A stretch of DNA of 64,000 nucleotides from Sphingorhabdus sp. 109 (GTDB lineage: Bacteria > Pseudomonadota > Alphaproteobacteria > Sphingomonadales > Sphingomonadaceae): assembly GCF_902506555.1 (NCBI RefSeq), contig NZ_LR732707.1, positions 2,069,290 to 2,133,289 on the forward strand, given 5' to 3'. Below the pieces are notes generated by a model. The model saw nothing but the letters and a program-made list of their open reading frames with translations, made no database searches and was not told the DNA's origin. A program made the translations under genes and the position numbers. Positions 1 to 64,000 of this stretch are shown one piece after another (position 1 is the first letter of the stretch; every line of letters begins with the position of its first letter).

Positions 1-236
1 GTGCTGGGGCTGGTGTTTGTGCGGGCCGGGATGGCGGTTACGGGGTTGGGGTGAGCGATTCTGTTCGGCCTTGAGGGAGAAGGCTAGGGACATTCCGTTA
101 TTTTCCTTGCGCCTCCAGACGATTGGAAATTTCCAAATTAGACTTAGAATTCAGATGTGCTCATTTTCTTTCGAAATTTACCTTGCTGAAGTCAATTCAA
201 TAGGCTCTAATTGCCTGTACTTAAGGGAGAAATACT
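1..236. other. Left edge and non-coding leader
   Basis: The first 54 bases are open on the plus strand and end in TGA at 52-54. This could be the last 17 codons of a gene that begins outside the window, but the stretch is too short to identify. The remainder is AT-rich and I see no gene in it. A good ribosome-binding site (AAGGGAGA, 223-230) lies just before the GTG start at 237. Confidence 0.3.
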
Positions 237-1091
237 GTGGGAAAAAGTTTGAAAATTAGCGGTGGTCAAATCAATATAAGAGCACACCCTCACAACGAAG
301 AAATATACTTCGATCTTATTATGGATTTCTATAGGATGAAAGAGCCCGTCAAAACACGTGGTGACAGGTATGGGATTATTTCATTGGTCGACAAATCGGG
401 CCGAGAGGATGGTGAGATTCAAGGCGTCATAACGACATTTACAAAAATTGATGCGGATGGAAATTGGTTTGATGTTAAAAACCTGCAAGACGCGAATGCT
501 GATGATATTTCAAAAATTTCTATTCCTGAAAACTTGTTCCCAAACTCAAAGGCCTTTTACTTCGTTTTTAACTTGAAGACGCACAAAATTGCTGTGCAAA
601 CTTATTCCAAAGGAGATACATTTTCGGTTAACTCGGCCGCAAGACTGTTTGAAGGCCTCGCTGCGAACCCCACAATTGAGCGAAAATTTGGTGATATAAA
701 AATCAATGTGGTACAATCACGAGCTTCTCTAAAAAAGGTATTCGGACTAACTTCGATCAGCAAGATCATTATCACTATCGCCAAACCAAATGTTGATGTT
801 TTTGATGATGATTTCGAAGGAAAAATAGAAAAGCATTTAGAGGAATTACACAGTCGAGAATTGGAACTCAAATACACAGCTGAAAAAGGTAAGTCCTTGG
901 TAATTTCGGACGAAATTAAAATGGTTAGTGAACCGGCATTGGAAAATGGGCATATAAGGGTCGAGGGCAAAATGAACGGTCTTCCGGAAAAGCGATCAAC
1001 CGCTGATTATCCGAAAATAAAGCAAGACAAATATGATGAGGAAGTTAAAAGTGAGAGTCAGGCTTTCGGCGATTTAGCTAGAAATATATGA
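237..1091 (+). CDS. DUF4747 family protein
   Basis: The 284-residue product has the features I associate with the DUF4747 family: an N-terminal INIRAHPHNEEIYF strand, the GDRYGIIS segment, a SIPENLFPNS motif near residue 100, and a charged C-terminal tail. No biochemical function is established for the family as far as I know. There is no signal peptide or membrane segment, so it should be cytoplasmic. The start is GTG, supported by AAGGGAGA seven bases upstream. Its last codon overlaps the start of the next gene as ATGA, so the two are translationally coupled and probably work together. The pair is clearly more AT-rich than the core genes from 3.7 kb onward, which suggests horizontal acquisition. 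A role in phage defence is a guess from this architecture (soluble protein plus small membrane protein), not something the sequence proves. Confidence 0.75.
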   Translation: MGKSLKISGGQINIRAHPHNEEIYFDLIMDFYRMKEPVKTRGDRYGIISLVDKSGREDGEIQGVITTFTKIDADGNWFDVKNLQDANADDISKISIPENLFPNSKAFYFVFNLKTHKIAVQTYSKGDTFSVNSAARLFEGLAANPTIERKFGDIKINVVQSRASLKKVFGLTSISKIIITIAKPNVDVFDDDFEGKIEKHLEELHSRELELKYTAEKGKSLVISDEIKMVSEPALENGHIRVEGKMNGLPEKRSTADYPKIKQDKYDEEVKSESQAFGDLARNI

Positions 1092-1648
1092 CAGATATTT
1101 CACCCTCTCAGTATGGCACTCTTGCAAGGCGACTGAAACAATATATAAAATTCTACGGTGGATGGAGTGCAATATTTAGCTCTCCTTTCTTTTGGTTAGC
1201 TTTTTTTATTTGCATGATAAATTATACTATGTGGGATAGCGAAGCTTGGCTTCCTTTAGCACAAAGCTTGTTACCGAACCTCCTCGGATTCAGCCTAGGC
1301 ACTTACGCAATTCTTTTTAGCATCATCAATAACCGGCTTAAACGAGCCCTAAGAGAAGTCCCTAACAGTCGGGGAATACCTTATCTATTTGAAATGAATG
1401 CTACATTCTTCCATTTTTTAATTACACAAGTTGTGGCTCTGATTTGGACGTTTATATATACAGGAACGCTCTGGTTCGACATTCTTACCTACGCGAAACT
1501 CGAACCTGAAGTTCTTGTCCAAGTGCTTTTCGCCCTGAAAATGTCCGGTGGCTTTATCGGAATGCTCTTATTGGTCTATTCAACCACGCTAATCATTGCC
1601 GCCGCTATGGTCGTGTATCGTTTGGCGATGATAAAAGAACCCAATTAA
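1088..1648 (+). CDS. Four-helix membrane protein coupled to DUF4747 gene
   Basis: The 186-residue protein has a short basic N-terminus (residues 1-25) and four likely transmembrane helices at about 30-48, 60-80, 106-127 and 152-177. A basic loop with RLKRALREVP follows helix 2. There are no catalytic motifs that I recognise. Its ATG overlaps the stop of the DUF4747 gene (ATGA at 1088-1091), so it needs translation of that gene. It shares the low GC of its partner. It could be a membrane effector or an anchor for the DUF4747 protein; the family is not known to me. Confidence 0.7.
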   Translation: MTDISPSQYGTLARRLKQYIKFYGGWSAIFSSPFFWLAFFICMINYTMWDSEAWLPLAQSLLPNLLGFSLGTYAILFSIINNRLKRALREVPNSRGIPYLFEMNATFFHFLITQVVALIWTFIYTGTLWFDILTYAKLEPEVLVQVLFALKMSGGFIGMLLLVYSTTLIIAAAMVVYRLAMIKEPN

Positions 1649-1763
1649 GCTCCAACACCTGTGGTTCATCAAACCTAATCTTTAGCCAATTGATCGTCCT
1701 ACATTACACTATCGATAGCCGAGCAGTGAAGATTTCCTTTTCTATCTTATCGTAAGAGACGAT

Positions 1764-2441
1764 TTACCGGTACTCCGTCCTCAAGCGCAGCCAATCGTTC
1801 AACGTGGCGCGGTATCGTCTGGTCAAGATATCCTCTTCGTTACCCTGCAATGGTGATTGATCGATGGAATAAGTTCGGCCTCTCATAACGTCCAAAATCC
1901 GTATTTCCCTCAATGGATGCTGCGGCAGAGATTGCCCAATAAACCATAGGCCAACCCTAGCAGCCTCATCAGTGAGAATTGGAAATTCACAAAAATAGGG
2001 GTATACAAAATGCCTCTCATCGCCTGCATCCAGCACTGCCAGCATATTTTCGACCTTTATGGTTCCCATGCCATTGAAGGAGTGCCTTGCGTGCGGCGCA
2101 TCGACTTCCTGAAAGGGTTCGTTTGTCCAACGTCGATTATTATTCCACCATTCCAAAAACCCATCGCGAAGAACCGGATATAATCGGGCACGCCTAGGAT
2201 TCCCTCCGATTCTATTTTCCGTCGCAGTGTGTAGATCCAATCTGTTGAAAGCATGATTCTTCGCGTCACTCCAAAAAGGTGCGTAAAAGTCCCCACCTCC
2301 TCCATTTTCTCCAGACTCACGAGCTATTTCCTCACGAATATCAGCCCTAAGTAAGGAAGTTCGTTGACCGGGCTCACTGTAAAGAATTTTTAGAAGTTTT
2401 CTTAGGTGAATTAGTTCTATCGACATATCTATAGTTTCCAA
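1764..2441 (-). CDS. Hypothetical protein, unassigned
   Basis: This 225-residue product matches no family I recognise. It is soluble, rich in Arg and Trp, with an EIARESGENGGGGDFYAPFW segment near residue 40 and a C-terminal domain after residue 120. An internal ATG at codon 6 (MSIELIHLRK) is an equally possible start. It is convergent with the DUF4747 unit and separated from it by about 115 bases with no visible terminator. Base composition is intermediate between the AT-rich patch and the core chromosome. It may belong to the same accessory insertion, but nothing ties it functionally to its neighbours. Confidence 0.55.
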   Translation of the reverse strand: METIDMSIELIHLRKLLKILYSEPGQRTSLLRADIREEIARESGENGGGGDFYAPFWSDAKNHAFNRLDLHTATENRIGGNPRRARLYPVLRDGFLEWWNNNRRWTNEPFQEVDAPHARHSFNGMGTIKVENMLAVLDAGDERHFVYPYFCEFPILTDEAARVGLWFIGQSLPQHPLREIRILDVMRGRTYSIDQSPLQGNEEDILTRRYRATLNDWLRLRTEYR

Positions 2442-2595
2442 TCTTCTTCCGATTGTTACTACAAATTTATTGATATGTAAATTCGGCGAAAGTCCTCATA
2501 AATCTGCACAAACAACTATAAACAGCCCCCTTTCCTACAACATACCATATAGGTTATATTTTTTCCATTTAGCAAACCATATATGGAGAATTGTG

Positions 2596-3594
2596 ATGGA
2601 CTATCAGGATGATTTTGCGCAGCGGAACGGTGGTGGGGGTGGAGAGCATATTCGTCATCCTGAACTTGTTTCAGGATCTCGGGAGAGTGAGCCGGAAGGC
2701 CGGGGTGCGAGGCACGGGGTCCTGAAACGAGTTCAGGATGACGAACAATATAGAACCGTTCGTCCTGAGCTTGTCGAAGGGCGCCTCTCGGACGGACACT
2801 GTCCTTCGACAGGCTCAGGACGAGCGGACCTAAGCGCCAACACCCCCTCCCCTGCCACCCGCCACGACGGCTGGCACCCTGAACTGCGCGTAAAATTCCT
2901 CGAGGCGCTCTCCCGCACCGGTAATGTCCAGGCGTCGGCCTATTTTGTCCAGCGGTCGCGCCAGTCGGCCTATGACCTGAAACGTCGCGACCGGGATTTT
3001 GCCCGGGCGTGGCTGGCGGCGCTGGTGCTGGCGCGGGAGGAAGCGCAGGACAAGTTGCAGGAGCGGGCCATTGAAGGCGTCGAGGAGGAGATTTTCTATC
3101 ATGGCGAGGTGGTGGCGACGCGGCGGCGCTATGACAGCCGGCTGCTGCTCGCCCATCTCGCCCGGCTCGACAAGATTGCCGCGCAAATCCCGGCGCAACG
3201 CGGGGCGGCACGCTTTGGCGACATGCTCGACGCGATTGGCAAGGGCGAGGACACCGCGCCGCTGATCGCCACGCCGACCGAGGAGGAGCTGGCGATAGCG
3301 GCCGCCGCGGCCGAAACGCTAACGGACGCCGGGCCGGTTTCCGGGCCCGGTTCGGGGCCGGACGAGGCGGACCTGCCGGAATTTTATGCGCTCTGCGATC
3401 CCGACCTTGACGATGCGCCTTCTTATTATCGCATGACCCCCAAGGAAGCCGCGGCAATGGAGCGCGACTGTCCCGGCGTTACCGTCACCCCCACCGGCAT
3501 CCGCAGCGACGCGGCGGTCAACGCGCTGCCCTGGCACAGGGAAGCGCCGTTCGAAGACGGGAGCGACGCGGCAGAACAGGGAATTTATCTATAA
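2596..3594 (+). CDS. HTH protein with palindromic repeats read in frame
   Basis: The product (332 residues) has a homeodomain-like helix-turn-helix at about residues 93-130 (LEALSRTGNVQAS ... SAYDLKRR), as in small DNA-binding or terminase-small-subunit-like proteins common in sphingomonads. An alpha-helical segment and a low-complexity acidic tail follow. I chose ATG 2596 because GGAGAA lies five bases upstream; the frame is open further upstream but without a start context. Residues about 20-77 are encoded by two palindromic repeat elements and look like translated repeat rather than protein domain. Removing that stretch would leave a normal-length protein beginning shortly before the HTH. 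DNA binding is inferred from the fold only. Confidence 0.6.
   Translation: MDYQDDFAQRNGGGGGEHIRHPELVSGSRESEPEGRGARHGVLKRVQDDEQYRTVRPELVEGRLSDGHCPSTGSGRADLSANTPSPATRHDGWHPELRVKFLEALSRTGNVQASAYFVQRSRQSAYDLKRRDRDFARAWLAALVLAREEAQDKLQERAIEGVEEEIFYHGEVVATRRRYDSRLLLAHLARLDKIAAQIPAQRGAARFGDMLDAIGKGEDTAPLIATPTEEELAIAAAAAETLTDAGPVSGPGSGPDEADLPEFYALCDPDLDDAPSYYRMTPKEAAAMERDCPGVTVTPTGIRSDAAVNALPWHREAPFEDGSDAAEQGIYL
2653..2744 (+). repeat. Palindromic intergenic-type repeat, in frame inside a gene
   Basis: The element begins CGTCATCCTGAACTTG and ends with its imperfect inverse, GTTCAGGATGACGA. The arms enclose the GAGAGTGAGCCGGAAGGC core. This is the same family of mobile palindrome seen between genes in many alphaproteobacteria. 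Here it lies inside an open frame and is translated as HPELVSGSRESE...VQDDE. Confidence 0.75.
2757..2828 (+). repeat. Second palindromic repeat, in frame
   Basis: The arms are GTCCTGAGCTTGTCGAAGG and its inverse CCTTCGACAGGCTCAGGAC, about 20 bases apart. This is a different repeat family from the element immediately upstream. It is also read in frame, as RPELVEGR...STGSGRAD. Confidence 0.75.
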
Positions 3595-3639
3595 CCGTGT
3601 AAAGTTTGTAAAGTTCGGGTGCGATGAAAACGCTTCCCC

Positions 3640-3695
3640 GTCATCCGGAATCTATTTCCGGATCTCGTGAGACTGAGCCGGAAGATCGGCTCAAC
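3640..3695 (+). repeat. Degenerate copy of the first repeat
   Basis: CGTCATCCGGAAT...TTTCCGGATCTCGTGAGACTGAGCCGGAAG resembles the left half of the element at 2653-2744 but has lost the closing arm. It sits between the HTH gene and the end of rimO, in the usual intergenic position. Confidence 0.5.
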
Positions 3696-3749
3696 CCGAT
3701 CGAAGCCTCTCATCTTCAGAGGAGGGGCTTAAGCTAAGGAACCGCACGC

Positions 3750-5132
3750 CTAGCCCGCAGCCACCCCGAACAGATCATGGTCGTCGGCGTCCTCGATCAC
3801 CGCGTCGATAATGTCGCCGACGGCCAGATCGGCGCGGACATTGCGCAGGAAGACATTGCCGTCAATCTCGGGCGCATCGGCCTCGGACCGAGCGGTCGCG
3901 CCGATGTCGCCATCCTCGTCGGGGGTGCCGATGTCGTCGACAATGACGGGGAGCGTGCGGCCGACCTTGGCCTGCAGCTTGGCGGCGCTGATCCGGGCGG
4001 TGACGTCCATGATCCGCTGGTAGCGCTCTTCCTTGACCTCCTCGGGCACCGCGCCGTCAAGGGCATTGGCCGCGGCGCCCTCGACGGGCTCGAAGCGGAA
4101 GGCGCCGACCCGGTCGAGCTGGGCTTCCTCGAGCCAGTCGAGCAGATATTGGAAGTCGTCCTCGGTCTCGCCGGGGAAGCCGACGACGAAGGTCGAGCGG
4201 ATGGTGAGATCGGGGCAGATGTCGCGCCAGCTCTTGACCCGCTGCAGCACCTTGGCCTCGTTGGCCGGGCGCTTCATGCGTTTGAGGACGTTGGGCGCGG
4301 CGTGCTGGAAGGGGATGTCGAGATAGGGCGTGATCTTGCCCTCGGCCATCAGCGGGATGACCTTGTCGACATGGGGGTAGGGATAGACATAGTGGAGCCG
4401 GGTCCACACGCCCTGCCCGTCCGGCGTCCTGAGCTCGCCCAGCGCGGCGGCGAGATCGGTCATATGGGCGCGGACTTCGCGGCCCTGGCCGGTGGGGCCG
4501 TTCCACTGGCGGGACTGGTGGCGGATATCGACGCCGTAAGCCGAAGTGTCCTGGCTTATGACGAGAAGCTCCCTGGTGCCGGCGGCGACCAGCTTCTCCG
4601 CTTCGCGCAGGATCGCGTCGGGGCGGCGGGACACAAGGTCGCCGCGCAGGCTGGGGATGATGCAGAAGGAACAGCGATGGTTACAGCCCTCGGATATCTT
4701 GAGATAGCTGTAATGGCGGGGCGTCAGCTTGAGGCCCGCTTCGGGCACCAGATCGACAAAGGCGCCGCGCGCCGCCGGCGCCGCCGCATGGACCGCGGTG
4801 ACCACGTCCTCGTACTGATGCGCGCCGGTGACGGCGAGCACATCGGGGAAGCGCTTCATGATGACGTCGGCTTCGTTGCCCATGCAGCCGGTGACGATCA
4901 CCCGGCCATTCTCGGCCATCGCCTCGCCGATCGCCTCGAGGCTCTCTTCCTTGGCGCTGTCGAGAAAACCGCAGGTGTTGACCAGCACGACATCGGCGCC
5001 GGCATAGTCGGCCGACATGTCATAGCCGTCGCTTCTGAGCTGCGTCAGGATGCGCTCGCTATCGACCAATGCCTTGGGACAGCCGAGCGAAACCATGCCC
5101 ACTTTGGGCGGAGAAGGGATTTGGGTAGCCAT
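3750..5132 (-). CDS. rimO: Ribosomal protein S12 methylthiotransferase RimO
   Basis: RimO is a radical-SAM enzyme with two 4Fe-4S clusters that adds a methylthio group to an aspartate of ribosomal protein S12. The 460-residue product has the N-terminal UPF0004 domain with cluster-binding C18, C54 and C83, then the radical-SAM triad C150-x3-C154-x2-C157 in [13 protein letters not shown]-terminal TRAM domain follows at about 380-450. The opening [16 protein letters not shown] is diagnostic of RimO rather than MiaB. Length is normal for the family. The gene stands alone; a palindromic repeat lies between it and the divergent DUF1761 gene. Confidence 0.97.
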
Positions 5133-5198
5133 AGGGCGCGGCCTTTAGGCCTGTTTGCGCGCCGAGTCACGATCAATATTGCCGGCAATGGCTGGCGG

Positions 5199-5357
5199 CA
5201 CCGTGCCCCGGCGCAGGCCGGGCCCCATCCGGGAAACGCAAATCCTGCACCAGGGCCGAAGCGGAACGCCCCGCGACGCCCGATCGGGCGGCAATTGCCG
5301 AAACATCCGGATTTTGGTACAGAAGACAGCCCCCGGCCTGGGCCGGGGCACATTCTG
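5199..5357. repeat. GC-rich paired palindromes between rimO and DUF1761 gene
   Basis: Two GC-rich palindromes, CCCCGGCGCAGGCCGGGGCC (about 5205-5224) and CCCCGGCCTGGGCCGGGGCA (5331-5350), bracket about 105 bases. This is the arrangement of a paired REP-like element. The right end runs straight into GGGGAGGATGAC before the next ATG, so the repeat's edge supplies that gene's ribosome-binding site. Confidence 0.65.
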
Positions 5358-5368
5358 GGGAGGATGAC

Positions 5369-5782
5369 ATGAACATATTCGATGTGAACTGGATCGCGGT
5401 TGTTGTAGCCGCGCTGGCGGGCTTTGTCGTCGGCGGCATCTGGTACGGGCCGGTCATGGGCAGGAAGTGGATGGGCGCGGTCGGTCTTACCGAAGAGCAG
5501 ATCAAGCAGGGCAATATGGGCATGATCTATGGCGGGGCCTTTGCCTTCAGCCTGGTCGCATCGTGGACGCTCGCCCATACATTCGCGACTTATGCCGTAA
5601 ATCTCGATTTCGGCGTGAAGGTGCTGACCGCCTTTGGTGTGGCGCTGGGCTTCATCGTCCCGGCAATCGGCACCAACTATCTCTTCTCGCAGAAGAGCAA
5701 GACCCTGTTCTTCATCGACGCAGGCTACTGGCTGCTCTTCTACATCGCCATGGGCGCCGTGCACGCCTGGTTTGGCCAATGA
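5369..5782 (+). CDS. DUF1761 membrane protein
   Basis: This 137-residue integral membrane protein belongs to the DUF1761 family: the N-terminal VNWIAVVVAALAGFVVGGIWYGP motif region, GxxWM after it, and a terminal helix with AMGAVHAWF. Four helices are likely, at about 7-27, 48-70, 83-103 and 115-133. No function is known for the family. The ribosome-binding site GGGGAGG lies five bases before the ATG. Confidence 0.85.
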   Translation: MNIFDVNWIAVVVAALAGFVVGGIWYGPVMGRKWMGAVGLTEEQIKQGNMGMIYGGAFAFSLVASWTLAHTFATYAVNLDFGVKVLTAFGVALGFIVPAIGTNYLFSQKSKTLFFIDAGYWLLFYIAMGAVHAWFGQ

Positions 5783-5985
5783 ATAGAGGACGCTGGACCA
5801 AGTGGGGGGACGCCGGGGCTGCCAAAGATTGGGAGGGAGTGGCAACACCCGGCTTGCTGACCTTACGTACGAAGCGCCGGCGGGTTCCCCCCAAGCCGGG
5901 AAAATTTGAAGAGAATTGAACGATATGTCCGGTCCGCGCGTAGGCTTTCCATAGTGACAGCCGATGCAACAGCCGGAGTAAAGAA

Positions 5986-6246
5986 ATGGAACTGGTCGAC
6001 ATATTGCGATGGACCGCAAGCATCAGCGGCATGATCGCGGCTGCCATGGTCTCCCTCAACGCGGGCGCCAAGGTCAGCGGATACGGATTCGTCCTGTTCT
6101 GCGGCTCATCGATCGTCTGGATCAGCGCCTCGCTGCTTGATGGCAACAATCCGCTGGCGATCCAGAATATTGTCCTGCTCGGGATCAATCTGTTCGGCGT
6201 CTACCGCTATCTCTGGCGTAAACCGAAAGAAAAGACGGCGGATTGA
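5986..6246 (+). CDS. Small three-helix membrane protein
   Basis: The 86-residue protein has hydrophobic helices at about 10-30, 33-50 and 58-76 and ends in a basic, charged tail (WRKPKEKTAD). AAAG lies before the ATG. The helix pattern resembles small PnuC- or SemiSWEET-like half transporters, but I cannot assign it. The spacing of about 200 bases from the preceding gene suggests its own promoter. Confidence 0.6.
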   Translation: MELVDILRWTASISGMIAAAMVSLNAGAKVSGYGFVLFCGSSIVWISASLLDGNNPLAIQNIVLLGINLFGVYRYLWRKPKEKTAD

Positions 6247-6259
6247 ACCGAAAGGCTGC

Positions 6260-6985
6260 TCAGGTCCGCCCGGCGAGCGTATCGGCGATGATCCGCCAGA
6301 CCCGGGGGTTGAAGCCCAGCCCCATATGCCCGCCATCGACGCGGATGTTGCGGGCCTGCGAATTGTAGATATCCTTGGCGATGTCGGGTCCGACGATACC
6401 GTCTCGGTTCGAATAGAGCACGGTCAGCGGCTGATCGAAGCCGATGCTGTTGCGCTGGTGCACTTCGCGCTCGAACTGGTCGAGGCGCAGATCATTGGCT
6501 TTGGCGTAGCGCTGTCCCGGCGTGGTATATTTGGGACCGCCGATGATAGGGGTGCCCATGGTGATCACCTCGCGCACCAGATGCGGCGACAGGCGCGCGG
6601 TTTCACGGGCGATGATCCCGCCAAGCGACCAGCCGATCAGAGTAAACGCCTGCTCGCCATTGGTCGCGAACCGCTCTTCCGCGACTGCGCTAAACCGCGC
6701 CACATCGCGGTCCACCGAGCCCTTGTTGCGGCCTAGCGACCAGTCGGCAACGTCATAATTGATCCGCCGGAGAAAGGCTTCCAGCGGGCGCATCGACAAT
6801 TCGCTGCCGCCATAGCCGGGGATCAGATAGACCGGCCGGCCATCGCCGCGCGGTGCGGTGACCAGCCGCGGCCACTGCAGGCCGAAGCGCATCAGATCGA
6901 ACGGCAGGGTCAGTTCCCCCAGTTGTGCTAGTCTGTGCGGCGGACGAAGTCCGGTAGGCATGTCTAGTGTGTCGACCATCAGCAA
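6260..6985 (-). CDS. Alpha/beta-fold hydrolase, lipase-like
   Basis: This 241-residue alpha/beta hydrolase carries a GWSLGG nucleophile elbow, a candidate acid in SNRDGIVGP and a C-terminal histidine in RVDGGHMGLG, which makes a complete Ser-Asp-His triad. The early PVYLIPGYGGSE strand supplies the oxyanion-hole region. No signal peptide is evident, so it is likely cytoplasmic. The substrate is unknown; the motif style is that of lipase/esterase-type PGAP1-like hydrolases. The start ATG is at 6985. It converges with the small membrane protein gene, with only 13 bases between the stops. Confidence 0.8.
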   Translation of the reverse strand: MLMVDTLDMPTGLRPPHRLAQLGELTLPFDLMRFGLQWPRLVTAPRGDGRPVYLIPGYGGSELSMRPLEAFLRRINYDVADWSLGRNKGSVDRDVARFSAVAEERFATNGEQAFTLIGWSLGGIIARETARLSPHLVREVITMGTPIIGGPKYTTPGQRYAKANDLRLDQFEREVHQRNSIGFDQPLTVLYSNRDGIVGPDIAKDIYNSQARNIRVDGGHMGLGFNPRVWRIIADTLAGRT

Positions 6986-7055
6986 GCTCCGTCAGTGAGC
7001 TGCCAAGATAGTGGTTTATTTCGCAGGCGCAACATGAACCAAATTGTAGTCCGGT

Positions 7056-8117
7056 TCAGGCTTCATCCTTTTCCGGCGTCTCGGCACCGTTGCCGGGAAT
7101 GATCTCGACGATGATATCGCCGGCCTCCAGCTGTTTCGCTTCCGGCTCCCAGAAACCGAATACCGCGTCCCCGCGATAGATCCGCACGCCCAGACCGTTG
7201 CCGACGACTTCGCTCATCCCCATGCCGACTTCATCCTCGGACACCGACCGCTGGACCAGTTTGACCCGGCCAGTAGCAGAAGCAAGATCGCTGAGATAAT
7301 CGGAAATCTTGGCCCCTTCGCAACTGCCGGCGAGCAGCAGCCCGGCAAAGCTGACCGGATTGATGACAGTGGTTGCGCCTGCCTGCCGCGCCAACAGTTC
7401 ATTATCAGCCGCCTTGATCGACACGCTGATCGGCAGATGATAGGCCAGATGGCGTGCGGTCAGTACGATCAGGATGCTGGTGTCGTCCCGTCCGGCCGAA
7501 ACGATCAGCGACCGCGCACGCGATATTTTCACATTCATCAAGGCATTGTCGCGTGTGGCATCGCCGTTGATCACCGCACAGCCCAGTTTTTCGGCTTGCG
7601 ACAAGGCATCGTCCGATGAGTCGATCACGACTATTTCCTCTGGATTGGTGCCGCGAGCAAGCAGTTCGTGTACTGCTTCACTGCCACTCGTGCCAAAGCC
7701 GGCGATCACGATATGGTCGTGCAAATTGCTTTGAATCAGTTTCATGCGCCAATTGTCCCAGGTTCGTTTGAAAACAAAATTATAGGCCGTGCCGACAAAG
7801 ATTAGCACGACAAAGATACGGATAGGAGTCACAACCAGCGCATCGAACATGCGCGCCCTTTCCGTCACCGGAGCGATGTCGCCATAGCCGGTGGTGGTGA
7901 TCGAGATCATCGTAAAATAAACGACATCGAGAAAGCTGACATCCCCGTCATAACTGTCCTGCAGGCCATTGCGGTCGAAATAGTGTACCGCCACGGCCAT
8001 GCCGATCAGAGCCAGAACAAAGGTCACTCGCCAAGCAATATCGGCCCAGACCGGCAAGCTGGGTCGCCGCCGGAGCGTAAAATAGTCTGAAAGCTTGCGG
8101 TTGTTGCTGCTTGCCAT
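7056..8117 (-). CDS. Potassium channel with RCK (TrkA-N) domain
   Basis: The 353-residue protein has two membrane helices (about 25-47 and 92-112) flanking a pore loop with the selectivity filter TTGYGD, near residue 77. The cytoplasmic RCK part follows: a Rossmann TrkA-N domain beginning HIVIAGFGTSGSEAV (about 135) and a C-terminal TrkA-C-like domain. Channels of this build conduct K+ and are gated by ligands bound to the RCK ring. It lies seven bases downstream of the LysM/M23 gene on the same strand, so it may be the distal gene of the serS-surE-M23 operon. Confidence 0.93.
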   Translation of the reverse strand: MASSNNRKLSDYFTLRRRPSLPVWADIAWRVTFVLALIGMAVAVHYFDRNGLQDSYDGDVSFLDVVYFTMISITTTGYGDIAPVTERARMFDALVVTPIRIFVVLIFVGTAYNFVFKRTWDNWRMKLIQSNLHDHIVIAGFGTSGSEAVHELLARGTNPEEIVVIDSSDDALSQAEKLGCAVINGDATRDNALMNVKISRARSLIVSAGRDDTSILIVLTARHLAYHLPISVSIKAADNELLARQAGATTVINPVSFAGLLLAGSCEGAKISDYLSDLASATGRVKLVQRSVSEDEVGMGMSEVVGNGLGVRIYRGDAVFGFWEPEAKQLEAGDIIVEIIPGNGAETPEKDEA

Positions 8118-8124
8118 AGCCGAT

Positions 8125-9186
8125 TCAGCTGCGTTTCGGCAGGTGGATGCTGGGATCTACCGGCTTGCGGTTCTTGCGAATTTCGAAATGCAGTTGCGGC
8201 TCCTGAACATAACCGCTTTCCCCTGCGAGACCGATTATCTCACCGGCCTTGACTTTCTGGCCCCGCGTTACGTCAAGCTTGTCGGCGTGGCCATATGCCG
8301 TGACCCAGCCGGATCCGTGATTGATCAGGATCAAGCCACCAAATACACCGATTTCATCGCCACTATAAGCTATCACCCCGTCTGCCGCCGCCCGGATGGG
8401 AGTCCCCTTGGATACGCCGATGTTGAGACCGTCGTTGACCTTGCCACCCCCCTTGCTTCCGAAACCGGAGATTATCCGTCCATCGACCGGCCACTGGAAT
8501 TGTCCGGAGAAATTTGCCGGCGTGGCTATAGCGACATTCGGCGTTGTGGCTTTCCGCCAGTCGGAGGCCTCTCCTGCGACTGCACCATCGGCCAGCGCTG
8601 GCTGGCTGCCGGTAACAATATCGTCGATTTCCAAATCAAAAGCAGCGGCTCGTTGCTCGATACTCAAATTCGCGGGATCGCTCGGAGCCGTGGCCGGCAG
8701 CAGCAATTTTTGCCCCACGCGCAGAATATAAGGCTCTTCCAGCCCGTTAAGCGCCACGACGTCGCGCCACGGCGCACCATAAGCACGGGCAATGGCAATA
8801 CCGGTCTCGCCTGGCTTGACTGCATGATACCGGCCGCCGGTAATTTTCAAGCGCTGCCCGGGATGGATGACATAAGGCTCAAACAATCCATTGGCCGATG
8901 CGATGATCTGCGATCCGGTACCAGTCTTGTTAGCGATCCCGCGCAAAGTATCACCCGGCTGCACGATATAGGCTCCCGAATTTACCTGTTGCGCGCTCGC
9001 GGTGACCGGACTTGCCTGCCAGGTCGATAGAGGCGCTTTCTCTGGTGCGGTCCCGAACACAACAGGGTCCGTAACCAATTCAGGTGCGGACGGAGGCGGA
9101 GTATAGTCGGTGCGCCCCGGCGGAATGCAGGCTGTTACCACCAAGAGCATTATCAGGATCGCAATATCACGCATATAGGCTCCCAT
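8125..9186 (-). CDS. LysM/M23 peptidoglycan-binding lipoprotein (NlpD-like)
   Basis: The N-terminus is a lipoprotein signal with lipobox VVTAC near residue 20. Two LysM modules follow (IVQPGDTLRGIA at about 73 and AVKPGETGIAIA at about 120), and then a C-terminal M23 peptidase domain (SKGTPIRAAADGVIAY ... QLHFEIRKN). The zinc-binding set appears incomplete: the first His of the HxxxD region is replaced (NDGLNIGVSKG). It therefore probably acts as an amidase activator like NlpD/EnvC rather than as a peptidase. It acts at the cell envelope. The neighbours surE and serS are classic for nlpD, although the pcm gene often found between surE and nlpD is absent. An internal ATG at codon 5 is an alternative start. 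Confidence 0.88.
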   Translation of the reverse strand: MGAYMRDIAILIMLLVVTACIPPGRTDYTPPPSAPELVTDPVVFGTAPEKAPLSTWQASPVTASAQQVNSGAYIVQPGDTLRGIANKTGTGSQIIASANGLFEPYVIHPGQRLKITGGRYHAVKPGETGIAIARAYGAPWRDVVALNGLEEPYILRVGQKLLLPATAPSDPANLSIEQRAAAFDLEIDDIVTGSQPALADGAVAGEASDWRKATTPNVAIATPANFSGQFQWPVDGRIISGFGSKGGGKVNDGLNIGVSKGTPIRAAADGVIAYSGDEIGVFGGLILINHGSGWVTAYGHADKLDVTRGQKVKAGEIIGLAGESGYVQEPQLHFEIRKNRKPVDPSIHLPKRS

Positions 9187-9290
9187 TGGCCAACTTCTTC
9201 CCTACGGAAACACGATTATTAGCAGCAAAAGCACAGCTTGCCAGCGTTGCTGGTCAAAGCCTAGTAAATTCTCGGGAGAGCGGAAACCGG

Positions 9291-10055
9291 TCAGGGATAG
9301 AGTTTTTTCAAACCATCCATGGAATCATAATGGGTAAGATCCAGATGCAATGGTGTGACCGAGATATAACCGTCGGCGATCGCTTCCAGGTCGGTGCTGT
9401 GCGCCGGCGTCTCCACCATCGGCCCGAGTCCGAACCAATGATATTCAAAACCGCGCGGGTCACGATTGCTGACAATTTGTAACCGTCCATAATCGCGAAT
9501 TCCCTGCGATACGACCTGCACGCCTTTGACGTCGCTGGCAGGGAGAGCCGGGAAGTTGATATTGACCAGTGTCCGGTGATCCATGCTTTGCTTGATCAGC
9601 GGCCGGAGCACACGTTCTCCCCACTGGACGGCCGCTTCAAACGGCACATCAGCACCAAGATCGCCTCGCGCATAAGCCTGGCTTAACGCAATCGAGGGAA
9701 TGCCCGCGAGCGCCCCTTCCATCGCTGCCGACACGGTCCCGGAATAGGTCACATCCTCGCCGAGATTGGCACCGCGATTGACGCCCGATAGAATGAGATC
9801 GGGCGGCCCGTCCTTCATGATTTTGGCGACGGCCATCATCACACTGTCGGTTGGTGTCCCATCAACAGAATATTGCTGGTCCCCGCGCTTGCGTATGCGC
9901 AATGGCCGGGTGATCGTTAGCGAATGACCGGCACCCGAATTTTCGTCGGACGGCGCGACAATCCAGATATCATTGGAAAAATGCGAAGCGATATCCAGCA
10001 GGATTTTCATCCCGGGCGCATCGAAACCATCATCGTTCGTTAGCAATATTCGCAT
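9291..10055 (-). CDS. surE: 5'/3'-nucleotidase SurE
   Basis: SurE dephosphorylates nucleoside monophosphates with a divalent metal. The 254-residue product opens [15 protein letters not shown], with the metal-binding DD pair, and contains the conserved SGVNRGANLGEDV region with its Asn ligand. The frame is open far upstream, but ATG 10055 is the real start: the motif begins at that methionine, and the ATG overlaps the serS stop as TAATG, which indicates coupling. Length is typical. Confidence 0.96.
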   Translation of the reverse strand: MRILLTNDDGFDAPGMKILLDIASHFSNDIWIVAPSDENSGAGHSLTITRPLRIRKRGDQQYSVDGTPTDSVMMAVAKIMKDGPPDLILSGVNRGANLGEDVTYSGTVSAAMEGALAGIPSIALSQAYARGDLGADVPFEAAVQWGERVLRPLIKQSMDHRTLVNINFPALPASDVKGVQVVSQGIRDYGRLQIVSNRDPRGFEYHWFGLGPMVETPAHSTDLEAIADGYISVTPLHLDLTHYDSMDGLKKLYP

Positions 10056-11335
10056 TACACCGGCTCCAACTTGTCGATTCCGCCCATATAGGGAAGCAAG
10101 GCCGATGGAATTGTAACCGATCCGTCCGCCTGCTGGTAATTTTCGAGAACTGCGACCAATGTTCGGCCGACGGCAAGACCGGAACCGTTGAGCGTGTGGA
10201 CAAATCTCGTACCCTTTTCCTCTCCTTCCGGACGGAAACGGGCATTCATCCGCCGCGCCTGATATTCGCCGCACGTCGAGACACTTGAAATTTCGCGATA
10301 CATATTCTGGCCGGGCAACCAGACTTCCAGATCATAGGTCTTGCGTGCCGTAGCGCCCATGTCACCGGCACAGAGCAGCATTTTCCGATAGGGCAATTCG
10401 AGCGCTTTGAGAATTGATTCAGCCGCTTCCGTCATCCGCTCATGTTCGGCGTCGCTGCTGTCCGGATGGGTAATAGCTACCATCTCGACCTTTTCAAACT
10501 GGTGCTGACGGATCAGGCCCTTGGTATCCTTGCCGGCCGACCCGGCTTCGCTCCGGAAACACAGGGTAAGCGCCGTCAGCCGGATAGGCAGCTGCGTCTC
10601 GTCCAATATCTCGCCGCTCACGCTGTTGGTCAAACTGACTTCTGCTGTCGGAATCAGCCAATGGCCATTGGTGGTATGAAAGGAATCCTCCGAAAATTTC
10701 GGAAGTTGCCCCGTTCCGAACATGGCCTGATCGCGAACCAGCACCGGCGGTGCGCATTCCTCGAAGCCGTTCTCGACTGTCTGCTGGTCGAGCATGAACT
10801 GCCCGATTGCCCGTTGCAAACGCGCGATCTGCCCGCGCAGAAAAGCAAACCGCGAACCGGACATTGCGGCAGCCGTTTCAAAATCAAGCCCGAGCGCCGG
10901 ACCGATGTCGCTATGGTCCTTCGGGTCAAAATCAAAATTGCGTGGTTCGCCCCAGCGATCGACTTCGACATTGCTGTCTTCGTCTTCGCCCGGCGGGACA
11001 CCGTCCGCCGGAAGGTTCGGCAACGCTGCTAGCAAGCCCTGCAACCGCGCGGAAACTTCCCGTTCTTCTTCCTCTATCCCGGGCAATTTGCTTTTCAGAT
11101 CGGCAACTTCGGCCATAAGCGCCTGCGCCGTATCCTCGTCACCCTGCCCCTTGGCCTTGCCGATTGCCTTGGACGCCTCGTTGCGGCGCGCCTGCCCTTC
11201 CTGGATCCGGGTTTTCAGAGCGCGGCTCTGCTCGTCCAGCGCGAGGATGTTCTGCGCCACCGCCTCGACTCCGCGCTTTGCCAGCGCAGCGTCGAAATCT
11301 TCCGGATTTTCGCGAATAAATTTTATATCATGCAT
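10055..11335 (-). CDS. serS: Serine--tRNA ligase
   Basis: The enzyme charges tRNA-Ser in two ATP-dependent steps in the cytoplasm. The N-terminal coiled-coil arm covers about residues 1-110 ([20 protein letters not shown] opening). Class II motifs 2 and 3 are visible as [22 protein letters not shown] and the C-terminal [18 protein letters not shown] prefer the ATG at 11335, which gives MHDIKF, over the ATG two codons upstream. The gene is first of the serS-surE-M23 set and is separated from the serine-rich gene upstream by a strong terminator. Confidence 0.97.
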
Positions 11336-11382
11336 AAGCACTGCCTATGCCGAGCGTCGGTTTCACTTGCAAGACTGCAAAG

Positions 11383-11415
11383 AAAAAAGCGGCCGGAGTG
11401 CACCGGCCGCTTTTT
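11383..11415 (-). terminator. Rho-independent terminator, bidirectional
   Basis: A perfect GCGGCCGG/CCGGCCGC stem with a six-base loop is flanked by A6 on the left and T5 on the right, so it can work in both directions. On the minus strand it closes the serine-rich protein gene and insulates serS. Confidence 0.9.
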
Positions 11416-11438
11416 CTGTTTTCCCTGCTCTGTATTGC

Positions 11439-12401
11439 TCAGGCAGCAACCGCCTTTTTCGCTTTGCGACGGCGGGCAAACAATGCCGCTGCTGCTGCGC
11501 CAAAAAGCAATACAATGGGTGGCGCCGGGACATCCGTACCACCGGTTGATCCGCCTGTGCTTCCGCCAGAAGACGAACTGGAGCTGCTGCTCGATGAGCT
11601 GGTACTGGACGAACTGCTCGAAGAGCCGCTCGACGTTCCGCCGAAGCTGGAGGAGCCGCCGGTTGCGCCAGACGAACTGCTGGTAGAACCGCCTGTCGCC
11701 CCGGACGAGCTGCTGGTGGACGAACCGCCCGAGCTCGACGAAGACGAGCTGGAACTGCCGGACGACGAGCTGGAACTACCCGATGATCCTGAACTTCCGT
11801 CCCCTCCACTTGAGCCGTGTCCCCCGCCGCTGGAACCATGCCCTGGCTTGCCACCACTCGATCCGGACGAACTGCTGGACGAGCTCGACGACGAGGAACT
11901 GGACGACGAAGATGAAGAACTGGACGAGGATGAACTACCTCCCGAGGAGGTGCTGGACGAACCACCGCTGCTGGTCGATGAAATTACCACGGTACCGCCA
12001 CCGGTGCTGCCCCCACCGAAGAAGCCGCCGAAAAATCCGCCACTGCCGCCGCCGCTGCTGCCACCAATTACAACCGGGATCGAACCACCGGTGCTGCTGA
12101 CAGGGGGAGCAGGCGGAATATAAGGAGGAAGAGGAATGGCCTGTGGCGCCGGCGTCTGGGCGATCGTGACTACCGATGGCTGGCAGGCCGTCGTCGTCTT
12201 GGTGACCGTGCGCCTGGTCCGCTTTATCTTGCGGGCGGGCTCACCCTTTTTGATTGCACGAGCCCGCAGCGGTTTCTTCTTCGACATCTTCTTAACATAT
12301 GGAGCCGCAGGTGCCTCAGAGACATGCACTGCGCCGCCTCCGATCAGCGCTCCCCCGCAGGTGCAAGCGCATAATTTTGCCAAAGCCATACGTACCGACA
12401 T
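11439..12401 (-). CDS. Serine/glycine-rich secreted protein with PEP-CTERM-like tail
   Basis: The 320-residue protein has an N-terminal hydrophobic segment with two cysteines (about 6-28), a basic stretch (38-70, KKMSKKKPLRARAIKKGEP), a Pro-rich linker, and then roughly 150 residues of almost pure Ser/Gly. The C-terminus is VPAPPIVLLFGAAAAALFARRRK: a short motif, one membrane helix and an Arg cluster. That is the tripartite layout of exosortase (PEP-CTERM-type) sorting signals, with VPAPP in place of PEP. It is probably a surface or matrix protein, heavily glycosylated if typical. No exosortase is in this window. The serine codon repeats make the DNA prone to length change. Confidence 0.75.
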   Translation of the reverse strand: MSVRMALAKLCACTCGGALIGGGAVHVSEAPAAPYVKKMSKKKPLRARAIKKGEPARKIKRTRRTVTKTTTACQPSVVTIAQTPAPQAIPLPPYIPPAPPVSSTGGSIPVVIGGSSGGGSGGFFGGFFGGGSTGGGTVVISSTSSGGSSSTSSGGSSSSSSSSSSSSSSSSSSSSSSSSGSSGGKPGHGSSGGGHGSSGGDGSSGSSGSSSSSSGSSSSSSSSSGGSSTSSSSGATGGSTSSSSGATGGSSSFGGTSSGSSSSSSSTSSSSSSSSSSSGGSTGGSTGGTDVPAPPIVLLFGAAAAALFARRRKAKKAVAA

Positions 12402-12853
12402 AATCTATCTCTCTTCCGCTTCAGACATTATCAAACAGCAGGCTTCTCGAAGCCTTGCCCCTGTTTGCCGTCTCGACATGCTTCAGAAAGACAGAAGAAA
12501 TGGTAAATAACAATTGCATTAACGCTGTTTTAGAGTGGGAAACGCGAAAATAAGTTAACAGATCGTACCCATTCAGGGTTAATGTCCCGAATTGGAACTC
12601 ATACGGACCGCTTTCTTGTCATATCGCTTTTAGAAATCGAATTTTTCGCAGGGACCATTGCGGTCCCAAGCTTATTTTCCGGTGCAAAATCAAACCTCAT
12701 ATTGGGTTGACCGGGTCCGGAATTTTACAAAATCCGGATTATTGCATGAACAGCGATTTTGCGCCTTGTTTCCAATAACTACGCTGGGTATAGGCCCGCC
12801 CTATATATGGTCCCGCCTTCCGAAATTCGGGTAAGGCATGATGTTTGGAGAGT
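12402..12853. other. Intergenic region upstream of dksA
   Basis: This stretch is AT-rich and without a convincing gene. It should hold the divergent promoters of the serine-rich gene and dksA. Two small inverted repeats are visible: GGGACCATTGCGGTCCC (about 12652-12668) and TCCGGAATTTT...AAAATCCGGA (12716-12738). Neither is followed by a T-run, so they look like regulatory hairpins rather than terminators. Confidence 0.45.
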
Positions 12854-13321
12854 ATGTTGGCATCCTCGGTAGAAAAAGCATCCGCAAAAAATAGCGAAAA
12901 TGGCGCAGATATGGTCCTCTCGGACGGGTATGAACCGAGCGAAGACGAAGAGTTCATGAACGAGCGGCAGCTCGCCTATTTCAGGAGAGCCCTGAAAAAA
13001 TGGAAACAGGAAATCATCGACGAATCCAAGGAAACCCTTGCCCATCTGCAGGACGGTCCGATCCAGGACGCCGATCTCAATGACCGGGCGTCGAGTGAAA
13101 CCGACTGGGGCCTGGAACTGCGGACCCGTGACCGTCAACGCAAGCTAACATCCAAAATCGATGCGGCTTTGCGAAGGATTGACGAAGGCGAATATGGTTA
13201 TTGTCAGGTTACCGGCGAACCGATTTCGCTCGACCGGCTGAAAGCCCGGCCAATTGCGACGATGACCGTGGAGGCCCAGGAAGCGCACGAGCGGAACGAG
13301 AAAATCTCGCGCGATCAGTAG
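12854..13321 (+). CDS. dksA: RNA polymerase-binding transcription factor DksA
   Basis: DksA binds the RNA polymerase secondary channel and, with ppGpp, tunes rRNA and amino-acid promoters. The product has the coiled-coil region with the tip residues (about 75-105, DLNDRASSETDWGLELRTRDR) and the C-terminal degenerate zinc-finger segment GYCQVTGEPISLDRL, which keeps only one cysteine as in other alphaproteobacteria. I use ATG 12854 (155 residues); a TTG three codons earlier is also open. The N-terminal 45 residues are more variable and acidic, which is normal here. Confidence 0.92.
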   Translation: MLASSVEKASAKNSENGADMVLSDGYEPSEDEEFMNERQLAYFRRALKKWKQEIIDESKETLAHLQDGPIQDADLNDRASSETDWGLELRTRDRQRKLTSKIDAALRRIDEGEYGYCQVTGEPISLDRLKARPIATMTVEAQEAHERNEKISRDQ

Positions 13322-13513
13322 TTTGATTTTTCTCTAGAGCAAAACAGAGGTCCTCTCTGGCGCCTTGGCAACGGCACTGGCCTGCTCGGTTTACCGCGTT
13401 AATCCAGCGCTTTTGCGAGAAACAATGCTTACTATTAACGAAATTTGCACCAATTTTACCCTACTACTTCCTTTGCGACACATGTATTTACATTTACCGG
13501 CTACGGGAAGCTC

Positions 13514-13924
13514 ATGAACGAACCATTTGACGATAGTCTGAAAATGAACAGTCAGGCCCTCGGCCATTCGAAGCGGGAGCTGGAGCGCGACAGCCTGTTT
13601 TTGAAGGCTGCTCTGAGCTTCGTCGATGGTGATGATTGCGGCGAAGTCCGGATTCGCAACCTGTCAGCCGGCGGCCTGATGGCCGAAGCACCGGTACTTG
13701 CCAAGCGGGGCGACAAGGTCCAGCTGGAGCTGCGCAATATTGGTCAGGTGACCGGACATGTCGCATGGGTAGCCCAGGGCAGATTCGGCGTGGCGTTTGA
13801 CCATCCCATCGATCCGAAGCTCGCACGGCAACCTGTCGGTCAGAAAAAGTTGGAATTACCGCACTATCTGCGCCAGCATGGAAAAAAATCCCCGCATTTG
13901 CACAAGAGACAACGCTCCCGCTGA
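13514..13924 (+). CDS. PilZ domain protein
   Basis: This 136-residue protein has a PilZ-like beta barrel with IRNLSAGGLMAEAP (the DxSxxG motif reads NLSAGG) and VAWVAQGRFGVAFD. The N-terminal RxxxR c-di-GMP loop is not clear: ELERDSLFLKAALSF carries only one Arg in the expected region, so c-di-GMP binding is uncertain. ATG 13514 follows GGGAAG at a good distance; the open frame extends upstream without a start context. The C-terminus is basic (KKSPHLHKRQRSR). Confidence 0.8.
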   Translation: MNEPFDDSLKMNSQALGHSKRELERDSLFLKAALSFVDGDDCGEVRIRNLSAGGLMAEAPVLAKRGDKVQLELRNIGQVTGHVAWVAQGRFGVAFDHPIDPKLARQPVGQKKLELPHYLRQHGKKSPHLHKRQRSR

Positions 13925-13981
13925 TCTTCCGGTCAAGGCTCAATATTAGACTTGATTAGAACTACTTCCCTGCATAGGACG

Positions 13982-14001
13982 GTTTAATCATTCGATTAAA
14001 C
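13982..14001. promoter_or_regulatory. Perfect 8-bp dyad before the racemase-like gene
   Basis: GTTTAATC ATTC GATTAAAC is a perfect inverted repeat located 11 bases before the next ATG, just ahead of the ribosome-binding site GGGAGCAGG. A weak promoter (TTGATT, 17 bases, TAGGAC) can be drawn directly upstream, so the dyad would overlap the first transcribed bases. It could be a repressor operator; no regulator is nearby. Confidence 0.5.
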
Positions 14002-14012
14002 GGGAGCAGGAC

Positions 14013-15053
14013 ATGGCTGGACCACTTACAGGTATCAATATTATCGAATTCGCTGGCATTGGTCCCGGCCCCTTTTGCGGCATGATGCTCGCCGACCAGG
14101 GGGCGAACGTTACCGTTCTGCACCGCCCGGGAGCGGCGCCGGATCCACGCCTTGCCCTGTCCCGTTCCCGTAATCTGGTCGAGATCGACCTGAAATCAGA
14201 AGACGGCATCAAGACTGCCCGTGATCTGGTCAAAACTGCCGACGGCCTGATCGAAGGCTTTCGCCCCGGCGTCATGGAACGTCTCGGCCTCGGGCCGGAT
14301 ATATTGCTCGCCGACAATCCCAAACTTGTTTACGGCCGGATGACCGGCTGGGGCCAATATGGGCCACTCGCCGCCGCAGCCGGCCATGATATTAACTATA
14401 TTTCCGTATCCGGTGCCTTGCATGCGTTCGGACGAGCGGGTGAAAAACCGACCCCCCCGATCAACATGGTTGGCGATTTTGGCGGCGGCGGCATGATGCT
14501 GGCCTTCGGCATGGTATCCGCCCTGCTCCACGCCAAGACCGGCGGCACGGGCCAGGTTGTGGATTGTGCGATGACCGATGGTTCCGCCGCTTTGATGGCG
14601 ATGATCTTCGACTTTCACAATATCGGCCAGTGGCAGGACGAGCGAGGTGTCAATTTGCTCGATACCGGGGCGCATTTCTATGACACCTACGAAACGGCTG
14701 ATGCCAAATATATCTCGATTGGATCAATCGAACCCCAATTTTACGCAGAGCTGCGGCAAGTGGCCGGTATTGCAGACGATAGCGATTTCGACGCCCAGAT
14801 GAATCCGAAACAGTGGCCGATGCTGAAGGAGAAACTGACAGATCTGTTCAAAACCAAAACCCGCGACCAGTGGTGCGAGTTGATGGAGGGAACGGATATA
14901 TGCTTCGCGCCGGTACTGTCGCTGGCAGAAGCCAAGGAGCATCCCCATAATATCGAAAGAGAGGCGTTTGTCGATGTCGGTGGACTGAAACAACCGGCAC
15001 CAGCGCCGCGCTATTCGGTTACGGTGTCCGATCCGCCCAGGCGCCCGGCTTGA
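14013..15053 (+). CDS. CaiB/BaiF family, alpha-methylacyl-CoA racemase-like
   Basis: This 346-residue family III CoA-transferase-fold protein is closest in style to alpha-methylacyl-CoA racemase (AMACR/MCR), which epimerises 2-methyl-branched acyl-CoAs before beta-oxidation. The catalytic His-Asp of the racemase family are visible in GHDINYISVSG and the second Asp in MVGDFGGGG. The start MAGPLTGINIIEFAGIGPGP is typical. Its 3' end overlaps the LytTR regulator gene on the other strand by 43 bases. Other CaiB-family reactions cannot be excluded from sequence alone. Confidence 0.9.
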   Translation: MAGPLTGINIIEFAGIGPGPFCGMMLADQGANVTVLHRPGAAPDPRLALSRSRNLVEIDLKSEDGIKTARDLVKTADGLIEGFRPGVMERLGLGPDILLADNPKLVYGRMTGWGQYGPLAAAAGHDINYISVSGALHAFGRAGEKPTPPINMVGDFGGGGMMLAFGMVSALLHAKTGGTGQVVDCAMTDGSAALMAMIFDFHNIGQWQDERGVNLLDTGAHFYDTYETADAKYISIGSIEPQFYAELRQVAGIADDSDFDAQMNPKQWPMLKEKLTDLFKTKTRDQWCELMEGTDICFAPVLSLAEAKEHPHNIEREAFVDVGGLKQPAPAPRYSVTVSDPPRRPA

Positions 15054-15778
15054 GCCGAACCGGCGATTCTGTCGGCAAAGCGGGGGCCAATCGGCAATTG
15101 CTTGCCATCCTTCAATATGACATAATGTTTGCGGCCTTTGCGACGCACCTCGGTAATACAGTCCCGTCGCACAATGGTTGACCGGTGAACCCGGACAAAC
15201 AGATCGTGCGGCAACATTTTGTCCAGCGAGTGCATCGACTGATGGACGAGAAAGCTGCGATCAGGAAGATTTAGGCGCATATAGTCGCGCTCCGCCTCGA
15301 CCCATTCGATATCCGACACCATGATTTGCAGGGCGCCGTTCCCGTCCTGCACCCACAGGCGGTCAACCGTCTCCGTTCCCCGATCATTCCCGGCTCGTGT
15401 CCGATTTGCGATGGCCCGCTCTACCGCTTCGCGCAATAGCGACTCCTTCACCGGTTTCAGGAGATAGTCTGTGGCTTCCAGCCGGAAAGCCTGCACCGCG
15501 TAAGTGCTGTGGGCCGTTGTAAAGATAATCTCCGGCATATGCCCGAGACCCTGACAGAATTCCGCCACCTTGAGCCCGGAAAATTCTGGCATATCGACGT
15601 CTAGCAGCACGATGTCTGGCGGGTTCAGTCTGATTTTCTCGATCGCCTGGCGACCGCCATTGGCCAATGCGATTTCCCCGAACAACCGGATTCGCTTGCA
15701 CAATGCCTTAAGCCGGGTGCGGGCCAGCGGTTCATCATCGACAATCAACACCGAGGGCGGCTTCCTGGCCATTCTCAT
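15011..15778 (-). CDS. LytTR-type response regulator
   Basis: The receiver domain covers residues about 7-125 with phospho-acceptor Asp in IVLLDVDMPEFSGL and the KP switch in DYLLKPVKE. A C-terminal LytTR DNA-binding domain follows (about 150-245, WVEAERDYMRLNL ... VHRSTIVRRDCITEV). It is the transcription factor partner of the kinase directly upstream; the two overlap as ATGA (15775-15778). LytTR regulators bind paired direct repeats in target promoters; the targets are unknown here. The 3' end overlaps the convergent racemase-like gene. Confidence 0.93.
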   Translation of the reverse strand: MRMARKPPSVLIVDDEPLARTRLKALCKRIRLFGEIALANGGRQAIEKIRLNPPDIVLLDVDMPEFSGLKVAEFCQGLGHMPEIIFTTAHSTYAVQAFRLEATDYLLKPVKESLLREAVERAIANRTRAGNDRGTETVDRLWVQDGNGALQIMVSDIEWVEAERDYMRLNLPDRSFLVHQSMHSLDKMLPHDLFVRVHRSTIVRRDCITEVRRKGRKHYVILKDGKQLPIGPRFADRIAGSAQAGRLGGSDTVTE

Positions 15779-16950
15779 ATATCCTGGAAAATCAGGGATG
15801 GATCGGGCAAGATGATAGTGGCGATCGCCATCCCGTCCTTGCTATTGGCCAGGAGCAGCGACGCATTCTGCCCGTATAGCGCTCGCAACCGACTCTGGAT
15901 ATTGGTCAGTCCAGTCCCGGTCCCGGCAGCCCGGTCATGTGGCTGCGCAGGCGGAATTTCCACCCTGCCGTCATTGGCGACGCTGATTCGCAGACGATCT
16001 CCCTCGATACGTGCGGATATGATGATATTAAGCGGCTGGTCCGCTCCCGAAACGCCGAACTTGATGGCATTTTCGATCAGCGGCTGGATGATCAGTGCCG
16101 GAATGCTCCAGCCATTTGCAGCAGGTTCGATATCGACAAAATAGTGAAGCCACTGGGGGAAACGCATACGTTCTATTTCCAGATAGCGTACCTGCTGGGC
16201 AATCTCCTGCTCCACCGTAATCATATCCTGCGCGCCACCGGTCAAAACAGCACGCATATAGTCGGCCAGGTCATCGACCAGTTTCTCCGCCTGCTCGTTC
16301 TGCCGATCGATGATAAGGCTGCTGACCGAATTCAGCGCGTTGAAGACAAAATGCGGATTGAGCTGATAACGGAGCGCCCGCAACTCACTCGCCCGGTTGA
16401 CCCGCTCCAGTTGACGACTGTGCTCCATCATTCTCTGCACGTTTTTGCTGTGCGAAAGGGCCAGATATAATGCCCCCCAACTGACCAGAATGAAATAGCG
16501 GGTAAAAGCCTCGTCCAGAACATAGGTCCAGTCAAAGGAAGCGAAATCAACCGGCTCGAGAAGATAGGAAAAGTCGAACAGCCGGGCGTCATGATCAAAG
16601 ACGATCTGATCGATTAGCGCGATAAGATTGGCGAGGATCATGGTCGGCAAGCTCAACATGAATATGGCAGCCCCCATCCCCTTGCACCGGACTGCAATCA
16701 GCAGCCGATACAGCATCCAGGTAAAAGTGATACAGATGATGGTCATCAGAATGCGCTGCAGGAACAGGGCGTCTGCATTCATCTCGGGAACATATAAGAT
16801 GCGACTGCTCACGAACAAGAAATAGGCGCTCCAGATCCCGAAAATCGATTTGATCGCAAGATCGCGATTGACGGGAAACAGCCGGCTGAACAGGGACAGC
16901 GTCCGGCACTCGGCATTTTGTGTCGGTTGCATGGACGGATGCGGGTTCAC
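15775..16950 (-). CDS. LytS-family membrane sensor histidine kinase
   Basis: This 391-residue kinase has about four to five N-terminal membrane helices (35-190), then the His_kinase motif LRYQLNPHFVFNALNSV with the phospho-histidine, and a C-terminal HATPase_c domain (PLIENAIKFG, TGTGLTNIQSRL). No extracellular sensor domain is visible, so sensing is probably by the membrane part. The start is GTG at 16950, overlapping the stop of the DUF2891 gene; ATG at codon 7 is the alternative. It forms a coupled operon with the DUF2891 lipoprotein upstream and the LytTR regulator downstream. Confidence 0.92.
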   Translation of the reverse strand: MNPHPSMQPTQNAECRTLSLFSRLFPVNRDLAIKSIFGIWSAYFLFVSSRILYVPEMNADALFLQRILMTIICITFTWMLYRLLIAVRCKGMGAAIFMLSLPTMILANLIALIDQIVFDHDARLFDFSYLLEPVDFASFDWTYVLDEAFTRYFILVSWGALYLALSHSKNVQRMMEHSRQLERVNRASELRALRYQLNPHFVFNALNSVSSLIIDRQNEQAEKLVDDLADYMRAVLTGGAQDMITVEQEIAQQVRYLEIERMRFPQWLHYFVDIEPAANGWSIPALIIQPLIENAIKFGVSGADQPLNIIISARIEGDRLRISVANDGRVEIPPAQPHDRAAGTGTGLTNIQSRLRALYGQNASLLLANSKDGMAIATIILPDPSLIFQDI

Positions 16951-18152
16951 GAAGCCGGATTGCTGCTATTTTTGTCGATCCCCCGCCGGGTCCGCCAGTA
17001 AGTCGCGAAACTGGCGAGCCAGTGGCTGCCCGAATAATGCGGTGTTCGCACGGCTTGCTCGCCGGAATTTCCGTGTAGTCTGGCGGATGCGAGAAGCGCT
17101 GCGCGCCGCGGATCGTCGTCCGGAAGTGCGGAAGCCATGCCTTCCAGCGCCCAGGCCCGCGACAGATTGAGACCGTCGAGATGGACCAGTTTCCCGTCGG
17201 TCGGATCTTTCACAACGCCCATTTCGAGCCAGTCGCCCCTTCCATCGGTTGGTAGCGCGGGAAGAAAACCCGAAAGCCATTCGGCATATTCCCTCTGATT
17301 CATTAATCGCCGCATCAGATCGGCCACCATGAGACAGGATGACAGAAAATCTTCACCCGAAGGTTCATATGCCATCGGACAATCCCGGTCCTGGCGATGG
17401 AAATCCAAGGCTTTTTCGCGCACTAGGGCAGTCATTTCGCGATCACCGCTACGTGCAGCCCAGTCGAGGAACAGGCCAAAAGCAAAAGCGGACTGGTTGT
17501 GGGTCCCAAGCCGGACGGGATAGGCGAGTTTCGGCAGCCAGTTCTTGATATTGTCGACGATCAGAGCTTCCAGCGGCTGCAGCCGGTCCAGCCAAAGCTT
17601 CGCCTGTTCGGCCTTGCTACCCTCGCCCTTGGCAATATCGCGCAGTTCCGCAGTCAGTTGCAGAAACCATGCGATGCCATAGGGCCGCTCGAAAGCCGTG
17701 CGGTCCGCCCCCTGGAAATAGGCCAGTTCACCGGCAACCTTCGCCGCCGTATAATTCGCTGCCAGCGCGGCAGCAATCTCGTCATCCATATCGGGAACCA
17801 GATCCTGACCCCAGAGCCGGATCAGCAACCAGTGGCCGTGGACAGCGCTATGCCAATCGAAACAGCCGTAGAATAGCGGCGTCAGCTTTGCCGGCTCGGC
17901 GACATCGGCGGCGCTATTCAGGACATGACTGATCTTGCTGGGATATTGTTTGTTGATGCAGTTAAGGGCGATCCGGGCATAAGCCTGTTCGGCCCGGCGC
18001 GGCTTCAGCGCATTATCCGCCGGATCGGGAGCGGTATTGCGACGTTCGAACACGCCGCGATCCTCTGGAGAGGATGTCTTGTCTTCCTCGGCTGCGGAAC
18101 ATCCTGCCAATGTCGCGATCACCAGACCAACCAGTGTTTTTCGATAGACCAT
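16947..18152 (-). CDS. DUF2891 lipoprotein
   Basis: This 401-residue protein begins with a lipoprotein signal (lipobox LAGC, Cys about residue 18) and then a DUF2891 domain, recognisable from the FDWHSAVHGHW, RPYGIAWFLQL and GTHNQSAFAFGL segments. The fold is probably an alpha/alpha toroid as in glycan-active enzymes, but the family has no assigned reaction. Its stop overlaps the kinase start, so the lipoprotein may feed information to the kinase or be its co-regulated product. Confidence 0.85.
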   Translation of the reverse strand: MVYRKTLVGLVIATLAGCSAAEEDKTSSPEDRGVFERRNTAPDPADNALKPRRAEQAYARIALNCINKQYPSKISHVLNSAADVAEPAKLTPLFYGCFDWHSAVHGHWLLIRLWGQDLVPDMDDEIAAALAANYTAAKVAGELAYFQGADRTAFERPYGIAWFLQLTAELRDIAKGEGSKAEQAKLWLDRLQPLEALIVDNIKNWLPKLAYPVRLGTHNQSAFAFGLFLDWAARSGDREMTALVREKALDFHRQDRDCPMAYEPSGEDFLSSCLMVADLMRRLMNQREYAEWLSGFLPALPTDGRGDWLEMGVVKDPTDGKLVHLDGLNLSRAWALEGMASALPDDDPRRAALLASARLHGNSGEQAVRTPHYSGSHWLASFATYWRTRRGIDKNSSNPAS

Positions 18153-18190
18153 GAGACACTCTCCAAAGATGTTTTTCCAATAGAGAGGAA

Positions 18191-19624
18191 TTGACCCTCT
18201 GGCAAAAGACTATAGGGCAAAATATCTTTTCCGCCATTGCCAGTTCCGGTCAGGCGGTTTGTAGTGGAACAGATTTTATCTCGCCCCAACCCGCCATATT
18301 CCTGACCGGCAGTCCCTTGCGGCATATCACCACCATGTCGCTGACCGCCAGCATCGGCATGCTGACCATGTTTCTGGTCGATTTTGCCGATCTGTTCTAC
18401 ATTGCCCAGCTATCAGACAGCGCGCTGACCGCGGCAATGGGTTTTGCCGCCACCATCCTGTTTTTCGGCACGGCTTTCCATATCGGCCTGATGATTGCCA
18501 CCAGCGCGCTGGCAGCCCGCCATATCGGTCAGGGTGATCCGGACCGGGCTCGGCGCTATCTGACAAATATTCTGGTTCTCAGCACCGTGATGATGGTCCC
18601 TTTCGCGCTCATCCTGTCCCTGTTCGCCCCGGCGATTCTGGATTTGGCCGGCGCTGACGGGGCCGCCAATCAGGCGGCAACCGGGTATATCCGGATCGTC
18701 GCGCCGTTCATGCCGGTCAGTGTCACGGCCATGGTCTGCTCCGGCTTCCTGCGCGCCCACGGCGCAGCCCGGCGCTCGATGCACGTCACGCTCAGCATGG
18801 GCATAACCAATGCGATCCTTGACCCCCTGTTCATCTTTGGCCTTGACTGGGGCATCAACGGCGCGGCGGTTGCAAGTGCCTGTGCCGTCGTCGTTTCAGC
18901 GATATATGCCATCCGCACAGTCTTTCGGAATTATGGCGGTTTCGACCGGTTTTCCCTAGTAAGCTTCCGGGCCGATATCCGGGCGATCATGGCAATTCTG
19001 GTCCCCGCGGTGCTGACCAATGTCGCGACACCGATCGGCGGCTTCCTCTCCTATCGCTTTATCGCCGACTATTCCGATGACGTGATCGCCGGCTTCGCGG
19101 TGGTTGGCCGGGTTGTACCGGTAGCATTCTGCCTGATGTTTTCACTGTCTGGCGCCGTGGGACCGATCATCGGGCAGAATTTTGGCGCGCTGAAACTCGA
19201 CCGGGTTCGGATCACGATTCAGCAGGCAACCCTGTTCGCCCTCGCCTATACATTGGCAATCTGGCCAATTCTCTTGCTGCTCAGCGGGCCGATCAGCGAT
19301 GCGTTTCATCTGGTCGGCGAAGGGCGGCATGTATTCTGGCTGTTTGCCCTCATGCTGACCCCGCTGTTCTTCTTTAACGGTATGCTGTTCATCAGCAACG
19401 CGGCCTGCAACAATCTCGGGCATCCCGGCTGGTCCACGCTGATGAACTGGCTTCGCAATACGCTGGGTCTTGTTCCCTTTCTCTGGCTCGGTCGTGAATA
19501 TTACGGGTTGGACGGCATCATCGTCGGTCCGGCTGTCGGCGGAATAATATTCGGCGTGGCCGGCTATTCGCTCGCGCAATATCTGGTCGGCAGACAGGCG
19601 CAGAAGACTGCGTTAACCGGTTAA
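18191..19624 (+). CDS. MATE family efflux transporter
   Basis: This is a multidrug and toxin extrusion-type antiporter (Na+ or H+ driven) with about twelve helices in two homologous halves. Family-typical segments are LVDFADLFYIAQLSDSALTA, GAARRSMHVTLSMGITNAILDPLFIFG and SGAVGPIIGQNFGA. The start is unsure: TTG 18191 has a purine-rich sequence immediately before it but poor spacing, and no other plausible start occurs before the first helix. The gene is divergent from the DUF2891 gene with only 38 bases between them. The substrate is unknown. Confidence 0.88.
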   Translation: MTLWQKTIGQNIFSAIASSGQAVCSGTDFISPQPAIFLTGSPLRHITTMSLTASIGMLTMFLVDFADLFYIAQLSDSALTAAMGFAATILFFGTAFHIGLMIATSALAARHIGQGDPDRARRYLTNILVLSTVMMVPFALILSLFAPAILDLAGADGAANQAATGYIRIVAPFMPVSVTAMVCSGFLRAHGAARRSMHVTLSMGITNAILDPLFIFGLDWGINGAAVASACAVVVSAIYAIRTVFRNYGGFDRFSLVSFRADIRAIMAILVPAVLTNVATPIGGFLSYRFIADYSDDVIAGFAVVGRVVPVAFCLMFSLSGAVGPIIGQNFGALKLDRVRITIQQATLFALAYTLAIWPILLLLSGPISDAFHLVGEGRHVFWLFALMLTPLFFFNGMLFISNAACNNLGHPGWSTLMNWLRNTLGLVPFLWLGREYYGLDGIIVGPAVGGIIFGVAGYSLAQYLVGRQAQKTALTG

Positions 19625-19685
19625 TATTCCAGACGGGCGCGTCCCATGTTGGAACAGCACGATCAAGCATCGCGCAGAAGCCGCC

Positions 19686-21077
19686 ATGACCGGCTATATC
19701 ACGACGACCAGCCCGCTTGGGCCCAATCAGGCATTGAAAAACCACGTGCGCGTACCTCCACCCTATGTTCCACCCCTGAGCAGCAATATCCCCGATTTCG
19801 GGCTGGATGGTGGTCATCCGGAGCCGCTCGTCAGCACGGGCAAGTCTGCAATTGGCGCACATTCCGGCCAGAACACTGCACATACAGAGGCTTCACAATC
19901 GCGAAAGCCGCTCGGATCTTTTGCCAAATTGTCGGTCCGCGAACGCATATTGACGGCACTTTTTTTGGCTAGCCTGCTGCTGATACCGGCCACCATGCCC
20001 CAATCAAGCGTCGACGCCCAGCAATTCAGACCCAGCGATTCGGGGCTCCAGCCGGTCGAGCGAGCGGAAGAAAATTTTGCCGGTTCCGCTTTCTACTTTC
20101 TCGACCCCAATTATGCGATACCGCAAAATTATGGCGGTTTCGGCGCCGATCCGCTCGCTGAGGCCGGAGCCGGACCTATTGCGGGCACACCGGATTTGAT
20201 CAGCAATGATGCAGATCAGGCATCAACAGCGCATCTGATCCATCCGGTTGCTTTCCGTGGCTCGGCGACGGATGACAGCCGGGCACTATATTGCCTGACG
20301 CAGGCGATCTACTATGAAGCCGGGATGGAACCCGATGCCGGCCAGCGCGCCGTCGCCCAAGTAATTCTGAACCGGGTCCGCCATCCCAGCTATCCCGGTA
20401 CAATATGCGGCGTGATCTATCAGGGCAGCGAGCGGACGACCGGCTGCCAGTTTACCTATACTTGCGACGGTTCGCTGCGACGCAAGGCAGCAAGCTACCA
20501 CTGGAACCGTGCGAAAAAGGTCGCAGCGCAAGCATTGGCCGGAAAAAGCTATACGACAGTCGGCACAGCCACCCATTACCACGCGACCTATGTCTATCCA
20601 TATTGGGCACCAAGCCTGCGGTTTCTCGGAACGGTTGGAGCCCATCGCTTTTACAGCTGGAAAGGCAATGCCGGAAAAGCCAGCGCCTTCGGCCAGAAAT
20701 ACCGGGGCGGAGAGCCGTTACCTGCGCCAAAGCCACGCCGGCAAGCTGACATCCGCGACAACGGCTCTGCCTCCACGCTCGATCCGATTGCGCTGGAGAA
20801 AGCCTATGAGGCAGCCCGGCGCAAAGCCGAAGCGGAAGCCGCTCAATCCGAAAAAGCCGCGGCCCTCGCCGCTGACAACGCCCGTCGCAATAACCGGCCC
20901 TATGGGACGCCGGATATACAGGCCGGCCGTTCGTACAAGGCCCCCGACTATAGCGCCCAGGCAAGAGCTAAAGGCGGTGATCAAGCTTATGCCGGCCAGA
21001 GATTACCCGATGCGAGTCAGATTAAACCGGAATTCCGCGAAAGCGGCAGCTGGAAGAAAAAACCCGGCGGCTCCTAG
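19686..21077 (+). CDS. SleB-type cell-wall hydrolase, membrane-anchored
   Basis: The 463-residue protein has a cytoplasmic N-terminus, one membrane helix at about 85-105 (ILTALFLASLLLIPATMP), and a Hydrolase_2 (SleB/CwlJ-like) domain at about 200-330 with LTQAIYYEAGMEP, the catalytic-type Glu, and HYHATYVYPYW. A Lys/Ala/Glu-rich helical tail ends in a basic region. SleB-like enzymes cleave peptidoglycan as lytic transglycosylases. The domain should lie in the periplasm. The start ATG at 19686 is in good context. Confidence 0.88.
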   Translation: MTGYITTTSPLGPNQALKNHVRVPPPYVPPLSSNIPDFGLDGGHPEPLVSTGKSAIGAHSGQNTAHTEASQSRKPLGSFAKLSVRERILTALFLASLLLIPATMPQSSVDAQQFRPSDSGLQPVERAEENFAGSAFYFLDPNYAIPQNYGGFGADPLAEAGAGPIAGTPDLISNDADQASTAHLIHPVAFRGSATDDSRALYCLTQAIYYEAGMEPDAGQRAVAQVILNRVRHPSYPGTICGVIYQGSERTTGCQFTYTCDGSLRRKAASYHWNRAKKVAAQALAGKSYTTVGTATHYHATYVYPYWAPSLRFLGTVGAHRFYSWKGNAGKASAFGQKYRGGEPLPAPKPRRQADIRDNGSASTLDPIALEKAYEAARRKAEAEAAQSEKAAALAADNARRNNRPYGTPDIQAGRSYKAPDYSAQARAKGGDQAYAGQRLPDASQIKPEFRESGSWKKKPGGS

Positions 21078-21193
21078 AGAGCGGATGCTCCCCGATAGTT
21101 GCGCCGGCAACCAACAATGGGTTTCCCTTGCCATTACCCTTGACTCCCGCCTAAAGGCTCTCGATTTTATTGGAAATGAAGCGGAGCGCTCGA

Positions 21194-22567
21194 ATGGCGA
21201 CAAATTGGACGGCAAATAGCTGGCGGGATTTTGAAGGGCTGCATATGCCCGAGTATAAAGACGCCACAAAACTCGCGGAAACGGAAGAGCTGCTCGGCAG
21301 CTATCCGCCGCTGGTTTTTGCCGGTGAAGCCCGTAGCCTGAAACAGGATCTGGCAGAGGTCGCCGCCGGCAAGGCATTTCTGCTGCAGGGCGGGGACTGT
21401 GCCGAAAGCTTTGCGGAATTTCATCCGAACAATATCCGCGACACGTTCCGCGTGATCCTCCAGATGGCGGTGGTCCTGACCTATGCGTCCAAGCTGCCGA
21501 TCGTAAAAGTGGGCCGTATGGCCGGCCAGTTTGCCAAGCCGCGCTCGTCCAATGTCGAAGTGCAGGATGGCGTGGAGCTTCCAAGCTATCGCGGTGATAT
21601 CATCAATGGCATCGAGTTTGACAGCAGCCGCCGGGACCCCGATCCCGAGCGGATGATCCGGGCCTATAACCAAGCCGCGGCGACACTCAACCTGCTGCGC
21701 GCGTTCTCGACCGGCGGCTATGCTAATCTGAAGCAAGTGCATGGCTGGACCCATGATTTCATGGCGCGCAGCCCGTGGGCGAAGAAATTCGAGGAAATGG
21801 CCGACCGGATCGGCGAAGCTTTGGCCTTCATGGAAGCCTGCGGCATCAACCCGGACACTGTACCGCAATTGAAAGCCACATCTTTCTACACCAGTCACGA
21901 AGCGCTGCTGCTGCCCTACGAGCAGTGCCTGACCCGTCAGGACAGCCTGACCGGCGACTGGTTTGACACCAGCGCGCATTTCCTGTGGATCGGCGACCGG
22001 ACACGTTTCGAGGGCTCTGCCCATGTCGAGTTCCTGCGCGGCATCGGCAATCCGATCGGGCTGAAATGCGGCCCGTCGCTGACACCGGACGCATTGCTGA
22101 AAATGCTCGATACGCTCAATCCGGCGCGCGAACCCGGCCGGATCACGCTAATCACGCGTTTTGGTCACGACAAGATCGAAAGCGGGCTGCCGCCTCTCGT
22201 GCGCGCTGTCAAAAAGTCGGGCCATCCGGTCATCTGGTCCTGCGATCCGATGCACGGCAATGTCATCAAGGCGGAGAGCGGATACAAGACGCGGCCGTTT
22301 GACCGCATCCTGAGCGAAGTGCGCGGCTTTTTCGCCGTCCACCGGGCTGAGGGCACATTTGCCGGCGGCATCCATTGCGAAATGACTGGCCAGAATGTGA
22401 CCGAATGTACCGGCGGCGGCGTGGCCATCACCGATGCGTCACTCGGCGACCGCTATCATACGCATTGCGATCCGCGCCTGAATGCCGCGCAATCGCTGGA
22501 ACTGGCCTTCCTGCTCGCCGAAATGCTCAATCAGGAACTGTCCGACCGGGCACGGGAAGCGGCCTGA
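21194..22567 (+). CDS. aroG: Class II 3-deoxy-7-phosphoheptulonate (DAHP) synthase
   Basis: The enzyme condenses phosphoenolpyruvate and erythrose 4-phosphate, the first step of the shikimate pathway. The plant-like class II type is shown by [35 protein letters not shown] and [18 protein letters not shown], which contain metal and substrate ligands. I chose ATG 21194 (457 residues) because GGAG lies eight bases upstream and the family starts with a NWTANSWR-like segment. A TTG eight codons earlier is also in frame. The symbol follows common usage for class II enzymes. Confidence 0.93.
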
Positions 22568-22569
22568 TC

Positions 22570-22803
22570 ATGGTCGGAAAGACGAAGCCCGAGCGGATGC
22601 GTCCCGAAGATTATGCACCTGGAGAATCGCCCATGAGCAGGGGAGCCACATATGTCCGCAAGGAAATCGTCAGCAAGGGTGTGGGGTTCGGCAGCGCGCT
22701 GGCGATTGCCATCAGCTTCACCACGCACAAGTCTATCCTGTGGGCGATTATTCACGGCTTTTTCTCCTGGTTTTATGTGATCTACTACGCGTTGACCCGG
22801 TAG
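22570..22803 (+). CDS. Small membrane protein downstream of DAHP synthase
   Basis: The 77-residue ORF begins two bases after the aroG stop. A second start at ATG 22633 (57 residues) has the better ribosome-binding site GGAGAA. Either way the product has a basic segment and two helices (GSALAIAISFTTH and ILWAIIHGFFSWFYVIYYAL). I know no function. The close linkage implies cotranscription with the DAHP synthase gene. Confidence 0.6.
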   Translation: MVGKTKPERMRPEDYAPGESPMSRGATYVRKEIVSKGVGFGSALAIAISFTTHKSILWAIIHGFFSWFYVIYYALTR

Positions 22804-22887
22804 ATCCGAAAACCGAAGCCAATGTGCGTGACTTTTCCGGACCGGCGGACTATCAATTTACATTGAATGAACTCAGCGGAGCATGTG

Positions 22888-23439
22888 ATGATGCGATCAC
22901 TCCCATGGATGTTGGCGAGCGCACTGGCGGTTTCCGGCTGTGCCGGGCCAATACAAACCCGGGTCCAGACGCATCAGGTGATTGCGGCATCTGCGCAGAA
23001 GAAATTCACCATGTCTTCGACCGATGCCGTCGCGCATAGTGACTTGACGGCCGCCCGGGATATGGTCGCCAGATCGCTCAACGACAGAGGCTATGAATCG
23101 TCTTCCGATGCATCGATTCTGGTCCATGTCGCGCTTTCCAACCGACCAGCCGATATCGCGGTAAAGGCTGGTGCAGACAATGCCGAAAAATCGATCTCTA
23201 CGGCAAAAAAACAGAAAAGATTCCAGTCCTGCAAGGATCGCGAACATCGATTGACTGTCAGTCTGTTCGATCAGATCCGCGGAAAGAAGCTCTATTCCGG
23301 CAGCGCGGCAGAATATCATTGCAAGGGTACTGTAATACAGTCCCTGCCCTTCTTGATTGATTCCGCACTCTCGGGGCTGGACACCAAGCCGAGCAGCACC
23401 CCGCGCAGCACATTCCGCACCCGTCAGGGCATCGAGTGA
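22888..23439 (+). CDS. Small lipoprotein, DUF4136-like in layout
   Basis: The 183-residue product has a lipoprotein signal (ALAVSGC, Cys about residue 18 counted from ATG 22888), followed by a compact domain with a two-cysteine pair (SCKDREHRL and EYHCKGTV) and a disordered tail. The arrangement of a lipobox followed by a helix-strand domain about conserved tyrosines resembles DUF4136 lipoproteins, but the match is weak. ATG 22888 has GGAG six bases upstream. The 3' end abuts the convergent CHASE2 kinase stop. Confidence 0.6.
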   Translation: MMRSLPWMLASALAVSGCAGPIQTRVQTHQVIAASAQKKFTMSSTDAVAHSDLTAARDMVARSLNDRGYESSSDASILVHVALSNRPADIAVKAGADNAEKSISTAKKQKRFQSCKDREHRLTVSLFDQIRGKKLYSGSAAEYHCKGTVIQSLPFLIDSALSGLDTKPSSTPRSTFRTRQGIE

Positions 23440-23440
23440 T

Positions 23441-25714
23441 TCAGTCCGTCTGGCACTCAAGATCGGGAGCCAGAGGCAGCAATATGGTAAAGCAGGCGCC
23501 GCCGTCCCGTTGGTTCTCTCCCCGGATGTGACCACCGTGTCTGGCGATCACCTTGGCGACGAAATTCAGCCCGAGACCAGCTCCCTTGATGGATGAATGC
23601 GCCATAGTGTCATCGCTGGCAAAGCGCTCGAACAATTGGCCGAGGATGCCCTCGGAAATACCTTTGCCCTGATCAGATATAGCAACCGACACGAAAGGTT
23701 GGCCATCCAGATCAGTTACCCGGATCCCGATCGTCACGACACCGCCATCCGGACTATATTTAATTGCATTGTCGATCAGGTTCACGAAGGAGCGATAGAG
23801 GCTCGAAGGTTCGACATGCACGAAGGCACCCTCGGACTGGTCTTCGACTTCACAGCGAATGCCCCGCTTTTGGGCAAGGGGCCAGAGGCTGTCATTGGCC
23901 TCCTCAACCAGTTCCGCAAGCAGGATATCCTCGCCGGCAAACTCGCTCGCATCGATCCGGGCCAATCCGACAAAATTGTCCGCCAGCGCCAAAGTCCGGC
24001 GGGCATGCCCCTCAATCCGGCTGGTTGTCTCGTCAGTCTCGCGACCGTCAAGAAGAGCCAGAATGGCAGCCTGAGGCGCCCGCATATCATGAGACAGCAG
24101 CTGCAACACCTCTTCCCGTTGCTGCGCCGCATTGGCTACTTCCGTAATGTCCGCCAGATAATGGATATACCCTCTCAGCAATCCTTCATCCGATGCAACC
24201 GGCGCGCGGCGCATAGCGAAAATGCGTCCGTCGCTGGAAGTAAACTCGACATAATCCTGTTTGGTCGGCCGGCTCTTCTGGTCGAGATAATCCTTCACCT
24301 CCTGAAGATCATCAGCCGAAACAAAGCGGTCGAGCATGTCATCCAGCGCCAGATTCTGAGCGCCGTCTTCCATTCCGGTCTGCGCCAGCCTGTTGACGAA
24401 TGTAACCTTGCCCCGCAGATCGGTGATGAACATCGGATCGGGCAGGTTCCTGAGCGCATCGCTGATGAAGCGCCGCAAATCGCGAACATGGGATATCGCG
24501 TGGGTCAGTTGTTCGGCCTGTCCGGTAATAACGTCAACGGGTCCCAGTTCCGTCCGCATGATCGGTATATCAACTTTCGAGCGACCGAAATGCTCCAATT
24601 CGCCATCCATGAAATCGCTGGTAGCCTGTAAGCGGCGCCAGCCCCATACGGGATATACAATCAGCACACCCAGCAGGGCGGTTCCAGGCGCAAACCAGAG
24701 GGAGAATTGCACAAGCACGGCGCTGGCCAGCAATATCGTCACTATCAGGAAGAAAGAGACGACGATCGTGGTGCGTGGACGCCAGCGCCAGAAACCGAGC
24801 AGCAATATCCAGACCGGCAGCAGTGACAACAGCAGTTGCTGGATCAAAGGGATCGGCCGGATAAAATCATCGCGCGCGATTGTGCTGTAAAGATTGGCCA
24901 TGATCTCGACCCCGGCCATCGTACCGCCATCGCCGAGCGGCACCGGATATTGATCACCCATACCGTTGGCCGTAGCACCGATCAGGATTATCTTGTCCTG
25001 CACGAATGCAGGCGGCACTTGTCCCTTGGCCAATGCCGCATAGGATATCGATTGATATGCTCCACGATCCGCATAGGGCATCAACAGATTCTGATCGCAA
25101 TCATCCAGCCGGTCGAAAGCCGGAGACATATTTCCTTCGACCGCCTGGTAAATTACCTCCATCAAATGGGGCCATTCCGCCTCCGTATCCTTGTCGCCAA
25201 AGCAAAGGTTCGCGCGACGTACGACTCCGTCAGCGTCGAAAAGCAGATTCACGTGGCCGAGACCGGTTGCTGCCGCGGTGAACGGCGCGATCGGCTGTCT
25301 AACATCAAATTCTGCACCATTGCTGCCAGGAAAAACAAAATGCAGTGGCAGGAACAGATTTGGCAGATCGGCCATCGCCTGCGCCAGCAGTTGGTCACCT
25401 TCCGGTTCTCCCGGTTCGCTGAGCAGGACGTCGAAACCAGTCGCTCTCGGGGTGCCGATCGCGAGCTGCTCGAAAAACTGGGCATGCCGTTCGCGGGGCC
25501 ATGGCCACTTGCCGAAGGCGTGCAGGCTCTCCTCGTCAATCTCGACGATCATTATGTCCGGCGATGCCTCCGGCCGATCAATGCCGGACAGTTGGTCGTA
25601 GACCAGATTGTCGAAGCGCGACAGGCTATCCCAATAACCCAGTGCCACCACCATGCAGGACGCTAGCAATGCTACCGCAAGCCATTCGACAACCAGACGC
25701 TGGCGTAGTCTCAT
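23441..25714 (-). CDS. CHASE2-PAS sensor histidine kinase
   Basis: This 757-residue membrane kinase has an N-terminal helix (about 8-28), an extracytoplasmic CHASE2 domain (about 35-275, with DIMIVEIDEESLHAFGKWPWPR), three helices (285-365), a PAS domain (about 410-530), a HisKA dimerisation motif (LSHDMRAPQAAILALLDG, phospho-His about 548) and HATPase_c (NLIDNAIKYSPDGG ... GAGLGLNFVAKVIARHGG). CHASE2 domains sense unknown periplasmic signals. It is the third gene of an operon with a FecR/LysM protein and an OmpR-type regulator, its likely partner. Confidence 0.94.
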   Translation of the reverse strand: MRLRQRLVVEWLAVALLASCMVVALGYWDSLSRFDNLVYDQLSGIDRPEASPDIMIVEIDEESLHAFGKWPWPRERHAQFFEQLAIGTPRATGFDVLLSEPGEPEGDQLLAQAMADLPNLFLPLHFVFPGSNGAEFDVRQPIAPFTAAATGLGHVNLLFDADGVVRRANLCFGDKDTEAEWPHLMEVIYQAVEGNMSPAFDRLDDCDQNLLMPYADRGAYQSISYAALAKGQVPPAFVQDKIILIGATANGMGDQYPVPLGDGGTMAGVEIMANLYSTIARDDFIRPIPLIQQLLLSLLPVWILLLGFWRWRPRTTIVVSFFLIVTILLASAVLVQFSLWFAPGTALLGVLIVYPVWGWRRLQATSDFMDGELEHFGRSKVDIPIMRTELGPVDVITGQAEQLTHAISHVRDLRRFISDALRNLPDPMFITDLRGKVTFVNRLAQTGMEDGAQNLALDDMLDRFVSADDLQEVKDYLDQKSRPTKQDYVEFTSSDGRIFAMRRAPVASDEGLLRGYIHYLADITEVANAAQQREEVLQLLSHDMRAPQAAILALLDGRETDETTSRIEGHARRTLALADNFVGLARIDASEFAGEDILLAELVEEANDSLWPLAQKRGIRCEVEDQSEGAFVHVEPSSLYRSFVNLIDNAIKYSPDGGVVTIGIRVTDLDGQPFVSVAISDQGKGISEGILGQLFERFASDDTMAHSSIKGAGLGLNFVAKVIARHGGHIRGENQRDGGACFTILLPLAPDLECQTD

Positions 25715-25763
25715 CGGCGCCTGGGCCTGATCGGACGGTCGGTCAAAAGCCGGATCCGGACCG

Positions 25764-27137
25764 CTAGTTGGCCACGGTCATTTTTTCGAAATCGGTCCAT
25801 TTTTCTATCGCTGCCGGATCGTCGGGATCACTGGAGAACTGGATCACGCCAACGCGCCAGAAATATTCCCCATCGGCCAGATCCGACAGAGTGACGGTGT
25901 CGGCGGAGAGGCCCGCTTCGTCGATAATGGGTACGGATGTCTTGCTGTCTTTCAGGATCTGGAGCCGGTAGAATCGTTCCCCCTCGCCTTTGCCGAACCA
26001 TTTGAAGCGATAGCCGAAATCGCCGGCGTCGGCGCTACCGCCCAGCGTACTCAGCTGGCGCTTGAAGCTATACGTAGCGGGCATCCCCTCGAAACCGTCC
26101 GCCGCCAGCGCCGTCAGCTTGGCGAAATAGCGCCCATTCGGGATCGTCGGCAATTCCAGCACCGTGCCCCGCACCTCTGCTTCGGCGACGATATCGACAA
26201 AGCCGGCATCGGACGCGATGCTGACACGATGACCGATAGCCGACTCGCGCGGTTCAACGGCAAAGTGCAATTCCGCCTCGGACTGTACATTCGCAGGATC
26301 AAGCAGTTCGGGCGGTGACAGCAATTGCGCTTTCGCAATCGCACCTGACGCCGTCGCTGCTGCACCGGTACCTGCGGCTATGGTAACCAGGTTCGCCCCG
26401 TTCAGCCTCTCGCCCGCCGCGACCACGACTTCGCCTTCAACCGTTTCGGAAAAGGCGGTGCCGGACATCTCATCCACCCTGGTCCGATAGTCGGTCCCGC
26501 GAACAGCGGAGACGGCAACCGGAGTGCGGACCCGATAGCGGTCCGCCTTCTTGTCCAACGGCGCTACCTTCGAGCGCACGCGCCCCTTGTCGACGGCCAA
26601 TTCATAGTCGATGCTGTCGGTCAGCAGGATATGGCGCAGGCGGGTAATCCGGACGTGGCTGTTGGATGGCAGGGAAACCTGCGACCCGTCTTCCAGTTGC
26701 AACGTCATGAAACTCCGCGCAGCCGTTCTGATATTGCTGCCCTCGCCGATGTTCATACCCGTAACCGGTGTCCGGTTCTGGCCATCCGAAGCAATGGAAA
26801 CATTCCCGCGGAACGCGCTCAGCCGGGCTTCACTCGGACGGTATTTCAGCAAGGCTACAGGAATGCGCAGCGATGTGCCTACGGGGATAACACGCGGGTT
26901 GGCAACGCGGTTGAGCCGTTGCACGGCGCGATAGTCCGACGACTTGCGCAGATAATTATTGGCAAGACGGTACAGCGTGTCTCCACGCTTGAAGACATAG
27001 GTGATCTGCTCCGAATCGGAGTTTTTCCGGGCTGCAGCTTCACCAGGGGCAATGGCCAAAGCGCAGATAGATAGCACCAGCAACAGGCGAAGGCCCGACG
27101 AAGGCATCCAATTCCGGAATTCTTCAAACACTATCAC
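25764..27137 (-). CDS. LysM + FecR domain periplasmic protein
   Basis: The 457-residue product has a signal peptide (MPSSGLRLLLVLSICALAIA, from about residue 11), a LysM module (YVFKRGDTLYRLANNYL, about 47-95), a FecR domain (about 105-250, LQLEDGSQVSLPSNS and TPVAVSAVRGTDYRT) and Ig-like repeats to the end. It should bind peptidoglycan and may present a signal to the CHASE2 kinase, by analogy with FecR-type envelope sensors. The listed start is GTG 27137, overlapping the regulator stop as GTGA; GTG 27131 has better spacing from GGAGG. Confidence 0.88.
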   Translation of the reverse strand: MIVFEEFRNWMPSSGLRLLLVLSICALAIAPGEAAARKNSDSEQITYVFKRGDTLYRLANNYLRKSSDYRAVQRLNRVANPRVIPVGTSLRIPVALLKYRPSEARLSAFRGNVSIASDGQNRTPVTGMNIGEGSNIRTAARSFMTLQLEDGSQVSLPSNSHVRITRLRHILLTDSIDYELAVDKGRVRSKVAPLDKKADRYRVRTPVAVSAVRGTDYRTRVDEMSGTAFSETVEGEVVVAAGERLNGANLVTIAAGTGAAATASGAIAKAQLLSPPELLDPANVQSEAELHFAVEPRESAIGHRVSIASDAGFVDIVAEAEVRGTVLELPTIPNGRYFAKLTALAADGFEGMPATYSFKRQLSTLGGSADAGDFGYRFKWFGKGEGERFYRLQILKDSKTSVPIIDEAGLSADTVTLSDLADGEYFWRVGVIQFSSDPDDPAAIEKWTDFEKMTVAN

Positions 27138-27829
27138 CCTCCGTTACTGAACGTCTCCAACCTGTAGCCATAGCCGAAAACCGTGAAAATCCGAAACCCG
27201 TTTTCCGGTTTCAGCGCGAGCTTGGAGCGGATTCGCGAGACGTGCATGTCGAGCGTCCGCGTTGCGAGATGCGCGTTGGTCCGCCAGACCGTTTCCATTA
27301 TATATCGCCGCGACAAGGTCCGGTCCCGGTTGCGAAACATGAGATCGGTGAGTTCGAACTCTTTTGCGGTCAGGGCGATCTCTTGGTCGCCATGCTTGAC
27401 CGTCTGCTCGATACGATTGAGCAGATAGTCGCCATATTCAGCCGTGGTTTCCATTGCCGAGGCGCCGCTGTTTCTGCGCAAAAGGGCATTGATCCGAGCG
27501 GCAATGACATTCTTGTCTTCCGGTTTGGTAATATAATCATCGGCACCCGCGTTCAGTGCGTCGCTGATATCTTGCTTGGCCGAACGGCTGGTCATCATGA
27601 TCACCGGAGGACGATCTTCAATCGCCTCTTCCATCCACTGCAGAATTTCCAACCCGTTTTTGCCGGGCATGTTCCAGTCGAGAATTACCAGATCGAACGT
27701 ATCGCGCAGCAAGGCGTTGGACAGGGCGGTTCCGTCCGGGTAGCCGACATAGACATAGCCCTGTGCTTCTACGATTTTCCCCAAAAATTCGATGATTTCC
27801 GAATCATCGTCCGCTATCGCTATACGCAT
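27134..27829 (-). CDS. OmpR/PhoB-family response regulator
   Basis: The receiver domain (about 1-118) has the acidic pocket DDDSE and phospho-acceptor Asp in LVILDWNMPGKNG. A winged-helix DNA-binding domain follows (about 130-225), with LTAKEFELTDLMFRNRDRTLSR and RTLDMHVSRIRSKLALKPENG. It is first in the operon, before the FecR-LysM and CHASE2 kinase genes, and is probably phosphorylated by that kinase. Confidence 0.95.
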   Translation of the reverse strand: MRIAIADDDSEIIEFLGKIVEAQGYVYVGYPDGTALSNALLRDTFDLVILDWNMPGKNGLEILQWMEEAIEDRPPVIMMTSRSAKQDISDALNAGADDYITKPEDKNVIAARINALLRRNSGASAMETTAEYGDYLLNRIEQTVKHGDQEIALTAKEFELTDLMFRNRDRTLSRRYIMETVWRTNAHLATRTLDMHVSRIRSKLALKPENGFRIFTVFGYGYRLETFSNGG

Positions 27830-28440
27830 TTTAATTCCCCCAGAGGTGCTAGCCTTGATACGGTAACATTGCCTTTATTCATCGGTTTATGAATTGCGTT
27901 TTACTATCATTTACAGAAGCTTTACCAGAAGATTGAATGTGTATTTACAATGATTTACATATCCCATTCTTGGACCAGCCCCCATCACACAGCGCCGTAG
28001 CGCGGAAAGCCGCCGCTCCGGGAGTAATATCCGGCGAGCCGGTTCATTTTCTACCGGCCCTGCGCAAGGCATTTTTCGCCCTGAAATCCGCCATAGTCGG
28101 CTCTTTCCTTTATGACGGGTATCACCGGTGACATGAACATTATGTTGCTGACTGATAGCGGCCAACGCACGCGCCGTCCCCACGATGCGACCGGCACGGC
28201 AGCTAGCGGAGCCGAAACCCCAGTTTACAATTTTCAGCTGAATCCATTGTGCTGCTTTGCTGCATCGATCTCCCGTGAGCCAGAATTCTCCATTGGCCGC
28301 CACCAAAATTTGCGCTTCTGGCGGCTCGCGGGCCTAGGGGGCAACCGCCGATTGTCCGAAGGTCGGAGGACGGATTGGGCGGGTGATAGAAGAAAGGCAT
28401 GACCGAGCGGTCTGCGTGGGTCGATACCATCCCGGTTTCG
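27830..28440. other. Gene-free stretch beside the two-component operon
   Basis: About 610 bases contain no gene with convincing codon structure. The part next to 27829 should contain the operon promoter. On the minus strand several short frames follow one another without recognisable domains, consistent with the decayed 3' part of the cyclase relic on its right. Confidence 0.4.
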
Positions 28441-28653
28441 GTCGCCCTGCATCGCTTCGGAGATCGGTGTAAATCCGCAGATATCGGAAAACAAAGTGGT
28501 CATATCCCTGCGCTTCCCGCCAAGATTGTGCAAACTGGGGTCGGCTGTGATCCGGTTGGCCATCGCCGGGGAAAGATATTGACCAAAGGTATTCTGTATT
28601 TCCCGGCGTTGCCGTTGCTCGACGGCAAAGTCGCGCGCAATACTCGTGCAGTA
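28441..28653 (-). pseudogene. Relic of a class III adenylate cyclase
   Basis: Read on the minus strand this segment gives RREIQNTFGQYLSPAMANRI, then LGGKRRDMTTLFSDICGFTPISEAM. That is the linker and start of the catalytic domain of a CHASE2-type adenylate/guanylate cyclase, including the metal-binding FSDICGFT motif. Homology stops abruptly after about 70 codons; the rest of the catalytic domain, the CHASE2 part and the start are missing, and fadH begins upstream. It is a dead fragment. It points in the same direction as the response-regulator operon, which may once have included a cyclase. Confidence 0.85.
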
Positions 28654-28654
28654 A

Positions 28655-30748
<2,094 letters not shown>

Positions 30749-30777
30749 CGGAATATCTTCGACAGAATAATATTCCG
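30749..30777. repeat. Inverted repeat immediately after fadH
   Basis: CGGAATAT (30749-30756) and ATATTCCG (30770-30777) form a perfect 8-bp stem with a 13-base loop directly after the fadH stop. There is no T-run, so it is a weak terminator candidate. Its place at the start of the foreign DNA also makes it worth checking as an element boundary. Confidence 0.45.
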
Positions 30778-31222
30778 CCTGTGCGCCTACTATCGCGCTT
30801 ATGCCTTTTGCTTCTGCTATCCGGAGGAAGACAGTTCAGAAGGTTTTTCGAGCAGAAGGGCGGGCCCCTGTCCTTCTGCTAACGACCGGTTGACAGAAAA
30901 TTTTTTAGAGCATGCTTGTGGAACTCGAAGTTACTTCTCCAACAAGATCCAACCCGGCGTCACGTCATCCCAGGCAACCGTCTCGGTCCAAGGAACAAAG
31001 CGTCCAGAGACACTGAGCAATTGCGACACGAGCGTTCGTCAGCTCGATAGCGATGTACAATCAATCTGAAAAACAACCGCAGAAAAGCGCAAGGCACTGA
31101 AATTGGTTGGGGTGGCAGGAGCCCCAGCCAACAATGACATAAGCTCTTGAAATATTTGGTTTCTTTCTCTTACCCCGTCGTGGTTCGCCACGACAGGGTG
31201 CCACGGAAGGATACCACCACCC
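30778..31222. other. Leader of the integrase gene, possible element end
   Basis: I find no gene or tRNA in these 445 bases. Near the right end a strong hairpin, GTCGTGG-TTCG-CCACGAC (31178-31195), extends by four outer pairs to 31173-31200. It lies 22 bases before the integrase ATG. A second hairpin rich in TTGGGG/CCCCAA occupies about 31107-31131. These could control integrase translation or form part of the recombination site; the left end of the element should lie in this stretch. Confidence 0.45.
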
Positions 31223-33208
31223 ATGTGCGGAATACAAAACGTCACTCGCAAGCACGGCACCTATTATTATCGCCGCCTCATACGTTTAGGGCTTGATAAG
31301 CCTTTTCGGTTAAGGATGTCCCTCAAGACTACGAATCGAAGGCATGCAGCGTTACTCGCTCCAGCGCTGACTTTGATTTGCGAGAGGGTCGCGATGAACA
31401 TGATGACGAATATTAGGAGCGACGGACTGACCAGCGCTCAGCGGGCGGAAATCTATCGCCGCCAAATGCTGATTGAGCGCGATCGACTCGAAGTCATGCA
31501 CGCAAACCTCCACATTATTCCTCCAGAAGATCACGACGATATAGACAAAGCGCTCTCGCTGCGTCTGGGCGCTAGCGAATCAGCAGCAAGTGACGGCGTC
31601 GTAAAAGGCAAAATCGATGATTTCCTGATCGCCCGGATAGATCCCGACGACGACGATGAACCCATTGTCATCATGGCTTGGTCGGACCTTGCCGAATCAA
31701 TTCAGCAGGATGGCGCTGAGGAGGCAGCCGTCACAAGACTGGCCGAAATCGGCGTGGAAGAAACTGTATTGCGTGAAGCCATGGCGCGCAAAGTGGTCAA
31801 TCAGGCGCGCATTGAGGCAGTCCGGGAATTCCGCCGCGTTCTCGCCGATCCAAGCACGGCTTATGCTCCGGTCCAAGTGGCGGGTTATGAACCAATAAAC
31901 CCTCAAAATTCTTCACCTACCGTAACTTCTCACCAGCCTGTAGCTAACGAGTGGGTCACCATGACACCAAGCGAAGCAGTGCTCAGATTTTTTGAGCATA
32001 ATCCGCGCACAGGCGGCAAGGACGGCAATTCGCGAAAAAAAGGCGAACCTTGGACCTTGAAAACGCGCAACCAGTTCGAACTTCCTGCAATGCTTCTCGA
32101 GCAGGTCATGGACGGGCGAGCGCTGGCGACCGTCACGCATGACGATCTCGTCAAACTAGACCAGTGTTTCGAAAAGCTGCACGGCCCCTCCTTTCGTAAA
32201 TCCCCCAAGCATCGCGATATGACGATCTGGCAAATCATCGACGAAACCGAAGCCAAAGTCGTTGCTGGTGAAGAAGCGATGAAAAAAGAAGCGAAGCGGA
32301 AAGGGCGAGTTACAGATACAAAAATTAAGCCGGCCGAGCACCTTTCTCGAAAAGAACTTGGGTTGGGCGTTGTTACGACCAACCGGCATTGGGGCTTCCT
32401 GCGCCAGCTCACTGGCTGGTTTAACAAACACCACCCATTGGGACGACTTGACTATGGAGCATTCATTATGAACGACACTCGTAACCAACGTGAACTACAA
32501 TCGGTCTATACCGTGGAGCAAGGCAGGGAGATTTTCAATCTCCCGCCATGGACAGGTTCAAAATCACATGCGCGGCGTATGCAGCCAGGCGATTTGCTCG
32601 TTCACGATGCGTGGTATTTCGTGCCCCTGATCGCGTGGTATTCAGGGATGCGCCGCGATGAAATTTGCGGCCTGGACGTCAATGATGTGGAAACGGAAGA
32701 TGGTTTTTGGTTCTTCAACGTTCGCGCCAATGACGTGCGCCGGGTGAAGACCATTAGTTCGGCACGCAAAGTGCCGGTGGCGAAGGAATTGCAGCGATTG
32801 GGCTTGATTGATTATGTGACGGCGCTACGCGAAGCGGGAGAGAAGACCCTATTTCCGGAGCTAGTAGCTGAGAGCGGCTTGGGCCAGATGGGCGATGCCT
32901 ATTATAAACGTATTTGGACCAAGATAGCCAAGGAACTAGCATTTCTTAAAGGCGGCCAAGCAATGCACGCATTTCGTCACACCGCGATAGATTCAATGAA
33001 GGGTGCTGGAATCCCATCTGAAATCAGAGCAGATTTTGCTGGCCATGCTCTCAAAGGGGAAACTGAAGGACGTTACTCGAAGGCGCATATGGCACTGTTG
33101 CGTAATGCCGTAGCAACGATACCGGAAGTAACGAAGCATCTGGACCCCTTCCCTGTTTCTTTGCTTCCTGCAAAACTTCGTGAGCCAAGAAAAGCGCGAG
33201 TAAAATAA
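31223..33208 (+). CDS. Site-specific tyrosine recombinase (integrase)
   Basis: This 661-residue integrase opens with MCGIQNVTRKHGTYYYRRLI, the start of the large DUF6538-like phage/ICE integrases. The catalytic domain is C-terminal: Arg in YSGMRRDEICGLDV (about 475), HAFRHTAIDSM with His-x-x-Arg, GHALKGETEGRYSKAH with the second His and the nucleophile Tyr. All five key residue types are present, so it should be active. A central helical core-binding domain covers about 250-420. It probably integrates the mobilizable element described to its right. There is no tRNA next to it, so the target site is unknown. Confidence 0.93.
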   Translation: MCGIQNVTRKHGTYYYRRLIRLGLDKPFRLRMSLKTTNRRHAALLAPALTLICERVAMNMMTNIRSDGLTSAQRAEIYRRQMLIERDRLEVMHANLHIIPPEDHDDIDKALSLRLGASESAASDGVVKGKIDDFLIARIDPDDDDEPIVIMAWSDLAESIQQDGAEEAAVTRLAEIGVEETVLREAMARKVVNQARIEAVREFRRVLADPSTAYAPVQVAGYEPINPQNSSPTVTSHQPVANEWVTMTPSEAVLRFFEHNPRTGGKDGNSRKKGEPWTLKTRNQFELPAMLLEQVMDGRALATVTHDDLVKLDQCFEKLHGPSFRKSPKHRDMTIWQIIDETEAKVVAGEEAMKKEAKRKGRVTDTKIKPAEHLSRKELGLGVVTTNRHWGFLRQLTGWFNKHHPLGRLDYGAFIMNDTRNQRELQSVYTVEQGREIFNLPPWTGSKSHARRMQPGDLLVHDAWYFVPLIAWYSGMRRDEICGLDVNDVETEDGFWFFNVRANDVRRVKTISSARKVPVAKELQRLGLIDYVTALREAGEKTLFPELVAESGLGQMGDAYYKRIWTKIAKELAFLKGGQAMHAFRHTAIDSMKGAGIPSEIRADFAGHALKGETEGRYSKAHMALLRNAVATIPEVTKHLDPFPVSLLPAKLREPRKARVK

Positions 33209-34047
33209 TATTTGCCGCCAGAACTGCATAATATGCCTTTGGCGACTAGGCTTATGGAGAGCTTGAAGACAATTTAGGCGCCGCTGCGCACCTCGTTGCG
33301 CGGGATCGTTCGTTTTTACCGGCAGTAGGTTTGAACATTCGTTTTGACTGGGCGGTCTGGAAAAATGTTTCCAGACCGCCCCGTTCAACTATATTATGCT
33401 GCCTCGGCGAACCGTGACGAGATGCTGGCGAGCAGGTTCCTCTGTTCGTTACGCAAAAATCGGCGCGACACCCGCATTTGACCTCTGGCGGAGATAGCCT
33501 GCAATCAACGCAGCCAGTATTGACGGAAAGTATAAGTCGATTGTCAGATTTCGCCCGGCTTTCCATAAGTGCATCTACGGCGATCATGTTCTATGGTCGC
33601 TTCCGGCCCAACTACAGTCGGTCCGAAATTACGCGCAATTGTTGCCGTCTCCTCGACCCATTCTCGATTCTGAAAGCTGCCGTCCAGCGCTCAGAATTTG
33701 CTCGCGCCAGAACTGCAATTACTAGGTGGATTCGCGACTGCCGGCTTTCAATAAGCTAATCTGAAAAGAGGACCATGGCCTGCGGCTTTGTCTGGACCGA
33801 CGTCGGAAATGCCGGAGTCGAACTCAGGGCATGTCTGCTCCGGATTCAGAGGTAACTTTCAACGCAGCGACCGAGTAAATCGATTGGTCACCTGACCTTG
33901 TAGGCTAACGAAGCATGGGAGACTAGATGGCGAGGTGCTCCGGATGAACTAGAGGGAAGCGGGTTTTTGGTAAATTTACGCCTAGGTAAATGACAACGGA
34001 CGGCCTCCGAAGAGCCCGCCCGTTGTTCTTGGCATCATGCTGCTTGG
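33209..34047. other. Long gene-poor stretch after the integrase
   Basis: About 840 bases hold only short overlapping frames on both strands with no recognisable product. The 13-mer CGCCAGAACTGCA occurs twice (about 33215 and 33704) in similar surroundings (ATTTGC before it, ACTAG after it), which suggests an old direct repeat. The stretch might contain a decayed gene, an excisionase-type small ORF I cannot recognise, or an RNA. Confidence 0.35.
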
Positions 34048-34866
34048 TCAGTCTGGCATCACGGCCGGTTCATCTGCAAATTTCAGCTGCAGCAAATATT
34101 CGCTGAGCGCTCGGGGGCCATTTTCCCAAGCGCGCGTCCCCCAATCGCTCCACCGATCGACGCGGTGGCAAAGCCAGTAGTAGAACCGGTCCCGCGCATA
34201 TTGATCCCGGAAGGTGAGCGACCACAAGGTCCGGCGGAGCGGGATGTTCGGCCCCAGTCCATCACCGACCAGCCTAATGGCATTAAGCTTGCCGATCATC
34301 ACCCGCTCAAACCGATATGGCAGCCGGTCGGCATAGCGCTCCAGTTTCTGCAGCGCTGCTTCCCATTCGGGCGTCATGGCTTCCGGGTCGAGCCCATGCC
34401 ATCGCTCCAGCGTCGGCAGGCCGACCGGCAGCGGTTGGTTCCTCAGGCTGCGTGTATTGGCCAGCATCAGCAAGATAGCAAAGGCTTCCGGGGTGAGTTC
34501 GGGAAATAGGCAACCGCCCCGATCATACGTCATGAGCTTCTTGTCGATCAGCCAGCTTTGGTAGAACCGGGCCCTGTCATGGTCACCAAATATGTCAATG
34601 GCCTTCTCCTCAACCCGAATGATCCGGCGTTCCGTGATGACCAGAAAGGTGAGCAGGAACTCCAGTTCGAGGTCAATATACGGAAGATGCTCGGGCATCG
34701 CCATGTTAAAGCGCTTGACCCACAGACATTCACGAACAGACGCCCACCGGCTGCCATCTTCATCGATCAGAACCTGATCGCCTGTGGTTTCACCTGGAGC
34801 TGCCATCCAGTATCCCCAAGGCAGATTGGGATTGCGGCGTTTTTCGTATGGAATGTTCTCGTCCAT
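34048..34866 (-). CDS. Hypothetical protein of the mobilizable element
   Basis: The 272-residue product matches no family I recognise. It is a soluble, Trp/Arg-rich, mostly helical protein with WGYWMAAPGETTG near the start and a second half rich in aromatic residues (DRFYYWLCHRVDRWSDWG). ATG 34866 follows GGGAGAAG and sits one base after the stop of the upstream gene, so the two are coupled. It is the promoter-distal member of the element's minus-strand gene set. Confidence 0.65.
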   Translation of the reverse strand: MDENIPYEKRRNPNLPWGYWMAAPGETTGDQVLIDEDGSRWASVRECLWVKRFNMAMPEHLPYIDLELEFLLTFLVITERRIIRVEEKAIDIFGDHDRARFYQSWLIDKKLMTYDRGGCLFPELTPEAFAILLMLANTRSLRNQPLPVGLPTLERWHGLDPEAMTPEWEAALQKLERYADRLPYRFERVMIGKLNAIRLVGDGLGPNIPLRRTLWSLTFRDQYARDRFYYWLCHRVDRWSDWGTRAWENGPRALSEYLLQLKFADEPAVMPD

Positions 34867-34867
34867 C

Positions 34868-35548
34868 TTACTTCTCCCCTGCATCAAGACCGACAGGCGG
34901 CACGGTAAAGCTGCTCGTATCGATGGGAACGCCCGAACCCATCTCGCCACCAGCCGCAGCCAACTGATGCGCGAGATTTGTGCACTGGGTGAATACGTAA
35001 TCCTCGCCGCGATAAGTCTGCCCGTTTTCAGCCGACATATGGATTTGGTAGCAGCCAGGAACCAAATCGTAGGATTTGTCGCAGGCGAACCCGAACCACC
35101 ATAGTTCTTCACTGAATGGAGGATGCTCCTGCTTGCCGCGCGGATGGCGGACCCGTTCCCGGGGCTGCTGTGAAATATGGCAGACAGAAACGCGTTCGTC
35201 CGCTTCTTCATCGCAGGGCGCGCTGTAGTTCAGGCCGCCGTGAGGCTGAATGCCAAGGTCTGCTGGAACAGCGCGGTAGTCGAAGCCGAACAGAGGATGC
35301 TCGGTGTTTACCGCGACATAGCCTGATAAAGTGCCAAGCCGGGCGCGGAGCATTATGCAGGGCATACCGGTGGCTTTATCAGTCCATGAAAGCTTATCGG
35401 GTTCATCGCGCCACGGCCCCTCCTTTCTTGGCTGAAGCGAGGGAACATGGAATAGCTGGGCCGGGACGATGGAAGTGCCCGCGATTTTATAAGGCTTGTT
35501 GGGCTCGGCCTTTGTCGGCGCGCGATTATTGGTTGGCTTCTTCGCCAT
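34868..35548 (-). CDS. Hypothetical protein with cysteine pairs, mobile element
   Basis: This 226-residue protein belongs to no family I can name. It contains several scattered cysteines (MPCIML, NYSAPCDE, VSVCHIS, FACDKS, VPGCYQI, FTQCTN) and conserved-looking aromatic motifs (GYVAVNTEHPLFGFDY, PPFSEELWWFGFACD), and a Lys/Pro-rich N-terminus. AAAGGAAA lies before its ATG. A terminator-like hairpin ends 20 bases upstream of the start, so expression may depend on read-through. It is coupled to the gene downstream. Confidence 0.65.
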   Translation of the reverse strand: MAKKPTNNRAPTKAEPNKPYKIAGTSIVPAQLFHVPSLQPRKEGPWRDEPDKLSWTDKATGMPCIMLRARLGTLSGYVAVNTEHPLFGFDYRAVPADLGIQPHGGLNYSAPCDEEADERVSVCHISQQPRERVRHPRGKQEHPPFSEELWWFGFACDKSYDLVPGCYQIHMSAENGQTYRGEDYVFTQCTNLAHQLAAAGGEMGSGVPIDTSSFTVPPVGLDAGEK

Positions 35549-35568
35549 GATATATTTCCTTTAGATAT

Positions 35569-35601
35569 AAAAAAAGCCGCAACGACGAAATGTCGAGCGA
35601 C
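35569..35601 (-). terminator. Terminator-like hairpin in the leader of the 34868-35548 gene
   Basis: On the minus strand a two-part stem (GTCGC/GCGGC with an inner CGAC/GTCG) is followed by T7. The T-run ends only 20 bases before the ATG at 35548. It may simply end transcription from upstream genes, or act as an attenuator for the gene that follows. Confidence 0.65.
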
Positions 35602-35748
35602 TTGGTTGATGATGTGTGCAGCGTTTTGCCCGCTGCAGGGTCTTGGTGAGTTTACTACATGATTTCTGCTCCTGCTGTTATTGATTGATGATGCCGCGCG
35701 GCAGACGCTGCCCCGAAGGTCAGTGGCCGCTACGCGAATGCCTGTTCT

Positions 35749-36327
35749 TTAAAATATCACGGGACGCAGGTCGTCGACGCAGCGCCAAGCCTGAAAGGCC
35801 GCAACCAGGTTCGCCTGATCCGGATCCTCAGCAAGGCAATTGAACACCCAGGACAGCCACAGCGCTTGAGCGTGGTCTGCTGCTCGCCGGGATTTTTCTG
35901 ACGGCCCGGCCATCTTGGACGCCAAAGTTATGCCAAACAGTTCGGCGCTGACCCTGACATATTGGTCTTCTGTCCGGTGAACATGGATCTTGCGGTGGAG
36001 ACCCAGATTGAAGATCGGCAGTGCATCAAGGACATTTTTCGCAAAGTCGGCTTTGGTTTTTGGCCGGTGAGACCCGCCCGGAGCTTCCAGAACCGCGCAA
36101 ACGCAGTCGGTCTGTTGATCGAGCAGCTTCGTCATTTCCAGTAAAGGAGCGGTTCGATCCTTATCCGGATATGTATGATGATGGCGCGTGAACAATATGT
36201 CATCACCAGGCTGGAAATTGACTTCGAAGGCACCAAAGGCGCGTATGAACCGTTCGGTGTTGCGGCGATAGGGATGATAGACGACGGAGAAGGTGACGAT
36301 CCGCTCCGAATATATGGGAAGTTTCAT
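35749..36327 (-). CDS. Hypothetical protein, mobile element
   Basis: The 192-residue product is soluble with no family assignment. Motifs visible are VTFSVVYHPYRRNTERFIRAF at the N-terminus, a His-rich FTRHHHTYPDKDR segment near 48, and a C-terminal helical AFQAWRCVDDLRPV. AGGA lies 11 bases before the ATG. A perfect 10-bp hairpin precedes it. It is not coupled to its neighbours; about 200 bases follow before the next gene. Confidence 0.6.
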   Translation of the reverse strand: MKLPIYSERIVTFSVVYHPYRRNTERFIRAFGAFEVNFQPGDDILFTRHHHTYPDKDRTAPLLEMTKLLDQQTDCVCAVLEAPGGSHRPKTKADFAKNVLDALPIFNLGLHRKIHVHRTEDQYVRVSAELFGITLASKMAGPSEKSRRAADHAQALWLSWVFNCLAEDPDQANLVAAFQAWRCVDDLRPVIF

Positions 36328-36347
36328 AAAAATTATCCTGAAATGCC

Positions 36348-36380
36348 AAGCGGGCGGTCATCCTGAGATGCCGCCCGCTT
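36348..36380 (-). promoter_or_regulatory. Strong hairpin in the leader of the 35749-36327 gene
   Basis: AAGCGGGCGG and CCGCCCGCTT form a perfect 10-bp stem with a 13-base loop, 20 bases upstream of the ATG. No T-run follows on the minus strand. The sequence TCCTGA(A/G)ATGCC occurs both before and inside the loop. Confidence 0.55.
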
Positions 36381-36492
36381 GAGGATTGGTTAGAAGATAT
36401 TGGTAGAGCCAGTCGTCAATAGAGCGCTGCCCGTGATCACGCCGGCTCGACTTTAAAAATGTCCACGCTCGTGATGGAGCGTAGAATAGAAG

Positions 36493-37335
36493 CTACGCTG
36501 CCCGGTAGATCGGACAGGTATAATTGGCTGTGCTATCTTTGAGCTGAGCCCAGGGCTTGAACGTTCGCCTCAGAAACTCGCTCTCCGGGTTCGCGCTCGT
36601 CGCTGCATTTGCCAGCGCCAAACTGCATGCTGGAATGGCGCAGCGGATCAGCCCGTGGGATTTGAGATGGCGCAACATGATGATCGCTGTCGTCATGACG
36701 TCAGCCAGCACCTGCTCCTCGACATCCCCCCACATCCCCTTCTCGACCAGCTCGCCGATGGTTTTGGATGGCGACGGCTTTGCCGGTATCGAGCAAGCTG
36801 CTGCATATTCCGGAAGATGAACCGATTCCGCGCGGATCGAGACGGCGCCGCATAGATCGATCCTACGGTCAGAGACTGGCGAGAGTTCGCGCAGCTGCCC
36901 GGGCATGATCAGATCAAGCTCACCAGCGGTTCGGCGCAGAACGGCCAGATCCTTATGCTCCCCGCCCCATGTCACCAGCACAGCGCCTGGTTCCTGGTCC
37001 AAGGCATCAAAGAAAACAGAGACCATTTCCTTTTCGCTGTGGTCATTGGCAGAGAGAACAATCGGACCTTGGATCTCGGGAATATCCGAACCCCGCTTGA
37101 AGCGCATCACGCACCAAGATGCCGCCGCCACGCGGTGAAACGGCCAACGTATCTTTTCCTCGGCGTCTTTGCCTTCAGCTACGCCATATCCGTTATGGCG
37201 GTCCCGGTCATAGCCATATTCAAAGTCAGCAACGATATAGGTGCGGGTTCTGTCGTGATGGGCTGCACTGCCGCGCGCTGCAAATAGATTGGCTTCGCGT
37301 GACAGCTGTCGTTCAATTTCTGTTGGGTTGGTCAT
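36493..37335 (-). CDS. Predicted 3'-5' exonuclease (PolB-like RNase H fold)
   Basis: The 280-residue protein looks like a DEDD-type exonuclease: TYIVADFEYGYD supplies the first D-x-E pair (about 33-38), LVTWGGEHKDLAVLRR (about 128) the second Asp in the F(D/K)xPVL-like context, and YAAACSIPAKPSPSKT with a later Asp (EEQVLADVMTTA) the third region. This is the layout of the predicted 3'-5' exonucleases related to PolB. Two nuclease-like genes in tandem on this element suggest processing of transferred or replicating DNA. A T7 terminator hairpin and a six-codon upstream ORF precede the start. Confidence 0.55.
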   Translation of the reverse strand: MTNPTEIERQLSREANLFAARGSAAHHDRTRTYIVADFEYGYDRDRHNGYGVAEGKDAEEKIRWPFHRVAAASWCVMRFKRGSDIPEIQGPIVLSANDHSEKEMVSVFFDALDQEPGAVLVTWGGEHKDLAVLRRTAGELDLIMPGQLRELSPVSDRRIDLCGAVSIRAESVHLPEYAAACSIPAKPSPSKTIGELVEKGMWGDVEEQVLADVMTTAIIMLRHLKSHGLIRCAIPACSLALANAATSANPESEFLRRTFKPWAQLKDSTANYTCPIYRAA

Positions 37336-37352
37336 GAGTATATTTCTTTCAT
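37332..37352 (-). CDS. Six-codon upstream ORF (leader peptide candidate)
   Basis: ATG AAA GAA ATA TAC TCA TGA encodes MKEIYS. Its ATG follows the T7 run of the hairpin directly, and its stop overlaps the ATG of the exonuclease-like gene as ATGA. The position, between a terminator stem and a coupled start, is that of an attenuation leader. It may also be chance in AT-rich sequence. Confidence 0.35.
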   Translation of the reverse strand: MKEIYS

Positions 37353-37377
37353 AAAAAAAGCCCGCCGAAAGGCAGGC
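37353..37377 (-). terminator. Rho-independent terminator in the leader of the 36493-37335 gene
   Basis: On the minus strand the stem GCCTGCC-TTTC-GGCGGGC (one G-U pair) is followed by T7. It stands between the DnaQ-like gene and the exonuclease-like gene, and ends 18 bases before the start of the latter. Confidence 0.8.
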
Positions 37378-37405
37378 CGTGGTTGTTGAGGCTTGTGATT
37401 AATTT

Positions 37406-38296
37406 TTACCGGTGACGCTCAGTTGCGGTCATCGTTTTAGCTCCGAACAGTGGAAGTCCCTCGGTTCGGAACCAGCTGCGTTCAACAGCCAGCTTTTCCT
37501 CTGCCATTTCTTTGCACCAGATGCGGCGCCCAGCATCCCACCGATAACCTCGAGCCTTGAGCTTATCCTTTGCAGAATATGGCGCGCGCAACGCTTCAAC
37601 GAGCACGGTCGGCGTCTCGGCAGCTTGCAGCAGACGCTGCAGATGGCTCTGGACCGGACTGTCGCCTGGCCCCCGCTGACGCTGCTGCAGCAACCAGAAC
37701 AATGACCAGACGTCTGCCTCAGCCCTATGGGCATTGGTAAACCAGCCATGCTGAGCCAGCAGATGTTGTTGCGAGCGTCCTTCGTAGCCAAGCTTCAACC
37801 AGTCGATCTCGCTGCAGGAACAAGCCCAGGCCTTGCCTTTCAGTTTTGGATAGCGCTGCTCGATCCAAGCCAAATCAAATTTTGCGTTCTGGGCGACCAG
37901 CAGATCCGCTCGATCGAGGAAGCCCAATGCTGCTGCATCATCAATCTGCTTGTGGGCCAAATGATGATTGGCAAGGCCGGTGATCAACGTGATCTCCGGT
38001 TCCAGTTCTATTCCGGGATCTTGCAGCCAACTTACCGGCCCCATGTGCCCGCTGACCTCTCCGTCATCATCCACCCACACCAGCATAATCGCGAGTTCGA
38101 TCAGCTTGTCTTCATGAACGTTTAGTCCCGAAGTTTCAGTGTCTAAAATTGCAATGCATCTGCCATCGGGCGGCACGCCGTCTTCCGGCATATGAGAAAA
38201 GCGTTTCGGGACGGCGCGCAGCACGCGGTAGCCTTCTTCACGGTCAAGCCGTCTGGAAATTTCCTCCAGCTCTGATTGGTTTTGTAACATGTTCAT
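37406..38296 (-). CDS. DnaQ-like DEDDh 3'-5' exonuclease
   Basis: This 296-residue protein has the exonuclease domain of the DNA polymerase III epsilon family: CIAILDTETSGLNVHEDKLIE (motif I, DTE, about 47), VAQNAKFDLAWIE (motif II) and HRAEADVWSLFWLL (motif III, the DEDDh His and Asp). The C-terminal 100 residues end in a KDKLKARGYRWDAGRRIWCKEM segment like that of DUF3820-type exonucleases. ATG 38296 follows AGGAGAAACC. It lies after the relaxase gene and may trim DNA ends during transfer. Confidence 0.85.
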   Translation of the reverse strand: MNMLQNQSELEEISRRLDREEGYRVLRAVPKRFSHMPEDGVPPDGRCIAILDTETSGLNVHEDKLIELAIMLVWVDDDGEVSGHMGPVSWLQDPGIELEPEITLITGLANHHLAHKQIDDAAALGFLDRADLLVAQNAKFDLAWIEQRYPKLKGKAWACSCSEIDWLKLGYEGRSQQHLLAQHGWFTNAHRAEADVWSLFWLLQQRQRGPGDSPVQSHLQRLLQAAETPTVLVEALRAPYSAKDKLKARGYRWDAGRRIWCKEMAEEKLAVERSWFRTEGLPLFGAKTMTATERHR

Positions 38297-38431
38297 TTTG
38301 GTTTCTCCTGTTGGGAAACCGGCGAGGCTTTGCCGAGCGCTACTGCTCTTTTTTCCTCTCACCTGCCGGCTTCACCGGCAAAGCACTTTCAATGTATTTT
38401 TTCTTCTACAACACAGATGTCCGCTGAAGCG

Positions 38432-41050
38432 TCAGCGGCCCCAAGAATTATTGTTACGGATAATTAGTTTACGTCTACGCTCCCACTGAGCTTCACTCTC
38501 GTCAGGTTTACGAAAGGACCAGTTTTTATACTGGCTGAGAAAATGTCCCGGCGTATCGCGCAAGGCCTGCGCTTCATACGGTATGAGATTAAATATCCGC
38601 CTGCATTCTTCGGCTCCGCTCTTAGGATCGCGCTTATCGGTTCTTGCCCGCAGATGCAGTTCATCGGCAATATAATCGGCCATTTGTTGTTTATTGGTAG
38701 CGCGCGCGGAGCGCCATGTAACAATTTCCGGCGGTATATCAGTATCAAACTTAAAGCGGTCTGGCCGCAGGTAAGATACTGCTATTAAGCGGTTGAACGT
38801 CGGATCATCTTTTTGTTGCTCGTAAAACGCCATAACCCAGTGATCCTCTGGTTTGGAAATTTCAACCTTGCCCTCCTTAACAATGATCCGATCTGAATGC
38901 ATAGCGGCGCAAAACCATTTTCGTTGCTCCATTTGTATATGCTCGATTGCTTCGAGCCGCATTTGTGTTTCCGATAAAAGCAACGCCTCAGGAGTTTTTG
39001 AAAAAGCATTAAACAGTGCAGGATCATCGAGATAGCGATAGCCGCCGCGTGTTCCCCGCGAAGAGGCCAGAAGCAAGGTGTTTCGATCCATATTGTCTAA
39101 TATTCGGCTGGCCCTTCCTGGCAATGGATCGTTCAATTGTTTGTTTCGTGCCGCCTCCCGCGCGATCTGATTGCGCATTCCTAAAGTCTCAATTTTGGAA
39201 TCTGTGAACAACTCAGCTTGCTTGCGCCGCTTTTGTTTGGCTGCTCGCTCTTTATCCCGATAAATCCTGAGTTTTGGAACCAAATCGAGCCAAATTCGGT
39301 GTCGTTCTAGAATCCCGCGATGACGTTCCCTTTCAATCTTGTCGCAGTGTTTTTCACCGGAAGACTTTTGCTGGTCTTCGAGCTGCAGCCCAAGTTCAGC
39401 GGCCAAAAATACAGTGTTGGCAATTGCAGCAGGTTTGCCAAAAATTCGAACCGATGAAAGTTTCGCTGCGGCAAGACGAAGCGCATCAATCTGCGCTCGC
39501 CGCGCAGTTGATCTGATGGCGATCATGTTTTGAGTCTCTACGAACATCAGCCGCATACCTTCGTAATATTCAATCCGGCCAAGCCGCTTCTTAATCTGGT
39601 ATCGCTTTGCCAACTTGCCCTTGATATCAGCTTTGACCTTTCCATTATCTGGCTTGAACCTGCTCCATATAATTGCCAAAAATTGTGTGGATATTGTAGG
39701 TTTTGGCAGCAGCTTGCCCGTGTCCGGCGATCGCTTGCGGCGGGCTCGTCTCGCTCCGATGGCTACAGCAAATTGCTTGGCAACGGATAGCTCCTCTTCA
39801 GCCATTTGACGTTGCCTGCTTGCTAGATAATTGTAATTTGCGCCCTTTTTGCCATCACGATAATCTTCCTGTCGATGAAGATTATCGGTTTGCATGTGAG
39901 AGGTGAGTTTTTTTGCTTCCTGGGAAAGGTCCCATCTTGCCGCCGAGTTTTCCTTTTTCGCATCGGTGGTTGGCTTGTCGAAGCGCGGCATTACGAACGG
40001 CCTGATTTTTAGGCTTGGACAAGGCGGAACATAGGGTGTGCCGAACTTGGCCTGCAGCTTGCCTAACGCTGCGTTCGAGTAAGCCTTTCCTGCTGCAATT
40101 TTTAAAGATTTCTGCTTTCCATTTTGCGGCACGGTTTCAAGAACAGCTGTGTTACCAACTTTAACATAGCGAAGTCCTACTCGCGCCAGCCTACTGTGGA
40201 GATCAGGCCAGTCTTTCGCATTTTGTATCCGGGGTGCTGCAAGAATGTGCGCAACTCTTGACATAGGCCATTCTTCACCGGCGAGGTCTTTTGGTCCCGC
40301 TTTGTTGTTATCAAAGATAATTTCATGCTGGCTCTGGATGCTATGAATGAGCTGATGGTCAACCTTCCCATCAGCATTTTTGATTATTGAACCGCGCGCG
40401 TCTGCAATTTTTATGTCTGAGAAGGTATGATAGACGCCGGTTTCGTCTGCCACATATCTCCTGTTCGGTTCGGGCCCGAGGCCCTCTTGATATTCACAAA
40501 CAGCGATCGCGATTTGTGCGGCTTCTTTCCACCAGCCGTATCCAAAACTTACATTGCCGCCAGTTGCGGCATTGATAGAAACAGAGAGATGATGACCGTG
40601 GGAGTTTGGGGTATCACCGTGAAATGCGCCTACTGACGGACATTCTTCGATTCCCATTATACGGCAGATCGTTGCTCGCTGACGCCTCATTGATGCGCTG
40701 TCGACCGCTTCGCCTTTGCGATGGCTCCATGTCATGTGCCAAAGGCGGTCGAGACCTGCGCCAGCTGCATATACGGCCATATCTCTGACATGATCTTGGA
40801 CCTTATTTGAAGACAGATTGTCGGCGTATCGCTCTACTATACGATGCGACCCCTCACCTTCCGGGTCCATTATTGCATATTCACCAACTCGTTCTGCGGT
40901 CACAAAAGCATGATGGTGCTCGCCCGAGGCAGCGAGCCCGATTATGTATGAGGAGCAGCCTATCGCGATATCAAAGCTGCGCGCTTGTTTTGCCGCTCCG
41001 CCTACAAGATCTTTTATTTGATCGCGATATTGCCAGATTTTGATGATCAT
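38432..41050 (-). CDS. MOBP-type relaxase
   Basis: This 872-residue relaxase nicks oriT and pilots the strand to the recipient. The three-His motif is exact: H144-x-D146-x4-H151-x-H153 (FHGDTPNSHGHH), the metal site of the MOBP family. Candidate nucleophile tyrosines lie upstream (Y35, Y57). The C-terminal 550 residues are basic and helical (about residue 520-700), with no helicase or primase motifs I can see. Its ATG overlaps the stop of the MobC/TraJ-like gene as ATGA. The target is the oriT about 600 bases upstream. Confidence 0.88.
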   Translation of the reverse strand: MIIKIWQYRDQIKDLVGGAAKQARSFDIAIGCSSYIIGLAASGEHHHAFVTAERVGEYAIMDPEGEGSHRIVERYADNLSSNKVQDHVRDMAVYAAGAGLDRLWHMTWSHRKGEAVDSASMRRQRATICRIMGIEECPSVGAFHGDTPNSHGHHLSVSINAATGGNVSFGYGWWKEAAQIAIAVCEYQEGLGPEPNRRYVADETGVYHTFSDIKIADARGSIIKNADGKVDHQLIHSIQSQHEIIFDNNKAGPKDLAGEEWPMSRVAHILAAPRIQNAKDWPDLHSRLARVGLRYVKVGNTAVLETVPQNGKQKSLKIAAGKAYSNAALGKLQAKFGTPYVPPCPSLKIRPFVMPRFDKPTTDAKKENSAARWDLSQEAKKLTSHMQTDNLHRQEDYRDGKKGANYNYLASRQRQMAEEELSVAKQFAVAIGARRARRKRSPDTGKLLPKPTISTQFLAIIWSRFKPDNGKVKADIKGKLAKRYQIKKRLGRIEYYEGMRLMFVETQNMIAIRSTARRAQIDALRLAAAKLSSVRIFGKPAAIANTVFLAAELGLQLEDQQKSSGEKHCDKIERERHRGILERHRIWLDLVPKLRIYRDKERAAKQKRRKQAELFTDSKIETLGMRNQIAREAARNKQLNDPLPGRASRILDNMDRNTLLLASSRGTRGGYRYLDDPALFNAFSKTPEALLLSETQMRLEAIEHIQMEQRKWFCAAMHSDRIIVKEGKVEISKPEDHWVMAFYEQQKDDPTFNRLIAVSYLRPDRFKFDTDIPPEIVTWRSARATNKQQMADYIADELHLRARTDKRDPKSGAEECRRIFNLIPYEAQALRDTPGHFLSQYKNWSFRKPDESEAQWERRRKLIIRNNNSWGR

Positions 41051-41550
41051 GGCGTCGGCTTACGCCAGTCAGTGATCGCAGAAGAACGATTGTTGATCTC
41101 GCGGTCGGTCAGTAAATTGACGATCTCCCGAGAAATTTTGACCAGATCGTGATCTATCTCCATTCGCTCGCTGTTTCTCTCAATCATTGTGGCGATTGCA
41201 TCGCTCGCTTGCTGGATCAGACGGGACATCTCAGGGGTTTGGATTGGCCTACCATCGGATTGCTTCGGGATAGCTTTACGCAACGAAGTAAGGGCCCGGA
41301 TAACGTCGCAAATTGTGAATAGATCATTCTGAACGAGATTTACTGTAACCAACAACCTCGACGTTATGTCGTATACGGGATCTCGGAAGCCGTTTGACAA
41401 TAAGATGCGCTCGCGGCAATATTCAGAGGTTGAGGCACCCTGCGCTGACTTTTTAACGAACTCGACCTCTTCTTTGCTTCCAAAATGGACAACGATACGG
41501 GGCCGCGAAGTGCGAAGGTCTTTCCGCTTCGGCTTGGAACCGCCTGACAT
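41047..41550 (-). CDS. MobC/TraJ-like relaxosome accessory protein
   Basis: The 167-residue protein has a basic N-terminus (SGGSKPKRKDLRTSRPRIVVHF), a ribbon-helix-helix-like segment (VHFGSKEEVEFVKKSAQGASTSEYCRERIL) and a helical C-terminal half. This is the layout of MobC or TraJ-type proteins that bind the oriT dyad and recruit the relaxase. It is coupled to the relaxase gene and lies next to oriT, which fits that role. Confidence 0.7.
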   Translation of the reverse strand: MSGGSKPKRKDLRTSRPRIVVHFGSKEEVEFVKKSAQGASTSEYCRERILLSNGFRDPVYDITSRLLVTVNLVQNDLFTICDVIRALTSLRKAIPKQSDGRPIQTPEMSRLIQQASDAIATMIERNSERMEIDHDLVKISREIVNLLTDREINNRSSAITDWRKPTP

Positions 41551-41589
41551 CAGATTTCTCCTCCGCTAAAATCTAGTAACGAACTGAAA

Positions 41590-41660
41590 ACCTGCATGCC
41601 GTCACGAAGCGTAGCGACACGATGGCAATAAAATGTGGGAATCCCACATTCATCCTGCTT
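41590..41660 (+). other. Predicted origin of transfer (oriT), IncP-type nic
   Basis: A perfect dyad, AATGTGGGA-A-TCCCACATT (41632-41650), is followed directly by CATCCTGC (41651-41658), which matches the IncP/RP4-type nic core YATCCTG^Y. The predicted nick lies between G41657 and C41658 on the plus strand. The nick follows the right arm by seven bases, as in RP4 (about eight). It lies between the MobC/TraJ-like gene and the next gene, so the DNA to the right (42 kb onward) would enter first and the relaxase genes last, the usual order. Confidence 0.75.
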
Positions 41661-41689
41661 AAGTTTAGGCCCCTTTTGGACATGGTTTC

Positions 41690-42697
41690 TCATGGTAAAG
41701 GGACCTGTAGTTCGCGCATCGCTTTAATCAGATAAGCCCGCTCTGTCGGGCCTCGGTTTAAAACCTCATCTACGGCCGCTTTGTCTGACGCAAGAGCACC
41801 AGCGTTCTCGAGGACTTGTTCTAGGCTCTCGTTAAACCGGATGCTTCCAAAGAATTTGTTTGCTTTGCCAGCACCATCCTTCTTGAAATAAAAGTCGAAT
41901 TTGTCCGGCATTTTAGCGACTGACCCGTTGGTAGCATGCTCCACATATTCGATATGCGGTTGAACGGCAGAATCGCTGGGCGCATAATTCGCAGGTTGGT
42001 ATGATGGTTCTTTAGACACCTTGTCCAAAGTTGCTGCCCCGCGATCCTGAGTTGCGGTCGGCGTTGGAACGTCTTCAAAACGCTTGACCTCTTCCCCCTC
42101 GGTCAAATTGTTTTTCATTTGATCATGGTCCTGATCGGGCAAGCTATTTTGACCCTTGGGGGGTGGAGCCTCATCAGTTATTGCCAAATTCTCTGGAGCT
42201 TTGCCGAGATCCGAACGTTGGTTGTGCATATCGGAAAATTCCGACTTTAGTGAGCTTCCTTCATCCAGGACTGCTCTGCTCGCTTCAGGATCTTGCGATG
42301 CATCATTCAGTTTACTGGGAGAATATTTGCCGCTGATCAATTCTTCCCGGTTCCGGCAAAGCCAATTGATCCAGTTTTCAAGTTCAGCAGGTTCATCGCT
42401 GGGCAAGCGGCCGAAAACTTTCATGACGGACTTTGCCATGTTTTTTCCGTAGGCCGTTCTTCCGGACCGGAGTGTCCTGCGTAGTTCGTTGAGAATGTAG
42501 GCATTGGCTTCCGGTGGCAAATTTGGAAAACCTGGTTCAGGGTCAGAACCAATTTGAGAGAATTTACCCGTCGGATATTGGCGCTGCAGCTTTTTAATAC
42601 GGCGACGTTCTTTTGCAGCTTTTGATAGGGGTTTCCTCTTAGTAGCGGGCGGTGAGACTTGGCCTTTGGCGTTCTCATCCGGATAGTTTTTGTCCAT
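41690..42697 (-). CDS. Hypothetical basic/disordered protein in the leading region
   Basis: The 335-residue protein starts with a strongly basic segment (TKRKPLSKAAKERRRIKKLQ), continues with a small helical domain (about 60-110, LRRTLRSGRTAYGKNMAKSV), a long acidic disordered middle, and a C-terminal domain (KFDFYFKKDGAGKANKFFGS, about 262). I do not know the family. It is the first gene to enter a recipient if the oriT call is right, and its mRNA could be copied straight from the incoming strand. Confidence 0.6.
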   Translation of the reverse strand: MDKNYPDENAKGQVSPPATKRKPLSKAAKERRRIKKLQRQYPTGKFSQIGSDPEPGFPNLPPEANAYILNELRRTLRSGRTAYGKNMAKSVMKVFGRLPSDEPAELENWINWLCRNREELISGKYSPSKLNDASQDPEASRAVLDEGSSLKSEFSDMHNQRSDLGKAPENLAITDEAPPPKGQNSLPDQDHDQMKNNLTEGEEVKRFEDVPTPTATQDRGAATLDKVSKEPSYQPANYAPSDSAVQPHIEYVEHATNGSVAKMPDKFDFYFKKDGAGKANKFFGSIRFNESLEQVLENAGALASDKAAVDEVLNRGPTERAYLIKAMRELQVPLP

Positions 42698-43036
42698 AAT
42701 ATACCTCGATTACATAGTTATCTAAAGGTTATAGGACGTGGTAAAAAAACACCCAAAGGTTCTGGTGAATAATTTTTTCGGATAATTTTGCTTGGCTAGT
42801 CGCAAGATAGATTCCGCACCGTGGACAAAGGACTATGTTTCGCAATTTATGGTCGATATTTATTGGAAGCGGGTGGCCTCCTGGGGGATCAGTAGTGCGA
42901 TAGGATGGCTACTTCGCGCCCTCGTTTAGGTCATTCACATGTAGCTCCGGCGGGGCCGAAAGCGGTCACGGGAATATTTGCAAATACTGGAATTCGTTGA
43001 CAGAACTCGCGATGCGCCAGATCCTTTCTGCCATCT
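42698..43036. other. Spacer between mobilization and metal-resistance regions
   Basis: No gene is visible in these 339 bases. The left end must contain the promoter of the 41690-42697 gene. The rest has no repeat or RNA motif I recognise. It is a plausible junction between the mobilization module and its metal-resistance cargo. Confidence 0.4.
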
Positions 43037-43429
43037 TTAAATTCTCGGTGCCAGCGTCTCAATGATTTTGCATTCCCCTACTGTTCCATGCTGACAAGCA
43101 CCAATCAAGCGATCCAGCTCAGAACGTAGCGTGGTCAGGTCGTCAATTTTCTGATCAATCTCGGCAAGGTGCCTGCTCGCAATATCATCAACTGCTTCAC
43201 AGGATTGATCTTGATTGTCCGATAATTCCAGCAATTCGCGCAGTGCCTTCAGGGTAAAGCCGAGATTTCGGGCACGGCGGATGAACGGAAGCCTGGCGAG
43301 ATGGTCGCTTCCGTAATCCCGGTAGTTTGAAGTCGTTCGTGCTGGGGGCGGTAACAGGCCGAATTTCTCATAGTTGCGGACGGTTTCAACTTTTGTCTTT
43401 GTCGCCTTTGCCAGTGCTCCAATTTTCAT
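43037..43429 (-). CDS. MerR-family metal-responsive regulator
   Basis: The 130-residue protein has a MerR winged helix (KIGALAKATKTKVETVRNYEKFGLL), a dimerisation helix and cysteines at the metal site (QSCEAVDDIASRHL, CQHGTVGEC). This pattern fits the CadR/PbrR/ZntR branch. It lies 3 bases from a MerR-type promoter pointing away from it, as expected for this family. The gene controlled by that promoter is unclear, because the neighbour is another merR gene on the same strand. Confidence 0.85.
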   Translation of the reverse strand: MKIGALAKATKTKVETVRNYEKFGLLPPPARTTSNYRDYGSDHLARLPFIRRARNLGFTLKALRELLELSDNQDQSCEAVDDIASRHLAEIDQKIDDLTTLRSELDRLIGACQHGTVGECKIIETLAPRI

Positions 43430-43432
43430 CGT

Positions 43433-43463
43433 TTGATCCTATAGTTACTACAGGGTGCATAAG
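43433..43463 (+). promoter_or_regulatory. MerR-type promoter/operator, apparently without a target gene
   Basis: TTGATC (43433-43438) and CATAAG (43458-43463) are separated by 19 bases that contain the dyad CCTATAGT-T-ACTACAGG (43438-43454). The over-long spacer with a centred dyad is the hallmark of MerR-activated promoters. It points rightward into the 3' end of the second merR gene in antisense; only a five-codon frame (ATG 43487) follows. Confidence 0.7.
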
Positions 43464-43484
43464 TGTCGGCGAATCAAATTTTGT

Positions 43485-43949
43485 CTATGAAAAATCAGGC
43501 CTGATAATTGCTGCGCCGATGCCTGTGGAACCGGGGGTCCGCTGGGGAAGTGAAACTTCGCAGAGTGCACCAATGATTTCGCAATTCTCCGCTCGCCCAC
43601 CGGAACAAGATATCGCAAACGCCAAGAGCGAATGCCGCAATCCTTCAAGCTGGCTTATCTTCATATCAATTCGTTCAAGATGCGATTTTGCGATGGTCGA
43701 TGCCAGAGTGCAATCCTGTTCTGGACTATCTGATAGACTTAGAAGCGACCTAATTTCAGCAAGGGAAAAGCCGAAGCTGCGGCTATGCCTTATAAAAGAT
43801 AGTCTTTTTACGTCGCATTCAGCATAGGTGCGTCGCCCTGAATCTGTCCGCACAGGTGGGGGCAATATCCCGATATCTTCGTAATACCGAATGGTATTCA
43901 CTTTGGTGCCTGTGCGATTTCCAAGTTCGCCAATCATCATCTTTGCCAA
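43485..43949 (-). CDS. Second MerR-family metal-responsive regulator
   Basis: The 154-residue protein has the MerR DNA-binding domain (MIGELGNRTGTKVNTIRYYED) and metal-site cysteines (QDCTLASTIA, ISCSGGRAENC, ALCE). The first 130 residues are normal; a tail of about 20 residues after the last Cys (VSLPQRTPGSTGIGAAIIRP) is longer than usual and could result from a DNA junction near 43490. It is divergent from the CDF/FTR1 operon and separated from it by a MerR-type promoter, so it is the likely activator of those genes. Confidence 0.85.
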   Translation of the reverse strand: MAKMMIGELGNRTGTKVNTIRYYEDIGILPPPVRTDSGRRTYAECDVKRLSFIRHSRSFGFSLAEIRSLLSLSDSPEQDCTLASTIAKSHLERIDMKISQLEGLRHSLLAFAISCSGGRAENCEIIGALCEVSLPQRTPGSTGIGAAIIRPDFS

Positions 43950-43985
43950 AATAACCTCCTAATGACTTGCATTTGCAAAAACTGC

Positions 43986-44016
43986 TTGCTTCTACAGTCA
44001 CTAGAGGTTGTAGAGC
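43986..44016 (+). promoter_or_regulatory. MerR-type promoter of the CDF/FTR1 operon
   Basis: TTGCTT (43986-43991) and TAGAGC (44011-44016) are 19 bases apart. An imperfect dyad with CTACA/TGTAG outer arms (43992-44013) covers the spacer. Transcription would begin about 44022-44024, which is the ATG itself, so the mRNA may be leaderless. Confidence 0.65.
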
Positions 44017-44022
44017 AACCCT

Positions 44023-44658
44023 ATGAGTAAGAATGATGAAGATGGCTGCGCCTGCGCTGGTGATGCCGTAAGGGCTCAGGATGATCCAGCATACCGGCGT
44101 GCTTTGTGGATTGTTGTGATCCTCAACATCGGGTTTGGGCTATGCGAGATTATTGGCGGATTTGTTGCTGATAGTCAGGCACTCAAGGCAGACGCGCTCG
44201 ATTTTCTGGGTGATGGCTCAATCACGCTGATCGGGCTTTTCGCACTTGGGTGGACAGCGCTTGCGCGTTCGCGTGTGGCGCTCGTCCAAGGCATTTTTCT
44301 CGGACTGCTAGGTATAGGCGTGATCGGGTTTGCCATCTGGCGGGCTATGAGTCCGGGAATGCCAGAAGCCGGTATTATGGGGGTAATTGGTTTTGTCGCG
44401 CTCGGGATAAATATAGCGTCGGCTTACGTTCTGTCACAGTTTCGTGATGGTGATGCAAATGTTCAAGCCATATGGCTGTTCAGCCGCAATGACGCGATCG
44501 CAAACGTCGCTGTAATAGGTGCTGCCGGTCTCGTGGCGTGGACCGGAAAAGCCTGGCCCGATATCGCCGTGGCTGCCGTTATTGCGATGCTTTTCATTCA
44601 CTCAGCATACCAAATCATACAAAACGCGGTTGCCGAAATGCAGCTTCAAAATGCCTGA
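44023..44658 (+). CDS. Short CDF-type cation exporter
   Basis: This 211-residue member of the cation diffusion facilitator family has six helices. The metal-site signature of the family is altered: DALDFLGDG (helix II) has DxxxD where most have HxxxD, and SRNDAIANVAV (helix V) has DxxxN. The C-terminal cytoplasmic domain of full-length CDFs is absent. The N-terminus carries a DGCACAGD metal-binding-like stretch. Such short CDFs occur beside MerR regulators in Pb/Cd/Zn resistance loci. No ribosome-binding site precedes the start. The 3' end overlaps the FTR1 gene by eight bases. Confidence 0.85.
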   Translation: MSKNDEDGCACAGDAVRAQDDPAYRRALWIVVILNIGFGLCEIIGGFVADSQALKADALDFLGDGSITLIGLFALGWTALARSRVALVQGIFLGLLGIGVIGFAIWRAMSPGMPEAGIMGVIGFVALGINIASAYVLSQFRDGDANVQAIWLFSRNDAIANVAVIGAAGLVAWTGKAWPDIAVAAVIAMLFIHSAYQIIQNAVAEMQLQNA

Positions 44659-46591
44659 GAGAATTGCGAACCTAATGCGTCATTTTGCTAGAATATCATT
44701 CATTCTGATATCGCTCTTGATGCTGGCCGCCATTTCTATTCCGGCTTATGCGCAGGTAAAAATTGCCGAGGTTGAAACGCTGTGGCGATTGCTGGATTAT
44801 ATTGCGGTCGATTATCCCGGCGCAGTAGATAAAGGCAAGGTGACAAACGACGCTGAATATTCCGAAATGGAGGAGTTTTCGGGAGCTGTCGTCGACGGTT
44901 TGGCAAAGCTGCCACCAAAGCCGGGTCGAGCCGACCTGGTTGCAAAAGGTGACGAGCTTAATGCGGCCATTGATAATAAAACGTCTCCGGATAAAGTCGC
45001 GCGGCAGGCACGCCTGCTGGCAACGGAGTTGCTACGCAGTTATCCTGTTCCACTTGCACCCAAAATTGCACCAAACATACAAAATGGCAAACGGCTATAT
45101 GCTCAAAATTGTGCCAGTTGCCACGGCATGTCTGGTAACGGCCAAGGGCCGAATGCAGAGCAGCTCGACCCCGCTCCTATTGCTTTTACCGATGGCGCTC
45201 GAGCAAGAGAACGCAGCCTGTTCGCACTTTATCAGGTTATAGGTCAGGGGCTTGACGGGACAGCAATGCAGAGTTTTGCCGATTTGCCTGCTCAGGATCT
45301 TTGGGACATGGCCGCCTATGTGGGCGGCTTTGCATTTGCTGAGGCATCCAAGGGAGAAGAGCTTTGGGAAAATGACGCGTCTATTCGCGCTCTGTTTCCT
45401 GATCTCGCAGCTCTGGCAAGCATGACTCCTGCCAATCTTGGAAAGCAGATTGGACCAGAAAAAGCAGATGCGGTGATGGCATTCCTGCGGAACCACCCGG
45501 ATGCCATTGGGGCTACCTCAAGCGGTTCTCTGGCACTATCGCGGACCAAACTAAAAGAAAGTTTTGCTGCTTATCAAGCAGGCAGAAAAGACGAGGCAGA
45601 AACTCTAGCATTATCTGCGTATCTTGACGGCTTTGAACCTCTGGAACCTGCGCTGGCCTCTCGCGATCCCTCTTTGCTAAAAGCCATTGAACGCTCGATG
45701 GCCCGTGTCCGCGCTGCTATCGGTGACGATCTTCCTGTAGCAGAGGTGGAGAGCCGGATCGACGCGCTTGATCGGCTTTTTTCGGAAGCAGAGTCCGCGT
45801 TGGACGCCGATCAAGCCAGCCAGGCATCGGCTTTCGTAGGAGCCTTCACGATATTGCTGCGCGAAGGGCTGGAGGCATTACTGATCGTGGTTGCCATGAT
45901 TGCGTTTCTGCGCAAAGCCGAACGTCCCGAAGTCATGTTGTATGTGCATGGGGGCTGGATAACGGCGCTTCTCGCAGGCGGCATCACATGGTTCGCTGCC
46001 ACCTATCTCATAGGTATCAGCGGCGCTAGCCGTGAACTGACCGAAGGCTTTGGTTCGCTATTTGCAGCGGTAATCCTGCTTTTTGTGGGCTTGTGGATGC
46101 ACGGCAAGTCCCGCGCCGATGAGTGGCAACGCTATATCCGCGAAACAATGAGCAAAGTATTGTCGCGGGGATCTGCATGGTTTCTCTTTGGGCTAGCATT
46201 CATTGTCGTTTACCGTGAGGTCTTTGAGACAATACTGTTTTTTGCGGCGCTCTGGACTGCGGACAATGGTATGATCATTCTGGTTGGCTCTGGAGCCGCG
46301 ATCTTTTTGCTTATGGCCATTGCCTGGGCAATGCTAAGCTACAGCCGGAAATTGCCGATAGGTAAGTTTTTCGCTTACAGCTCAGCATTGATGGTCGTGC
46401 TGACAGTGGTTCTCACCGGAAAAGGAATTGCTGCGTTACAGGAAGCCGGTTTCATAAGCGTGACTCCGCTTCCTGATTTTCTGCAGATTTCGATGTTGGG
46501 AATTTTCCCTGCGGTTCAGTCTATTTTGGCCCAGATTGTGGCAATGGGAGTCATCGCTATCGGCTATTGGTATAATGCTAGGAAGACTTAA
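44651..46591 (+). CDS. Cytochrome c-FTR1 fusion permease (PbrT-like)
   Basis: The 646-residue protein has a signal peptide (1-34), a periplasmic c-type cytochrome domain (CASCH, C154-H158) and a C-terminal FTR1-type permease with two REGLE-like motifs (REGLE at 404-408; REVFE at 522-526) in seven helices. FTR1 proteins move iron; the cytochrome-fused type is also the PbrT lead-uptake protein of pbr operons. The linked MerR, CDF and PAP2 genes point to lead or a similar metal. The start ATG 44651 overlaps the CDF stop, so the two are coupled. Confidence 0.88.
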   Translation: MPERIANLMRHFARISFILISLLMLAAISIPAYAQVKIAEVETLWRLLDYIAVDYPGAVDKGKVTNDAEYSEMEEFSGAVVDGLAKLPPKPGRADLVAKGDELNAAIDNKTSPDKVARQARLLATELLRSYPVPLAPKIAPNIQNGKRLYAQNCASCHGMSGNGQGPNAEQLDPAPIAFTDGARARERSLFALYQVIGQGLDGTAMQSFADLPAQDLWDMAAYVGGFAFAEASKGEELWENDASIRALFPDLAALASMTPANLGKQIGPEKADAVMAFLRNHPDAIGATSSGSLALSRTKLKESFAAYQAGRKDEAETLALSAYLDGFEPLEPALASRDPSLLKAIERSMARVRAAIGDDLPVAEVESRIDALDRLFSEAESALDADQASQASAFVGAFTILLREGLEALLIVVAMIAFLRKAERPEVMLYVHGGWITALLAGGITWFAATYLIGISGASRELTEGFGSLFAAVILLFVGLWMHGKSRADEWQRYIRETMSKVLSRGSAWFLFGLAFIVVYREVFETILFFAALWTADNGMIILVGSGAAIFLLMAIAWAMLSYSRKLPIGKFFAYSSALMVVLTVVLTGKGIAALQEAGFISVTPLPDFLQISMLGIFPAVQSILAQIVAMGVIAIGYWYNARKT

Positions 46592-46731
46592 TTCTTCGTG
46601 ATTTTTACTAATTCTTAAACCGATCAAAGACCACAAAATTTGATGATATTACATATCTAACTGCATGAAATATTGGAAATGTTGTTCAAAAGCACTTGAT
46701 GAACTAACGAGATAATGTATTGGGCGGAACC

Positions 46732-47097
46732 ATGAATGAACGCAGCGGCATAAATGAAAAAACGTCAGGGCTCTTTCGCCTGATGGCGGTTTTGCTCGTT
46801 CTGATTATGTCGAGCATGACGGTAGCCGAAGCAGCTGAATGCGCCAGCGAACCACAAAACGCCGAACTGATGTTGATTTCCGACGCCGGACACTCGGATG
46901 AAGCCCCTTCGGATAATGACGCCGGTAAACATGGAATCTGTCCGCATGGTCATTGCCATAACGGCAGCGTTACCACAGAACGGTTGCTGGGCTTCGACGG
47001 TTCAGTGAATCTGGTAAGTTCCAGCTTCAGCAGCAATGCCGATCAATTTGCGCTGTCTGCGCATTCATCCCGTTTAAAACGACCACCTCGCGTCTGA
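46732..47097 (+). CDS. Small secreted His-rich protein before czcC
   Basis: This 121-residue protein has a signal peptide (about 14-36, LFRLMAVLLVLIMSSMTVAEA), then a metal-ligand patch GKHGICPHGHCHNGS. It sits ahead of czcC, as do CzcI-like periplasmic proteins. It may buffer or sense metal in the periplasm. ATG 46732 follows GGGCGGA. The dyad GTTCA...TGAAC (46683-46703) lies upstream and could be an operator. Confidence 0.65.
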   Translation: MNERSGINEKTSGLFRLMAVLLVLIMSSMTVAEAAECASEPQNAELMLISDAGHSDEAPSDNDAGKHGICPHGHCHNGSVTTERLLGFDGSVNLVSSSFSSNADQFALSAHSSRLKRPPRV

Positions 47098-47162
47098 ACT
47101 AATTCTGACTTGCGCCAGACTCATGGCGTTATTTCAATTAGTTAAGCGAGGATTTCTCAGAA

Positions 47163-48392
47163 ATGTTGAAGAAAATGGCGCGCCTGCGCCTCTGTGCGGC
47201 AATGATATTTGCCGCGAGCCCTGCCACTGCCGCTCTGGCCGAGGATCAGAGTGTTAGTTTAAACGAGGCCTTAGTGCGCGCTGGAGCTGAATCGCCTGCC
47301 GTGCAAATTTCCCAAGCAGAGATTGATATCGCGCGCGGAAACCAAAAACAAGCGAGCCTCGGACCAAATCCCGAGGTCTCGGTAGAGGTTGAAAACGTCG
47401 CCGGGAGCGGCGTTTTCAAAGGCCTGCGTTCAACCGAATATACAGTTTCTGTTGGGCAAAGATTGGAGCTCGGCGGTAAACGCGGAGCCAGAACACGTGC
47501 GGCGCGAGCGCAGACAAGCCTGGCAGAGGTAGAAGCTGCTATCTCTCAGGCCGAATTGGCCAGCTCCGTGCGTTTGGCATATACAGAAGCAGTTGCTGCT
47601 CAGAGCCGCCTTGACTTTGCAACGCGCGTCGTCGGTCGCAACCGGGAGCTGTCAAGAATTGCTAGAATCCTCGTTGAAACTGGCCGTGACCCGCCGCTTA
47701 GAGCATTGCGCGCTGACGCTGCGCTTGGCGAAGCGGAAGCAGCACTGGAAGCCGCAAGGGCAGAGGAATATTCCGCCAGATTGCTACTTGCATCGCTTTG
47801 GGGCTCGCAAACACCACCTCAGGAAGTTGAGCCGGTCTGGCTCAGCGGCGGTGACGTAGAATTTGAGGCCGACCTGTCCCAATCCCTACAGATCAAAGCC
47901 GCAGAAGCGAACCGGGACGCTGCCAGTGCCATTGTCACGCGCGAACGCGCAAATGCTGTTCCGGATCTAACGTTAAGCGGCGGCGCCAGACGTTTTGAAG
48001 AAAGCGGGGATACTGCGTTCATCGTGGGTGCTTCGATTGCCATACCGTTTGGAAATCGCAACCAGGGCAGCATTCAAGCGGCAGAAGCGAGCGTTCGCGG
48101 AGCTGAGGCGCGTCGCGCTTTGCGGTTGGTAGCGATCAACCGGGAATATAATATTGCCAGCAATCAACTGGAAGCAACGCAAAGCCGGGTGGAAACTCTG
48201 GAAAGCCAGACACTGCCCCAAGCTGAAGAAGCATCAAGGCTGGCCCAACTGGGATATCAATACGGAAAATTTACCCTGTTGGATGTCCTGGACGCTGCAG
48301 CAGCAAGAGACACGGCTGAACTCGGCCTGTTGGAAGCCAAGGTAGCGAGAGCGGAGGCGGTGATTACACTGCTGAGATTGGCGGCCAGATAG
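47163..48392 (+). CDS. czcC: CzcC-type outer-membrane efflux protein
   Basis: The 409-residue protein has a signal peptide (cleavage about residue 27) and two TolC-family repeats of long coiled-coil helices (about 35-220 and 235-409). VSVGQRLELGGKRGARTRAA is typical of CzcC. It forms the outer-membrane channel for CzcBA. The TAG stop is followed immediately by the ATG of a small gene. Confidence 0.9.
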   Translation: MLKKMARLRLCAAMIFAASPATAALAEDQSVSLNEALVRAGAESPAVQISQAEIDIARGNQKQASLGPNPEVSVEVENVAGSGVFKGLRSTEYTVSVGQRLELGGKRGARTRAARAQTSLAEVEAAISQAELASSVRLAYTEAVAAQSRLDFATRVVGRNRELSRIARILVETGRDPPLRALRADAALGEAEAALEAARAEEYSARLLLASLWGSQTPPQEVEPVWLSGGDVEFEADLSQSLQIKAAEANRDAASAIVTRERANAVPDLTLSGGARRFEESGDTAFIVGASIAIPFGNRNQGSIQAAEASVRGAEARRALRLVAINREYNIASNQLEATQSRVETLESQTLPQAEEASRLAQLGYQYGKFTLLDVLDAAAARDTAELGLLEAKVARAEAVITLLRLAAR

Positions 48393-48602
48393 ATGAGAAA
48401 ACTGGAAGTAGATCACGTCATAATATTGGCTGGCATCTTCACCATGCTGACTGTTCTAACCGGCCTGTTCATGCTGACGTCGATCGCAATAGCGGTGCCA
48501 GATTGCGTCACTACAGAAACCAGTTTTTCCGGTGACAGCGGGCCTCCACAAAACCAGAGTTTGACTGCGGGACGGTCACAAAATTCGAGCAGGGATATAT
48601 AA
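48393..48602 (+). CDS. Small membrane protein between czcC and czcB
   Basis: This 69-residue ORF starts directly after the czcC stop and ends one base before the czcB start. It has one helix (about 9-33, IILAGIFTMLTVLTGLFMLTSIA) and a polar tail with a single Cys. The coding density between the two pump genes argues that it is real. It is unassigned; it may be an accessory subunit of the pump. Confidence 0.6.
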   Translation: MRKLEVDHVIILAGIFTMLTVLTGLFMLTSIAIAVPDCVTTETSFSGDSGPPQNQSLTAGRSQNSSRDI

Positions 48603-48603
48603 A

Positions 48604-49755
48604 ATGAACAACAGAAAATGGATCATAATCGCTGGCCTGGCCATCGCGTTTGCGGTTGTGCTGGGAGTAATTTTCAATGGCTCAACCGGCGGTAGCGCGG
48701 AAAATCAGGGCGCTGCCAACACCACAGAAGAAAATCATTCCGAAGAAGAGGGCGTTGTCGAAATGACAGAAGAACAGCTGCGCGCCTCTGAAATCGGAAT
48801 ATTCGATGTGGCTCCAAGTTCGCTTGATGCCGAGATTATTGCGCAGGGTAGTGTTGCACCGTCTCCCCAAGGGCAGGCCATATTGAGTGCAGGCGCTGAA
48901 GGCAGGGTCACGAACATCAAAAAGAGGTTGGGAGATGCGGTTCGGCGCGGCGAGACAGTAGCTACCATAGAGAGCCGCGAAGCCGCCGCAATTAGTTCCG
49001 AAGTTACATCGGCAGCTTCTCGGGCCGCGCTTGCCCGGTCGCAGCTGAACCGTGAGCAGCGCCTCTTCGATGAGAAAATCACCGCACGGGCAGATCTTGA
49101 AACGGCGAGAGCAGAAAATCAACAGGCTGCCGCAGAAGCAAGACGGGCAAGCCAGGCGGCCACTGCGTCAGGTGTCAGCGGACGATTTATTGCTGTGCGC
49201 TCACCGATTGGCGGCCGAATAACGTCAAGCCCGGCAATTCTCGGCTCCTATGTCACCGCACAGGATGAGCTTTTCCGTATCGCCAATCCGAACCTTATTC
49301 AAATTGAGGCGGCAGTTCCTGCGGAAGATGCGCGCAAGATCAGCACTGGAGCAGCGGCCACGGTCGAAACGCCCGAGGGTGAAATCTCCGCTCGGGTATT
49401 GGCGGTTACGCCAGCTGCCGATCCGGAAAACAGAGCGGCCATTGTCGTGCTTGCCCCTGCTTCAGGCGCCAGACTCGTCCCCGGAGAATATGTGCGGGTG
49501 CGGATACTTCAGCAGGCGACAAGCGATCAGTCTACGGCATTGATTGTTCCCGCAGAGGCTGTCCAATCCGTCGAAGGACGCAACGTCGTGTTTGTAAAGA
49601 CCAAATCTGGTTTCCGTGCACGGTCCGTTACGACCGGAGCGAAGAGCGGCGGTAGAATCGAGATTGTCGACGGTCTCAAGTCCGGCGAACAAATCGCCGG
49701 TAAAAACGCCTTTCTCCTGAAATCTGAACTTGGCCGCGGCGAAGCAGAACATTGA
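48604..49755 (+). CDS. czcB: CzcB-type periplasmic adaptor
   Basis: The 383-residue membrane-fusion protein has an N-terminal anchor helix (7-25), a lipoyl/hairpin domain (about 80-200, GAEGRVTNIKKRLGDAVRRG ... AVRSPIGGRI) and beta-barrel and membrane-proximal domains. The segment TEENHSEEEGVVEMTEEQLR is the acidic linker typical of CzcB. It joins CzcA and CzcC. No C-terminal or N-terminal zinc-binding His cluster is present. Confidence 0.92.
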   Translation: MNNRKWIIIAGLAIAFAVVLGVIFNGSTGGSAENQGAANTTEENHSEEEGVVEMTEEQLRASEIGIFDVAPSSLDAEIIAQGSVAPSPQGQAILSAGAEGRVTNIKKRLGDAVRRGETVATIESREAAAISSEVTSAASRAALARSQLNREQRLFDEKITARADLETARAENQQAAAEARRASQAATASGVSGRFIAVRSPIGGRITSSPAILGSYVTAQDELFRIANPNLIQIEAAVPAEDARKISTGAAATVETPEGEISARVLAVTPAADPENRAAIVVLAPASGARLVPGEYVRVRILQQATSDQSTALIVPAEAVQSVEGRNVVFVKTKSGFRARSVTTGAKSGGRIEIVDGLKSGEQIAGKNAFLLKSELGRGEAEH

Positions 49756-49783
49756 TTAATACATTCCCATTGGAGCAACGGCT

Positions 49784-52700
49784 ATGATTGCACGTCTCGT
49801 CGAAATGTCCGTCCGCAATCGGTATCTTACCGTATTGTTTCTTGCTGCAGTCGCGGCACTCGGAGTCTTTAATCTGGTTAATCTGCCAATTGATGCTGTC
49901 CCTGACATCACCAATAATCAGGTCCAGATCAACACTGTCGACCCTACTCTCTCACCGCTCGATATTGAACGCTTGGTGACTTATCCGGTTGAAACATCGC
50001 TGGCGGGCATTCCGGGACTGCAGACGACCCGATCCATCTCCCGGAACGGCTTTTCGCAGGTTACGGCGATATTCGACGATAGCGCCGACGTCTACTTTGC
50101 TCGTCAACAGGTGGCCGAAAGACTGACCACTGTTCGCAATAGCCTGCCGGCCACTGCCGAACCGGCAATGGGACCGGTATCCACAGGGCTTGGCGAGGTT
50201 TTGATGTGGACGGTCAGCTACGAGCCATTTGAAAAAGGAAAAGCTGCGGGCGGTTCTGGCTGGCAATCTGATGGTTCATACCTGACTCCCGAAGGTGAAC
50301 GCTTGAACGATGAAGTCTCAAAGGCGGCGTATCTACGCACGCTTCAAGACTGGGTAATCGGACCGCAATTGCGCAACGTCAAGGGCATCGCTGGTGTTGA
50401 CTCGATTGGTGGTTACGCCAAACAATTTGTCGTTACCCCCTCGGCGGCTCGGCTTTCTTCCTACGGTATCGGTTTTGACGATCTTTCCGAAGCGCTTGGA
50501 AGGGTCAATCTTTCTGTTGGCGCAAACTTCGTTGAACGCGGCGGAGAGGCATTTCTGGTGCGGGCAGACGCACGACTCAAATCGCTGGAAGAAATTGAAA
50601 ATTCGATCATCGCGACACGCGAAGGCATTCCTGTTCGCGTCCGTGACGTTGCATCCGTCAGCAATGGCGGCGATTTGCGAACCGGCGCGGCAACCGAGAA
50701 TGGCGAAGAAGTCGTTGTCGGAACCGCATTGATGCTGCTTGGTGAAAACAGCCGTGCGGTTGCCGCTGCAACCGGTGAAAGGCTTGCAGAAATCGTCAAG
50801 ACAATGCCTCCCAACATAAAATTAGAAGTCGTTCTGGACCGTTCGAAACTGGTCAATGCGACTATCAGCACGGTTGAAAAAAACCTGACCGAGGGAGCTT
50901 TGTTGGTTATCGTCGCGCTATTCCTGCTCCTTGGCAATTTCAGGGCAGCGCTGATTACCGCGCTCGTCATTCCCGTTTCCTTTGTGATGATGGCAATCGG
51001 CATGAATCGATTTGGCGTTTCGGGAAATCTCATGAGCTTGGGCGCTCTTGATTTCGGCTTGATCGTTGACGGCAGTGTTATCATCGTGGAAAATTTCCTG
51101 CGCCGGATGGCAGGCCGGCAACATGAAGAAGGGCGACTTCTATCTCTAGGCGAACGACTGGAAGAAGTGATCGCATCAACAAGAGAAATGATCAGGCCTT
51201 CGCTATTTGGCCAGGCGATAATTTTGCTGGTTTTCGTGCCATTGCTCACCTTCCAGGGTGTTGAAGGAAAGACCTTCTCGCCGATGGCCATCACCGTAAT
51301 GCTTGCGCTCATATCGGCGTTTATTCTCTCACTGACCTTGGTCCCGGCATTATTGGCTCTGCTGATAAGCGGCCGTGTTTCTGAAAAAGAGGTTCGGATG
51401 GTGAGCTGGAGCAAAAGCAAATACGAACCGGCATTACGAAAAGCACTGAAATGGCCCGGACGGGCAACCTTGGCAGGCCTTGCCGTATTTGGACTGTCGA
51501 TCGGTATGTTCGGCTTTCTCGGTAGCGAGTTCATGCCGCAACTCGACGAACAGGATCTGTCCCTTCAATCGATCCGAATACCGTCCACTTCGCTGGATCA
51601 ATCTGTTTCAATGCAAAAACAGATCGAGCGGGAGATTTCCAAATTTCCACAGGTCCGCTTCATGTATTCAAAAACCGGAACAGCTGAAGTGGCCAGCGAT
51701 CCCATGCCGGTCAATATTTCCGATGCATTTATCATTTTGCGTCCGAAAGATGAATGGCCCGACCCGTCGCTTTCAAAGACAGAGCTGGTGGAACAGATGG
51801 AAGCGAAACTAGCCAATCTCATCGGCCAGAATTACGAGTTCAGTCAGCCCATTGAAATGCGTTTCAATGAGTTGATTGCAGGTGTGCGGGGTGATGTTGC
51901 CGTCAAGGTATTTGGCGACGACCTCGAGCAGCTGTCGGCCACTGCCAATCAGCTTGCGACCGTTTTTTCGGGTATTGAAGGTTCTGCGGATGTCCGCGTC
52001 GAGCAAACCGAGGGCTTTCCGACATTGGACGTGCAATTCGATAATTCGGCAATTGCAGCCCATGGTCTCACCGTTGATGAAGTGGCCGCAACCGTCAGCG
52101 CCGCATTGGGCGGCGCCGAAAGCGGGCTGGTATTTCAGGGCGACCGCAGGTTTGATATTGTTGTGAGGCTACCTGGCGAAGTGCGTAACGATATCGACGC
52201 TATCGGAGCGCTACCAGTTATTTTGCCGGAAAATGGTTTCGGGAAAAGGTCGTCGGTTCCACTCCGATCCTTGGCTACCCTGAAAGAAACCGAAGGCCTC
52301 AATCAGATCAGCCGGGAAAACGGACAGCGGCGCGTTGTTGTGCAGCTCAATGTTCGAGGCCGCGATGTTGGCTCCTTTGTGAACGAAGCGAAGTCCCAAA
52401 TTGAGCGCGATGTCGCTCTACCATCAGGAGTCATCCTCGAATGGGGCGGGCAATTTGAAAGCCTGCAGGCCGCTCAGGCAAGAATCAATCTTGTTGTTCC
52501 TGTCATAGCGCTGTTGATCTTTGGTCTGCTGGTCATGGCTCTCGGTAACTTCCGTATGGCTGCCGCAGTATTTGTCACAGTCCCTCTGGGAATTGCAGGC
52601 GGGATATTCTCGCTAGCAGCAACGGGTCTGCCATTCTCTATCTCGGTTGCTGTGGGCTTTATTGTTCTGGCCGGCGTGGCGGTGCTCAATGGACTTGTGA

Positions 52701-53053
52701 TGATGACCGCCATTCAGGGGCGTCTTGAATCTGGCGTGGAATTGGTTGAGGCCATCTACTCTGGCGCAGTCGAACGCTACAGGTCCATTCTGATGACAGC
52801 CATCGTGCCGTCATTGGGCTTCGTTCCGATGGCAATCGCGACTGGCACAGGCGCTGAGGTGCAAAAGCCGTTGGCGATCGTGGTTATCGGCGGTTTGATC
52901 ACCGCAACGATTTTGACGCTTTTCGTGTTGCCCGCCGTGACACGGTTGATGCTTGAGCGCGAATTTCCCGATTTGAGGCCGCATATCAAGCGATTCACGC
53001 CCTCTTTGGACAAATTTCCAATCCTGCAACGTTTCCGTCCAAAGCCAGAATGA
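49784..53053 (+). CDS. czcA: CzcA-type heavy-metal RND transporter
   Basis: The 1089-residue inner-membrane pump has twelve helices and two large periplasmic loops. HME-RND motifs are visible: LVTYPVETSLAGIPGLQTTRSIS, the proton-relay LDFGLIVDGSVIIVEN, and PVNISDAFIILRPKDEWP. It exports Zn, Co or Cd from periplasm and cytoplasm using the proton gradient. It forms a tripartite complex with CzcB and CzcC from the same operon. Confidence 0.95.
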   Translation: MIARLVEMSVRNRYLTVLFLAAVAALGVFNLVNLPIDAVPDITNNQVQINTVDPTLSPLDIERLVTYPVETSLAGIPGLQTTRSISRNGFSQVTAIFDDSADVYFARQQVAERLTTVRNSLPATAEPAMGPVSTGLGEVLMWTVSYEPFEKGKAAGGSGWQSDGSYLTPEGERLNDEVSKAAYLRTLQDWVIGPQLRNVKGIAGVDSIGGYAKQFVVTPSAARLSSYGIGFDDLSEALGRVNLSVGANFVERGGEAFLVRADARLKSLEEIENSIIATREGIPVRVRDVASVSNGGDLRTGAATENGEEVVVGTALMLLGENSRAVAAATGERLAEIVKTMPPNIKLEVVLDRSKLVNATISTVEKNLTEGALLVIVALFLLLGNFRAALITALVIPVSFVMMAIGMNRFGVSGNLMSLGALDFGLIVDGSVIIVENFLRRMAGRQHEEGRLLSLGERLEEVIASTREMIRPSLFGQAIILLVFVPLLTFQGVEGKTFSPMAITVMLALISAFILSLTLVPALLALLISGRVSEKEVRMVSWSKSKYEPALRKALKWPGRATLAGLAVFGLSIGMFGFLGSEFMPQLDEQDLSLQSIRIPSTSLDQSVSMQKQIEREISKFPQVRFMYSKTGTAEVASDPMPVNISDAFIILRPKDEWPDPSLSKTELVEQMEAKLANLIGQNYEFSQPIEMRFNELIAGVRGDVAVKVFGDDLEQLSATANQLATVFSGIEGSADVRVEQTEGFPTLDVQFDNSAIAAHGLTVDEVAATVSAALGGAESGLVFQGDRRFDIVVRLPGEVRNDIDAIGALPVILPENGFGKRSSVPLRSLATLKETEGLNQISRENGQRRVVVQLNVRGRDVGSFVNEAKSQIERDVALPSGVILEWGGQFESLQAAQARINLVVPVIALLIFGLLVMALGNFRMAAAVFVTVPLGIAGGIFSLAATGLPFSISVAVGFIVLAGVAVLNGLVMMTAIQGRLESGVELVEAIYSGAVERYRSILMTAIVPSLGFVPMAIATGTGAEVQKPLAIVVIGGLITATILTLFVLPAVTRLMLEREFPDLRPHIKRFTPSLDKFPILQRFRPKPE

Positions 53054-53066
53054 GAAGGAGTGCATA

Positions 53067-53405
53067 ATGCAAAAGCCGCAACAAATATCACTCATGCGGA
53101 TTTATACCGATGAAGCCGCAATGCATGGGGACGAGACAGTTGTTACCACCATTATTGATCGGGCCAGATCTTATGGCCTTCGCGGAGGCACCGTCCTGAA
53201 AGGAATATTGGGGTTCTCCTCGTCTTCCATTGTTCATGAACATCACGCGTTCGGAATTGGCGATAATCCACCGGTGGTGATCGAAATAATCGATGCCCGG
53301 GCACGACTGGAAGATTTCTACACTCAGCTAGACGATCTGCGGGGGATCGGGCTAGTCAGCCTCGAAAAGGTTGATGTTCTCACGCGAGCGGCAGAACAGA
53401 AATGA
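53067..53405 (+). CDS. DUF190 protein
   Basis: The 112-residue protein has the DUF190 (PII-like) fold signature: LMRIYTDEAAMHGDETVVT, RARSYGLRGGTVLKGILGFSSS, PVVIEIIDARARLEDFYTQLD. PII-like members bind nucleotides and often lie beside metal or ion transporters such as CrcB or CzcA. GAGAAGGAG precedes the start. Its stop overlaps the P-type ATPase ATG as ATGA, so it probably regulates the ATPase or the pump. Confidence 0.88.
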   Translation: MQKPQQISLMRIYTDEAAMHGDETVVTTIIDRARSYGLRGGTVLKGILGFSSSSIVHEHHAFGIGDNPPVVIEIIDARARLEDFYTQLDDLRGIGLVSLEKVDVLTRAAEQK

Positions 53406-55393
53406 CCGATGAGCACAGCAAGCATTCGGAAAATTCGGATCACTCGCACGGAGGGCTAATCGACAGGCTGCTTGGTGGCCGTGCAGAAATGGTATTTGCA
53501 GGCCTTTGCGGTGCAACCCTTCTTGCCGGATGGCTGGGACCAAAAATCAATCTTCTGCCGGCGAATATTGGGTTCTGGTTTTTGGTAGCGGCCTATTTTT
53601 TCGGCGGCTATTTTACGATATTGGAAGCCTTCGAAAAAATCAGAAATCGAAAATTTGAAATAGATTTTCTCATGATCGTTGCCGCCGGCGGGGCGGCGTG
53701 GCTCGGGGCATGGGCAGAGGGAGCATTTCTATTATTCCTGTTCAGCATCGGCCATGCACTTGAAAATTATGCAATGGCCCGCGCGCGCAATGCCATATCC
53801 GCACTGTCTGACCTTGCTCCCGAGGAGGCGGTGGTCCGCAGGGATGGAGAGGAATTGCGATTGCCCGTGGCCGAGTTGGTAATCGGCGATATTGTAATCA
53901 TCCGCTCCAACGAGCGACTTCCAGCAGACGGTTTTGTTGTCAAAGGGGCGAGCAGCGTCAACCAGGCTCCCATAACCGGTGAGAGCGTCCCGGTCGACAA
54001 GCGTCCGGTCGACAATGCTGCAGCGGCGGCCAAAGCAGCCGATAAAGTCAAATCCGAACATAGGGTTTTCGCCGGATCCATAAACGGAAGCGGTAGCCTC
54101 GAAGTGCAAGTCACCCGATTGGCGTCGGAAACCACATTGGCCCGGGTTGTCGAAATGGTGAACGATGCGGAGACGCGTCAATCGCCAACGCAGAGCTTCA
54201 CCAATAAGTTTGAGCGGATTTTTGTGCCGGTTGTCATTCTGCTTGCAATCGCAACTGGATTTTCTTGGTTGGTGATAGACGAGCCAGTCTCCGATAGCAT
54301 TTACAGGGCGATGGCAGTCCTCGTTGCCGCCAGCCCCTGTGCGCTGGCTATTGCAACACCCAGCGCTGTTTTAAGCGGGATTGCCCGTGCAGCGCGGGGC
54401 GGCGTTCTCATAAAGGGCGGCGCGCCTCTCGAGATGCTGGGTAAGCTTGATTCGATCGCTTTTGACAAAACCGGGACCCTTACGATTGGCGAACCGGAGT
54501 TAGTCGAAACGGTGCCTTTCGGAGAAATTGGAGCAGACGAACTCATCGCTATTTCTGCCGCTGTCGAAGTGCATAGTGATCACCCTCTGGCGCAAGCTAT
54601 TGTGCGTGCTGCAGAAAAACGCCTCGGATCATCGGATCTGATCGCTACAAATTTTCAGAGCATAACGGGCAAAGGCGTTACTGCCAAAATCAATGGCGAA
54701 AAGGTCTTGATAGGAAAAGCGGGGCTGTTTCTCGACGATGATCAGGATTCGCTTCCTGAAGATGTCGCCCAAAAAGTCACCGAAATGTCTTCACGCGGTC
54801 GCACCACCATGATTGTCAGGCGTGGCGGCAAATTTATTGGCGTTCTCGGCCTCATGGATACGCCCCGCGCTGCAGCGTCCGAAGTGATAAACAAGCTCCG
54901 GTCTATTGGAATCTCACGGATGATGATGATTTCTGGCGACAATCAGAAAGTCGCCGACGCGATCGCCCTGGAAGTAGGTCTTGACGAAGCCTTTGGTGAC
55001 CTAATGCCGGATGACAAGGTCGAGAAAATTGCTCAACTGAGCGATCAGGGCGGAGTGGCGATGGTTGGTGATGGTGTGAACGATGCCCCCGCGATGGCAA
55101 ATGCGACTGTTGGAATAGCCATGGGAGCCGCCGGTTCCGATGTCGCGCTTGAAACGGCAGATATCGCGTTAATGGCAGATGATCTGGCAACATTGCCTTT
55201 TGCCGTTGGTCTCAGCAGATCGACAAGTAGCATTATCCGTCAAAATCTTTGGATCAGTCTCGGCGTGGTGGCCGTATTGATCCCGGCAACACTCTTCGGC
55301 CTGGGGATCGGCCCCGCTGTCGTGATGCATGAAGGATCGACGCTTGTCGTGGTCATAAATGCCTTGCGGCTGCTGGGATATAAGGAAAGTTAA
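53402..55393 (+). CDS. P1B-4 type metal-transporting ATPase (SPC motif)
   Basis: This 663-residue P1B ATPase carries the SPC membrane motif (S311-P312-C313) instead of CPC, which places it in the P1B-4 group (CzcP/CtpD-like, Co/Zn/Fe). Phosphorylation Asp is in DKTGTLT (D355). HP motif is VHSDHPLAQA and the hinge GDGVNDAPAM. The final helix has HEGSTLVVVINALRLL, also typical of P1B-4. There is no HMA domain, but the N-terminus is His-rich (HSKHSENSDHSHGG). It likely exports Co2+ or Zn2+. Confidence 0.93.
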   Translation: MTDEHSKHSENSDHSHGGLIDRLLGGRAEMVFAGLCGATLLAGWLGPKINLLPANIGFWFLVAAYFFGGYFTILEAFEKIRNRKFEIDFLMIVAAGGAAWLGAWAEGAFLLFLFSIGHALENYAMARARNAISALSDLAPEEAVVRRDGEELRLPVAELVIGDIVIIRSNERLPADGFVVKGASSVNQAPITGESVPVDKRPVDNAAAAAKAADKVKSEHRVFAGSINGSGSLEVQVTRLASETTLARVVEMVNDAETRQSPTQSFTNKFERIFVPVVILLAIATGFSWLVIDEPVSDSIYRAMAVLVAASPCALAIATPSAVLSGIARAARGGVLIKGGAPLEMLGKLDSIAFDKTGTLTIGEPELVETVPFGEIGADELIAISAAVEVHSDHPLAQAIVRAAEKRLGSSDLIATNFQSITGKGVTAKINGEKVLIGKAGLFLDDDQDSLPEDVAQKVTEMSSRGRTTMIVRRGGKFIGVLGLMDTPRAAASEVINKLRSIGISRMMMISGDNQKVADAIALEVGLDEAFGDLMPDDKVEKIAQLSDQGGVAMVGDGVNDAPAMANATVGIAMGAAGSDVALETADIALMADDLATLPFAVGLSRSTSSIIRQNLWISLGVVAVLIPATLFGLGIGPAVVMHEGSTLVVVINALRLLGYKES

Positions 55394-55519
55394 TCGGTGC
55401 GGCCATCATGCCGGTCGTGCTCATGGATGGAAGAGCGAGAGCCTGTTGAATATCAGATTTGAGCCGAGTTTAATGCAATCAAGCAGGGTTGACCCAAAAC
55501 GCAAAAAACGAGTGAAGAT

Positions 55520-56188
55520 ATGAGCGTTCGTCTAAAGATATTTCAGCGCGGTTTCGAATTGATACCATCATTCATTCTAGCCGGAATTTTCTTGGTATTC
55601 TGGTCGAAGGTGGCGAAAGGTCATTTAGATGCAATAGATAGAACCCTTTTGCTTGCTTTTCGATCGCCGAGAAATTCGGATATACTGATGGGCCCGGACT
55701 GGCTGCTCCAATTTGTCCGCAATATCACCTTTTTGGGAGATTCAACCTTCCTGCTTCTGGTCATATTTGCCGTATCATTCTTTCTGATCGCCAAAAAAGC
55801 CTATTTCAATGCATTCTTGTTGCCCGCTTTGTCTCTCAGTGGATTTTGGGCAGTATCCTTATTAAAAGATTTTTTCGGCAGGCCGCGACCTGCGATTGTA
55901 GAATATCTTTCTGTTCCCAATTCAGCGAGTTTTCCAAGCGGCCATGCCGCGAACTCGACTATCGCCTATATCCTTACCGCACTGGCGCTATTTAAACTCG
56001 TGCCAGGCCGATATGCACGTTTTTCCCTGATTTGTGGTGCGCTATTATTGGCTGTCTTGATCGGCACGTCGAGGATTGCCTTGGGCGTCCATTGGCCAAG
56101 CGATGTGCTGGGCGGTTGGATTTTTGGGCTCAGTTGGTGCTGTTTGTGGCTATTGAAAAATAGTAGAACAGATGCGCAATACATCTAA
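55520..56188 (+). CDS. PAP2-family phosphatase
   Basis: This 222-residue membrane phosphatase has the three PAP2 motifs: KDFFGRPRP, PSGHAANST and SRIALGVHWPSDVLGG, with about six helices. PAP2 enzymes release phosphate from lipid phosphates such as undecaprenyl pyrophosphate. In pbr-type operons a PAP2 protein (PbrB) supplies phosphate that precipitates exported lead, which fits the linked PbrT-like and P-type ATPase genes. The gap upstream (126 bases) suggests a separate promoter or read-through. Confidence 0.9.
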   Translation: MSVRLKIFQRGFELIPSFILAGIFLVFWSKVAKGHLDAIDRTLLLAFRSPRNSDILMGPDWLLQFVRNITFLGDSTFLLLVIFAVSFFLIAKKAYFNAFLLPALSLSGFWAVSLLKDFFGRPRPAIVEYLSVPNSASFPSGHAANSTIAYILTALALFKLVPGRYARFSLICGALLLAVLIGTSRIALGVHWPSDVLGGWIFGLSWCCLWLLKNSRTDAQYI

Positions 56189-56288
56189 AACCACTGCCAC
56201 GCCAAGCCAACGCGATGAACACTCAATCAATCGCTGACGGGGGACATAATCTATTGCGATTCAACAGGTCCTTTACAAAATTCAGAAT

Positions 56289-56305
56289 ATAGGGTAGCCC
56301 CCTAT
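56289..56305. promoter_or_regulatory. RcnR/DmeR-like operator
   Basis: ATAGGG TAGCC CCCTAT forms a short inverted repeat of the TACTGGGGG type bound by RcnR/CsoR-family repressors. It ends three bases before the ATG at 56309, so it lies in the promoter or leader of dmeR-dmeF and would allow autorepression. Confidence 0.6.
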
Positions 56306-56308
56306 GCT

Positions 56309-56584
56309 ATGTCACATACATCGGATGATAAAAAGCTTCTGGCGCGCGTCAGCCGCCTTAAAGGGCAACTAGAAGCCATTGAGCGGGCTTTGGAAAACAA
56401 GGCTCCTTGCGGTGAGATACTCAATCTTGTCGCCTCGGTTCGAGGAGCCGTAAATGGGCTTACCGTGGAATTGATTGAGGATCATGTCCGCGAACATGTC
56501 TCCAATCCTGAAACGGACACTGATGAAGCGCGCGCTCAAGGCGCGACAGATCTGATCCAGGTTATCCGGACATATTTGAAATGA
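56309..56584 (+). CDS. dmeR: RcnR/FrmR-family repressor (DmeR)
   Basis: The 91-residue all-helical repressor carries the metal ligands of the RcnR group at H3, C34, H59 and H63, equivalent to H3-C35-H60-H64 of RcnR, and the W-box-like LARVSRLKGQLEAIERALE helix. It should bind the G/C-tract operator upstream and release it with Ni or Co (or formaldehyde in FrmR members). Its stop overlaps the dmeF start as ATGA. Confidence 0.88.
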   Translation: MSHTSDDKKLLARVSRLKGQLEAIERALENKAPCGEILNLVASVRGAVNGLTVELIEDHVREHVSNPETDTDEARAQGATDLIQVIRTYLK

Positions 56585-57540
56585 TAACCTCCGAAGCTGC
56601 AACTCAAGCCGGACACGAACATGATCACGTATTTTTAGGCCAAAATCACGAACGGAACGAACGCCGGACCTGGTTCGTTATTGCCCTGACCAGCGTGATG
56701 ATGGTTGTCGAGATTGCAGCCGGGACAATTTACGGTTCGATGGCGCTGGTCGCCGATGGCTGGCATATGTCCACGCACGCCGCTGCGATGCTGATCGCTG
56801 CGCTCGCCTATCTATATGCACGCCGCAATGCCAAGAACCCCCGCTTCACATTCGGCACCGGCAAGGTGGGGGACCTTGCAGCTTTCGCCAGCGCAATTGT
56901 TCTGGCGTTGGTTGCGCTACTGATAGGATGGGAAAGTGTCGTCAGACTGGCAAATCCGATCCCGATCAGCTTCCCCCAGGCAATCTTCGTGGCCATCATT
57001 GGCCTAATTGTGAATCTGGTCAGTGCTTGGTTTCTCCGCGACGATCATGATCATCATCATGGGGACAGCCATCATCACGATCATAGCCACGATCACGACC
57101 ATCATGCTGAACACCATGGCCGGGACCAAAATCTGCGCGCTGCTTATCTCCATGTGCTGGCTGATGCTCTAACATCGGTATTGGCAATAATTGCGCTGAT
57201 AGCCGGCAGCATCTACGGATGGATATGGCTTGACCCGCTCATGGGTATCGTCGGTTCGCTTGTCATTGCGCGCTGGTCATGGGGTTTGATGCGCGATACC
57301 GGCTCAACGATGCTGGATTACAGAAAAGCGGGCGACCCAGTCTCAGCAAAAATCCGCTCGATCATCGAGGAAGCTGGAGACAAAATCTCCGACCTGCATG
57401 TCTGGCAACTGGGTCCAGGACACCATGCCGCTATTGTAGCAGTCATTACGGAAAGTGATACAGCCCCCGCTGTTTATCGCGAGAGACTGGCCGAAACCGT
57501 GGGGCTTTCTCATATCACCGTGGAAGTGAATCCAGCTTAG
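56581..57540 (+). CDS. dmeF: CDF-type Co/Ni exporter DmeF
   Basis: The 319-residue CDF has six helices, HxxxD in GWHMSTHAAAML and HVLADALTSV, a cytoplasmic C-terminal domain (KISDLHVWQLGPGHHAAI), and a His/Asp-rich loop (DDHDHHHGDSHHHDHSHDHD) between helices IV and V. This build is that of DmeF, which exports Co2+ and Ni2+. It is translationally coupled to dmeR. Confidence 0.93.
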   Translation: MITSEAATQAGHEHDHVFLGQNHERNERRTWFVIALTSVMMVVEIAAGTIYGSMALVADGWHMSTHAAAMLIAALAYLYARRNAKNPRFTFGTGKVGDLAAFASAIVLALVALLIGWESVVRLANPIPISFPQAIFVAIIGLIVNLVSAWFLRDDHDHHHGDSHHHDHSHDHDHHAEHHGRDQNLRAAYLHVLADALTSVLAIIALIAGSIYGWIWLDPLMGIVGSLVIARWSWGLMRDTGSTMLDYRKAGDPVSAKIRSIIEEAGDKISDLHVWQLGPGHHAAIVAVITESDTAPAVYRERLAETVGLSHITVEVNPA

Positions 57541-57561
57541 ACGGCTGGGAAAGCGCATTAA

Positions 57562-58110
57562 ATGGAAAACCTGTTTCTCATTGTAGCTCTTGCTGTGGGC
57601 TTGGCGATGGACGCCTTTGCGGTGGCGGTTGCTCAAGGGGCTGCAGGACATAATTCCATGTTTCACGCCACTCGAACGGGAATGGCATTTGGCGTAGCGC
57701 AGGGCATCATGCCATTTCTGGGATGGGCCCTTGGAATAGCTTTTGTTTCGGAGATCAGCGCTTATGATCACTGGATTGCTCTCATTCTGCTCAGCGGTTT
57801 AGGGTTAAAAATGCTTTGGGAAGCGCTGGGCAGGAACGAAAGAGATGCGGTGTCCAGTCTCTCAGGCTGGGCGCTGGGAACGGCTGCGATAGCAACGAGC
57901 ATAGACGCCTTTGCTGCCGGCATCATGCTGCCTGCTCTTGGCCTTCCGGTTTTACTGGCCTGTGTTATTATTGGGACAGTTACAGCTTTGCTTTCCAGCT
58001 TGGGCGTGATGATCGGCGGAATGGCAAGCTCGCGCATCGGGAGACATGCCGAAGTCGCAGGAGGCGTCATTCTCATTGGCCTGGGAATCAAAATCTTCGT
58101 CGAACACTAG
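57562..58110 (+). CDS. mntP: Manganese exporter MntP
   Basis: The 182-residue protein has six helices and two inverted repeats, each with an Asp in a conserved helix (AVGLAMDAFAVAVAQGA and ATSIDAFAAGIMLPA), the MntP signature. It exports Mn2+. It lies 21 bases after dmeF, so it is cotranscribed and no manganese riboswitch fits in between. Confidence 0.92.
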   Translation: MENLFLIVALAVGLAMDAFAVAVAQGAAGHNSMFHATRTGMAFGVAQGIMPFLGWALGIAFVSEISAYDHWIALILLSGLGLKMLWEALGRNERDAVSSLSGWALGTAAIATSIDAFAAGIMLPALGLPVLLACVIIGTVTALLSSLGVMIGGMASSRIGRHAEVAGGVILIGLGIKIFVEH

Positions 58111-58250
58111 CTACCTTGGATAAAGCCAATTGATCTGAGATTATATTTTCAGTGTATCTTGGCTGCGACTGCAAGTTTGATACGCTGAAATTCAGCTTTC
58201 AGTATCGAGAACAGATCGCGGGAACGACAACAACTGGACGCATTTCAGAC

Positions 58251-58392
58251 TGGCGGCTTCCAATGTTCGGTTGTGCGAAAGCAGAGGTCATCGGTTTGTT
58301 CACTTTAACGACCTCCAACGATTTAATTTCGATCTTCAAAGTTATAGCAGTTTACCTCACAACATCGAGCCAATATCGGAACCAACCGATGG
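58251..58392 (+). repeat. Direct repeat copy A, at the end of the MerA-like gene
   Basis: This 142-bp segment aligns without gaps to 61278-61419; I count 99 identical positions (about 70 percent). It starts TGGCGGCTTCCAATGTTC. Its right end contains the last codons of the MerA-like gene (PSVGSDIGSML) and about 106 bases of downstream DNA. The rest of the 246-base space after mntP holds no gene. Confidence 0.75.
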
Positions 58393-59715
58393 ATAGGCGC
58401 TCACCATTTTTTTCAGGTCGCTGGTGGTCAAATCAAGCCGCATCGCCAGACTGAAGAAATTGATGATTTCGGCATATTCCGGCCCCAGCAAATGCGCGCC
58501 CAATATCTTGTCGGTTTCATCGTCGATGATGACTTTGGTTGCAGCGCAGGTCTCCCCCACCCGAAGATTGGAATACCAGCCGCTTGTATCGTTTGTCGCG
58601 ATGCGCAGCTTGTAACCGGCCGCTTTTGCTTCTTCTTCCAGCATGCCCACGCGCGCCAGTTCGGGTATCGTAAATACCACTGTGGGAACGCCTTTATAGT
58701 CCGGTTTGGCATGATTGCCTTTCAGCATATTTGACGCAGCCACCTTGCCTTCAAACACGGCCACCGGCGTGAGCGGTGCACCTTTGGTGTCCGCCGCATC
58801 ACCCGCTGCATAAATTGACGGATTGGAGATGCTTTGCAGAAATTCATTCACTTTGACGCCGTGGGCGCTGGAATCGACGCCCGCCTTGTCCAGATCGAGA
58901 TAGTCGATCGCAGGAACGCGCCCCGCGCCATGCACGATCAGATCAACCGAATATTTTTGCGTGTTGCCGTCGACATCAAGGGTAGCCGAATAGCCGCTAC
59001 CTTCTTGGGCGATGGAGACGAGACTGGTCTTCTGAACCACCTCGATTCCTGCCTCTTTGCTTCGCTCCAGCAATTTATCGACAAGATCGGGATCAAATCC
59101 CTTGAGCGCACGCTCGCCGCGATCAATGATCTGAATGTCGCTGCCCGCGCGCGCCGCGATATGAGCGAACTCGAAGGAGATGAACCCGCCACCGACAAAC
59201 AAGATCTTTTTCGGGAGGCTCTCCAGTTCCAGAAACTCTGTGCTATCAATGAGATACTGCGCCCCAGGCAAATCAATTTTTCGGGGCTTTGCACCTGTAG
59301 CAATCAGCACCTTCTTCGCTTCCAGCAGCGTATTACCGCTAATCTCGATTTTATTTTTGCCGATAAATTTTGCGCTGCCGTGCAACGTGGTGACACCGTT
59401 CACATCGAGTCCAGATTCTATTTTTGGCGGCATTTTTTCCGTGAATGTCCGCTTGAACGCCATCAGGTCCGACCAGTTGATAGCCAGGCTGCCGGGCTCT
59501 ATGCCCTTGCCCTTCATCAAGGAAGCAGCGTCGAATATTTCGGCGCCGCGCCTCAACATCTTTTTGGGGTCGCATCCTCTAAGGGCACATGTGCCGCCAT
59601 AGGGTAGCTCGTCCACGACTGCGACTGACCAGCCAGCTGACGCACATTTGTTAGCCGCGGTGACGGCCGCCATGCCGACGCCCAGAACAACAAGATCGAA
59701 TTTTTGTGTTTCCAT
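58357..59715 (-). CDS. MerA-like FAD disulfide reductase without the C-terminal CC
   Basis: The 452-residue pyridine nucleotide-disulfide oxidoreductase has FAD-binding VLGVGMAAVTAANKCASAG, redox-active GGTCALRGCDPKK (C43/C48), NAD(P)-binding ILFVGGGFISFEFAHIAARAGS and a dimerisation domain ending PSVGSDIGSML. MerA has an N-terminal HMA domain and a C-terminal vicinal Cys pair that hands Hg2+ over; both are absent. It is the last gene of the merT-merP-GDCCVxC operon, so it is the likely mercuric reductase, or a thiol reductase serving the operon. It could also be dihydrolipoamide- or glutathione-reductase-like. Confidence 0.85.
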   Translation of the reverse strand: METQKFDLVVLGVGMAAVTAANKCASAGWSVAVVDELPYGGTCALRGCDPKKMLRRGAEIFDAASLMKGKGIEPGSLAINWSDLMAFKRTFTEKMPPKIESGLDVNGVTTLHGSAKFIGKNKIEISGNTLLEAKKVLIATGAKPRKIDLPGAQYLIDSTEFLELESLPKKILFVGGGFISFEFAHIAARAGSDIQIIDRGERALKGFDPDLVDKLLERSKEAGIEVVQKTSLVSIAQEGSGYSATLDVDGNTQKYSVDLIVHGAGRVPAIDYLDLDKAGVDSSAHGVKVNEFLQSISNPSIYAAGDAADTKGAPLTPVAVFEGKVAASNMLKGNHAKPDYKGVPTVVFTIPELARVGMLEEEAKAAGYKLRIATNDTSGWYSNLRVGETCAATKVIIDDETDKILGAHLLGPEYAEIINFFSLAMRLDLTTSDLKKMVSAYPSVGSDIGSML

Positions 59716-59730
59716 TTGAATCCCTCAATC

Positions 59731-59949
59731 TCAGCAACAGGACGCGATTGCGCCAGATGCCTGAGCCTCCTGAATGGGCGGACACGGAACGGTGCCAAAG
59801 GAGCAGTAGACACAGCAATCGCCCGCATTGGGTCGCAAAACAATCTTGCACCCCTTGCAGTCATAGAAGAACTGACAGGCATCGGTCGGCATGGTCTCGG
59901 TTTCCTGATGCCCGCAATCAGGGCAGGTCAATCTGGATTGAGGCTGCAT
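59731..59949 (-). CDS. GDCCVxC cysteine-rich small protein
   Basis: This 72-residue protein has eleven cysteines, including CPDC at 9-12, CKGC at 31-34, the signature GDCCVYCSFGTVPCPP (C45, C46, C49, C56) and a C-terminal CC (71-72). GDCCVxC proteins often lie in mer operons (and some are selenoproteins). It probably binds Hg2+. Its ATG overlaps the merP stop as TGATG, and the reductase gene follows 15 bases later. Confidence 0.88.
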   Translation of the reverse strand: MQPQSRLTCPDCGHQETETMPTDACQFFYDCKGCKIVLRPNAGDCCVYCSFGTVPCPPIQEAQASGAIASCC

Positions 59950-60302
59950 CAGCGATCCGCTCCATCAGCCACTATGCTGGCTGGATAACCGGCGTTGGTC
60001 GATGCAGAAGCAATTGCGGATGCATTTGCCAGTTTGGGATCAAAGGTCACTGTTGCGGTTTTTGCCTGAAAATCGACATCGACAGAAGACACGCCGCTGA
60101 CCTTGCCCATCGCCTTCTTGACTGTAATCGGACAGGCGGCGCAGGTCATTTTTTCGATATCGAATGTTTCAGTTTTTGGGGCATTCTGAGATGCCGCTTC
60201 TGCAACGGCTTGAGCACCGGACGTCGGCAACAATGCCACCGCTCCCAGTCCGCCTGCTCCAAGAGCGACAACGACTGTAAAAATGATGTAAGCAGGTTTC
60301 AT
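59949..60302 (-). CDS. merP: Periplasmic mercury-binding protein MerP
   Basis: The 117-residue protein has a signal peptide (cleavage about 30), a linker, and an HMA domain with MTCAACPITVKKAM, the CxxC mercury site. It passes Hg2+ to MerT. TTAGGAGAAAG precedes ATG 60302. The frame is open upstream, but that part overlaps merT and has no start context. Confidence 0.92.
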   Translation of the reverse strand: MKPAYIIFTVVVALGAGGLGAVALLPTSGAQAVAEAASQNAPKTETFDIEKMTCAACPITVKKAMGKVSGVSSVDVDFQAKTATVTFDPKLANASAIASASTNAGYPASIVADGADR

Positions 60303-60312
60303 AATCTTTCTC

Positions 60313-60711
60313 CTAATAAAAATACGGTGCCCACCAATCGATTGTGATGGATAGAGCGATGAGCAATGTTCCCACCCAGAGAGCGGTTTTCGTGACGATG
60401 GTGGATTGTGGTCGGGCACAATATGAGCCTTCTTCACAGGCAGGTTTTGTCCGAAAATAGACATGCCAAAAACCCGCAGCCAGAAACCCGAGGGTCACTG
60501 ACACAAAATACCACTTATAGGGTTCGAGCGCAGTTAGATTTCCGATCCACGCTCCGCTAACTCCAAGTGTTACAAGGACGAGTGGTGCGATGCAGCAGGA
60601 CGATGCCAATATAGCCCCGGAGATGCCGCCAACAGCCCACCAACTGCGTTTGTCCGGTGATGGAGCAGGCATTTCTGTCTGGATAGTCCCTGGCAAAATA
60701 TACTCTTTCAT
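60313..60711 (-). CDS. merT: Mercury transporter MerT
   Basis: The 132-residue membrane protein has three helices, the inner-face vicinal pair in ILASSCCIAPLVLVTLGVSG and the cytoplasmic-loop Cys pair ACEEGSYC. It carries Hg2+ into the cytoplasm for reduction. ATG 60711 follows the merR-merT promoter. It is the first gene of the mer operon. Confidence 0.93.
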   Translation of the reverse strand: MKEYILPGTIQTEMPAPSPDKRSWWAVGGISGAILASSCCIAPLVLVTLGVSGAWIGNLTALEPYKWYFVSVTLGFLAAGFWHVYFRTKPACEEGSYCARPQSTIVTKTALWVGTLLIALSITIDWWAPYFY

Positions 60712-60735
60712 TGCGATTGATCTTCGATGGAGACG

Positions 60736-60766
60736 ACTATACTCTCTGTAGTAACTACAGGAACAA
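60736..60766 (-). promoter_or_regulatory. MerR-type divergent operator/promoter
   Basis: On the minus strand TTGTTC (60766-60761) and TATAGT (60741-60736) are 19 bases apart. The perfect dyad CTGTAGT-T-ACTACAG (60746-60760) fills the spacer. It would drive merT and be twisted open by MerR with Hg2+; merR lies 10 bases to the other side. Confidence 0.85.
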
Positions 60767-60775
60767 GGACTTTTT

Positions 60776-61174
60776 ATGCAACCATCTGTCAAGCGCGGAA
60801 AACTGGCGAAAATCGCCGGATGTAACATCGAAACGATAAGGTATTACGAGAATATCGAGCTGTTACGCGCCGTAGATCGCACGAGCAGTGGTCACCGGGT
60901 CTATTCGTCCGATGATCAGGCGCGGTTACGCTTCATTCTGCGCGCACGGGAACTCGGTTTTTCAATTGCAGAGCTGAGAGGCCTGCTCGGCCTGGTCGAT
61001 TCCAACGAATATACGTGCGGCGAAGTGCTGGCCGTAACCAACAATCACATTACCACTATTCAACAGAAAATATCCGACCTGAAACGTTTGGAGCAAACAT
61101 TGTCGGACATGGCGCAGAAATGCGATGGCGGAGAAGTCCCGGACTGCGCCATCGTTGATGCAATGTTTCACTGA
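60776..61174 (+). CDS. merR: MerR mercury-responsive regulator
   Basis: The 132-residue protein has a winged helix (KIAGCNIETIRYYENIELL), a dimerisation helix and metal-site cysteines in EYTCGEVLAV and QKCDGGEVPDC. MerR itself uses three cysteines placed like this; the spacing of the last two is one residue shorter here. AAGGA precedes the ATG. It is divergent from merT across the operator. Confidence 0.9.
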   Translation: MQPSVKRGKLAKIAGCNIETIRYYENIELLRAVDRTSSGHRVYSSDDQARLRFILRARELGFSIAELRGLLGLVDSNEYTCGEVLAVTNNHITTIQQKISDLKRLEQTLSDMAQKCDGGEVPDCAIVDAMFH

Positions 61175-61277
61175 ATATGGCTCGGCCTTAGGCCCGCTAT
61201 CGGGTTATGGCAGCCCAGACGCTAATGTCTTCAAATGGGCGCGTATCGGACCGACTGCTATTGGGCCGTTGGCGATA

Positions 61278-61419
61278 TGGCGGCTTCCAATGTTCAGTTG
61301 AGTGGAAGCAGGCACCGCTTGCTAGTCTACGGTTAGCATCTCCAACCATATAGTTTCAATCTTCGCAACTACAGCAGCTCAACTCTCAATATTGATCCAA
61401 CATCAGAACTAACAGACGG
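61278..61419 (-). pseudogene. Direct repeat copy B: relic of a second MerA-like gene end
   Basis: This 142-bp segment is the diverged partner of 58251-58392. On the minus strand positions 61419-61387 read PSVSSDVGSIL, equivalent to the PSVGSDIGSML terminus of the MerA-like gene, but the frame has a stop just before and none at the right place. So it keeps the end and downstream flank of a lost reductase gene. The whole 61175-61483 gap contains no other gene. Confidence 0.75.
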
Positions 61420-61483
61420 GCATCAGAAAAAAATGGCTTTATAGATAACTACTCGGACGTTTGTAATGATGTGAGCATTAGCG

Positions 61484-62008
61484 TTAGTCGGCGGGATTTA
61501 GCTCGCCTTCAAATTTTGGGACGGCGCGCGCCGAGGCTTCTGCATCTGTCGTTGCCTTGCCATTTTGATTGATATCGTTGATCAACCATTCCATTTCTTT
61601 GATTTCTCTCCGTTGGGCTCTGATAATTCCATCGGCTAGCTCGCGCACTCTTTTATCTTCAATATTGGCGCGCTCACTTGTCAGTATGGCAATGCTATGA
61701 TGAGGTATCATCGCCTTTTGCCACGCCTGATCGGAAACCGTATCCTGCGATCGGACAAGAAACAAGGAGCCGGCAAATATGAGAACTGCGCCGCCCAATA
61801 TCATCGCATTCTTGCGCTTATCATCATACATGCCAAGCATAAATAACAACATGATAATCGCCATCGCAGCGCCCATGTAGATTGCCATCCATGTGCGTGT
61901 CTCACTAAAATATACGTGGTCGAATGCATAGGTGTTGAGATACATCAGCCCGAACATCGCAAGCGTTGAAGTCAGTATCATGACGATGAAACGTGTGTAT
62001 TTACCCAT
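61484..62008 (-). CDS. DUF305 membrane protein
   Basis: The 174-residue protein has three helices (about 9-27, 40-60, 69-86) followed by a short DUF305 domain with MIPHHSIAILTSERANI and IIRAQRREIKEMEWLI, in which the HH and later His/Glu residues are likely metal ligands. DUF305 proteins are common in copper and silver clusters. It lies at the end of the minus-strand copper-type set. Confidence 0.88.
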   Translation of the reverse strand: MGKYTRFIVMILTSTLAMFGLMYLNTYAFDHVYFSETRTWMAIYMGAAMAIIMLLFMLGMYDDKRKNAMILGGAVLIFAGSLFLVRSQDTVSDQAWQKAMIPHHSIAILTSERANIEDKRVRELADGIIRAQRREIKEMEWLINDINQNGKATTDAEASARAVPKFEGELNPAD

Positions 62009-62059
62009 GTTTTCCTCTCCCTATTTTTATCAGGCGCAAGTGTTTTTAATACGGCCAGA

Positions 62060-62788
62060 CTACGCGTGAGTAGTGTGAAGGTTCCGGCCCTTACGACTTC
62101 GCCGAAACGGCCATCGCTTAATGATGAGTAACAATCCAGAAAGAGCCATAGTCAGGCCGCCCAATGCAAAAATGACGAGCCACCAGCTGTTGAAATTCTC
62201 ATGGTTTTTCCAGTCCATGATATGCAGACCCCAGAAGAAATCATAAACACGCCAAGTTGTGCTACGCACCGCTGCAATCTCGCCAGTCGATAGCGGAATA
62301 TAGACAGAAACGTCATCCTCGGTATCAACTCGCCAAGCAGGAAGCGCGCCTCGATATTCTGTGGAGCCGGTCACAACCTTTTCGACGGCCGCAATATTGG
62401 GGCGACCGGTTATCCAAGCGCGAGACGTTATTAACCCGGCTTCTTTTGACGTTATTTGGCTACGTTTGATGCCCGTTTTGGCATCGTAAAGGAATGTCTC
62501 GCCTCGCCCATTTTCAAGTTCAGCAACAGGCCTGCCTAAGACACTACGGTATCGCAAGGAAACCACGTTCCCCGATATTTCGCGACCCAAATTTTCAGGT
62601 GTCACTAGCCCAACAAGGCTATTGAGTTGTTCAGGCTCTCGCGCGACAAGATGTTCGCTGCGGACCGTCTCGATTGGCACAACGCTCATAATAACGCCGC
62701 TTGCAAACCAGAGCAGCAACTGTGCACCGATAAAGAGCGCGAGCCATTTATGAATTTTACTCGCCCGTATATGGGTCTTTTGTGTCAC
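62060..62788 (-). CDS. PepSY-domain membrane protein
   Basis: The 242-residue protein has an N-terminal helix (KWLALFIGAQLLLWFASGVIM), two PepSY-like periplasmic repeats (YDAKTGIKRSQ; VYIPLSTGEIAAVRS) and a C-terminal helix with WGLHIMDWKNHENFNSWW. It is related to the PepSY-TM reductase group found beside copper or iron genes. GTG 62788 is the better start, preceded by GGGAGGAGA; a TTG five codons earlier is also open. Confidence 0.82.
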   Translation of the reverse strand: MTQKTHIRASKIHKWLALFIGAQLLLWFASGVIMSVVPIETVRSEHLVAREPEQLNSLVGLVTPENLGREISGNVVSLRYRSVLGRPVAELENGRGETFLYDAKTGIKRSQITSKEAGLITSRAWITGRPNIAAVEKVVTGSTEYRGALPAWRVDTEDDVSVYIPLSTGEIAAVRSTTWRVYDFFWGLHIMDWKNHENFNSWWLVIFALGGLTMALSGLLLIIKRWPFRRSRKGRNLHTTHA

Positions 62789-62835
62789 GCTATCTCCTCC
62801 CAAAAAGGCATCGGTTTTATTGCTGTCTTGCCATG

Positions 62836-63309
62836 CTATTTCTTGGGCGTGCGGGAAGATGAGTGATATTGAGCAATTTTCCAGCTTTCGTCTCGTTTCA
62901 CGAGAACCGCAGTGGCAACGCCTTGCCTTTCGATAATCCGGCCATCCTTTAGCACTATCGTATATGTATAGGTTTCCCAGGCGATTGCTGTTTCACCTAT
63001 GACAGATATATCGATAGTCTCATTGTTGAATGTAAAGCTCTCAAACTCTTTGAGTTCAGGACTGAGATGATGGGCAAGATAATTGCTAAAGCTGCCCTCC
63101 GCTTTTCCATTTTCAAATACCAGCGCGTCATCCGTGAATAGGCGGGGCATATTGGTATCATCGAGACTTTCTATGCCGCTTCGATATGCTTCGAGCGTGC
63201 TTTCAGGTGTCCCCATCATAGATGCAGATTCTGCGTCTTTATCGTGCGCCACAGCTTGATAAGAAATTGTAGAAAGCGTCAAAATTAGCGCCAAACCAAT
63301 ATATTCCAT
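62836..63309 (-). CDS. Secreted NTF2-like (SnoaL/DUF4440) protein
   Basis: The 157-residue product has a signal peptide (1-21) and an NTF2-like cone fold (about 35-150, with ESLDDTNMPRLFTDDALVFENG and ITAIAWETYTYTI-type strands, ESWKIAQYHSS). The pocket residues suggest a binding or hydrolase role, but I cannot name a substrate. A run of nine G residues lies just upstream of its ATG. Confidence 0.8.
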   Translation of the reverse strand: MEYIGLALILTLSTISYQAVAHDKDAESASMMGTPESTLEAYRSGIESLDDTNMPRLFTDDALVFENGKAEGSFSNYLAHHLSPELKEFESFTFNNETIDISVIGETAIAWETYTYTIVLKDGRIIERQGVATAVLVKRDESWKIAQYHSSSRTPKK

Positions 63310-63312
63310 ACT

Positions 63313-63321
63313 CCCCCCCCC
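63313..63321 (-). repeat. G9 homopolymer at the ribosome-binding site
   Basis: On the minus strand GGGGGGGGGAGT precedes the ATG at 63309. The tract overlaps the ribosome-binding site of the NTF2-like gene and lies eight bases after the copB stop. Runs this long are prone to slipped-strand length change. Confidence 0.8.
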
Positions 63322-63329
63322 TAAAAATA

Positions 63330-64000
63330 TTAGAACCAGAATCTAATCCCGATAACATAATTGGTGACGCTGGGATCTTCTCCGCCCGCCCGCGCGTATC
63401 TGGCGCTTTGCCCAACTTTCCATTCCTGTTCGATGCCGATATAGGGCGCAAACTCGCGGGCAAATTCATATCGTAAGCGTATTCCCAGTTCAGCAGCATC
63501 GATCCCCGCGCCAATCCCCAATTCAGGAACATCCTGCGCCGCAAGATTGAGTTCTGCGCGGGGTTGCAGGATCAGTCGCTGCGTTATGCGCTGGTCATAT
63601 TCAGCCTCGAAGCGCGCAGTCAAATCGCCCCGGTCAGACAAAAATGCTGCCCCATCGATTTCGAACAGGTAAGGCGCAAGACCCTGTATTCCAATAACTG
63701 CATAGGTCCGGTCGCGCGGCGCAAAATCCTGCCTCACGCCCGCTTGCAAATCGAAAAATGGTGCAATGGCATGGCTCCATAGCGCCTGCACCTCTGCGCT
63801 TTCTATCTTTTCGCCGAAATTGCCTTCGCCTTCGCTCTTGAACCAGAATTTGTCGATATCGCCGCCATAATAGCCCTGACCGTCCCACAAGTAGCCGTTC
63901 TTGCCATCTCGCACACGATATTCAGCGCGATCAGCCATCACCCAAAGCGTTTTCATGCCGCCATTTTCCGCCGCCAGCTGCTTCCTGGAGCCGCTCATAG
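63330..64000 (-). CDS. copB: Copper resistance protein CopB, N-terminus missing
   Basis: The visible C-terminal 222 or so residues form the outer-membrane beta barrel of CopB: alternating strands such as IESAEVQALWSHAIAPFFDL, LQPRAELNLA, GIGAGIDAAELGIRLRYE and a final FWF. The gene runs off the window's right edge, so the signal peptide and Met/His-rich N-terminal part are not visible. CopB works with CopA in periplasmic copper tolerance. It starts the minus-strand set that continues to the DUF305 gene. Confidence 0.9.
   Translation of the reverse strand, partial: MSGSRKQLAAENGGMKTLWVMADRAEYRVRDGKNGYLWDGQGYYGGDIDKFWFKSEGEGNFGEKIESAEVQALWSHAIAPFFDLQAGVRQDFAPRDRTYAVIGIQGLAPYLFEIDGAAFLSDRGDLTARFEAEYDQRITQRLILQPRAELNLAAQDVPELGIGAGIDAAELGIRLRYEFAREFAPYIGIEQEWKVGQSARYARAGGEDPSVTNYVIGIRFWF

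Follow-up and report, generated by a model that had tools for sequence, protein, structure and literature searches.

A putative mercury operon that pairs a GbsMerA-type reductase with a cysteine-rich GDCCVxC protein in Sphingorhabdus sp. 109

Open reading frames and profile searches of a 64,000-nucleotide stretch of the Sphingorhabdus sp. 109 genome (the window) identified a mercury (mer) cluster in the order merT, merP, GDCCVxC, and reductase, under a divergently encoded MerR-type regulator. The best NCBIfam match of the regulator (132 amino acids [aa]; positions 60776 to 61174, plus strand) was TIGR02051 (MerR), at 114.5 bits, which does not reach the cutoff of 150.85. Three cysteines, Cys81, Cys116, and Cys124, were invariant between this protein and the regulators of three other mer operons (L188, L203, and L190), one of which is annotated as Hg(II)-responsive MerR; the window protein thus carries the three Hg-binding cysteines by which Hg-sensing MerR proteins are recognized. 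A script located a candidate MerR-type merT promoter at 60736 to 60766 (minus strand), with the −35 element TTGTTC and the −10 element TATAGT separated by a 19-bp spacer, a hallmark of MerR-family promoters, and the palindrome CTGTAGTTACTACAG lies inside this spacer (60746 to 60760). Upstream of merR, a degenerate trace of the 3′ end of a second reductase (PSVSSDVGSIL; 61278 to 61419, minus strand) aligned within the window to positions 58251 to 58392 (70% identity over 145 columns; E = 8e-13).

The predicted importer proteins are encoded on the minus strand. MerT (132 aa; 60313 to 60711) has the cysteines Cys39-Cys40 and Cys92/Cys98 and passed the gathering cutoff of PF02411 (100.9 bits; cutoff, 32.9), though it fell short of the NCBIfam equivalog (100.3 bits; cutoff, 150). 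The MerP-like periplasmic protein (117 aa; 59949 to 60302) contains an HMA domain (57.6 bits) with the motif MTCAAC (Cys54, Cys57) and scored 83.6 bits against TIGR02052 (MerP), under the cutoff of 92.55. Searches of the host genome found one MerT and one GDCCVxC protein and no TIGR02053 MerA at an E value of ≤1e-140.

The gene directly upstream of the reductase (59731 to 59949, minus strand) encodes a 72-aa GDCCVxC protein (NF041374, 105.1 bits; cutoff, 40) with 11 cysteines, at positions 9, 12, 25, 31, 34, 45, 46, 49, 56, 71, and 72, and ends in CC, as a preliminary description of the locus had stated. The NF041374 model matched residues 5 to 61 and does not extend to the CC tail. Nine of the 11 cysteines were invariant in two alignments, including a second vicinal pair that had been overlooked, Cys45-Cys46 of GDCC; the terminal CC pair was not invariant. 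Two selenocysteine (Sec) forms of the protein carry U at the Cys25 position and not in the tail, and both lack the CC tail. An AlphaFold model had a pLDDT of 86.2, with about 58 for the last residues. A fold search gave no match at an E value of ≤0.001; many of the 50 weak matches listed were, judged by name, zinc-bearing proteins. A profile search returned one weak match, to the RNA polymerase II chain 1qyp (E = 0.004), which we take to be a zinc ribbon. We therefore use the term "zinc-ribbon-like" on the basis of the CxxC..CxxC spacing and these weak matches only. The family occurs in 347 of 72,556 public plasmid records with no function named for it, the E. coli among 14 control genomes lacked it, and our literature search found no assay for any GDCCVxC protein. 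Long frames in eight loci (L245 to L252) were read by eye as candidate natural fusions with MerT or the reductase; none was counted, because the domain starts near its own Met after apparent read-through of other frames, and the 336 residues preceding the reductase in locus L254 were likewise set aside as apparent read-through.

Fifteen nucleotides past this gene begins the gene for a 452-aa FAD/NAD(P)H reductase (58357 to 59715, minus strand). It was correctly described beforehand as having neither an HMA domain nor a C-terminal CC: Pfam searches detected Pyr_redox_2, Pyr_redox_dim, and overlapping Rossmann models but no HMA domain, and the C terminus is AYPSVGSDIGSML. Its four cysteines are at positions 24, 43, 48, and 390; Cys43 and Cys48, in the active site GGTCALRGC, form the redox-active CXXXXC that is a MerA trait. 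Both canonical MerA models failed (299.9 bits against a cutoff of 454.45 for TIGR02053 and 179.9 against 600 for NF010311), and both glutathione reductase models stayed under their cutoffs as well (321.4 of 480 and 303.2 of 606 bits). The closest solved relative was GbsMerA (PDB 8k40; 45% identity), which phmmer scored at 459.5 bits versus 213.2 for the mercuric reductase 5x1y. Foldseek comparison of the reductase model likewise placed 8k41/8k40 first, with TM scores of 0.94 for 8k41, 0.90 for dihydrolipoyl dehydrogenases, and 0.88 for MerA 5x1y. In a tree, the window reductase and GbsMerA fell in a 22-row set (100/95) separate from 9 canonical MerA proteins (100/98); the exact place of GbsMerA is less sure because of its long branch and unlike composition. 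Cys43, Cys48, Asp49, and Tyr441 were invariant in an alignment of 19 reductases, and Ser446 was nearly so. By clade and by these Cys-Cys/Asp/Tyr/Ser residues, sequence comparison assigns the window reductase to the GbsMerA type, a little-known type of reductase.

GDCCVxC was found in 34 of 38 reductase-bearing genomes versus 57 of 298 genomes overall in the host's bacterial family (34 with both, 4 with the reductase only, 23 with GDCCVxC only, and 237 with neither; Fisher P = 4e-25, a value that ignores relatedness among the 298 genomes). The two genes were adjacent in all 34 genomes that carry both. A survey seeded by GDCCVxC examined the DNA neighboring 153 distinct GDCCVxC proteins and found MerT near 100, the reductase near 42, and a CC-type MerA near none; MerT(P)-GDCCVxC modules with no annotated reductase nearby recurred. 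GDCCVxC is mostly a partner of MerT, often without the reductase. Of 40 distinct GDCCVxC proteins encoded next to a reductase, 38 had a CC tail, versus 60 of 75 with no reductase nearby (P = 0.05, ignoring relatedness), and clusters at 85% identity had a CC majority in 9 of 9 cases with the reductase versus 17 of 22 without; on these counts we rejected a CC tail dedicated to the reductase. Two reductase-linked GDCCVxC proteins (L091 and L153) have no CC tail.

Thirteen plasmid contexts that lack GDCCVxC also hold members of the reductase clade, accompanied in their operons by canonical merA or by no more than a MerR-type regulator. In Roseovarius and Paracoccus a relative immediately follows canonical merA, in Phaeobacter and Thioclava a single small gene comes between the two, and in M. 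abscessus the relative is part of a merA-merH-merB operon; some close relatives are actinobacterial, and in one such case the only companion is a MerR-type regulator. The link between reductase and GDCCVxC is thus real in the host's family, where the pair is kept together, yet it is not obligate, as clade members elsewhere do without GDCCVxC.

Purified GbsMerA, which has no NmerA, CC, or partner, oxidized NADPH with HgCl2 and raised the tolerance of E. coli, seen as a smaller inhibition zone; its rates were 474.7 μmol/min/mg with HgCl2 and 97.3 with GSSG, and the Y437F variant was inactive (PMC10587081). The readout was loss of NADPH with HgCl2 rather than Hg(0), with no thiol listed (PMC10587081), and the rate is far higher than the 1.05 to 50 μmol/min/mg quoted for MerA (PMC4500099). 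Since GbsMerA is active on HgCl2 with neither CC nor NmerA, a CC pair supplied in trans is not required in principle, and GDCCVxC is more likely to assist MerT as a general Hg-binding helper than to complete the enzyme.

We favor, with moderate confidence, a working mercury operon in which MerT and MerP import Hg(II), GDCCVxC acts as receiver or buffer, and a GbsMerA-type enzyme is the reductase, the GDCCVxC tail not being obligate to that enzyme. Gene content, promoter layout, clade, conserved residues, and distribution come from computation; that the window reductase acts on Hg(II) is suggested by analogy with GbsMerA. MerR would sense Hg(II) and open the merT promoter, and MerP and MerT would bring Hg(II) in. 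Cytosolic, zinc-ribbon-like GDCCVxC, with its reactive Cys25 and GDCCVxC cluster, probably binds Hg and would accept or buffer the Hg(II) leaving MerT. The reductase would then reduce Hg(II) with NADPH via Cys43-Cys48, and Tyr441 and Asp49 would take on tasks in which the CC pair of canonical MerA has a part. Hg may arrive there as small thiol complexes and perhaps also by hand-over from GDCCVxC. Against this reading, the clade also occurs in operons with complete merA, which would have no need of another Hg reductase. The absence of CC-type MerA near GDCCVxC allows a looser complementary role. GDCCVxC might serve MerT generally as the cytosolic acceptor of Hg(II) and replace the NmerA and CC tail of canonical MerA, so that operons hold a CC-bearing MerA or GDCCVxC and not both; with a GbsMerA-type reductase it would form a two-protein mercuric reductase in which Hg is handed over by way of the terminal CC and of Cys25, which is Sec in some forms. 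We put this forward only tentatively and consider it unlikely.

Instead of acting on Hg(II), the flavoenzyme could be an accessory thiol-disulfide reductase of the MerK type whose task during Hg stress is to maintain GDCCVxC, or a low-molecular-weight thiol, in reduced form. Glutathione reductase was the best-scoring NCBIfam model for the window protein, slightly ahead of MerA (321.4 versus 299.9 bits), and the relatives beside merA in Roseovarius, Paracoccus, Phaeobacter, Thioclava, and M. abscessus suit such a role. However, where glutathione reductase has its catalytic His-Glu pair, the window protein has Tyr441 and Ser446, matching GbsMerA, and the actinobacterial relatives also count against it; in actinobacteria, mycothiol takes the place of glutathione. 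According to the available text of PMC11227200, which cites earlier work, the name MerK is sometimes given to glutathione reductase genes in mer operons. GbsMerA has some GSSG activity, but HgCl2 is its better substrate (PMC10587081). On balance we consider an accessory role unlikely.

The preliminary description had proposed a split enzyme, in which GDCCVxC delivers Hg(II) to the reductase in trans. Spelled out, its CC tail would dock where the two reductase subunits meet and hand Hg(II) to Cys43-Cys48 in place of the MerA pair, the two proteins amounting to one mercuric reductase. The genomic pairing that it supposed is borne out by the family linkage; the near-constant tail beside reductases and the absence of a CC-type MerA near all 153 distinct GDCCVxC proteins also speak for the proposal. 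Engst and Miller reportedly showed in 1998 that the C-terminal cysteines of MerA matter when Hg is bound to thiols and not when it is in small halide complexes, so the GbsMerA result with HgCl2 speaks for the halide form but not for thiol-bound Hg. Replacement of the MerA pair by the tail fares worse, given the 60 of 75 tailed proteins without a reductase, the tailless L091 and L153, the 13 plasmid contexts, the Sec forms that mark Cys25 rather than a tail, and the activity of GbsMerA on its own (PMC10587081). Two observations had been named beforehand as evidence against the proposal, a pair that is not conserved together and equal activity of the reductase alone; outside the family each holds in part, the latter, through GbsMerA, for HgCl2 without thiols. 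We regard the split enzyme as distinctly improbable.

It is very improbable that the locus serves uptake without reduction, as a partial mer module like that of Tn5563. Hg would then be bound or imported by MerT, MerP, and GDCCVxC, the reductase would have another role, and cells would gain little or grow more sensitive. Modules with no annotated reductase nearby do recur, and with Tn5563a, which to judge from other copies probably carries GDCCVxC, six of the strains tested had a lower Hg MIC and two a higher one (available text of PMC4447125). However, only 15 nt separate the reductase gene from GDCCVxC, and the two stay adjacent in 34 family genomes.

A published census takes the C-terminal vicinal cysteine pair as a criterion for MerA (PMC8261052, in the portion available). 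Surveys of this kind would miss GbsMerA-type reductases, so the Hg-reducing capacity of sphingomonads, other alphaproteobacteria, and some actinobacteria may be undercounted. The place of GDCCVxC behind MerT and the forms with Sec for Cys25 make a simple Hg transfer test possible.

Canonical MerA (Tn501 type, TIGR02053) resembles the window reductase in its FAD disulfide-reductase fold, its CXXXXC, its setting in a mer operon, and the Tyr in place of the glutathione reductase His; the window protein differs in having 27 to 31% identity to the canonical MerA proteins compared, no CC, no NmerA, and a separate clade. The N-terminal HMA domain is not universal in MerA. MerK, likened here by description only, is also a disulfide-reductase-like gene within mer operons. 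In roseobacters, relatives of the window reductase follow merA, whereas the window has no merA. GDCCVxC (NF041374) is equated in PMC13188914 with GOS_B, a hypothetical protein from the Global Ocean Sampling selenoproteome (PMC2398784). Sec forms of the family exist, and the available parts of both sources give it no function. SaoC, the Cys-Cys-COOH selenoprotein NF040734, is likewise a small protein and is named for a terminal Cys-Cys, though of another family and likened by description; the accessible text of the review ties its group to metal or metalloid resistance (PMC13188914). The Tn5563 module shares the order MerR, MerT, MerP, and GDCCVxC with the window but has no reductase, and its GDCCVxC protein ends in ..GCCS rather than CC; the available portions of the Tn5563 papers name only merR, merT, and merP (PMC4785139, PMC4447125). 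Closest is the GbsMerA operon of Gelidibacter salicanalis (8k40, 8k41; PMC10587081), like the window a MerT/P operon whose reductase has no NmerA or CC and shares the Cys-Cys, Asp, and Tyr residues, although GbsMerA Tyr174 is Phe in the window protein. That operon is reported to be controlled by ArsR and to have a hypothetical gene following the reductase (PMC10587081), whereas the window has MerR control and GDCCVxC upstream.

The operon lies on the minus strand in the order merT (60313-60711), merP (59949-60302), the GDCCVxC gene (59731-59949), and the reductase gene (58357-59715), with 10 nt between merT and merP, a 1-nt overlap between merP and the GDCCVxC gene, and 15 nt between the GDCCVxC and reductase genes. 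Divergent from it is merR (60776-61174), whose product has Cys81, Cys116, and Cys124 in common with two other mer-operon regulators as well as a MerR annotated as Hg(II)-responsive. The merR-merT intergenic region contains TTGTTC and TATAGT separated by a 19-bp spacer that holds the 15-nt palindrome CTGTAGTTACTACAG, an arrangement typical of MerR-type promoters. The final 10,267 bp of the window match Parasphingorhabdus flavimaris SW-151 (L106) at 99.99%. A 145-column repeat (61278-61419 and 58251-58392; 70% alike, with a 34-nt core 88% alike) flanks the operon. Its outer copy (61278-61419), upstream of merR, reads as the C-terminal end (PSVSSDVGSIL) of a second reductase that has since been lost; the locus would thus formerly have carried another copy or been rearranged. 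Metal resistance genes lie nearby (53402-57540, 57562-58110, and 61484-62008); reading of their sequences named a P-type ATPase, a small FrmR/CsoR-like regulator, and a CDF transporter. Two further products there resemble MntP (117.4 bits, against a cut-off of 214) and CopM (36.8 bits, against 90).

As the preliminary description had stated, neither an HMA domain (Pfam) nor a C-terminal CC was found in the 452-residue reductase. Its NCBIfam matches were spread across disulfide reductases (glutathione reductase, 321.4 bits; dihydrolipoyl dehydrogenase, 303.9 bits; MerA, 299.9 bits), and none of the best 25 of 68 exceeded its own cut-off. The closest solved structure was 8k40 (459.5 bits), followed after a drop by a glutathione oxidoreductase (214.9 bits) and the mercuric reductase 5x1y (213.2 bits). 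8k40 is GbsMerA of Gelidibacter salicanalis, in which, according to its authors, NmerA and the CC motif are both missing, Tyr437 and Ser442 stand where the His-Glu pair would be, and the Y437F mutation abolishes activity (PMC10587081). The window reductase is 45% identical to GbsMerA, and its Cys43, Cys48, Asp49, and Tyr441 are invariant across 19 homologues. The predicted model (pLDDT 86.2) matched 8k41 and 8k40 best (TM 0.94), above dihydrolipoyl dehydrogenases (TM 0.90) and 5x1y (TM 0.88). In a 66-row tree (92 sequences thinned to 70 at 90% identity, with 4 distant rows removed), the window enzyme and GbsMerA fell inside one 22-row set (support, 100/95), while 9 CC-bearing MerA proteins formed a separate group (100/98). 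Because of this match, the conserved residues, the model, and the tree placement, the CC-less window reductase is an already known kind of enzyme.

The 72-residue GDCCVxC protein scored 105.1 bits against NF041374. Nine of its 11 cysteines (9, 12, 25, 31, 34, 45, 46, 49, and 56) are invariant in two alignments of 38 and 55 rows, each hand-picked for diversity; the final two are common but not invariant. The predicted model has two strands and two helices, its tail being modelled with low confidence (pLDDT about 58), and the CxxC pairs at 9-12 and 31-34 weakly suggest a candidate zinc ribbon. In selenoprotein forms at L263 (genome G503) and L264 (G592), TGA occupies the Cys25 position and the CC tail is absent, and in G418 a TGA was flagged inside a third GDCCVxC match scoring over the cut-off. 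The family was previously reported as a selenoprotein, hypothetical protein GOS_B (PMC2398784), a name linked to NF041374 (PMC13188914); the term GDCCVxC had no occurrence in the literature searched by that word.

Among 298 family genomes, GDCCVxC was present in 57, the reductase (E ≤ 1e-80) in 38, and both in 34 (Fisher P = 4e-25, relatedness ignored); in all 34 the two genes lay no more than a few kilobases from each other, the source genome being read from the window, and one reductase copy of G290 is broken. Four genomes had the reductase without GDCCVxC: G022 (67% complete), G082 (66% complete), G068, and G233. The reductases of the last three are only 36 to 37% identical and fall outside the clade in the tree. 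In the class sample (385 genomes), GDCCVxC occurred in 62 genomes (60 over the cut-off), the reductase in 8, and both in 5. The genes adjoin in two of these 5 (G000 and G391), and the other three have solely reductases of the 35 to 40% outgroup type. GDCCVxC was absent from 3 of 5 class genomes with a clade-member reductase (G352, G362, and G641), and G352 carries a CC-type MerA at a distance of 2 kb. The preliminary description had proposed that the CC-ending GDCCVxC protein delivers Hg2+ in trans to the CC-less reductase. Co-occurrence of the pair held in the family (34 of 38 reductase genomes had GDCCVxC); in the class sample, most GDCCVxC genomes (57 of 62) had no such reductase.

The tail itself was counted in 115 of 120 distinct GDCCVxC proteins from the window and fetched loci, 5 having been dropped for a missing motif or incomplete end. 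CC followed the conserved core in 38/40 proteins beside a reductase versus 60/75 without one (P = 0.05, uncorrected), and in the majority of members in 9/9 versus 17/22 clusters at 85% identity. Two proteins beside a reductase (L091 and L153) lack the CC tail. In 14 of the 115, 4 of them beside a reductase, CC forms the very last two residues.

In annotation read within 4.5 to 6 kb, with incomplete plasmid gene tables, GDCCVxC followed MerT or MerP with no reductase annotated nearby in Tn5563 of p10265-KPC, two same-order plasmids, Hymenobacter, Methylobacterium, Rhodanobacter, Burkholderia contaminans, and Salinibacter. One Agrobacterium copy is located after merF, three copies had no mer gene annotated close by, and the Croceicoccus order is MerC, MerT, GDCCVxC, and reductase. 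The gene follows merP in Tn5563 (L188:4983-5195) and on plasmids L280 and L281, although it is not among the Tn5563 genes listed in the accessible portions of PMC4785139 and PMC4447125. Tn5563a, which has no merA, lowered the Hg MIC in 6 tested strains and raised it in 2 Pseudomonas strains, a rise credited by the authors to chromosomal merA (PMC4447125). Should Tn5563a, like other copies, include GDCCVxC, this protein alone would not suffice as a trap, in line with the earlier proposal that the operon needs a reductase. GDCCVxC looks like a partner of MerT.

A profile scan of 13 plasmid reductase contexts found GDCCVxC in none of them. In 6, merA lies within the same gene run, its products all ending in SCCAG or SCCAS; in 6 more, a MerR-type regulator is accompanied by a small gene that is thioredoxin-like, named as an alkylmercury lyase, or unnamed (the reductase being broken in one, from Leifsonia), and 1 has a MerR-type regulator alone. 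Actinobacterial plasmids (L202, L205, L265 to L268, and L271) carry a compact cassette of MerR-type regulator and GbsMerA-clade reductase, most with a small thioredoxin-like gene; L202 and L205 have an additional small ORF with a CC pair inside a hydrophobic stretch, L267 has nothing else between regulator and reductase, and the L271 reductase is broken. The GbsMerA-type reductase looks like an independent enzyme acquired by several kinds of mer operon. GDCCVxC was present at 69 of 88 reductase loci, a figure biased upward because most were reached via GDCCVxC. The 204 GDCCVxC loci, whose flanks in some cases extended just 1.5 kb, encode 153 distinct GDCCVxC proteins; in the stretches covered, 42 of these proteins have the reductase and none has a CC-type MerA. 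Nine of the 298 family genomes contain TIGR02053 MerA (E ≤ 1e-140). The 38 reductase genomes include none of these, and 4 of the 9 have GDCCVxC on different contigs from MerA. Of the trans-delivery idea, what remains of most interest is the apparent either-or occurrence of GDCCVxC and CC-type MerA.

Canonical MerA mutants that lack the CC pair are reported to remain active on small Hg halide complexes but not on thiol complexes. Purified GbsMerA oxidized NADPH at 474.7 (HgCl2), 236.5 (AgNO3), 97.3 (GSSG), and 69.0 (MnCl2) µmol/min/mg, and its production raised Hg tolerance in E. coli (PMC10587081); a profile search did not find NF041374 in the E. coli included among the control genomes. The readout was NADPH loss with HgCl2, and the accessible text lists no thiol in the methods and gives no Hg(0) measurement (PMC10587081). 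These data show that a trans CC is unnecessary with HgCl2 as the substrate; they do not show that it is useless in a thiol-rich cell, since the lack of a listed thiol in the assay and the behavior of the CC-less MerA mutants limit the GbsMerA result to the HgCl2 case. MerA rates are quoted as 1.05 to 50 µmol/min/mg (PMC4500099), and the reported GbsMerA rate with HgCl2 (PMC10587081) lies far above that range.
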